Of a stretch of DNA of 32,639 bases, positions 1-32,639 are shown piece after piece. The position numbers and the translations under genes are program-made. The notes beneath the pieces are model-generated. The model ran no database searches. It was not told where the DNA came from and saw only the letters and a list, made by a program, of their open reading frames with translations. Location of the stretch: positions 1 to 32,639 of the forward strand of contig PEAN01000046.1 of NCBI GenBank assembly GCA_002753735.1. Direction: 5' to 3'. The first letter of the stretch is position 1. Each line of letters starts with the position of its first letter. Source of the DNA: Magnetococcales bacterium DCbin4 (GTDB lineage: Bacteria > Pseudomonadota > Magnetococcia > Magnetococcales > UBA8363).

Positions 1-98
1 CCCCAGACCCCTTTTTTCTTTCAATAATTTTTCGAGTGTCAACAATCCCTGATTAATGAATGTGACAAAGTAGAACTAATGAATGTGACAAAGTAGAA
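1..98 (+). repeat. dispersed intergenic repeat, copy A, with tandem 22-bp tail
   Basis: Bases 1-75 are the exact reverse complement of 9939-10013, giving a perfect 75-bp inverted repeat about 9.9 kb apart. The same motif recurs in diverged form at 17279-17335. The tail is a 22-bp unit containing TGTGACAAAGTAGAA, present twice in tandem at 54-75 and 77-98. The left part, a run of T after CAGACCCC, is half of the palindromic family seen at 9989-10045, 17088-17278 and 28949-29130. The copy is probably cut by the window edge. The CNB fragment starts directly after it. Confidence 0.85.
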
Positions 99-106
99 TT
101 AAACGA

Positions 107-346
107 TTGGTCACCTTGGCCTCGGGTGCCATTTTTGGCGAAATGGGCATTCTGGATGAGAAACCACGTTCCGCAACCGTGATCGCTACCACCACGACTT
201 CCTGTTACGTGCTTGACCGGGATCGCTTCAAGATGCTACAGGAAGAACAGCCCAGAATTGCAACCAGCCTGTTTCGGATCATCGCCTTGATTTTGGCGGA
301 CCGGCTGCGGGGGGCCAATGTCGTGATCGCGGAACTGGAATCCTGA
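107..346 (+). pseudogene. 5'-truncated cyclic nucleotide-binding (CNB/CAP-like) domain
   Basis: The reading frame keeps the second half of a CNB domain: the phosphate-binding cassette GEMGILDEKPRSATV with its conserved Glu and Arg, then the closing strand and the C-terminal helices ending in ELES. The first strands of the beta-roll are absent. The only start available is a TTG at 107, just after the tandem repeat unit ending at 98, and it has no convincing ribosome site. The family fold needs about 120 residues and only 79 remain. I infer that the repeat, or a rearrangement at it, replaced the 5' end. The next gene also carries CNB domains, so the two may once have acted together. A short expressed peptide cannot be excluded. 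Confidence 0.7.
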
Positions 347-397
347 GAACGGCCGTGATCTTTTTGTCAACGGTGGTGCACCATCTCCTTGAAGCCC

Positions 398-2596
398 ATG
401 TCGAAAATACGAAAAATCAATATTATTCATGGTGTTTTCTGGGTAGAGATCGCCGAAATCAACCTGTTCATCCTCTGTGGTTGTCCTGCCGATATCGTCA
501 AGCATCTGATGAAACGCGGTTTGATCATTTCGACCGAAAAAGAGGGGGTCACCTGTGAAACGGGTCCCAATACCATTCTGCTTTCCGATATCCTGATCCA
601 GAACGGGACCATCTCCAACATGTCGGAGTTTCCCGTCCTGCAAATGCTTTACCGGCAGGGAATGATTCTCCCAAAACATCCCAACAATACCGGGATCAAA
701 CCCCTGCTCATGGGATCGGAAACCCAGGTCCGGCGGCAGATGCAGTATATCTTTCGCGGTAATTATGGCCTGATTTCACAGAAGGAATTGATGATGGCCG
801 GGGCATCCGCCGATGAGGCCCAACAGATGATGTCCCTCAAATTGCGTTTCGCCTTCGGCCAGATCCGTCCCACCGAATCCCTGCTCGATGGATTGTTCAT
901 CAGTGATCATGAGGTGGAAATCCGTGCGGACGCATGGATCAAACGGTTGAACCCCAATGTGTTTCGTATCCGCTACCGCGATGAGAGCGTCATCATCGAC
1001 CTCAATCTGTCTCCCGGTCAGGTCTACGATTCCCCCTACCCTTTGGGCGATTACAATTTGCAACGCGAATATTTTGCCGTGATCCATTCGGGCCAGGGGG
1101 ATGGTTGGGATACCGATAATCCCAGCATGTCTTCCGTCCTGGTGTTTCAGGGCAATATTTATTTGATCGATGCCGGTCCCAATCTGGTGGCGATGCTGAC
1201 CGCCCTTGGCATCAGTATCAGTGAAGTTCACGGACTGTTCCATACCCACGCCCACGACGACCATTTCGCCGGGATCACCACCTTGATTCGTGCCGGGCAC
1301 CGGATCAAATATTACGCAACCCCCCTGGTCATCAGCTCCGTTGCCAAAAAATTGTCTGCCCTGTTGGGGGTGGATGATTTGTTCATGTGTGATTTTTTCG
1401 ACATCCGCCCTTTGAAAAACGATACCTGGAATGAAGTCGATGGCATGGATGTCAAGCCGATTTTTTCACCACATCCGGTCGAAACAAGTCTTTTCTTTTT
1501 CCGGGCGCGGGGACCGGATCGTTACCGAACCTATGCCCATTGGGCCGATCTGGTTTCCCTGGAGGTGTTGGAGGGGATGATTCGCGACGATTCGACCCAA
1601 CCCGGGATTGACCGGGCATTGTTCGAACAGGTCCGATCTTCCTATCTGGTTTCCGCCGATCTGAAAAAAATTGATATCGGTGGTGGTCTGATTCATGGTC
1701 GGGCTTTGGACTATCAGAATGATGCCTCACATAAAATGATCTTTGCCCATACCGCTGAGAAATTATCTCCGGGTCAAAGGAGAATCGGTTCTTCCGCCGC
1801 TTTTGGCACCATGGATGTCCTGATCCCGACCATGCAGGAATATTTGCGCAAATTTGCCTATACCTACCTGAAGAATTATTACGGCAACATTGCCGAATAC
1901 CGGCTCAGGGTATTGCTGAACAACCCGGTCAAAACCTTTAACCCTGGAACCATTCTGATTCATGAAGGTGAGGTGCATCCGGAATTGTTTTTGATCTGTA
2001 CCGGGATCATCGAACAGATTCAGGAAGGATCCGATCTGACCGTCTCGTTGTCGGCGGGCAGCATCGTCGGCGACATTTCCGCCATGCATTCCATGCCTGC
2101 CATCGCAACCTACCGTACCCATTGTTATGTGCAGTGTTTGTGCATCCCGGGTGATCTGTATATGGAATTCATCATCCAGAACAATCTGTACGCCAATTTT
2201 GAACATTTACAGGATTATTGGAATTTTTTGCGCACAACCTGGATTTTTGGTGATCTGGTGAATCTGGTCAATCTGACTCGGATCGCGCAGTCCATCGAAA
2301 TCGTTTCGTTGCAGGGTGGCGATACCATGGATCCTCGGGAAGCGGGCGTACTGTACCTGGTCCAGGAAGGGAGCCTTGAGCGCATATCCCGGGGGGAAAT
2401 AGTGGAAGTCCATGGTCCCGGAGATATTTTTGGTGAAGAAAATGTATTGATGACCCTTTGTGAGCGTTATACCCTCAAGGCGAACCAGAATGTGTTGATC
2501 TGCAAGATTCCGCCACCCGTGGTGTCCGATATCCCGATTGTGCGTTGGAAATTATTGGAACTTGCGGAGCGGAGGCAAGGTCGGACGGGAATATAA
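398..2596 (+). CDS. metallo-beta-lactamase-fold protein with two C-terminal CNB-like domains
   Basis: A predicted soluble protein of 732 residues. The N-terminal 180 residues or so are unassigned. A metallo-beta-lactamase-type metal site follows: HTHAHDDH at 282-289 gives the HxHxDH motif, and a further likely ligand is H359. Two CNB-like beta-roll domains lie near 511-590 and 637-715. The first has a degenerate phosphate cassette, with PAIATY where PRSATV is usual, so it may not bind a nucleotide. The second keeps GEENVLMTLCERYTLKA. ATG 398 is preferred over the in-frame TTG at 389; neither has a strong Shine-Dalgarno sequence. The sigma54 regulator starts 72 bp downstream on the same strand. 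The fusion suggests a signal-responsive hydrolase or a di-iron/MBL sensor. Substrate and ligand are unknown. Confidence 0.8.
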   Translation: MSKIRKINIIHGVFWVEIAEINLFILCGCPADIVKHLMKRGLIISTEKEGVTCETGPNTILLSDILIQNGTISNMSEFPVLQMLYRQGMILPKHPNNTGIKPLLMGSETQVRRQMQYIFRGNYGLISQKELMMAGASADEAQQMMSLKLRFAFGQIRPTESLLDGLFISDHEVEIRADAWIKRLNPNVFRIRYRDESVIIDLNLSPGQVYDSPYPLGDYNLQREYFAVIHSGQGDGWDTDNPSMSSVLVFQGNIYLIDAGPNLVAMLTALGISISEVHGLFHTHAHDDHFAGITTLIRAGHRIKYYATPLVISSVAKKLSALLGVDDLFMCDFFDIRPLKNDTWNEVDGMDVKPIFSPHPVETSLFFFRARGPDRYRTYAHWADLVSLEVLEGMIRDDSTQPGIDRALFEQVRSSYLVSADLKKIDIGGGLIHGRALDYQNDASHKMIFAHTAEKLSPGQRRIGSSAAFGTMDVLIPTMQEYLRKFAYTYLKNYYGNIAEYRLRVLLNNPVKTFNPGTILIHEGEVHPELFLICTGIIEQIQEGSDLTVSLSAGSIVGDISAMHSMPAIATYRTHCYVQCLCIPGDLYMEFIIQNNLYANFEHLQDYWNFLRTTWIFGDLVNLVNLTRIAQSIEIVSLQGGDTMDPREAGVLYLVQEGSLERISRGEIVEVHGPGDIFGEENVLMTLCERYTLKANQNVLICKIPPPVVSDIPIVRWKLLELAERRQGRTGI

Positions 2597-2668
2597 AAGT
2601 CTGAACCTCAATGTCTTTCTCGTTTTGATGTTGAATGTCAACACTTCCCGCGAGGAAATCTGAACACC

Positions 2669-4096
2669 ATGTTGCGCCATCAACCTTATACCGCACCGGT
2701 CGTCCTTGTGGATGACGAAGAGGAATTGTTGTTCTCCTCAATGGTTTTGTTGCGCAATCACGATATTTCTCCCGTGGTCACCTACCCCGACAGTCGGCAG
2801 TTGATGAGCCAGTTGGAAATTCATGGTGCATCGGTGGTGCTGCTCGACCTGATCATGCCCAATCTGACCGGCCGGGAACTTCTTTCCCGGATTCAACGAT
2901 TTTTTCCCGATATTCCCGTGATCATCATGACGGCGGTTCACGAGGTGGAAACCGCCGTCGCCTGCATGAAGGAAGGGGCGTTTGATTATCTGGTCAAACC
3001 GGTGGATGAAAACCGGTTCATCTCCAGTGTTCAGCGGGCGATGGAACGGCATCATCTGCAATTGGAAATCGGACGCCTGAAACATCATTTACTGTCCGAC
3101 CGGGTTGAACAGAACCATGCCTTTGCTGAGATCATTACCCAAAGCCGGAAAATGAACGCCATCTTCAAATATCTCGAAGCGGTGGCCGATTCGGCGGAAC
3201 CGGTGTTGATCGTGGGCGAAACGGGGGTGGGCAAGGAGTTGATGGTCGAGGCGATTCATCGCCTGAGCGGTCGCGAGGGTGAACTGGTGGCGGTCAATGT
3301 TGCCGGAATCGACGACAACATGTTTTCCGATACCCTGTTTGGCCACCGTCGCGGGGCATTTTCAGGGGCGGACCATCATCGTGACGGAATGGTGGCCCAG
3401 GCCAGGGGTGGAACGCTGTTTCTGGATGAAATCGGCGACTTGGGACAGGCATCTCAGGTCAAACTGTTGCGCCTGTTGCAGGAGAAAAAATATTATCCGC
3501 TGGGAAGCGATTTGCCGATCAAGACGGATGCCCGGGTCATCTGCGCCACCAATTGCAACCTGTCGCAGGCGATGGAACAGGGGAACTTCCGTGCCGATCT
3601 GTATTTTCGCCTGGCGGCGCATCATGTGTCGATTCCTCCGCTCAGGGATCGCAAAGAGGATATCAAACTCCTGCTCAACCATTTCCTGGCAGAACTTTCA
3701 GATCTTCGGGGACAGGGGGTTCCGACGCCGCCTCCAGAATTATACAAGCTGCTGGAATCCTATCATTTTCCCGGTAATGTCCGCGAATTGAAGGCCATGA
3801 CCATGGATGCCATGGCCCACCATGATTCCGGCATGTTATCCATGGAATTGTTCAAACGGCACATCTTTGCCAAATCGGGGATGACGACCCCGGAGACTCA
3901 GCGTATTGATGGGGATGATCAACTGTTTTCCGACCATCCCGACCCTTTACCCACCATTCAGGCGGTGACTGATCTGTTGATCAAGGAGGCGATGCGCCGT
4001 TCGGGCAACAATCAGGGGATCGCTGCTGCCCTTCTGGGAATTACCCGGCAAACCTTGAATCGACGGATGCAATCCAAAAAAAAGGAAGGTTCATGA
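2669..4096 (+). CDS. sigma54-dependent response regulator (NtrC family)
   Basis: A 475-residue transcription activator with three parts. The receiver domain (about 10-125) has the acidic pair in VDDEEE, the phospho-acceptor in LLDLIMP and the lysine in VKPVD. The AAA+ domain has Walker A GETGVGKE at 183-190, a Walker B segment ending LFLDE near 255 and an arginine-finger region. A Fis-type helix-turn-helix closes the protein (about 435-470, ending LGITRQTLNRRMQ). The sigma54-contact loop reads GAFSGA at 229-234 instead of the usual GAFTGA, a conservative change. AGGAAA lies about 11 nt before the ATG. It should open transcription at -12/-24 promoters after phosphorylation. The partner kinase is not certain: the convergent sensor downstream has lost its kinase, and the hybrid kinase at 6179-9928 carries its own receiver and HPt. 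Confidence 0.93.
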   Translation: MLRHQPYTAPVVLVDDEEELLFSSMVLLRNHDISPVVTYPDSRQLMSQLEIHGASVVLLDLIMPNLTGRELLSRIQRFFPDIPVIIMTAVHEVETAVACMKEGAFDYLVKPVDENRFISSVQRAMERHHLQLEIGRLKHHLLSDRVEQNHAFAEIITQSRKMNAIFKYLEAVADSAEPVLIVGETGVGKELMVEAIHRLSGREGELVAVNVAGIDDNMFSDTLFGHRRGAFSGADHHRDGMVAQARGGTLFLDEIGDLGQASQVKLLRLLQEKKYYPLGSDLPIKTDARVICATNCNLSQAMEQGNFRADLYFRLAAHHVSIPPLRDRKEDIKLLLNHFLAELSDLRGQGVPTPPPELYKLLESYHFPGNVRELKAMTMDAMAHHDSGMLSMELFKRHIFAKSGMTTPETQRIDGDDQLFSDHPDPLPTIQAVTDLLIKEAMRRSGNNQGIAAALLGITRQTLNRRMQSKKKEGS

Positions 4097-4106
4097 ATCC
4101 ATACAT

Positions 4107-5066
4107 TCACTTCGGGGGATCATGATGCATCATGGGCCGAACGAACCGGCGGGCAAAAAAGTAGGCCAGAACCGTGGCAGCGGCAATGATGAAAAGTGAA
4201 GTGATTGCGATGCGAAGCCCCAGGATCCTGGCTTCTTCCCGGGCGGCCTCCCTGGCAACCGAAAATCGCAATAACCAGTTGCTCCCCTTGAAATCCATGG
4301 TTCCCATGCTGCGGGCTACCGATACGATCTGATCCTCGTTTGCCAACACTTCGATGTTCTTTCCCTCGGGTCTCATCTGGGAATCGGAAAAGACCTTCAT
4401 GATTCCGGTACGGTGATGATTTGAGTATAATAAAAGTCCTTCATCATCGAACAGATCGATGTGGACGGCCACGGATTCACTTCCGGAGGCTGCGATGGGA
4501 AAGAGGGCATGCAGGCGCCATATGTTGATCCTTGCGACAATGGCACCACGCAATTTTGGCTCATCGGGACAGATGACGGGCCGGGTGACATAGATCAGGT
4601 CGGCATTCAACAGGCGGGAATGGCCTGCCCCGTGGGTAAAAGTTCCGTCCAGAACCTGGGGCCAGTGTTTTCCCGGGGGGGATTGGGGATCGACCGGTTG
4701 TCCGATCCCCAGACCCGAGGTGTCGGCGAGCAGGACCCCATCGTTGGAAAAATAGGAGATGCTGAGATAAATCTTGAACAGGTTACGATAACTGATCAGG
4801 CGGGCGGCAACCTTTTGTGCCGGAGGGGCTGGGGTACAGAACAAAGGATCTCCCGCAATCACCTGTGTATTGACCAGATTGTAATGCAGCATGTTGTCAA
4901 TGGACAACATGCGATTGGTGGAACGTTCGCGGAAACGATCCAGAACTTTGGCAACCAATGTATTGCTGATGCTGGAATAAGCGAGCCAAGCCATCACCAC
5001 ACAGGTCAGCGTGACCAGGAGGGAACAGAATAGGATGAATTTCGTGGATGGTTTCAATGGGGTCAT
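4107..5066 (-). CDS. two-TM periplasmic sensor, truncated at the HAMP start (no output domain)
   Basis: The 319 residues hold one N-terminal membrane helix (about 10-30), a periplasmic region of some 240 residues resembling a Cache-type sensor, and a second helix (about 285-308). The sequence then reads ARRFVRPMM, the classic opening of a HAMP domain, and stops six residues later. Sensor kinases and chemoreceptors of this layout continue with HAMP and a kinase or signalling domain, so the output half is missing. The stop lies 10 bp from the end of the convergent sigma54 regulator, which suggests a deletion brought the two ends together. Its ATG overlaps the TGA of the upstream binding-protein gene by 4 bp, so the two are probably translationally coupled. 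It could act as a bare sensor in a complex, or be a remnant of the regulator's kinase. Confidence 0.8.
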   Translation of the reverse strand: MTPLKPSTKFILFCSLLVTLTCVVMAWLAYSSISNTLVAKVLDRFRERSTNRMLSIDNMLHYNLVNTQVIAGDPLFCTPAPPAQKVAARLISYRNLFKIYLSISYFSNDGVLLADTSGLGIGQPVDPQSPPGKHWPQVLDGTFTHGAGHSRLLNADLIYVTRPVICPDEPKLRGAIVARINIWRLHALFPIAASGSESVAVHIDLFDDEGLLLYSNHHRTGIMKVFSDSQMRPEGKNIEVLANEDQIVSVARSMGTMDFKGSNWLLRFSVAREAAREEARILGLRIAITSLFIIAAATVLAYFFARRFVRPMMHHDPPK

Positions 5067-6094
5067 TCCTTGTTGGCCAAGGCTTTGACAAATTGGACAT
5101 CCAACAGTTCGTTCAGTTCCGGAATACGGCGCAACTGTCCTCGCAGCAGAAGGAACTGTATGATGGAATGACCGGAGTGATACAAGGAGCGATCATCCTC
5201 TCCTGGTGTCATGGCGATGAGATTGGCGGGAAGATCCAGGGGAACGATTCCCTCCAATCCCCGATCCATTTCATTGATGTTCATGCCGGTGGCCTGAGCC
5301 ATGATGGCGACTGCCTCTTTGCGATGGGTTGTCGCAAAGTTGCGGGCCTCGACCATCGATTTGACAAAGGCTTGAATCTCCCGGGGACGCTCTTTGATGA
5401 TCGCATCGTGGAAGGCGTATACATCGGTGATGATGCCAGGGATATCACCTGCGCGGGAAAGAATTTTGTATCCCTTGGCCAACGCCCTTGAAGTGGTCGG
5501 TTCCCAGGTATGGCCTGCGTCGATGGTCCCTTTTTCCAAGGCGCTCAATACATCCTGGGAAGATAGGATTTCAAAACGGACATGGCTTTCATCCAATCCC
5601 TGGGTTTCCAGCGCCTTCAGGACGTAGAGATGGGAAAAGGAGTTGATGGCTTCGAATCCAACCCGCCGCCCTTTCAGTTCGGCCAATGATGAAATTTCCG
5701 GCCTGCCGACGATGACATCGCCTGAAAGTGAATAATCGTTGACATAGACGACACGGGTGGGAACGCCTTCGGAACCGTAGAGAATGGTATTGGAAAAAAC
5801 ATCACTCAGGCCATCGACTTCACCGTTCTTGAACAGGATTGAGGCATCGTCCTGGGATTTGGTGAGGCGAAGATGAACCTTGAGGCCATTTTTTGCGAAG
5901 TAACCTTTATTTTCAGCGATAAAGACATGTGCCGAGCCGGGCCAGGGGTTGGTGGCAATGCGCAGGGCATCATTTGGAACGGTGGGTGGTCGATCCACAT
6001 GATCGAATGCAATGATCCAACAGGCGATACCGGTCAACCCCATCAAAAGGATGACCATCCATTTCAAGGTATTCAACACGATCTTCCCTGCCAT
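5063..6094 (-). CDS. membrane-anchored NMT1/THI5-like (SsuA/NrtA-type) substrate-binding protein
   Basis: A 343-residue periplasmic binding protein of the type-2 fold. An uncleaved-looking membrane helix spans about 9-28. The mature part begins LRIATNPWPGSAHVFIAENKG, which fits the NMT1/THI5/SsuA/TauA family. The motifs DVFSNT, GDVIVG and GRRVGFE and the segment AGHTWEP follow family order. Family members bind nitrate, sulfonates, taurine or pyrimidine precursors; the ligand here cannot be read from sequence. No permease or ATPase lies nearby. The gene instead overlaps the membrane sensor at 4107-5066 by 4 bp (ATGA), so a sensory role, presenting ligand to the sensor, is more likely than transport. 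It is divergent from the hybrid kinase at 6179 across an 84-bp gap with no clear promoter. Confidence 0.88.
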   Translation of the reverse strand: MAGKIVLNTLKWMVILLMGLTGIACWIIAFDHVDRPPTVPNDALRIATNPWPGSAHVFIAENKGYFAKNGLKVHLRLTKSQDDASILFKNGEVDGLSDVFSNTILYGSEGVPTRVVYVNDYSLSGDVIVGRPEISSLAELKGRRVGFEAINSFSHLYVLKALETQGLDESHVRFEILSSQDVLSALEKGTIDAGHTWEPTTSRALAKGYKILSRAGDIPGIITDVYAFHDAIIKERPREIQAFVKSMVEARNFATTHRKEAVAIMAQATGMNINEMDRGLEGIVPLDLPANLIAMTPGEDDRSLYHSGHSIIQFLLLRGQLRRIPELNELLDVQFVKALANKE

Positions 6095-6178
6095 GTTGAT
6101 GGTGCTTCACAAATATCAAGGGGTACTGGGACTGATATGGTTCTTCCCCTTTTTCCATAAGGCTGGTAAAGTGTAACA

Positions 6179-9100
6179 ATGACTGTCTCTGTAAAAAGGC
6201 CCATTCTTCTTGTTTTTGTCGCTTCCGTTTTCTTGTTGGTGGCGATGATGGTGTTTGCCATCCAGTGGATGCACCGTACCCTGGAACAGCTCCATTTGCA
6301 AGAAAACAGACATGGCATCGAGACCAGTCTGGACGTCATGCAGGCGAGCAAAGAGGGGAATCTGGAAAGTCTGCTCGACATGCTGCAACAACAACCGGTG
6401 TTGACCCAGGCATTGGCCTCCAAAGATCGTGATCGACTGCTGCGGTTGACGATGCCTTTGTGGCCCTCATTCCACAAGGCTGCCGACATTACGCGCTTTA
6501 CCTTCCTTTCCCCGGACCATCATGTGGTTCTGCGTGTGCATCAGCCCCATCTCCATGGCGACCTGATCACCCATGCGACCCTCTTGCAGTCGGAAAGAAC
6601 CGGTGTCACGGCACATGGCCTGGAGCCGGGGCGTTCAGGAGAGCTGGTCTGGCAGCTGGTTCAACCGTGGCGTGATCAGTCCGGGACGGTCATTGGATTT
6701 GTCGAACTCGGCATGAGTATCATGCCGATGCTCGTGGATCTGGAAAAGATTTCCCAGACCAAATTGTATCCTTTCATCTACAAATCATTGATCAAGCGTG
6801 ATCTGTGGGAATCTAAAATAAAGGAACAGCAGTCCCGGTCTTCCTGGGACCAGTTCAATGATGTGGTATTGTTGGAGGAATCGGGTCATGTCCCTCCTCC
6901 ACCATGGTTGACCGATGTTTTCATGCAGAATGTCACGGGTATTTTCACCCAGTCATATTTTTCGCCATGGTATTGGATCAGCCCGCACGACCATTTCCAA
7001 CGGATCGAACTTTATGACAGTTCTAATCGAAGTTTGGGTTGGCTGGCCATCGTGGCCAACGATGAGGTCTATGAGTCTCTATTGCGTGAACATCTCCTCA
7101 TGCTTCTTTCGGGGTTGCTGGGTTTATCGCTGTTCATGACCTTTTTGTTTTATCGCCGTCTGGGAGGGATCGAACAGAATGTAGCCAGCGTCATCAGTCG
7201 TCTGAGCGAAAGTGAGACCCGTTACAGTACCATCCTCGATACCGCCATGGATGCCTTCATCAGCATCGATACCATGGGTACCATCATGGAATTCAACAAA
7301 GCGGCGGAAGCCACATTCGGGTATTCACGGAGGGAAATCATTGGGGCAAAAATTGTTGAAACCATCATCCCTGAAAACTTTCGCGATCAACACATGAAAG
7401 GACTGAAACGTTTCATTGCCACGGGACGGTCCAAAATATTGAATCGCCGTCTTGAACTGACTGCCCTCCACAACGATGGTCGGCAATTGGATACTGAAGT
7501 TGCCATTACATTGGTCCCAATGGGGAAAGATACATTTTTCACTGCTTTTCTGCGGGACATTACTCAAAAGAAGGTTTCTGAAAAACAACTTCGCCTCCAG
7601 GCAGCCGCTTTGGAGGCGGCGGCCAATCCCATTGTCATTACCGATGTTCAGGGATTGATCCAATGGATCAATCCTGCCTTTACCCGATTGACCGGATATC
7701 GACCCGATGAAGTCCTGGGCAGCAAACCCAATCTGTTGAAGTCGGGTGAGCATGATCAAATATTCTATGATCACCTGTGGCGAACCATTCTTTCGGGTCA
7801 GGTGTGGCACCATGAGGTCATCAACAGAAAGAAAGATGGCACCCTCTACGTTCAGGAATCGGTCATCACGCCAGTGCGCGATGAAACGAATCAGGTACGC
7901 AATTTCATTGCCATCCAACAGGACATTACGGATAAAAAGCGGATTGAAAATGAACGCAACCGGTTTTGGTTGGCGGTGGAACAAAGTCCCGTGACCACCG
8001 TCATCACCGACCCGGATGGGTTGATCGAATATGTCAATCCTCAATTCTGCCGAGTTACCGGGTACGATCAGAATGAGGTTATCGGAAAGAATCCAAAAAT
8101 TCTCAAATCCGATAGCACCCCCGCTGAAGTATTTGCCGACATGTGGCGGACGATTTCAGCCGGCAATACCTGGAGGGGTGAATTGTTGAACCGAAAAAAA
8201 GATGGAACACATTTTTGGGAATCGACCTTGATCGCTCCGATCTTCAACGACGCCGGAAAAATCCAGCATTACCTGGCCATCAAGGAAGATATTACCGAGA
8301 AAAAAGTGTATGAAACCACTCTGAAAGAGGCCCGGCAAAGAGCGGATGCCGCCAACCGTGCCAAAAGTGAATTCCTGGCGACCATGAGCCATGAAATTCG
8401 TACACCCATGAATGGCGTATTGGGTATGGTGGAATTATTGTTGGAAACCCCGCTGAATCAGGAACAACGCAAATATGCGCAAACAGTTTATCGTTCCGGG
8501 GAATCTCTGTTGACCCTGCTGAATGATATTCTGGACCTCTCCCGAATTGAAGCCAGACAGATCAAGCTTGAGAAAGCGCCTTTGGATCTGAAGGATTTGT
8601 TGCAGGAAGTCTTAGATGTCTTTTCCCCGCTGGCCCATGGCAAGTCCCTTTCACTGTCGCTCAATTTTACGCCACCCGACATGAATACCAGCATTTTGGG
8701 GGATCCGGTCCGGTTGCGGCAGATCGTGGTCAATCTGACTGGAAACGCAGTCAAATTTACCGAACGTGGTTCCGTTACGATGCATCTGTTCCAGGTATGG
8801 GAACAATCGGATCGAACCGCCTATCGCTTTGAAGTTCAAGATACGGGTATCGGTGTCGAGGTAGAGGCCCAGGGACGTTTGTTTCATCCGTTTGTCCAGG
8901 CGGACAGCACGACGACCCGACGTTATGGTGGCAGTGGCCTGGGCCTTTCCATCGTGCGCAAGCTGGTGGAACTGATGGATGGGACGATTGGGTTACACAG
9001 TACCCCAGGTCAGGGGAGTACGTTTTGGTTCGAACTGACTTTGGAACACCAACAGGAGGTGGTCGGGTTGGAGTCCAATCAAGGGGTGGTTGTCAAACCA

Positions 9101-9928
9101 TCGGAGCCGTTAATTTCACCTCCTACCCGCAATTTTTCCGGATTCCGAATTCTGGTGGCCGAGGATTTTGAAATCAACCGTGATGTCATTCTGGAAATGT
9201 TACGCAAGCTGGGATGCGAGGTTGACTGGGCTGAAAATGGTCGCAAGGCGGTCGAAATGGTGGCGTCAGGATCGTACGATTTGATCTTCATGGACATGCA
9301 TATGCCGGAAATGGATGGGTTTGCTGCGACGGCCCATATTCGTCAATGGCAACAGCATGCTGGCAACGATCATCCTGTTCCCATCATCGCCGTGACTGCC
9401 GATGCCATGTCGGGAGATCGGGAAAAGTGTTTGGCGGCGGGATTGGATGATTATATCGCCAAACCATTTCGTTCACGGGATTTGGTACGTGTTCTTGAAG
9501 CCTGGATTCCCGGTATGTCCCGGGATACCCCTTCGACGTTGAAAAATGAGACCGCTCAGGTGCAGAAGTCGGAGCAGAATACAACGTTGTCTCCACCGAA
9601 GGTCATTGATGAGGAAGAACTTGACCGGTTGTTCCAGGAGGTGGGTGATGAACTCGAATCGATTGTCACCGTATTCCTGCAAGTGTTGCCCGAACGGGTA
9701 CAGGATATCATCAATGCTGCTGGAAACCCGGAAGTCTTGGCCAAATGTGCGCACCGACTCAAGGGGGGGGCCAGGACTTTGGGGGCATTCCAGTTGGCGG
9801 ATCTGTGTCAACAGTTGGAACGGAGGGCAAAGCAGGGCGAAACGGATCATCAATTATTGTTGGATCAAATCGAAAAATCAGCGGACCGCACTCGAATGAT
9901 TTTGGGCGAGCGGTTTGCGAATCATTAA
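6179..9928 (+). CDS. multi-sensor hybrid histidine kinase (dCache-like, 3 PAS, HisKA, HATPase, REC, HPt)
   Basis: An inner-membrane phosphorelay kinase of 1249 residues. The order is: TM1 (about 10-32); a periplasmic double-Cache-like region to about residue 300; TM2 (about 305-325); PAS domains starting near 347, 477 and 598 (the second and third have the usual [12 protein letters not shown] and [12 protein letters not shown]); HisKA with phospho-acceptor H738 in [11 protein letters not shown]; HATPase with N-box [15 protein letters not shown] and G-boxes DTGIGV and GGSGLGLS; a receiver with D1039 in [12 protein letters not shown]; and a C-terminal HPt with H1192 in [13 protein letters not shown]. 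All catalytic residues are present, so a full four-step relay can run within one polypeptide. A separate DNA-binding or output regulator should receive phosphate from H1192; the sigma54 regulator nearby is a candidate. Start ATG 6179. The stop lies 10 bp before repeat copy B. Confidence 0.95.
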
Positions 9929-9938
9929 TTGTAACTAT

Positions 9939-10013
9939 TTCTACTTTGTCACATTCATTAATCAGGGATTGTTGACACTCGAAAAATTATTGAAAGAAAA
10001 AAGGGGTCTGGGG
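9939..10013 (-). repeat. dispersed repeat copy B (perfect inverted copy of 1-75)
   Basis: These 75 bases are the exact reverse complement of 1-75. They begin with TTCTACTTTGTCACATTCAT, 10 bp after the stop of the hybrid kinase gene, and run into the hairpin at 9989-10045. The arms enclose 9.86 kb. A shorter relative of the terminal motif, TGAATGTGACGGGGTTGAA, lies at 10090-10108 just before the end of the next gene. Confidence 0.9.
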
Positions 10014-10045
10014 GCAATCCCTTAAGCCCCCTTTTCTCTTTCAAT
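9989..10045. terminator. bidirectional terminator-like long hairpin
   Basis: The arms at 9989-10006 and 10028-10045 are complementary at 17 of 18 positions around a 21-nt loop. The arm ends are A-rich on one side and T-rich on the other, so a G/C stem followed by a T tract forms on either strand. It lies between the convergent hybrid kinase (ends 9928) and the GNAT gene (ends 10110), where a two-way terminator is expected. Confidence 0.7.
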
Positions 10046-10109
10046 ATTCCTATGCATATCAGTCAATTGCCAGCCATCCTCCCCAGTTGATGAATGTGAC
10101 GGGGTTGAA

Positions 10110-10619
10110 TCAATCAGAGGTGATTTGTTTCATGTAGATATAATTATCATCTCCGAGACGGTAATAATCTTTCAGGACACATTGCCGCACATACCCCGCC
10201 TTGTCATAAAAGTGGCGCGCACGTTGGTAACCGGGCGTGGAAGAAGTTTCCAGATAGATCCTTTTCGCCCCTGCATTGGCGATGGCCAGTTCCGCCGCTT
10301 CCTGGAGACGTTTCCCCAGGCCACTGCCGTGCCACTCGGGGCGGACCACCAACCAGTAAAGATCGAACCGGCCATCGGTGGCCATGATGGGTCCGTAGCA
10401 GACGTATCCCGAAAGTATTCCGGAGGGTTCCCGGGAATATAAAAAGAAATAACCGCTTTTGTCCCCCAGGGAAAGTCTCGATTCCACCAATTCGACCGCC
10501 ATCTCCACTTCTTCGGGGTTGAAGTTGCCGGTACTCGTCACCAATGATCGTACCCGGTCCATGTCCTCGGGTACGGTGACGGAATCAAAAGAACCCGCCA
10601 CGGCAGTTGGATGGGTCAT
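10110..10619 (-). CDS. GNAT-family N-acetyltransferase
   Basis: A 169-residue protein with the GNAT fold. Strands 2-4 run through GYFFLYSREPSGILSGYV and FDLYWLVVRPEWHGSG. The acetyl-CoA pyrophosphate loop HGSGLGKRL sits near 95-104, followed by AAELAIANAGAKRIYLETSS and a C-terminal YQRARHFYDKAGY. It is the last gene of a four-gene operon, starting 15 bp after the second ATP-grasp gene. GNAT enzymes transfer acetyl groups to amines. With a lysine 2,3-aminomutase upstream, a beta-lysine-derived amine is an attractive acceptor, by analogy with AblB in N-epsilon-acetyl-beta-lysine synthesis. However, this protein is much shorter than AblB and is not obviously orthologous to it. Confidence 0.9.
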   Translation of the reverse strand: MTHPTAVAGSFDSVTVPEDMDRVRSLVTSTGNFNPEEVEMAVELVESRLSLGDKSGYFFLYSREPSGILSGYVCYGPIMATDGRFDLYWLVVRPEWHGSGLGKRLQEAAELAIANAGAKRIYLETSSTPGYQRARHFYDKAGYVRQCVLKDYYRLGDDNYIYMKQITSD

Positions 10620-10634
10620 GTCCTCAATCCTTTA

Positions 10635-11696
10635 TTAGACCTTGAGATGAACGCCAATTGTGTGTGGAAAATCTCTTGCCCCTTTTATTCCCTGATTTTT
10701 GTTCAGGGCTGCCTGGACCAGGCGCAGGGTCAATTGATCATAGGAGATGCCAGAGTTAAGGATTGTCACGACAAAACCGGCATCACGGGAAATGCATGGA
10801 TTGGCATTGACTTCCAGGATCCAGGGTTGATTGGTTTCATCGACCCGGAAATCGACCCGAACATACCCTTCCATACGGAATCGTTGCCAAACTTCCAAAG
10901 ACAACCGGGTCAGATGTTCCAACAAGGAACGGTCCCGTTCGGGAAAATCAAACCGGCGTGGGGTATGGTGAAATCCGAAGCTGGAAGAATCCCACTTGGC
11001 GGCATAATCGACGATTCGCAAAGCATGGTCGGGATAATCAACAAACAACATTTCCACGGGTGGAAAGACCTCTCCGCCAGACGGCCCTTCGACAATGGAG
11101 ACATTGAACTCCCGTCCTGCGACATATCGCTCCGCAAAGTGGGCGTGAGAAGAGCGCAACGCACGTTCAGCCAATGCTTCGGCAACTTCGCTTCCAGCTA
11201 CGACCGATCGTTCGTCCATTTCCAGGGAACCGTGTTCCCAAATGGGTTTGATGATCCACCGATCATCGCCCGTGATCCCGGTTCCGGTCAGTGTCCAGGA
11301 TGGGGTGGGAAGACCCATTGCCTGCAAGGCATCCTTGCAACCACACTTGGAATTGACGATCTCCTGAATGGCGCCTGATACCCCGGTCAGTGGCACACCG
11401 ATCTCTTCCAATCGGAGTGCCGCTTCATGGGCACGTCTGCCCAGACCACCCAACCCTTCCACCAGATTGAAGATGACCTCGGGCTGAGATGCGCGAACCT
11501 GTTTTAGTTCTTCCAATCCGGGTCCCAATGCAATCACCGGTGCCCGGAATCCCAAACGCATCAGGCTTTCCGCCACTGCCCGGGCTTGCGCCCGGGTATC
11601 TTCTTCATCGATGCTCGTCCCCCAGGCACCATGAACCACCGTTACCACCGCGCCATGAGGGAGATCGGGGACGGGAAAATCGGTTCCGTCCCTCAT
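10635..11696 (-). CDS. ATP-grasp ligase B (D-Ala-D-Ala ligase-like)
   Basis: A 353-residue ATP-grasp enzyme. The N-terminal part carries EVIFNLVEGLGG and the serine/glycine-rich GVPLTGVSGA, as in Ddl proteins. The ATP-binding core includes WIIKPIWEHGS (near 160-170) and AERYVAGREFNVSIVEG. The metal and catalytic end has GYVRVDFRVDE and WILEVNANPCIS, which give the Mg-binding acidic and Asn residues. Members join a carboxylate, activated as an acyl phosphate, to an amine using ATP. Its ATG overlaps the stop of ligase A by 4 bp, so both are made together. Both are Ddl-like but differ in sequence, which argues for two successive or heteromeric ligation steps. A housekeeping Ddl is unlikely: there are two copies and no cell-wall gene nearby. 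Confidence 0.88.
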   Translation of the reverse strand: MRDGTDFPVPDLPHGAVVTVVHGAWGTSIDEEDTRAQARAVAESLMRLGFRAPVIALGPGLEELKQVRASQPEVIFNLVEGLGGLGRRAHEAALRLEEIGVPLTGVSGAIQEIVNSKCGCKDALQAMGLPTPSWTLTGTGITGDDRWIIKPIWEHGSLEMDERSVVAGSEVAEALAERALRSSHAHFAERYVAGREFNVSIVEGPSGGEVFPPVEMLFVDYPDHALRIVDYAAKWDSSSFGFHHTPRRFDFPERDRSLLEHLTRLSLEVWQRFRMEGYVRVDFRVDETNQPWILEVNANPCISRDAGFVVTILNSGISYDQLTLRLVQAALNKNQGIKGARDFPHTIGVHLKV

Positions 11697-12667
11697 TCCA
11701 AACGTCTCCGGCCCGCTTCCAGGATCATTCCCAGCAGATCGTCATATGAAACGCCGACAAGACCGGCAATGATCGGAAGATCGGAATGGGTTCGATGCAA
11801 TCCAGGCAAAGGGTTGGCTTCGAGGAAATGGGGATTGCCTGCCGCATCACAACGGAAATCAAGGCGTGCAACGTCACGACATCCCAAGGCCATAAACGCT
11901 TCCTGGCCAAGTTGGATGATCCGTTCGCCCAAAGCATCCGTGACCCGGCGATAGCTGACCCGTGACTCGCTTAATTCCTTATTGGTCATGGTATAGACTT
12001 CGGCGTCAGCCTGGTCGTTGAGATGGATTTCCATCACCCCCAAGGGGCGGACATCAGGCGCATTGCCGATCAATCCCACGGTAAACTCCCGCCCCGACAA
12101 AAAGGTTTCCACCAACACCGGTTGTCGGAACCGTTCCAGTTTGGCCGCAATCACCCGTGGCAAAGCATCACGGTCGCGTACCAACGATTGCAGATCACAC
12201 CCCTTGCCCGTCCCCTCCCAAAGGGGTTTGACGAACAAGGGGAGTGGCAGGTCGATGGATGCGACTTCCGCCATGGATGACACCACCCGCCAGGGGGCAG
12301 TGGGAATTCCTGCTGCATGGACCACCCGTTTGGCCATGGCTTTGTCAAGCGTCAACGCCATGGTCAACGGGTCGGAAAACAGATAGGGTTGGCCGAACAG
12401 TTCCAATACCGCCGGAACCTGGGCTTCGCGGCTGCGTCCGTGCAACCCCTCAGCGATGGAAAACACTGCGTCCCAACGTCTTCCCTGAACCAGATGCCGT
12501 GCCAACTGTTGGCCTCTGCCGATCCGTTCAACCTCATGCCCCAACCGGTTCAACGCCTCTTCGATGTGATTCAGGGTATCCCCGGTGTCAAATTCAACAA
12601 CGTCTTCTGCGCTGAATCCCTCTTTGAGGTAATCGTCGCGCAAATCATAGACAAAACCGATGCGCAT
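11693..12667 (-). CDS. ATP-grasp ligase A (D-Ala-D-Ala ligase-like)
   Basis: A 324-residue ATP-grasp enzyme. It shows DAVFSIAEGLHGRSREAQVP (the Ddl-type N-terminal signature), YLFSDPLTMALTLDKAMAKR, an ATP-binding strand FVKPLWEGTGKGC near 149-161, VLVETFLSGREFTVG, and the closing motifs DVARLDFRCD and FLEANPLPGLH (near 285-300), which supply the Mg ligands. It starts 21 bp after the kamA stop and overlaps ligase B by 4 bp. Expected chemistry is ATP-dependent amide or peptide bond formation. The pairing with a lysine 2,3-aminomutase points to beta-lysine as one substrate; this is inference. Confidence 0.88.
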   Translation of the reverse strand: MRIGFVYDLRDDYLKEGFSAEDVVEFDTGDTLNHIEEALNRLGHEVERIGRGQQLARHLVQGRRWDAVFSIAEGLHGRSREAQVPAVLELFGQPYLFSDPLTMALTLDKAMAKRVVHAAGIPTAPWRVVSSMAEVASIDLPLPLFVKPLWEGTGKGCDLQSLVRDRDALPRVIAAKLERFRQPVLVETFLSGREFTVGLIGNAPDVRPLGVMEIHLNDQADAEVYTMTNKELSESRVSYRRVTDALGERIIQLGQEAFMALGCRDVARLDFRCDAAGNPHFLEANPLPGLHRTHSDLPIIAGLVGVSYDDLLGMILEAGRRRLE

Positions 12668-12688
12668 GAATGCATCTCCCCCGCCGAC

Positions 12689-14041
12689 TCAGAGGGAATC
12701 GCCAGCCATCCCATCGGGATAGCGGCAGGTTCGGCCTTGATAATTGGTCAACAGCAGATCACCCTCTTCCCGCTTCAGGGGCATTCCGGGAAGAACGGGA
12801 ATCTTGCCACCATTATCGGGGGCGTCGATGACATAATGGGGGACCGCCAATCCCGAGGTGAATCCACGCAGTTGACTGATGACTTCCAATCCTTTGGCCA
12901 CAGGGGTTCGGAAATGAGACGAACCGGGAATGGGGTCACATTGATACAGATAATAGGGTCGGACACGATGACGTAACAGACCATGATACAATCGCTTCAG
13001 GGTATGTGCATCATCATTGATCCCTGCCAGCAACACCGTTTGCGCCCCGAGGGGAAGGCCGGCATCGGCCAGACGACCCAGAGCCACCGAGGCTTCCGGA
13101 GTCAATTCGTCGGGATGGGTGCAATGAATATTGATCCATAACGATTTGAACCGGCCAAGCAATGCAGCCAAGGCTGGCGTGATCCGCATGGGAAGAACCA
13201 TGGGCACCTTGGTTCCGATACGCAATATTTCCACATGAGGGATATCGGCCAGGCGTTGGAGTAGAACGCCCAACTCTTCATCGCCCAGGGTCAGCGGATC
13301 GCCACCGGAGATGACGACATCGCGAATCCGGTCATCGCCGGCGATATGATCGACCGCCTGCCGCCAATGTTGCCTGAATCCCTGAAATTTTTCGTGGGAT
13401 TGGGTTCCCACCATGCGAGAACGGGTGCAATAACGACAATAGGTGGCGCATTGCCGGGTCGCCATGAGCAGTACCCGGTCGGGATAACGATGTACCAATC
13501 CGGGAACGACTGTCCGTTCCTCTTCCCCCAGCGGATCGATCAATTCCTGCGGCGCAACGATACGCTCTCTCCCAACGGGTATATGGGTCCGCCGCAAAGG
13601 GTCTGTTCCGTTTTCCGGGTCCATCAACGAGGCATAATATGGGGTCAACGCAATGGGCAACTTGGGTTCACCCCGGCGAAAGGCTTGCATTTCATCCGTC
13701 GTCAGGTTGAACAGCCTTTGCAAATCCTTCAGCCGCCGGATGCGATTTTTCAATTGCCAGCGCCAGTCGCTCCATTGTTCATGGGTGACATCGGGATAAT
13801 GAAGGTTGCGGAATTGTTGACTGCGTTCGTTTTCTGGGAAGGTGGGCGACAGCCCGGGAAGGGAATGACAAAATCCTGAGAGGGGTTGCGTGGATCGGGC
13901 ATGGCAAGCGTCGCCGCCTGCCGGAGGTTTATCTTCCCGGTCACCTGACGGTTCATCGTCACCGTCGTGACCTCCGTTGGCGTCAACAGTGCCACGACGT
14001 AGCAACTGACGCGCCGAGCAGGAAGCACTCGCATTGTTCAT
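12689..14041 (-). CDS. kamA: KamA-family radical SAM enzyme, probable lysine 2,3-aminomutase
   Basis: A 450-residue radical-SAM/PLP enzyme predicted to convert L-lysine to L-beta-lysine. The [4Fe-4S]/SAM motif CATYCRYC gives C198, C202 and C205. The PLP lysine is K413 in GGKIPVLPG. The two Asp residues that hold the substrate epsilon-amino group in clostridial lysine 2,3-aminomutase are conserved as D369 (YQCDPIPG) and D406 (VIDAPD). The Asp-Asp spacing of 37 and Asp-to-PLP-Lys spacing of 7 match that enzyme, and glutamate-type mutases differ at these positions. I chose ATG 14041 because AAAGGA lies 9 nt upstream; an upstream ATG at 14089 lacks this. The first 90 residues are an acidic, Gly/Asp-rich extension before QWSDWRWQLKNRI. 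It is the first gene of a four-gene operon. EpmB, the EF-P modifier, is a shorter relative and a less likely identity. Confidence 0.9.
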   Translation of the reverse strand: MNNASASCSARQLLRRGTVDANGGHDGDDEPSGDREDKPPAGGDACHARSTQPLSGFCHSLPGLSPTFPENERSQQFRNLHYPDVTHEQWSDWRWQLKNRIRRLKDLQRLFNLTTDEMQAFRRGEPKLPIALTPYYASLMDPENGTDPLRRTHIPVGRERIVAPQELIDPLGEEERTVVPGLVHRYPDRVLLMATRQCATYCRYCTRSRMVGTQSHEKFQGFRQHWRQAVDHIAGDDRIRDVVISGGDPLTLGDEELGVLLQRLADIPHVEILRIGTKVPMVLPMRITPALAALLGRFKSLWINIHCTHPDELTPEASVALGRLADAGLPLGAQTVLLAGINDDAHTLKRLYHGLLRHRVRPYYLYQCDPIPGSSHFRTPVAKGLEVISQLRGFTSGLAVPHYVIDAPDNGGKIPVLPGMPLKREEGDLLLTNYQGRTCRYPDGMAGDSL

Positions 14042-14123
14042 TTTTTTTTCCTTTGGCGAAATGAATGACACGTTCGGCCTGACGCCCACTGCGGTTCCGA
14101 ACGACCCATCAAAATCTGGCTTA

Positions 14124-14153
14124 CGTATAAGTCAAACGTGGAAAGGTTGACAA
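14124..14153 (-). promoter_or_regulatory. candidate sigma70 promoter for the kamA operon
   Basis: On the minus strand TTGTCA (14153-14148) and TATACG (14129-14124) are separated by 18 bp. This would start transcripts about 75 nt before the kamA ATG. The 14042-14318 gap is otherwise gene-free and AT-rich around 14160-14230. This is motif matching only. Confidence 0.4.
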
Positions 14154-14318
14154 GGATTTTCTTTGATTGCAACACAATTTTTTTCCCAAAGTTCACTTCT
14201 TTGGAATAATCTATTTTTTTTACATGGTTTCCATGAGGTTGCATCGTTCAATCCACAGGGTGTACAGATGCGCGGATGCGTTGATGTTCGATAATTTGAC
14301 AGCAATATGCATGCCATA

Positions 14319-14543
14319 TCACACGCGAACCTGACACCGTTTGGCGCCATCTTTCTCCTGGCGCATCCACAGTAGTGCTTTTTGGTTTCTTGTACACCAT
14401 TTGCGGACATCATCCTCGAACGTATCGCAGTCCGCGACGACCTCAATGACTTCTCCCGGTTTCATCTTGCTGATCAGGATGGTCATTTTGAGTTGTGGTT
14501 GCGGACATTTCAGTCCCTTGGCGTTCAGTTCTTTCACAGGCAT
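14319..14543 (-). CDS. TusA/SirA-like sulfur-carrier protein
   Basis: A 74-residue protein with the TusA fold pattern: LNAKGLKCPQPQLKM with the active cysteine in the CPxP motif near residue 13, then GEVIEVVADC and a second half DVRKWC. TusA proteins carry persulfide sulfur or act as small redox partners. It starts 15 bp after mvhD and closes the hdrA-mvhD transcription unit. Here it may deliver sulfur or electrons to HdrA-type machinery, as TusA does in sulfur-oxidising Hdr clusters. That role is inferred from context. Extra cysteines near residues 39 and 50 and close to the C terminus are unusual for plain TusA. Confidence 0.85.
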   Translation of the reverse strand: MPVKELNAKGLKCPQPQLKMTILISKMKPGEVIEVVADCDTFEDDVRKWCTRNQKALLWMRQEKDGAKRCQVRV

Positions 14544-14558
14544 GGTTGTCGTTCCTCA

Positions 14559-15002
14559 TCAAAGGTCACAGCGGTTCTTGGGAAAATGCATGGGACCCAA
14601 CGTTTTTATCTGTGCGACTACTTCGGTCAGAATATTGACATAACGTTCGCTTTCTCCCGCAGCGACAAACTCGAATCGGCAACGTTGTTCCTCAATGCCG
14701 AATGATCGTAGCAACGCCAACAACAGCCGGTGTCGTTTGATCGCATGGATATTGCCTTCCTTGTAATGGCAGTCGCCGGGATGACATCCCAGGATCACCA
14801 CCCCGTCCGCTCCCTGGCGAAAGGCGTGCAGGACGAACTGGGGGTCGAGGCGTCCGGTACACATGACCCGAATCGAGCGCACCTGGTGCGGTTGTTCATA
14901 CTGTGCCGTTCCCGCCTTGTCTGCGGCGGCATAGGAACACCAGTTGCAGAGGAAGCTTAAAATTTTGGGTTCATCATCCTGCCCAATGTCCGGGCCGCTC
15001 AT
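14559..15002 (-). CDS. mvhD: hydrogenase/heterodisulfide reductase iron-sulfur subunit MvhD
   Basis: A 147-residue MvhD/FlpD-type protein. It carries the expected cysteines: FLCNWCSYAAAD near the N terminus, VMCTGRLD, then GCHPGDCHYKEGN. These bind a [2Fe-2S] cluster that passes electrons from the NiFe hydrogenase into HdrA. Its ATG overlaps the hdrA stop by 4 bp, so HdrA and MvhD are made together, as expected for a stable HdrA-MvhD unit. Confidence 0.92.
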   Translation of the reverse strand: MSGPDIGQDDEPKILSFLCNWCSYAAADKAGTAQYEQPHQVRSIRVMCTGRLDPQFVLHAFRQGADGVVILGCHPGDCHYKEGNIHAIKRHRLLLALLRSFGIEEQRCRFEFVAAGESERYVNILTEVVAQIKTLGPMHFPKNRCDL

Positions 15003-16948
15003 GCCAATACTCCCTCGATTTCAGCCATGATGGCCGCATGGGTGAAATGATTCCCCTTGATGACCCCTCCGGGACAGGCGGCCACGCAGGTGCCACAGCC
15101 CATGCACAGGACCGGGTTGATTCGGGCCTTGCCATGATCCTGCCGCTGGATCGCCTTGAAAGGGCAAAGGGGCAGACAGGTGCCACAACCGCTGCACCGT
15201 TCATGTTCTATAACCGCAGTGATCGGTTCCAGGCTCATGGTACCACCAGCGATCAATTCGGACAACACATGACCCGAAACCGCCATGCCCTGGCTCATCG
15301 ATTGTTGCAGATCCATCGGACTTTGGCACGCCCCCGCCAGATAAATCCCACGGATCCGGGTTTGAGTCGCATCGGTCCGGTTGTGCAACTCGGCAAAAAA
15401 ACCGTACCGATCCCGTGCAACCTCCATCAGTTTTCCCAGACGGGAATGGTCCTCGCCAGGAACCGTGGCGGGACAAAGGATGACCATGTCGGTCAGGATC
15501 GTTTCCGCCAGACCGTGCACTTGCACCTGGAGGTGACTGTCTGCCCGGGACACCCGGAGGTCGTCCAGGCTGGAATATCGGATCGCCCGGGTTTGCGGGG
15601 ATTGCAGCCCCTTCTGGAGCAGGGAATGGCCTCCCTTTCCCGGGGCGACCCATTCACGAAACAGATGAACCACCTGGGCGTCGGGGATGAGGTCGTGGAT
15701 TTGTCGGTTGAACTTGAACGCATTCAGGCAGCAGGTTGCGGAACAATAATCCCGGTAGTTGCTTTCCATGCTCCCCACGCAATGGATCATGAGGAAGGAT
15801 TTCGGGGGGCGCTCCGTATGCAAGAACCTGAGGTTGCCACCGGTAGGGCCGTTGTGGGCCAGCAGGCGTTCAAATTCAAAACTGTCGAAGACCCCCGGGA
15901 AGCGTCCATGGCCCAGATCGGGAAAAAGGGAACACGCTTCCTGTTGCGCCCCGATGGCCAGGACAATCGCCCCTGCGTGGAGGGTCAGGTGTTCTTGCGG
16001 GTCAGAAAAATCGATGGCATTTTCGACCGGACAGGCTTCCTGGCATTTTCTGCATTCAATGCCCTGCGACCGGACACAGACCTTCATGTCCAGAAAGGGC
16101 AGGTTGGGCAGGGCACCGGCAAAGGGGAAATCGATGGCATGGCGTTGATCCATGTCACAATTGAATTCATTCGCCGTCATGGCGGGGCATACCGGAATAC
16201 ATTCACCACAGCCGATGCAATCGGTGGTGACATATCGGGGGCGGCGGGTGACCTGAACCAGGAAATTACCGAAATATCCTGCCACCTCCTCGATATCCGC
16301 CAAAGTCAGCAGGGTAATGGCCGTGGCATGGTTGCCGTGCAATACATCATCGAGCATCGGTTCCACCATGCACGACCCACACTCCAATCCAGGGAACACG
16401 GTATTCATCCGGACCGGCATGCCACCGATGACCGGTCCTTTTTCCACCAGTGTGACCGTGCGTCCGCCCCGTGCCAATCCCAGGGCGGCTTTGAGTCCCG
16501 CAGGACCCGCCCCCACCACCAGGACATCGGGACACACCTGAAGCGATTCCCGCAAGAGGGGTTCATGGCGTTGCACCCGGGCCACGGCTCCGCGAATGAT
16601 GGCAACTGCCTTGGTCAATGCCTGTTCGGGGTCCGGGGTCACCCAGGTCACCTGTTCCCGTATGTTGGCCATCTGCATGCAATAAGGATTGAGGGTCCCG
16701 CGTGCCAGCACTTCCCGAAACCCATTCTCATGTTCCCGCGGTGAACAGGCGGCGATCACCACCCGATGAGGTTGTCTGCGTGCCAAATCCTCTTCCAGGG
16801 CGGTTTTGCCTTCCTCGGCGCACATGAAGTCCATGGTTTCCATATAGGAAACTTCCGGAATGTCCCTGATCAACCGCTCAATCCGTTGCGGATCAACCTG
16901 TTGGCTGATGATTCCGCCGCAGGTACAAAAATAAACGCCAACCCCCAT
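14999..16948 (-). CDS. hdrA: HdrA-like FAD/iron-sulfur subunit of heterodisulfide reductase
   Basis: A 649-residue cytoplasmic flavoprotein. The N-terminal domain opens MGVGVYFCTCGG, with a further cysteine in FMCAEEG. The FAD-binding GAGPAG is at 146-151. Ferredoxin-type motifs lie at C244-x2-C-x2-C-x3-C, in CRKCQEACP, and as a C-terminal pair at about 585-595 and 615-625. HdrA bifurcates electrons at its FAD between a low-potential ferredoxin and a high-potential disulfide acceptor. I prefer ATG 16948, which has GGGAG 9 nt upstream and matches the family N terminus; an upstream ATG at 17005 would add 19 residues. No hdrB or hdrC is in the window, so the natural acceptor is unknown. Operon: hdrA-mvhD-tusA-like. 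Confidence 0.93.
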   Translation of the reverse strand: MGVGVYFCTCGGIISQQVDPQRIERLIRDIPEVSYMETMDFMCAEEGKTALEEDLARRQPHRVVIAACSPREHENGFREVLARGTLNPYCMQMANIREQVTWVTPDPEQALTKAVAIIRGAVARVQRHEPLLRESLQVCPDVLVVGAGPAGLKAALGLARGGRTVTLVEKGPVIGGMPVRMNTVFPGLECGSCMVEPMLDDVLHGNHATAITLLTLADIEEVAGYFGNFLVQVTRRPRYVTTDCIGCGECIPVCPAMTANEFNCDMDQRHAIDFPFAGALPNLPFLDMKVCVRSQGIECRKCQEACPVENAIDFSDPQEHLTLHAGAIVLAIGAQQEACSLFPDLGHGRFPGVFDSFEFERLLAHNGPTGGNLRFLHTERPPKSFLMIHCVGSMESNYRDYCSATCCLNAFKFNRQIHDLIPDAQVVHLFREWVAPGKGGHSLLQKGLQSPQTRAIRYSSLDDLRVSRADSHLQVQVHGLAETILTDMVILCPATVPGEDHSRLGKLMEVARDRYGFFAELHNRTDATQTRIRGIYLAGACQSPMDLQQSMSQGMAVSGHVLSELIAGGTMSLEPITAVIEHERCSGCGTCLPLCPFKAIQRQDHGKARINPVLCMGCGTCVAACPGGVIKGNHFTHAAIMAEIEGVLA

Positions 16949-17087
16949 TACAGCGATCTCCCCTTGCGCAATCAGGTGGGTCACCCGGGTATCACATGAA
17001 TGCATGAATTCAATGCAAGCGATTGATTAATTAAAAAATTAACAATCATTGCAGGTAGCTGTTCAGCACCCCCTCCATATTGGAACC

Positions 17088-17278
17088 ATTGAAAGAAAAA
17101 AGGGGGCTTAAGGGATTGCCCCCAGGGTTCTGACTTTAAATCAAAAACTCCAATTTTTGCTTTTGATTTTGTTTTCGACTTGAAAAACAAAGTCAAAAGC
17201 ATCGCATGGAAACCATTTTGTTAAAATTCAAAAACAAGGTCAACACCCTGGGGGCAATCCCCCAGACCCCTTTTTTTT
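17088..17278. repeat. composite inverted-arm repeat (palindromic intergenic family)
   Basis: Two arms of about 38-40 bp (17088-17127 and about 17243-17282, in opposite orientation) flank roughly 115 bp rich in TTTTGA-like words. The right arm contains the hairpin CTGGGGG-CAAT-CCCCCAG at 17248-17265, followed by ACCCC and eight T. The same design occurs at 28949-29130 and, without the interior, at 9989-10045. The 16949-17309 gap between hdrA and the protease gene consists mostly of this element plus the tail repeat at 17279-17335. Confidence 0.8.
17096..17123 (-). terminator. terminator-like hairpin between hydrogenase genes and hdrA
   Basis: Read on the minus strand, GGGGGC and GCCCCC form a 6-bp G/C stem around a 10-nt loop and are followed by six T (17101-17096). 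It would stop or weaken transcripts from the NiFe hydrogenase genes before hdrA, implying that hdrA has its own promoter in 16949-17087. No strong promoter match is visible there. Confidence 0.5.
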
Positions 17279-17335
17279 CTCAATAATTTTGAATGTCAAT
17301 AATCCCTGATTAATGAATGTGACAAAGTAGAATTA
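17279..17335 (+). repeat. dispersed repeat copy C (diverged)
   Basis: This copy matches 20-98 with a small deletion in the middle and ends with the same 22-bp tail (17311-17332). It overlaps the 3' end of the hydrogenase protease gene: on the minus strand the repeat supplies the codons ILLCHIH and the TAA stop. Confidence 0.85.
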
Positions 17336-17786
17336 GATACTCACGGACTTCTCGAACCACCTGGGGAATGGCCGCCGCGACCTCCGGGGTCATGGTCAGG
17401 CCAAATGTATCCACATCTCGAACTTCGATGCCCCAGACCCGGATGCGCGCGGGAAGCTTCATTCCAATACTCAATCCCAGCTCCAGCGCCACGGATAGAC
17501 GGGTATCATGGGACGACCAGGTATGTCGAGCCCCGGGCCAATCGCCAAAGTCGCCACGGATGATCCAGCCGGGGGGATGAGTCCGGGTGATCATCGCATC
17601 AATGATCAGGGCGTCATCATACCCCACCAGCCGTTCCATCAAGTGCAACCCCCCGACATTCCCTTCGATGAAATCGATCGATGTTCCCGTCCATTTCTGT
17701 TGTTGCAAAGCGTGTATGACCGCAACACCCACCCCATCATCACTCAGGATGGGATTGCCCAATCCAACCACAAGACAGCGGCGCAT
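17310..17786 (-). CDS. NiFe hydrogenase maturation protease (HycI/HyaD family)
   Basis: A 158-residue endopeptidase that trims the C-terminal peptide of the hydrogenase large subunit after nickel insertion. It starts LVVGLGNPILSDDGVGV, the family signature with the Ni-sensing Asp. A second acidic site, LIIDAM, and SSHDTRLS with the conserved His follow. It begins 6 bp after the large-subunit gene. Its last seven residues, ILLCHIH, and the stop codon lie within repeat copy C, so the native C terminus after REVREYL has been replaced. Length is still within the family range and the catalytic residues are far upstream, so it is probably functional. Confidence 0.92.
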   Translation of the reverse strand: MRRCLVVGLGNPILSDDGVGVAVIHALQQQKWTGTSIDFIEGNVGGLHLMERLVGYDDALIIDAMITRTHPPGWIIRGDFGDWPGARHTWSSHDTRLSVALELGLSIGMKLPARIRVWGIEVRDVDTFGLTMTPEVAAAIPQVVREVREYLILLCHIH

Positions 17787-17792
17787 GTCGGA

Positions 17793-19289
17793 TCAGGAGT
17801 CCCGCCGCAGGGTATCGACCACCTTGCCTTCGACATCGATCAAACGGACCACCATCGGCATGTTTCCAGGGAGTGCGTGTGTGGCACAGGAAAAACAGGG
17901 ATCATAGAGACGGAACGCCATTTCGATCCGATTCAACAACCCCTGATCGACCACCTTGCCTTTTTTGATCAGTCCCCGGGCCGCTCTCGTGGTGGACATG
18001 GCGATGGGGGCGTAATTGTTGGTGGTTCCCACGATCAGGTTGACCCGGGTAAGGATTCCTCTGGAATCGGTTTCATAATGATGGGTCAAGGTGCCACGGG
18101 GGGCTTCCACCGATCCGATACCGACCCCACGGATCTGATCGGTCTGAACGGGAATCCGGATGCGGGGATCGGTGATTTCCGGATCGGTCGCCAGTTCGAG
18201 CATTCGCTCCGAGGCATACAACAATTCGATGAGACGCGCCCAATGGGTCGCCAACCGGTGATGGATCGGTTGGCGACGCCCCTGGTCCAGGGTTCCGGCG
18301 CCAAACGTGGCATAAAAACGTTCAAATTCTTCCTGGGCTTGCGGGGTGGGCATGCCGTTGGACACATTCAATCGCGACAGGGGGGATGCGGTATAGACGC
18401 CACTCTGTTTGCCATCGACAAACCCGTTCCATCCAATCTTCTTGAGATAGGGAAACTTGAGATAGCTCCAGGGTTCCAGGTGCTCGGCCAGGTGATCCAT
18501 ATAGCATTTGGGGTCATAGTGGACGAACTGTAGGCCGTCGGGATCCACCACCCGAATCTGACCGTCATAGAAATTGACCTGTCCCCGGGCATCGACCGTC
18601 CCCATGGAATAGGTCCGGTGCAGATACAAATCCGAGGTGACCAGTTCCATGAAGGTTTTATTGTTCAGGACGATGTCGTCGAACACCTTCAATGTGAAGT
18701 GGGCAAACTCGATGTTGGCACGGGCGATGGCTTCAATTTCCAGGCGTTCCGCTTCGTTGACCGCTTTGCTCCAGCCACCCGGGACTCCGGCTGCCGGGTG
18801 AATTCCCCTGCCTCCCAGCATTTGGATGACATGATGGTTACGGGCACGACAGGCCATGACCTTTTTTCCGACCTCCAGGCCGACTTTGCGGATCACCCCC
18901 AACAGGTTGCGTTCTGCCGGCGGGGCATCCATGCCGACGACGAAGTCAGGTCCACCCAGGGCATAGAAGTGGGTGGTGTGATCGGTGATGAAAAAGGCCA
19001 TGTACAGCAGTTCACGCACCTTTTTGGCAACGCTCGGGGGTTCGACCCCGAACAGATCATCCAATGCCTTGACGGCGGCCATGTGGTGCGCTTCGGGGCA
19101 GACACCGCAGATGCGATTGGTGATCACCGGCATCTCTTCCACCTGCCGACCGACGCAGAAGGATTCAAATCCACGCAGTTCGGGCACCTGGAAATAGGTA
19201 TTGGCCACCTCCCCTTCGGCATCGAGAAAGATGTCGATTTTGGCGTGTCCCTCCAACCGGGTGACCGGATCGATGGTGATGCGTTTCAT
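17793..19289 (-). CDS. mvhA: cytoplasmic NiFe hydrogenase large subunit (MvhA/group 3-like)
   Basis: The 498-residue catalytic subunit. The N-terminal nickel ligands are C61 and C64 in RICGVCPEAHH. The C-terminal ligands are C465 and C468 in DPCFSCATH (463-471), followed by a 27-residue tail that the maturation protease should remove after H471. I chose ATG 19289 because MKRITIDPVTRLEGH is the family N terminus and its ATG overlaps the small-subunit stop by 4 bp; a longer reading from 19394 would only add sequence overlapping the small-subunit gene. Sequence and neighbours fit the F420-non-reducing/Mvh type that delivers H2-derived electrons through MvhD to HdrA. Location: cytoplasm. Confidence 0.94.
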   Translation of the reverse strand: MKRITIDPVTRLEGHAKIDIFLDAEGEVANTYFQVPELRGFESFCVGRQVEEMPVITNRICGVCPEAHHMAAVKALDDLFGVEPPSVAKKVRELLYMAFFITDHTTHFYALGGPDFVVGMDAPPAERNLLGVIRKVGLEVGKKVMACRARNHHVIQMLGGRGIHPAAGVPGGWSKAVNEAERLEIEAIARANIEFAHFTLKVFDDIVLNNKTFMELVTSDLYLHRTYSMGTVDARGQVNFYDGQIRVVDPDGLQFVHYDPKCYMDHLAEHLEPWSYLKFPYLKKIGWNGFVDGKQSGVYTASPLSRLNVSNGMPTPQAQEEFERFYATFGAGTLDQGRRQPIHHRLATHWARLIELLYASERMLELATDPEITDPRIRIPVQTDQIRGVGIGSVEAPRGTLTHHYETDSRGILTRVNLIVGTTNNYAPIAMSTTRAARGLIKKGKVVDQGLLNRIEMAFRLYDPCFSCATHALPGNMPMVVRLIDVEGKVVDTLRRDS

Positions 19290-20278
19290 TGGGTCCGTTT
19301 CCCCCCGAGGATGGAACCGGCGAGTGAATAGGTGTACAGGGAACCGGCCAGATCCGGGATTGCCGCAAGCACGGCATCCACCTGTCGGTGCCAATCCTCA
19401 AGATTGCCTTCACGGCAAGCTTCGATGTCGATCATGGAGCCCAATGCGGCAATCATTTTGGCCCCCTGATCCAACACCCCTTCCGGCGGGCCATAACAAC
19501 CGGTACAGGGCATGTTGACCTTGGGACACAGGCCACCGCACCCATCCCGGGTGGCGATGCCCATGCACAACAATCCCTGTTCCAACAGGCAGGTTTCGGG
19601 ATCGGCGATGAGTTCATAGGTGCGAAACAGCCGATGAATCTTTTTTTCGGTTCGTTTCCGGACGCATTCTTCGCACACGGTGGAACGTCCTCCACCGAGG
19701 ACCGCACCACGATCAGGCAGCGGTGTTCCCTGGATGATGGAGTTGATGACGTTCCAAAGTTGGTGGGATTCTGGGGGGCAGCCGGGAATGAAATAATCGA
19801 CCGCAACCACCTGTTCAAGGGTGGACACCTCAGGGAGGAATTCCGGCAGTGTCAGGCGTCCTTCGGCAACATCGACGACCGTGGCGGGCAATGGTCCGTT
19901 GCCTGTCTCCAGGGTCGGACTGTCACGGTAGATGTGGTCCATGAGGTTCTGACGCGAGGCAAGGTTGCCGAGACCTGGGATGCATCCTTCCGAAGCGCAG
20001 GAGCCAAAGGCGATCAGAAGTCGGGATTTTCGGCGGAGCAGCCGCGCCATGTGGATGTTTTCAGTGGTACGGATGGCACCGTTGAACAGGGTGATGGCAA
20101 TTGCGCCATCCGCCATCGCTTCGACCTCCTGGTATTTGACATCCAGGAGGCAGGGGCAGAAGACGAAATCAAAGAACTCCATGACCTCAAGAATCTTCTC
20201 ATGGAGATTGACCAGCGCAATCTCGCATCCCCCGCACGATGCTGCCCAATACATGGCCAACCCGGGTTTCGTCGCCAA
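19286..20278 (-). CDS. mvhG: cytoplasmic NiFe hydrogenase small subunit (MvhG-like)
   Basis: A 330-residue Fe-S subunit that carries electrons away from the NiFe site. The N-terminal motif CGGCEIALVNL (C15, C18) binds the proximal cluster, with FGSCASEGCIPG and FIPGCPPESHQLW further on. The cysteine-rich C-terminal half has CEECVRKR, CLLEQGLLCMG and CGGLCPKVNMPCTGCYG for additional [4Fe-4S] clusters. No Tat signal precedes the domain, so the enzyme is cytoplasmic. The start is a TTG at 20278: MATKPGLAMYW matches the family N terminus and GGAGGGG lies just upstream, whereas the first ATG would remove part of the first strand. It is followed without a gap by mvhA. Confidence 0.93.
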   Translation of the reverse strand: MATKPGLAMYWAASCGGCEIALVNLHEKILEVMEFFDFVFCPCLLDVKYQEVEAMADGAIAITLFNGAIRTTENIHMARLLRRKSRLLIAFGSCASEGCIPGLGNLASRQNLMDHIYRDSPTLETGNGPLPATVVDVAEGRLTLPEFLPEVSTLEQVVAVDYFIPGCPPESHQLWNVINSIIQGTPLPDRGAVLGGGRSTVCEECVRKRTEKKIHRLFRTYELIADPETCLLEQGLLCMGIATRDGCGGLCPKVNMPCTGCYGPPEGVLDQGAKMIAALGSMIDIEACREGNLEDWHRQVDAVLAAIPDLAGSLYTYSLAGSILGGKRTQ

Positions 20279-20315
20279 TGTTCCCCTCCCGCAACAGGGT
20301 CCGAATCAAGGCGAT

Positions 20316-20345
20316 ATCATACAATCTTGCGTCGGGATGATGCAA
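20316..20345 (-). promoter_or_regulatory. weak candidate promoter for the hydrogenase operon
   Basis: On the minus strand TTGCAT (20345-20340) and TATGAT (20321-20316) are separated by 18 bp, 38 bp before the TTG start of the small subunit. The -10 matches consensus at five of six positions; the -35 is poor. No -24/-12 sigma54 motif was seen in 20279-20407. Confidence 0.3.
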
Positions 20346-20407
20346 CGGCAGTCAACGATTGTGATGTTGGTGGAGGGGATAGGTAAAAATTATTGGGGAT
20401 TATGAGG

Positions 20408-20599
20408 TTACCTCGATGATCCTGGTTTCTTCCGTGTATTGTCATGAACGCGCATGGCAATTTCCTGGAGTGCTGTCAGCCGATCAAAGAGGGTCAGGGC
20501 ATTTTTATAGCTGTTGATTCCGGTCACAAGCGTTTGTTTTTCGTCCAGATCGCAAATTTTGTATTCATGTTGACTGGCGACAATCGACAATGATCCCAT
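20408..20599 (-). CDS. small uncharacterised protein
   Basis: A 63-residue reading frame beginning MGSLSIVASQHEYKICDLDE and continuing with a helical segment, NALTLFDRLTALQEIAMRVH. ATG 20599 is chosen because GGGAG lies 7 nt upstream; an in-frame ATG at 20659 would give 83 residues without such a site. I recognise no family. It lies 129 bp upstream of the hydrogenase genes on the same strand, but a candidate promoter sits between them, so co-transcription is uncertain. Confidence 0.5.
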   Translation of the reverse strand: MGSLSIVASQHEYKICDLDEKQTLVTGINSYKNALTLFDRLTALQEIAMRVHDNTRKKPGSSR

Positions 20600-20758
20600 G
20601 GAGGTTCTCCCGGCAAGGCGTGAATTGACTGCAAGGAGATCCTGCATTGGGCATGCCAATCATGGACAAAGCCTGTGATTCAGGAAGACCACTCAGTGAA
20701 TATTGCTGCTGGCATATGTATTGCATCAATTGTTCTTAATGATGCTTACGGCAGGTGA

Positions 20759-21058
20759 CTACGCCATGCCCAATGCCTGTTTGTAGAGGTGAAGGATGGT
20801 TTCCTCCTCTTCGATTTCGTTGGGATCGCGTTTGCGCAGCCGGACGATCTGGCGCATGATTTTTGGATCGAATCCCTGGGATTTGGCTTCGGCGTAGACG
20901 TCGCGAATCTGGGTGGCCACTTCGGTTTTTTCTTCTTCCAGGCGTTCGATACGATCAATGAAACGCAACAATTGATCGGCGGCGATCTCGTCACTGCCGA
21001 CGATTTCCCCTTCATGGGAAGCGGGTTTGTCTGGAGATTCAATCACTTTCAAATTCAT
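20759..21058 (-). CDS. gapR: GapR-like nucleoid-associated protein (DUF2312)
   Basis: A 99-residue protein of the DUF2312 family, known as GapR in Caulobacter, which encircles overtwisted AT-rich DNA and helps type II topoisomerases during replication. The core runs from AADQLLRFIDRIERLEEEKT through VYAEAKSQGFDPKIMRQIV to RLRKRDPNEIEEEETILHLY, covering the coiled coil and the basic DNA-contact helix. ATG 21058 is supported by AAAGG 7 nt upstream and by the family N terminus; a longer reading to 21397 would run into the divergent gene. The family is typical of alphaproteobacteria and relatives, which helps place the organism. Confidence 0.92.
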   Translation of the reverse strand: MNLKVIESPDKPASHEGEIVGSDEIAADQLLRFIDRIERLEEEKTEVATQIRDVYAEAKSQGFDPKIMRQIVRLRKRDPNEIEEEETILHLYKQALGMA

Positions 21059-21094
21059 GATGATACCTTTGGCATGGTGATTATTAAAATCTTG

Positions 21095-21117
21095 ACGACA
21101 GCATAGCGTGCCGTCGT
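21095..21117. promoter_or_regulatory. inverted repeat in the divergent gapR/CheZ-like intergenic region
   Basis: Nine-base arms ACGACAGCA and TGCCGTCGT (one mismatch) surround a 5-bp centre, 37 bp upstream of gapR and 113 bp upstream of the other gene. It has no T tract, so an operator is more likely than a terminator. No binding protein can be named. Confidence 0.3.
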
Positions 21118-21230
21118 GCAATTTGCCAGTCTTTACCCCGATCCTGTGACAGAGTAGGATGGGGTTGAACGAAAAACCGTTCGTGGCGTCCAACCAGCGA
21201 TACCTCAACACGCCCTCTTTGGAGAATTTG

Positions 21231-22970
21231 ATGTCCCTTTTACAACCCATCGAAGAATCACTGGCGCTTTTGCAACAACATGTCCGCGTTTTGGAAGATG
21301 TCCCCAACATCACCAAGGCGGGATTCATGAACATCGCCGACCACATGGGCGATTTTTCCGCCAGTTTTGCCTCGGGAGCCAGTCGAGCGATCACCATTCG
21401 TGAACGGATCGGTGTCCGGGACAGCGAGATGGGACTTTCCGATCTTCGCCTCAGTCTGCGTCAGATCTATCGTGAGATCACAGCGGTATTTGGTTCCCTT
21501 GAGGTTTTGATCAAGGACAAGGCTGGGTTTTCCAAAAGCATGGAGCGGATTACCGATTGGGGATTGCGTTTGGAGCAGGATGCCCATCTGCCGCTCATGG
21601 TGGATCAGGTTCGCGGCCAGGGAAAGGAAGAATTGGAGCGGCAGACGCTCGGGGCCATCATCGACAGTCTGATGCGGCAAATCCGCCCCCTGATTCACGA
21701 GGTGGCCTCTTCTTCTCAGGAAGCAAGCGACATCATGAACCACCTGACCCGGCGAATCATGGCCGATCTTGAGACTTCCAGCCACGGTTTGGATGTCCTG
21801 AAAAAGAATACCTCCAACACCTTGAAGCGGATGAGTACGGCGGTCACACGATTGGACGGGGATTGTTCGACGCTCGACAACCAGACCGAGGGGGTCAATG
21901 AAATCATCTTCGAGATGGTTCAGGCCATGCAGTATGACGATATTTCGTCGCAACGCATCAGTCATGTCGTTGTCGCATTGAAACGGGCGGAGGAAAAACT
22001 TCTTGCCCTTCAGGCCAATTCCGATCCCGATCCCAAGACCAGTCTGCGTTGGTTTGTGCTGGTCACCCGGATTTGCACTGAACAGTTGCGGTCGATCAAT
22101 GCCGATCTGATCAATGCGGTGGGCTCCATGCATGGCCAACTCACCCGTATTTCCGATATTGCCGAGGGACAGAAACATTGTGTCACCGCCGCGCAAGGGT
22201 TCAGCATGGAATTGCGCAAGGATTGCGCTGAAATCGGTTATCACCTGCATATGCTGTTGCGTCTGGGGGTGTTTGACGAAAATCTGTCCAATGATGTCCT
22301 CAAAACTCTTTCCCGGGCGGAAAATTCCATTTTCCAGGCCAAACGTTCATTGGACATGTTGACCATGACCAGTGAACGTTTGGAACATCTGGTCATGGGA
22401 TTGGACACCAGCCGCAATGGTCGTCTGGAAAACCTGGCCCGATCGGTTGCGGACATTTCAAAGGTCATCAAAACCGAAGGAAAAGAATATTCGGCCCAAC
22501 TGATACAGGCGGTGGACAAGCTTCAGGAAATGACCATGTTCTTTTCGGAGAAGACGACCCCGAAGATCATGCGGACCAATAGTTTACTTCGGCGTCTCCC
22601 CTTGATTCTGCAACAGATCGAAACCACCAATACCGACATTCGTTCGATGATGACCGAAAATTTGGCGGGTTCGCGTACCATCGTCATTCAGATCATGTTG
22701 CTCTCTGCGGAGATGACGTTTCACAACGCCATCGACAGGAAATTCACCAAGATCATCGAGCAGCTTGCGAGTATCAATGCCAAGGTTGCCGGAGAAGACA
22801 TCTTGTCGGGACTTGAGGGCAACTTGCAGGAGATGGCAAAGGAATTCAAGGATTTGGCGGATATGTACACCATGGACAGTGAACGTCGCATCCATGGCGA
22901 GATTTTGGGAGAAAATGTGGACATGTTCGGTGAACCGACCGATTCCGAGGATACCATCGAATTGTTTTAA
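21231..22970 (+). CDS. long helical protein with CheZ-like phosphatase motif
   Basis: A soluble, almost wholly alpha-helical protein of 579 residues with no membrane segment. Heptad-rich stretches suggest a long four-helix or coiled-coil rod. Near 230-250 it reads QAMQYDDISSQRISHVVVAL. D237 and Q241 match the D-x3-Q spacing of the CheZ catalytic pair (D143/Q147 in E. coli) that dephosphorylates CheY. A second region, VIQIMLLSAEMTFHNAI, lies near 480-500. ATG 21231 has GGAG 7 nt upstream; an in-frame start at 21159 lacks one. No chemotaxis genes are adjacent, and the protein is far larger than CheZ (about 214 residues). It may be a signalling scaffold or phosphatase for receiver proteins; similarity outside the motif is not evident to me. 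Confidence 0.75.
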   Translation: MSLLQPIEESLALLQQHVRVLEDVPNITKAGFMNIADHMGDFSASFASGASRAITIRERIGVRDSEMGLSDLRLSLRQIYREITAVFGSLEVLIKDKAGFSKSMERITDWGLRLEQDAHLPLMVDQVRGQGKEELERQTLGAIIDSLMRQIRPLIHEVASSSQEASDIMNHLTRRIMADLETSSHGLDVLKKNTSNTLKRMSTAVTRLDGDCSTLDNQTEGVNEIIFEMVQAMQYDDISSQRISHVVVALKRAEEKLLALQANSDPDPKTSLRWFVLVTRICTEQLRSINADLINAVGSMHGQLTRISDIAEGQKHCVTAAQGFSMELRKDCAEIGYHLHMLLRLGVFDENLSNDVLKTLSRAENSIFQAKRSLDMLTMTSERLEHLVMGLDTSRNGRLENLARSVADISKVIKTEGKEYSAQLIQAVDKLQEMTMFFSEKTTPKIMRTNSLLRRLPLILQQIETTNTDIRSMMTENLAGSRTIVIQIMLLSAEMTFHNAIDRKFTKIIEQLASINAKVAGEDILSGLEGNLQEMAKEFKDLADMYTMDSERRIHGEILGENVDMFGEPTDSEDTIELF

Positions 22971-22988
22971 TCACCCAGGGTCCGGTCA

Positions 22989-23963
22989 ATGAAGTTCATC
23001 GACCCCAGAATTGACTTTGCGTTCAAAAAAATCTTTGGCAGCGAGGATGCGAAGGATATTTTGATCAGTTTTTTGGAAAGTCTTCTGGGTTTGGAGGGCG
23101 AGCGCCGCATTGCCGAGTTGACCATTCTGGACCCATTTTTGGCACCGAAGATCAAGGATCTGAAGTATTCCATTCTGGATGTCACCTGCCGGGACCATCG
23201 CGGCATTTCCTACATTGTCGAGATGCAGGTACAAAAGGTGGCTGCCTTTTTAAAGCGGATTCAGTACAACGCCGCCAAAGCCTATGTCCACCAGATTGAA
23301 CGGGGTGAGGATTATCCCAGGCTCAACCAGGTGATTGCCATCACCATCACCGATTTTACGCTGTTCGATGGTTTTGAACATTGCGTTTCGCGGCACGAAT
23401 CCCGGGAGACTTTGACGGGGGCATCCCATCTTCAGGAGATCCTCTACTATTTCATCGAACTGCCCAAGTTTACCCGCTCATTGGATGAATTGTCCGATCT
23501 CCTTGATCAATGGATCTATTTCATCAAATTTGCGGGATCCTTGGAATCCATTCCAACCCGTATGAATCTGCCACCGATCCGGCATGCCTTTGAAAAGGCC
23601 ATGGTGGCCAACATGACCTCCGAGGAGTGGGAATTCTACGAAAAGGCGGGAATCGCCATCACCGACGCCAAAGGTGCGATTTTATTGGCGCGGGAGGAAG
23701 GCGAGGCCAAAGGGAGGAAGGAAGGCGAGGCCAAAGGGAGGAAGGAAGGTGAGGCCAAGGGAAGAATGGAAGGTGAGGCCAAAGGGATTCTGGAAGGTGA
23801 GGCCAAACTGCTGACACGCCTGTTGCAACGGCGTTTTGGCCCCCTCCCCGGCTGGGTTGGTGAAAAGATCGCCCGGGCCGATCTTCACTCCCTGGAAGCA
23901 TGGAGTTTACGATTGATGGAGGTTGGGTCGCTGGATGAGGTATTTGCGGACAGGCATTCATGA
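22989..23963 (+). CDS. Rpn/PD-(D/E)XK nuclease-family putative transposase
   Basis: A 324-residue member of the Rpn (recombination-promoting nuclease, PDDEXK_2) family. The N terminus MKFIDPRIDFAFKKIFG is the family hallmark. The nuclease core includes ILDVTCRDHRG and IVEMQVQK, giving the D...E-x-Q/K catalytic pattern. A charged linker built from five 8-residue units of the EGEAKGRK type follows (about 237-274). The C-terminal region KLLTRLLQRRFGPLPGWV resembles DUF4351. ATG 22989 has AGGG about 9 nt upstream and lies 18 bp after the previous gene. Such proteins cut DNA and stimulate RecA-independent transfer, and they often occur in many copies per genome. No inverted repeats flank this copy. 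Confidence 0.9.
   Translation: MKFIDPRIDFAFKKIFGSEDAKDILISFLESLLGLEGERRIAELTILDPFLAPKIKDLKYSILDVTCRDHRGISYIVEMQVQKVAAFLKRIQYNAAKAYVHQIERGEDYPRLNQVIAITITDFTLFDGFEHCVSRHESRETLTGASHLQEILYYFIELPKFTRSLDELSDLLDQWIYFIKFAGSLESIPTRMNLPPIRHAFEKAMVANMTSEEWEFYEKAGIAITDAKGAILLAREEGEAKGRKEGEAKGRKEGEAKGRMEGEAKGILEGEAKLLTRLLQRRFGPLPGWVGEKIARADLHSLEAWSLRLMEVGSLDEVFADRHS
23697..23810 (+). repeat. 24-bp coding minisatellite in the Rpn gene
   Basis: Four full units and one partial unit of a 24-bp repeat begin at 23697, 23721, 23745, 23769 and 23793. Units 1 and 2 are identical; later ones carry a few substitutions. The unit length is a multiple of three, so copy-number change alters linker length without breaking the frame. 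Confidence 0.95.
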
Positions 23964-23965
23964 TT

Positions 23966-24002
23966 CATGAGGGTCCGGGGGGATGGTTTCCGGACCCTCA
24001 TG
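23966..24002. terminator. bidirectional hairpin between Rpn gene and htpG
   Basis: Perfect 13-bp arms (23966-23978 and 23990-24002) around an 11-nt loop lie exactly in the 45-bp gap between two convergent genes. The stem is GC-rich. There is no T tract, so it may act as a mutual roadblock or be partly factor-dependent. Confidence 0.7.
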
Positions 24003-24008
24003 ATTGAT

Positions 24009-25925
24009 TTACGATGCCATTTCCAGGAGCAGTTTGTTGAGTTTACGAATGAAGCCCGGGGGATCGTCCAGTTGTCCTCCTTCGCCGAGCATGGATTGGT
24101 CGTAGAGGATGTGGGCCAGATCGTTGAATCGATCTTCGTTGGTTTCGTTGTTGAGGCGCACCACCAGGGGGTGACCCGGATTGAGTTCCAGGATGCGCAT
24201 GGATGCGGGGACGCTCTGTCCCGCTTCCTTGAGAATTCTGGCCATGGTGGCACTCATGTCGTGTTCGTCACTGACCAGACAGGCGGGGGAATCGGTCAGG
24301 CGATGGGTCAGCCGGACTTCCTTGACGGTTTCTCCGAGGGATTTTTTCACCCGTTCCAGCAACCCTTTGAAGTCCCCTTCTTTCTTTTCCAGATCTTTCT
24401 TTTCTTCCTCGTTTTCAAGTTTTCCGAGGTCCAAGCCACCTTTGGCGACCGATTGCAACGATTTGCCTTCGAATTCGGTCAGGTGGTTGACCAGCCATTC
24501 ATCGACCCGGTCGCTCAACAACAGGACTTCGATCCCTTTTTTGCGGAAGATTTCCAGGTGGGGGCTGTTTTTGGCCGCGGGGAAACTTTCGGCGGTGACG
24601 TAATAGATTTTTTCCTGATCGGGCTTCATCCGACCGACATAATCCTTGAGTGAAACCTCCTGGTCGGCGGTATCGGCATGGGTCGAGGCAAAGCGCAACA
24701 GTTTGGCCAGTTTATCCTTGTTGCTGAAGTCTTCGATGACCCCTTCCTTAAGCACCAAGCCGAAGGTTTTCCACAATTGTTTGAAGGTATCGGGTTCTTT
24801 TTCCGCGAGGTCTTCGAACAAACCGAACACCTTGCCGACGGTCCCTTTGCGGATGGCTTCGACCATGGGGTTGTTTTGCAGGATTTCCCGCGAAATATTG
24901 AGCGGAAGGTCGGAGGAATCGATGATGCCGCGGATGAAGCGCAGATAGCGAGGCATCAATTCCTTGGCCCCTTCCATGATGAAGACGCGGCGGACGTAGA
25001 GTTTGACCCCGTGTTTGCCATCGCGATCCCACAGATCGAAGGGTGCCCGTTTGGGGACGTAGAGCAGGAGGGTATATTCCTGTTTGCCTTCCAGACGGAC
25101 ATGGAGGTGGGTCAGGGGTTCCTCGAAATCATGGGAGATGTGTTTATAGAACTCTTTGTATTCTTCGTCTTTGATATCGCTTTTGTTGCGGGTCCACAGG
25201 GCGGAAGCCTTGTTGACGGTTTCCCATTCGGGGGGTTTTTCTTCGGTCTCCTTGTCCTCTTCTTTTTTGGAATAATCGGGTTTGATCATGAGGATGGGCC
25301 AGGAGACATGATCGGAGAATTTGCGGATGATGGAGCGCAGACGCCAATCATCGAGAAATTCGGAATGTTCGTCGGCCAGATGCAGGACGATTTCGGTTCC
25401 CCGTTTTTCCTTGTCCACGGTTTCGATGGTGTATTGGCCATCGCCGGAAGATTCCCAGCGGACGCCCTGATCCCTGGCCAGACCTGCTCTGCGGGTGGTC
25501 AGGGTGACGGAACTGGCGACGATGAAGGAGGAGTAGAAGCCGACGCCGAATTGGCCGATGAGGTGGGCGTCCTTGGCCTGGTCGCCGGTCAGCGATTTCA
25601 GGAATTCACGGGTTCCTGAGCGGGCGATGGTGCCGATATTGCTGATCACTTCTTCTTTGTTCATGCCGATGCCGTTGTCGGCGATGGTGATGGTTTTTGC
25701 ATCTTTGTCGAAGGTGATCCGCAATTCGAGGTTGGGATCATTTTCGTACAGTGCGGCGTTGGACAACGCCTCAAACCGCAGTTTATCGGCGGCGTCCGAG
25801 GCATTGGAGATCAACTCCCGCAGAAAGATCTCCTTGTTGCTGTACAACGAGTGGATCATCAGGTGGAGCAGTTGCGTCACCTCGGTTTGAAACGCATGGG
25901 TTTCTTTATGTTCAACATCGCTCAT
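24009..25925 (-). CDS. htpG: molecular chaperone HtpG (Hsp90)
   Basis: A 638-residue bacterial Hsp90. The N-terminal ATPase domain has [37 protein letters not shown] (catalytic Glu and ATP-contact Asn), [11 protein letters not shown] and FGVGFYSSF. The middle domain has LYVRRVFI and [12 protein letters not shown]. The C-terminal dimerisation domain follows. Length is normal for the family. ATG 25925 gives the common N terminus [12 protein letters not shown]; in-frame ATG 25934 and TTG 25937 lie closer to AAGGGA and are possible. It folds and remodels client proteins with DnaK in the cytoplasm. A sigma32-like promoter lies about 60 bp upstream. Confidence 0.97.
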
Positions 25926-25986
25926 GATGGCCATCAATCCCTTGTCAAGTGGTCCACGATCGAAAGAAAAATCTTGTCGAGACTGG

Positions 25987-26015
25987 ATATGGGCATTGCA
26001 ATTCGATTCTGCAAG
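25987..26015 (-). promoter_or_regulatory. candidate sigma32 heat-shock promoter of htpG
   Basis: On the minus strand CTTGCAG (26015-26009) and GCCCATAT (25994-25987) are separated by 14 bp. The sigma32 consensus is CTTGAAA, 11-16 bp, CCCCATNT, so the -10 matches at nearly all positions. The predicted leader of about 55 nt and the htpG context fit well. Confidence 0.55.
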
Positions 26016-26051
26016 GGTTTTCTTGAGCTATTTTTTTCGCGGGGGTGGAAA

Positions 26052-27596
26052 TCAGGGGGGAGGCGAGGATCCCGGGTTGGTTTTCAGGAGCATTTGGTTG
26101 GTTTTGGAGCGGCTTTCGCCGACGGAGGAGACGCGGATGGCGGCATGGCCTGTCACGGGGCATTTGTGTTCACAGATGCCGCAGCCGATGCACAGATCGG
26201 GTTGGACGTAGGGTTGTTTGAGGGTGATGGTGTGGCCATTGCGGTGGGTTTGGGTGACGGTGCGGTACCAGATGGCCTTGGGTGAGGTGGGGCAGACCTC
26301 TTCGCAGACGATGCAGGGGACATCCATGGCCCACGGGAGGCAGCGGCCATGGTCGAAAAAGGCGGTTCCGAGGCGGATGGGGTGGTCGAAGGGTGGACGA
26401 CCGACTTTTTGGTTGACCGAGAGGGGACGGATGGCCCCGGTGGGGCACACCAGGCCGCACAGGACGCAATGGTGTTCGCAATAGCCGATGCGATTGATGA
26501 GGATCGGGGTCCAGATCCCTTCCCATCCCCCTTCCAGCAGGGCGGGTTGCAGGACGTTGGTGGGACAGACGCGCATGCAGGCTGCGCATTTGATGCAGCG
26601 TCGGGCAAAATCATCTTCGGCAAGCGATCCCGGGGGACGGATCAGCGCCGGATGGTCGAGGGTGACCGCCGAGACGGAACTGCGCATGAGCGGAAACACC
26701 GCCATCGAACCGACGGCGGTTTCAAGCAGACGCCGGCGGTTCAGGTCGAGGGGTTGATGGATGCTGCTTGAAGTTTTCGGCAGGCCATAATGCAACGCCC
26801 CGGTGGGGCAGTCTTCGATGCAGTTCATGCACAGGTGACATTCGCTGCGCCGCCATGCGGCGTGGGGATCGCATCCCCCCTGGCAGGATTGCAGGCATCG
26901 GTTGCAGCCGGTGCAGTGTTCGACATGGCGTTGGATGCCGAATATCGACCATCGGGACAGGACTCCCAGCAGTGCGCCCAGGGGGCAAAGGACCCGGCAC
27001 CAGAAGCGGGGCATGAACCGGTTGGCCGCCAGGATGGCGAAAAAGAGCATCGTGATCACCAAGCCGCCATGAAAAATGGGTCCATTGGCATAAATTCCCA
27101 ACCCCCCTGCCTGATCCAACAAGGGGAGTCCCGCAACCGTCATGGAACGGACGACCAGGGCGATGGGATCCAATACCCCCACCTGCAACCCACCCGCGAG
27201 GGCGACGACCAGGAGCAGCGTCAACAGGTAATATTTGATCCGGAACAGTGGTCGATAGGCATTGAGCCGATGGCTTTGGGACGGGCGGGGGCCGGTGGCG
27301 CGCAGACCGAAGAGTTGGTTCAAGATCCCCAGGGGGCAGATCCAGGAGCAAAAGAAACGCCCCAGGAACAGGGTTGGAACCAGGATGACGAGCGCCAGGA
27401 TCAACCCGTCGTACAGGGTTTGGCTGGTCATGAATCCACCGATGGCAACCAGGGGATCCATTTCCAGGAACATGGGGATGTCGTACCCCTGCATGCGCCG
27501 GAAATCGGCGATGATGAGCAGGAAGAAGAAAAGACCGAGAAAAAAAGCGGCGTAAAGACGCCTGATGGCCCGCAGTCCAGGGATGGGAATGTTCAT
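26052..27596 (-). CDS. polytopic membrane Fe-S protein, NapH-like domain fused to NapG-like ferredoxin domain
   Basis: A 514-residue protein in two parts. The N-terminal 220 residues have about five membrane helices with the NapH/RdxA motifs FFCSWICPLG and WCRVLCPLGALL. Ferredoxin motifs follow (CTGCNRCLQSC, CHLCMNCIEDCP). Near the middle, LNRRRLLETAVGS resembles a Tat signal (RRxFL-type), as found at the start of NapG. The last third is a NapG-like domain with CIKCAACMRVCP, CVLCGLVCP, CIVCEEVCP and CIGCGICEHKCP. The fusion suggests a quinol dehydrogenase passing electrons from the membrane pool through a chain of [4Fe-4S] clusters to a periplasmic or cytoplasmic partner. No Nap or Nos reductase is nearby. 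AGGA lies 10 nt before ATG 27596. Downstream on the same strand is htpG, with its own promoter. Confidence 0.85.
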   Translation of the reverse strand: MNIPIPGLRAIRRLYAAFFLGLFFFLLIIADFRRMQGYDIPMFLEMDPLVAIGGFMTSQTLYDGLILALVILVPTLFLGRFFCSWICPLGILNQLFGLRATGPRPSQSHRLNAYRPLFRIKYYLLTLLLVVALAGGLQVGVLDPIALVVRSMTVAGLPLLDQAGGLGIYANGPIFHGGLVITMLFFAILAANRFMPRFWCRVLCPLGALLGVLSRWSIFGIQRHVEHCTGCNRCLQSCQGGCDPHAAWRRSECHLCMNCIEDCPTGALHYGLPKTSSSIHQPLDLNRRRLLETAVGSMAVFPLMRSSVSAVTLDHPALIRPPGSLAEDDFARRCIKCAACMRVCPTNVLQPALLEGGWEGIWTPILINRIGYCEHHCVLCGLVCPTGAIRPLSVNQKVGRPPFDHPIRLGTAFFDHGRCLPWAMDVPCIVCEEVCPTSPKAIWYRTVTQTHRNGHTITLKQPYVQPDLCIGCGICEHKCPVTGHAAIRVSSVGESRSKTNQMLLKTNPGSSPPP

Positions 27597-27681
27597 GATG
27601 TGAGAATCCTATCAAAGGTGACTTTGGAACGGCAACGCTTTTCTGGTATCCTTGGGAACTTCCAAGAAAGGAGATTTTTTA

Positions 27682-27825
27682 ATGATCACCCCTCTGGCCA
27701 CCAAGGCCGATTTGAAATTGGCGATTTCCGAATGCAGGACCGACATCATCAAATGGATGTTTGGCGTGGCTGCCGGTCAAGCGATGTTCATCATCGCAAT
27801 TATAAAATTATTTCCCTCCCATTGA
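27682..27825 (+). CDS. 47-residue membrane miniprotein (DUF1640-tail-like)
   Basis: A short gene starting at ATG 27682, with a strong AAAGGAG site 8 nt upstream, and ending TGA 27823-27825. The protein begins MITPLATKADLKLAISECRT, continues DIIKWMFGVAAGQAMFIIAI and ends IKLFPSH. It has a short amphipathic helix and then one membrane helix (about 24-43). This resembles the C-terminal end of coiled-coil membrane proteins of the DUF1640/CCDC90 kind, in which LATKADL and IIKWMFG are common, but without the long coiled coil. It may be a stand-alone membrane peptide or a shortened relic; the intact start signals favour expression. It lies between the divergent Fe-S gene and the DHS-like gene. Confidence 0.7.
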   Translation: MITPLATKADLKLAISECRTDIIKWMFGVAAGQAMFIIAIIKLFPSH

Positions 27826-27886
27826 GTTGGTTATTAAGGGTACATGATGGGGGGTTGTATGAATGCTTCAACAGGGATGGGATGCA

Positions 27887-28930
27887 ATGAAGGGATCAGA
27901 AAGACATTCGGGACAGATGCCGATTCTTGAATTTTTACTGCGGCATTATAAAAATTTCAACGCCCGGGTCACCCGGGATGCGACCCTGGCGTATTGGCGG
28001 CATATCGAGTCGGGGGGGCGGATGTTTTGGGCGATGGCGGGGGCGATGTCGTCGGCGCAGTTGGGTATTTCGCTGGCGCCGGCCATTCGTGCCGGTCTGG
28101 TGCATGGATTGTCGGTGACGGGGGCCAATTTGGAAGAATCGTTGTTCCGCCTGGTGGCACACGATCATTATCGTGATTTTCCCGACTACCGTTATTTCAC
28201 CAAGGAGGATGACGCCCGCATTCTGGCGGCACAAATGCGGCGGGTCACCGATACCAGCATCCCCGAGGATGAGGCGTTCCGGGCGGTGGAAAAAATTCTC
28301 GTCCCGATGTGGCAGGAGGCGGACCGAACCGGCAAGCGCCGGTTTTGGCATGAATATTTTTTCGAGTTGATTCAGACCATCGGAACGCAACCGTGTTCGG
28401 GGTCGCCTGATGAATGTTGGCTGTTGGCGGCGGCGCGGGCGAATCTGCCGATGGTGGTTCCCGGTTATGAGGATTCGACCTTCGGGAACATTTTTGCTTC
28501 CCATGTCAAAACCGAGGAGTGTTCCGCCCACATCGTCAAATCGGGGATCGAGGCGATGGCGTGGTTTTACGATGAATATGATCGTTTGTCCGCCGATCCG
28601 GGGGTGGGATTTTTTCAGATTGGCGGTGGGATTGCGGGTGATTTTCCCATTTGTGTCGTGCCGTCGATCAAGTATGACTTGCAACAACCGGTCAAGCCCT
28701 GGGCCTATTTTTGTCAGATTTCCGATTCCACCACCTCTTATGGTTCCTATTCGGGGGCCACGCCCAATGAAAAGATCACCTGGGACAAATTGACGCCGCA
28801 GACGCCGATGTTTGTCATCGAGTCGGACGCGACGATTGTGGTGCCGTTGATGTTAAATGCCCTGCTTGAATGTCGGAGCGATCCCGCCACTGCCAATGCC
28901 ATGATTGCCGCCGCGAGCAATGCGTGTTGA
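27887..28930 (+). CDS. deoxyhypusine synthase-like enzyme
   Basis: A 347-residue bacterial member of the deoxyhypusine synthase fold. Family signatures are AGAMSSAQLGISLAP, VTGANLEESLFRLVAHDHY, PMVVPGYEDSTFGN, GGGIAGDFPIC and SGATPNEKITWDKL. K301 in TWDKL aligns with the lysine that carries the butylamine intermediate in human DHS (K329 in SWGKI). The enzyme uses NAD and spermidine. Bacteria lack eIF5A, so the acceptor must differ: a polyamine, giving homospermidine-like products, or an unknown protein. ATG 27887 has GGGATGGG just upstream; ATG 27863 with GGGGGG is an alternative adding eight residues. It lies 61 bp after the membrane miniprotein gene on the same strand and may be co-transcribed. 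Confidence 0.9.
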   Translation: MKGSERHSGQMPILEFLLRHYKNFNARVTRDATLAYWRHIESGGRMFWAMAGAMSSAQLGISLAPAIRAGLVHGLSVTGANLEESLFRLVAHDHYRDFPDYRYFTKEDDARILAAQMRRVTDTSIPEDEAFRAVEKILVPMWQEADRTGKRRFWHEYFFELIQTIGTQPCSGSPDECWLLAAARANLPMVVPGYEDSTFGNIFASHVKTEECSAHIVKSGIEAMAWFYDEYDRLSADPGVGFFQIGGGIAGDFPICVVPSIKYDLQQPVKPWAYFCQISDSTTSYGSYSGATPNEKITWDKLTPQTPMFVIESDATIVVPLMLNALLECRSDPATANAMIAAASNAC

Positions 28931-28948
28931 AATCTATAAAAATTATTA

Positions 28949-29130
28949 AAAGAAAAAAGGGGTCTGGGGGATTGCCCCCAGGGTGTTGATTTTGATGTTG
29001 ACTTTGCTTTTCCATCCCCCACAGGGGGCCAGGTGGACGAAGTCCCCCAAGGTTCTCCATTAAATGATTTTGATCGATCACCAAAATGAAAACCCTGGGG
29101 GCAATCCCTTGAGACCCTTTTTTTTTCTCA
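28949..29130. repeat. composite inverted-arm repeat, second full copy
   Basis: The arms at 28949-28984 and 29092-29130 are near-complementary and enclose about 107 bp. The left arm holds the hairpin CTGGGGG-ATTG-CCCCCAG (28964-28981). The right arm ends in a run of eight T after GAGACCC, so a long stem with a T tract could terminate transcription from the DHS-like gene. The interior includes TTGATTTTGATGTTGAC, as in the copy at 17088-17278. The element fills the 215-bp gap before the prepilin gene. Confidence 0.8.
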
Positions 29131-29145
29131 CGCCCTGAAGTTCAC

Positions 29146-29751
29146 ATGTCCTTCCAAACCGCCCATGACGATCACCACCGAACAGCGGGTTTTTCCCTGC
29201 TGGAATTAAGTTTGGTGTTGATCATCATCACTTTGTTGATGGGGACGGTGTTGCGGGGGGAGAATTTGATGGATGAAGGACGTTTGCACCGCTTGGCGTT
29301 GGATCAGGCGGCGGTGGCGACGGCGGTGCAATCCTATGTGCGGCTGTATCATTTTTTTCCCGGCGACGATCCCAAGGCGCGGGAACGTTGGCCAGGGGCG
29401 ATCAACGGCGATGGTGATGGCCGGATTTTGCTGCTTTCGCCGGAAGAAACGCAGGCGTGGAATCATTTGATCCTGTCGCATTTGTTTGTTCCCAAATCCA
29501 TTTCAAACGGTTATCCCCAACACATCCTGGGTGGGAATTTCCGCCTGATTCACCATGCTGCCCGCCTGCCGGGTGTTACCTTGTGCATGGAAGACCTCCT
29601 TTCCCTTCAGGCCATGGCCTTCGACAATCGCCATGACGACGGCGATGGCCGCGAGGGTCGCATTCGCAATCCCGGTCCCTCCTTGAATACCAACGACACC
29701 GCCCCCTGGCCCATCGAGGGGGAACGTGTGACGATTTGCGTTGCGTTGTGA
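29146..29751 (+). CDS. prepilin-like protein (type IV pilin/T2SS pseudopilin N terminus)
   Basis: A 201-residue protein with a type III signal: a short leader, then TAGFSLLELSLVLIIITLLMG. Cleavage is expected between G14 and F15, with the conserved Glu at position +5 of the mature protein. The hydrophobic helix packs in the pilus core. The remaining 165 residues are soluble and rich in Asp, Gly and Arg (for example GDDPKARERWPG and DNRHDDGDGREGR), with two or three cysteines. No prepilin peptidase, ATPase or other pilin gene lies nearby. It may be a minor pilin or an orphan pseudopilin; which is unclear. No good Shine-Dalgarno precedes ATG 29146. Confidence 0.85.
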   Translation: MSFQTAHDDHHRTAGFSLLELSLVLIIITLLMGTVLRGENLMDEGRLHRLALDQAAVATAVQSYVRLYHFFPGDDPKARERWPGAINGDGDGRILLLSPEETQAWNHLILSHLFVPKSISNGYPQHILGGNFRLIHHAARLPGVTLCMEDLLSLQAMAFDNRHDDGDGREGRIRNPGPSLNTNDTAPWPIEGERVTICVAL

Positions 29752-29816
29752 AACATATTGACGTGATGGTTATGATGATGCTACAGTTTCATAGACCTGT
29801 TGTTTCGCAACGCAAC
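29740..29816. other. 15-bp inverted repeat at left edge of the AT-rich insert
   Basis: GTTGCGTTGTGAAAC (29740-29754) pairs with GTTTCGCAACGCAAC (29802-29816) with one mismatch, across a 47-nt loop. The left arm overlaps the prepilin stop codon. It marks the point where base composition shifts to AT-rich. It could be a terminator stem or the scar of an insertion boundary. Confidence 0.45.
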
Positions 29817-29904
29817 TAATTATTTTCAATGATTATGATCTAAGACATAATATTCAGATCTTTCGACTGTATTCCAATCTGGTTGCGGTTTTGAAAGGTG
29901 ACAC

Positions 29905-31863
29905 ATGGCTGAATCTTCCTGCCAACATGAACTTATACATTGCTGCAACGGTGTCCTTACACCAGACTGTCTCTTCAATTTAGTTGAAGCTGCAAAACTT
30001 GAATCCAATATAAATGGCGCTTTGGCTGGTTTCTCTATGGCAATAGCCATTGTTCTTATTACAAGTTCCGTACAAAATTCATCAGGAAAGGAAAATATTA
30101 ACCCATTAATGGAAGGATCTGTATCTGTTTTTGTTACAGCAACTTTTACAAGCATTTTAGCAGCGTATCTTTTTTCTTCTGTTGGATCTACGTGGGAACA
30201 CAACCAAATCCGAGCTCACTTACTGCTGTTCTCTGCCGGAATTCCATTCATTATTTCTGCAACTCTGTTCATGTTCGGCATCCTTCTAGCATTGGACAAT
30301 TTCAAGTTTGTAAGCGCAAGGAATGTCTCATGGTTCGTTCTATGGTTTCTAATATTTATAATAATGTTCCGTGTTATCGCAAGTTCCGTTGCAGTCGTTG
30401 CGATAATGAATAGTAAAATTGCCTGGGATATTTGGACTGATTATCACAAGCTTTTGTCTATCTCAATAGGTTTGTTGGGTTTCCCGTTGGTGAGTGTAAT
30501 CATTCGCTCTTTAGTAAAGTTTGGAATTTATGAGAATTGCTGGATATGCCGTTTTTCCAAGTGGCCAGATAATGGTGGTAATGTAATATATAATTTCCTT
30601 ATTTATTCTGCATTATTATGCCTTGTTTGTGCGATAGTGCCGCGTTTTTTTATAGACGATATTCCTATAGCTGTTCAGTGGTGGCACCTTCTATTTTATA
30701 TATTTGGCTATTCCCTGAACGTAGGATGGTTAATACTTATCATTCCAAGTTCAAGGAATAATAATCACATTAAGTATCGTCGCTCTAATAAAGAAGATAT
30801 TGAGAATACAGTCAATGAGGAGTCTATTATGTTATCAGATGAAAAAATTTGCTGCACAACAGCAATTAGTAGAGCAAAAGAGAGTTTTTCTGGATTTTAT
30901 TTTACAGCAATAAGCATTATACAGGGGGTGGCTTTAGGAAAGCTCGGGGACCAGTTTTACACGAAAATTAGTTCAGAGCATGGCGAATTTTTTGATGTTA
31001 TTCCTTATTTCTTGGTATCCTTTTTTGTATTATTTATTGTCCAATATGAAATTACTGGGATGGCAACATATTTCAAATGGGTTCCTCAATTTGTTGACAG
31101 TCTAATACCATTAGCATTGGGTTTTCTGGAATTTGGGCAGTGCCTTCTAATCGGGAATTCTGCTTGGTGGCTTGTTTCGACGTTCCTTTTTATTGTTGGT
31201 GCTTTTGGATTTTGGAATAGCTTAAGTCATTGTCGTGATTCTGATTATGCCGATACTGAAATGTGTAAATATGATAGAGACAATTTAATGAAGAGCTCCG
31301 TTATAGCTCTGATTCTTGCTTTGGCTATGTTTTTAGAATGGCTGTATTTTCCAATATTTGAATATCATATATTGTTCATGGTAATTATCTCTCTGATTGG
31401 ATTTGCTGTCTGGCGTATTTATGTCACAGATCTTCTCAGGGTTTGCTTAGAAAATAGTACTTCTATTGCTGATCAATGCCATGATTATTCGAGTAGATAT
31501 TTGTATCTTCCTAGATCCAATCAAAATGTGGCTGGCGGCGATGGACCCGAAGAATGCTCAGTGGCAGCGCGACCTTTCTATAAGTCACAACCAAATCGGC
31601 GAGGTTTTTCAAGAGCAAGGAAATCTGGAGGGTGCTCTGGACGCTTTTCGCTCTGGGATGGAGACCAGAAAGCGTCTGGCGGCGATGGACCCGAAGAACG
31701 CGGATTGGCAGCGCGACTTGGCCATCTCCAACGAACGAATGGGAACCCTCCTCGCAGAACAGGGAAAAAAAGAAGAGGCGGTTCCTTACCTGCGCGCCGC
31801 TGTTGCCATCGTCGAAGCGGCGTTTGCTCGGTTTCCCCCCAACCAAAAGCCGTTTCAGTATAA
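29905..31863 (+). CDS. AT-rich polytopic membrane protein, 3' end replaced by out-of-frame TPR sequence
   Basis: The first 541 residues or so form an integral membrane protein with about ten hydrophobic helices in two halves, separated by a charged loop near 285-320. I recognise no family. The N-terminal helix region INGALAGFSMAIAIVLI resembles the membrane anchors of several accessory-gene proteins, but this is weak. AAAGG 7 nt before ATG 29905 supports the start. Base and codon use are strikingly AT-rich compared with all neighbours, a sign of recent acquisition. From about 31532 the DNA becomes GC-rich and belongs to a TPR gene in another frame, so the last 111 residues (GGDGPEECSVAARPF onward) are not native. 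The protein is therefore truncated and chimeric. It may still insert in the membrane. Confidence 0.7.
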   Translation: MAESSCQHELIHCCNGVLTPDCLFNLVEAAKLESNINGALAGFSMAIAIVLITSSVQNSSGKENINPLMEGSVSVFVTATFTSILAAYLFSSVGSTWEHNQIRAHLLLFSAGIPFIISATLFMFGILLALDNFKFVSARNVSWFVLWFLIFIIMFRVIASSVAVVAIMNSKIAWDIWTDYHKLLSISIGLLGFPLVSVIIRSLVKFGIYENCWICRFSKWPDNGGNVIYNFLIYSALLCLVCAIVPRFFIDDIPIAVQWWHLLFYIFGYSLNVGWLILIIPSSRNNNHIKYRRSNKEDIENTVNEESIMLSDEKICCTTAISRAKESFSGFYFTAISIIQGVALGKLGDQFYTKISSEHGEFFDVIPYFLVSFFVLFIVQYEITGMATYFKWVPQFVDSLIPLALGFLEFGQCLLIGNSAWWLVSTFLFIVGAFGFWNSLSHCRDSDYADTEMCKYDRDNLMKSSVIALILALAMFLEWLYFPIFEYHILFMVIISLIGFAVWRIYVTDLLRVCLENSTSIADQCHDYSSRYLYLPRSNQNVAGGDGPEECSVAARPFYKSQPNRRGFSRARKSGGCSGRFSLWDGDQKASGGDGPEERGLAARLGHLQRTNGNPPRRTGKKRRGGSLPARRCCHRRSGVCSVSPQPKAVSV

Positions 31864-31915
31864 TTTGGAAAGACTCCGGGCAATCCTGGATGCCATCGAA
31901 AAGCCAGAAAAATAG
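31532..31915 (+). pseudogene. 3' remnant of a TPR-repeat protein gene
   Basis: In the frame ending at 31915 the sequence encodes two TPR units with a 48-residue period: LAAMDPKNAQWQRDLSISHN, then IGEVFQEQGNLEGALDAF; and LAAMDPKNADWQRDLAISNE, then MGTLLAEQGKKEEAVPYLRA. A C-terminal cap, NLERLRAILDAIEK, follows. The unit starts at 31532 and 31676 share the words CTGGCGGCGATGGACCCGAA. The 5' part is missing: upstream DNA is the AT-rich membrane gene. An open frame from 31466 exists, but its first residues belong to the foreign DNA. Such TPR tracts are usually parts of long repeat proteins, so this is a fragment. Confidence 0.8.
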
Positions 31916-31947
31916 GATGCCCGTCGGGTCTTAATAACAGGATGCCA

Positions 31948-32356
31948 TCATGGCCATTCCCAAGGGTCGATCACGTCCAGACCAGGAAAAAGGAAATCCT
32001 GCCGGTTGTGCGTCACCAGCCGCAGTTCATGATGCAGGGCCGTGGCAGCAGGCAAACTGTCGATGGCGGGCAGAGAACGTCCAGTTTCTCCCAACAGCCG
32101 TCCCCTGCGGTCGGCCACGGACAGGTCGATGGATAAAACCCTCTGACCGAACCATCCGGGAAGATCGTGTTCCAGCCACAGACGCAACCGCTCCCGTCGG
32201 GATCCGGGGGCGAGACGCTCCACCCCCTTGTGACCCAGGGTCAGTACGCTGACATGGATGTGATGATCAGGAACCTGAGACAACCAACGGAGTACCGTCG
32301 GATTCGGCTCGGTGCGCACCATTTGATAGCCCATGGGTGTCGAGCAGGTAGCTCAC
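31948..32356 (-). pseudogene. frameshifted vapC-type PIN-domain toxin
   Basis: Two frames together encode a VapC toxin (Mg-dependent RNase of toxin-antitoxin pairs). From GTG 32356 the frame reads VSYLLDTHGLS and then shifts. Restoring two bases near 32324 (GA on the minus strand) would continue as EMVRTEPNPTVLRWL, which is in frame to the stop at 31948. The second part has HIHVSVLTLGHKGVERLAP, SIDLSVADRRG, LPAIDSLPAATAL and LVTHNRQDF. The usual GEI before HKG is reduced to G, an apparent 6-nt in-frame deletion that removes a catalytic acidic residue. No antitoxin gene is visible upstream; that space holds hairpins. The toxin is therefore almost certainly dead. Confidence 0.8.
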
Positions 32357-32387
32357 GCCGGTTGTCAAACCTTTCAACCGGCAATGC

Positions 32388-32426
32388 GTTTGCCTTTCTT
32401 CGCAAAAAACGCGAAGAAAGGCAAAC
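32388..32426. terminator. perfect 16-bp hairpin upstream of the vapC remnant
   Basis: The arms GTTTGCCTTTCTTCGC (32388-32403) and its exact complement (32411-32426) surround a 7-nt loop of A and C. It lies where an antitoxin gene or a vapC promoter would be expected. There is no T tract. It is probably an intergenic palindromic repeat of the genome. Confidence 0.65.
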
Positions 32427-32442
32427 CAAGGCGCGCGCCTGC

Positions 32443-32477
32443 GCAAGATCCCCGCAAAAACCACGCGGGAATCTTGC
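32443..32477. repeat. second intergenic hairpin
   Basis: GCAAGATCCCCGC (32443-32455) pairs with GCGGGAATCTTGC (32465-32477) with one mismatch and a 9-nt loop. It follows the previous hairpin directly, so 32388-32477 is a tandem of two palindromes with no coding capacity. Confidence 0.6.
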
Positions 32478-32503
32478 TTCGGGTGAAAGGGCGCGTGAAA
32501 AAT

Positions 32504-32562
32504 AAAATCAAAATCAAAATCAAAATCAAAATCAAAATCAACACCCTGGGGGCAATCCCCCA
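32504..32562. repeat. AAAATC hexamer tract joined to palindromic repeat
   Basis: Six exact copies of AAAATC (32504-32539) run into the family core ACACCCTGGGGGCAATCCCCCA (hairpin arms near 32546-32552 and 32557-32563). The same association of TTTTGA words with this hairpin occurs at 17128-17265 and 28982-29000, so the hexamer is part of the dispersed element. Long open frames across it (Lys-Ile or Phe-Asp alternations) are artefacts of the repeat. After it, 32564-32639 shows nothing recognisable. Confidence 0.8.
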
Positions 32563-32639
32563 TATATGGTCCGCCCCGCGATGCAAGAGGAAATTTCATC
32601 GATAGTGAAGGAAGAGTTGCACCCATATATCCGGCCTTC

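What the first reader, a model, noticed from the sequence alone, without database searches (positions are those of the whole stretch)
29752..31915. AT-rich membrane protein gene joined out of frame to a TPR gene remnant
Base composition and codon use change sharply near 29752 and 31532. The right junction falls inside a TPR repeat unit, the left one beside a 15-bp inverted repeat. The membrane protein loses its native C terminus and gains 111 out-of-frame residues. This looks like recent acquisition into, or recombination with, a TPR gene. The membrane protein itself belongs to no family I recognise and could be an accessory or defence-type effector.
Basis: partly seen in the sequence, partly recalled or inferred. 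Interest (0 to 1): 0.5.

Follow-up and report, generated by a model that had tools for sequence, protein, structure and literature searches.

The report
Orphan membrane gene beside defence-gene debris
A foreign-looking gene for a membrane protein with no relatives found sits next to the leftover tail of an immune-sensor-type gene and a decayed toxin-type gene, in a spot that differs between related bacteria; it looks like ordinary gene turnover, although the protein itself is unexplained.

Summary
Between the stop codon of an intact pseudopilin gene (29751) and about 31515-31531 lies 1.78 kb of 36%-GC DNA in a contig averaging about 53%. It carries one genuine 541-codon frame (about 11 membrane spans) that runs out of frame into TPR-coding DNA, adding 111 residues. 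The TPR piece is the last two repeats and C terminus of a protein that is intact in G003 and G004 as TIR_2-nSTAND1-TPR; the TIR-nSTAND1 part has no match in the held assembly. The neighbouring PIN gene is decayed. In G006 the same spot holds other genes (NTP_transf_2, DUF2442, another TPR gene). So this is a variable spot with turned-over, partly broken accessory genes. Simple insertion into a TPR gene is not supported: the left neighbour is an intact pseudopilin, and no target duplication or shared terminal repeat was found. The membrane protein had no relative in the collections searched and gave low-confidence models, so loss of its C terminus and a defence role cannot be tested. Most likely a laterally acquired orphan gene joined by recombination to a sensor-gene tail. 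Low to moderate interest.

The parts
27863..28930 (+). deoxyhypusine-synthase-like gene (PF01916), conserved left neighbour
   Evidence: Pfam; precedes the pseudopilin in 6 of 6 relatives with an orthologous pseudopilin (five by BLAST, G006 by eye)
29146..29751 (+). intact pseudopilin-like gene, left border of the variable site
   Evidence: N_methyl match just below the curated cut-off; 53-70% identity in 6 of 7 same-genus relatives, to residue 200 or 201 of 201
29740..29816 (.). 16-bp inverted repeat (one mismatch) with 45-nt loop spanning the pseudopilin stop; perhaps a transcript-end hairpin
   Evidence: not called a terminator by the scan, role is inference
29752..31529 (.). AT-rich foreign-looking segment
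   Evidence: change-point fit; no other copy in the own genome
29905..31527 (+). orphan membrane protein, 541 codons, about 11 membrane spans by hydropathy; open frame runs on out of frame to 31863
31528..31863 (+). 111-residue out-of-frame extension of the membrane ORF read from TPR DNA (stop included)
31517..31915 (+). 3' remnant of a TIR_2-nSTAND1-TPR type gene: last two TPR units and C terminus
31948..32356 (-). decayed PIN-domain gene
   Evidence: 78-83% DNA identity to four relatives; the G001 copy is PIN (PF01850, E 1.1e-17) while the window copy has no Pfam match at E<=0.001 and its N-terminal part lies in another frame
32358..32639 (.). dispersed intergenic repeat at the contig end
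   Evidence: many matches in G000 and its relatives

Best explanation
The stretch after the pseudopilin gene is a variable chromosomal spot in which accessory genes come and go. In this genome it received, from an unknown AT-rich source, a gene for a polytopic membrane protein; recombination joined its 3' end to the tail of a TIR-nSTAND1-TPR sensor-type gene whose front part is gone, and the next gene (a PIN-domain gene) has also decayed. The membrane gene has a purine-rich stretch before its ATG (seen by eye) and could be made as a 652-residue product with a meaningless Arg/Gly-rich tail. Shown: composition, open frame, intact left gene, remnant nature of the TPR and PIN pieces, differing content in relatives. 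Inferred: lateral origin, order of events, expression, and any function in the membrane.
For: Composition and frame statistics. No match in the 99 other genomes, 7 of them of the same genus (three of those only 74-78% complete). The TPR piece aligns to residues 954-1080 of 1086 of the G003 protein and ends near its C terminus; that protein and the G004 one carry TIR_2, nSTAND1 and TPR. No other place in the own genome matches the TPR piece at E<=0.001. PIN copy decayed. Downstream of the pseudopilin the six relatives differ, only G001 and G005 being alike; G006, with the closest pseudopilin, has NTP_transf_2, DUF2442 and another TPR gene there.
Against: No donor, target duplication or shared terminal repeat was found, and no mobile-element gene was recognised in the frames adjoining the site (not every window frame was scanned), so the route is unknown. 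Promoter-like sites upstream of the gene are no more than chance for the region (5 found, 5.8 expected). The inverted repeat couples the pseudopilin end to DNA inside the AT-rich segment, which a very recent insertion exactly at 29752 would not explain unless the arm arose by chance or the true boundary is right of 29816. The genome is a 148-contig draft and the right junction lies in repeat DNA, so misassembly is not excluded.
Confidence: 0.62

Rival explanations
1. Misassembly or binning chimera: the AT-rich segment belongs elsewhere and was joined to TPR DNA through repeat sequence.
For: Draft assembly of 148 contigs; TPR units repeat nearly exactly (52 nt at 85%); no other genome searched has the gene.
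Against: Two false joins would be needed; the AT-rich stretch and its left edge have no other copy in the genome and hold no copy of the TPR unit.
Confidence: 0.12
2. Real gene fusion: the membrane protein and the C-terminal TPR units once formed one in-frame protein and the frame has since shifted.
For: Same strand, direct abutment, only the frame differs.
Against: Composition changes at the junction; no homologue showing such a fusion was found.
Confidence: 0.1
3. Insertion of a mobile element carrying the membrane gene into an intact TPR gene.
For: Right junction inside a TPR unit.
Against: An intact pseudopilin gene, not TPR sequence, lies left of the segment; the TIR-nSTAND1 part has no match in the assembly; no target duplication, and no inverted word over 6 nt shared by the two ends.
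Confidence: 0.08
4. The protein is a membrane effector of a defence system whose sensor was the TIR-nSTAND1-TPR gene.
For: Neighbourhood of sensor-type and PIN debris.
Against: No PADLOC match at E<=1; no relative of the membrane protein among the frames of at least 80 residues in the 20 kb fetched around the intact sensor gene of G003 or of G004; TPR and membrane-gene DNA differ in composition.
Confidence: 0.08

Closest known systems
Laterally acquired AT-rich orphan genes (ORFans)
   Same: Low GC, no relatives found, sits at a variable spot, not found in 7 congeners
   Different: Long and polytopic; joined directly to a broken gene
TIR-nSTAND1-TPR sensor-type proteins (Pfam TIR_2, nSTAND1, TPR)
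   Same: The window TPR piece matches the last two repeats and C terminus of two of them
   Different: TIR and nSTAND1 parts are missing here
PIN-domain (VapC-type, name recalled) genes
   Same: Window 31948-32356 is 78-83% identical at DNA level to copies in four relatives
   Different: N-terminal frame lost and the 'LGEIRKG' stretch altered; no Pfam match
MAB_1171c family putative transporters (NF042915)
   Same: Weak match over residues 40-193 (E 0.037, 13 bits)
   Different: Far below the curated cut-off of 100 bits; treated as chance

Membership tests
TIR-nSTAND1-TPR protein (for the TPR piece) | C-terminal TPR array of the same repeat type | tested here: met
   61% identity to the G004 and 56% to the G003 match; 54% to residues 954-1080 of the G003 protein; alignment
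TIR-nSTAND1-TPR protein (for the TPR piece) | TIR and nSTAND1 domains present | tested here: not met
   no match to residues 1-747 of the G003 protein in the held assembly at E<=0.001
PIN-domain protein (31948-32334) | PIN domain recognised by Pfam | tested here: not met
   0 families at E<=0.001 for the window frame; the G001 copy matches PF01850
Mobile element insertion | target-site duplication or terminal repeats at both ends | tested here: not met
   exact words only, 29700-29850 against 31480-31560
Known anti-phage defence protein | match to a PADLOC model | tested here: not met
   0 families at E<=1
Known membrane protein family | match to Pfam, NCBIfam, PHROGs or PDB sequences | tested here: not met
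   nothing at E<=1 in Pfam, PHROGs, PDB; one NCBIfam match far below cut-off
Known membrane protein fold | structural match | tested here: inconclusive
   single-sequence models had mean pLDDT 45.8 (543 residues) and 49.8 (222 residues), judged too low to search

The most novel reading that the evidence does not exclude
The 541-residue protein is the first seen member of an unknown family of polytopic membrane proteins (perhaps a membrane effector of a conflict system), and its out-of-frame TPR-derived tail is translated and tolerated, a new C terminus made by overprinting.
Probability: 0.1. Interest if true: 0.5.

Novelty: new member of a known kind. Interest (0 to 1): 0.22.

Why it matters
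It marks a variable spot beside a conserved pseudopilin/deoxyhypusine-synthase-like pair where sensor-type and toxin-type genes are gained and broken, and it supplies one long membrane protein for which no relative was found. If the chimeric product is made, it would be a snapshot of a protein end arising from another gene's second frame.

Tried and rejected
Homology for the membrane protein: Pfam, PADLOC, PHROGs and PDB sequences gave nothing at E<=1 and NCBIfam one match far below its cut-off. 100 relatives (own genome included) and 398 genomes of the phylum (own and others of the first set included) gave the gene itself and, four weak matches: the best, G168 (E 8.3e-5, 27% over residues 453-531), overlaps a 300-residue frame that I take, from recall, for a RarD-like multi-span transporter; the other three contain 4, 6 and 4 stop codons. 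All four were dismissed as chance. Genome contigs, viral contigs (whole, and as two halves), plasmids and phages gave none; the peptide-pattern scans reach close relatives only. A guessed motif (E..IN.ALAGF) gave 6 stretches in viral contigs and 61 in genome contigs, none related by tblastn (best E 0.98).

Structure: two single-sequence predictions were too poor to search, so no fold search was run.

An integron-cassette reading of the inverted repeat was considered by eye from a recalled attC consensus and rejected; no tool tested it. Rfam (gathering scores) and tRNA scans of the window were empty. Internal duplication of the membrane protein: best E 0.003 without composition correction, over hydrophobic stretches; not believed.

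In one search I passed a wrong frame (L058:11955-13463, 0 families) for the PIN gene; corrected with L036. The alignment mixed orientations; PIN decay rests.

Papers: search listings with abstract starts; passages of PMC7159879. None is used as evidence for the locus, and no claim is made that anything is absent from print.

After the filing check I mended: wording on the inverted repeats in the window, the extent of the assembly search for the sensor gene, identities, the promoter scan result, and the statement on mobile-element genes.

Full report
The window is the whole of contig C31 of a 4.52-Mb assembly in 148 contigs, 96% complete, unnamed. The segment lies near the contig's right end, which is a dispersed repeat with many matches in this genome and its relatives.

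Observation. GC content drops at the stop codon of the pseudopilin gene (29751) and returns at about 31529. The segment's main frame, 29905-31527, has third-position GC 0.31, while 13 upstream frames have 0.55-0.69. The 541-codon frame is far longer than anything in 2000 simulated sequences of like composition (maximum 211), so it is coding. Hydropathy gives 11 membrane spans. The frame then continues for 111 residues into TPR DNA in the wrong frame; in the G003 and G004 homologues the same alternative frame contains stops, so the tail is not a conserved overlapping frame in these two.

Right side. The TPR frame holds two repeats and a natural C terminus. In the genus, 6 of 8 genomes, the own one included, match it at E<=0.001; G002 and G006 do not, and the G005 match is weak. 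In G003 and G004 the match is the end of proteins of 1086 and 1092 residues with TIR_2, nSTAND1 and TPR; G007 has another TIR_2-nSTAND1-TPR protein cut by a contig end. The 20 kb fetched around the G003 and around the G004 gene show no match to the window's proteins at E<=1e-5. In the own genome a search with the whole G003 protein finds this piece and three matches in other long frames, all confined to residues 748 and later, the TPR part. So the piece is a remnant of a gene whose front part is not in the assembly. By eye, similarity fades between 31532 and 31517, so the junction cannot be fixed to the base.

Next to it, 31948-32356 on the minus strand is 78-83% identical to DNA in G001, G003, G004 and G006. 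The G001 copy is a PIN-domain protein (E 1.1e-17); the window copy has no Pfam match, its N-terminal part is in another frame, and the 'LGEIRKG' stretch is altered (that its glutamate is catalytic in PIN proteins is recalled). The two genes right of the membrane gene are therefore both broken.

Left side. The pseudopilin gene runs to its natural end and has orthologues of 53-70% identity in 6 of 7 same-genus relatives; G002 has only a weak match. A deoxyhypusine-synthase-like gene precedes it in all six (five by BLAST, G006 by eye). What follows differs: G001 and G005 agree with each other, the rest do not. In G006, which has the closest pseudopilin, the next genes, on the opposite strand, are an NTP_transf_2 protein, a DUF2442 protein and the end of a different TPR gene (one search shows no meaningful similarity to the window's TPR piece). 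In G003 an MCPsignal frame and in G004 a cytochrome c' frame follow, which are not of conflict type. So the spot is variable; that it tends to hold conflict-type genes rests on two genomes and has exceptions.

Junction features. The inverted repeat at 29740-29816 is real and spans the pseudopilin stop. Of four other repeats of equal quality in the window, two lie at or near a gene's 3' end, which mildly favours a transcript-end hairpin; the terminator scan, which allows loops of 3-8, did not call it. Promoter-like sites in the region are at chance level. No target duplication links the two boundaries, and the segment has no second copy in the genome.

Mechanism. Most likely the membrane gene came in by lateral transfer and recombination joined it to the sensor-gene tail. 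The order of events and the agent are not shown. The product would be a polytopic membrane protein with an Arg/Gly-rich tail (17 Arg and 18 Gly of 111); its role is unknown and could be transport, signalling or a conflict effector. The defence reading has only the neighbourhood in its favour.

Novelty. No family, solved-structure sequence or genome match was found for the protein in the collections named in Tried and rejected; this is absence in those searches at their sensitivity and not proof that no family exists. Orphan AT-rich genes at variable spots are ordinary (established knowledge), so interest is low to moderate.

Noticed in passing
window 32358-32639, and a short related stretch at 29082-29108: Dispersed intergenic repeat with dozens of matches in G000 and several relatives, often at contig ends; probably a cause of assembly breaks.
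   Followed up: no
window 27863-29751: A deoxyhypusine-synthase-like gene (PF01916) next to a pseudopilin gene is a conserved pair in six congeners; why these two travel together is unclear.
   Followed up: partly
L053:11072-14350, L054:5708-8968: TIR_2-nSTAND1-TPR proteins in two relatives whose TPR units are nearly identical repeats, suggesting repeat turnover within the array.
   Followed up: partly
window 22989-23963: PD-(D/E)XK transposase-family protein with DUF4351, with partial relatives in the G007 and G006 stretches.
   Followed up: no
L047:3-1610: G006 has NTP_transf_2, DUF2442 and a TPR gene at the same spot after the pseudopilin.
   Followed up: partly
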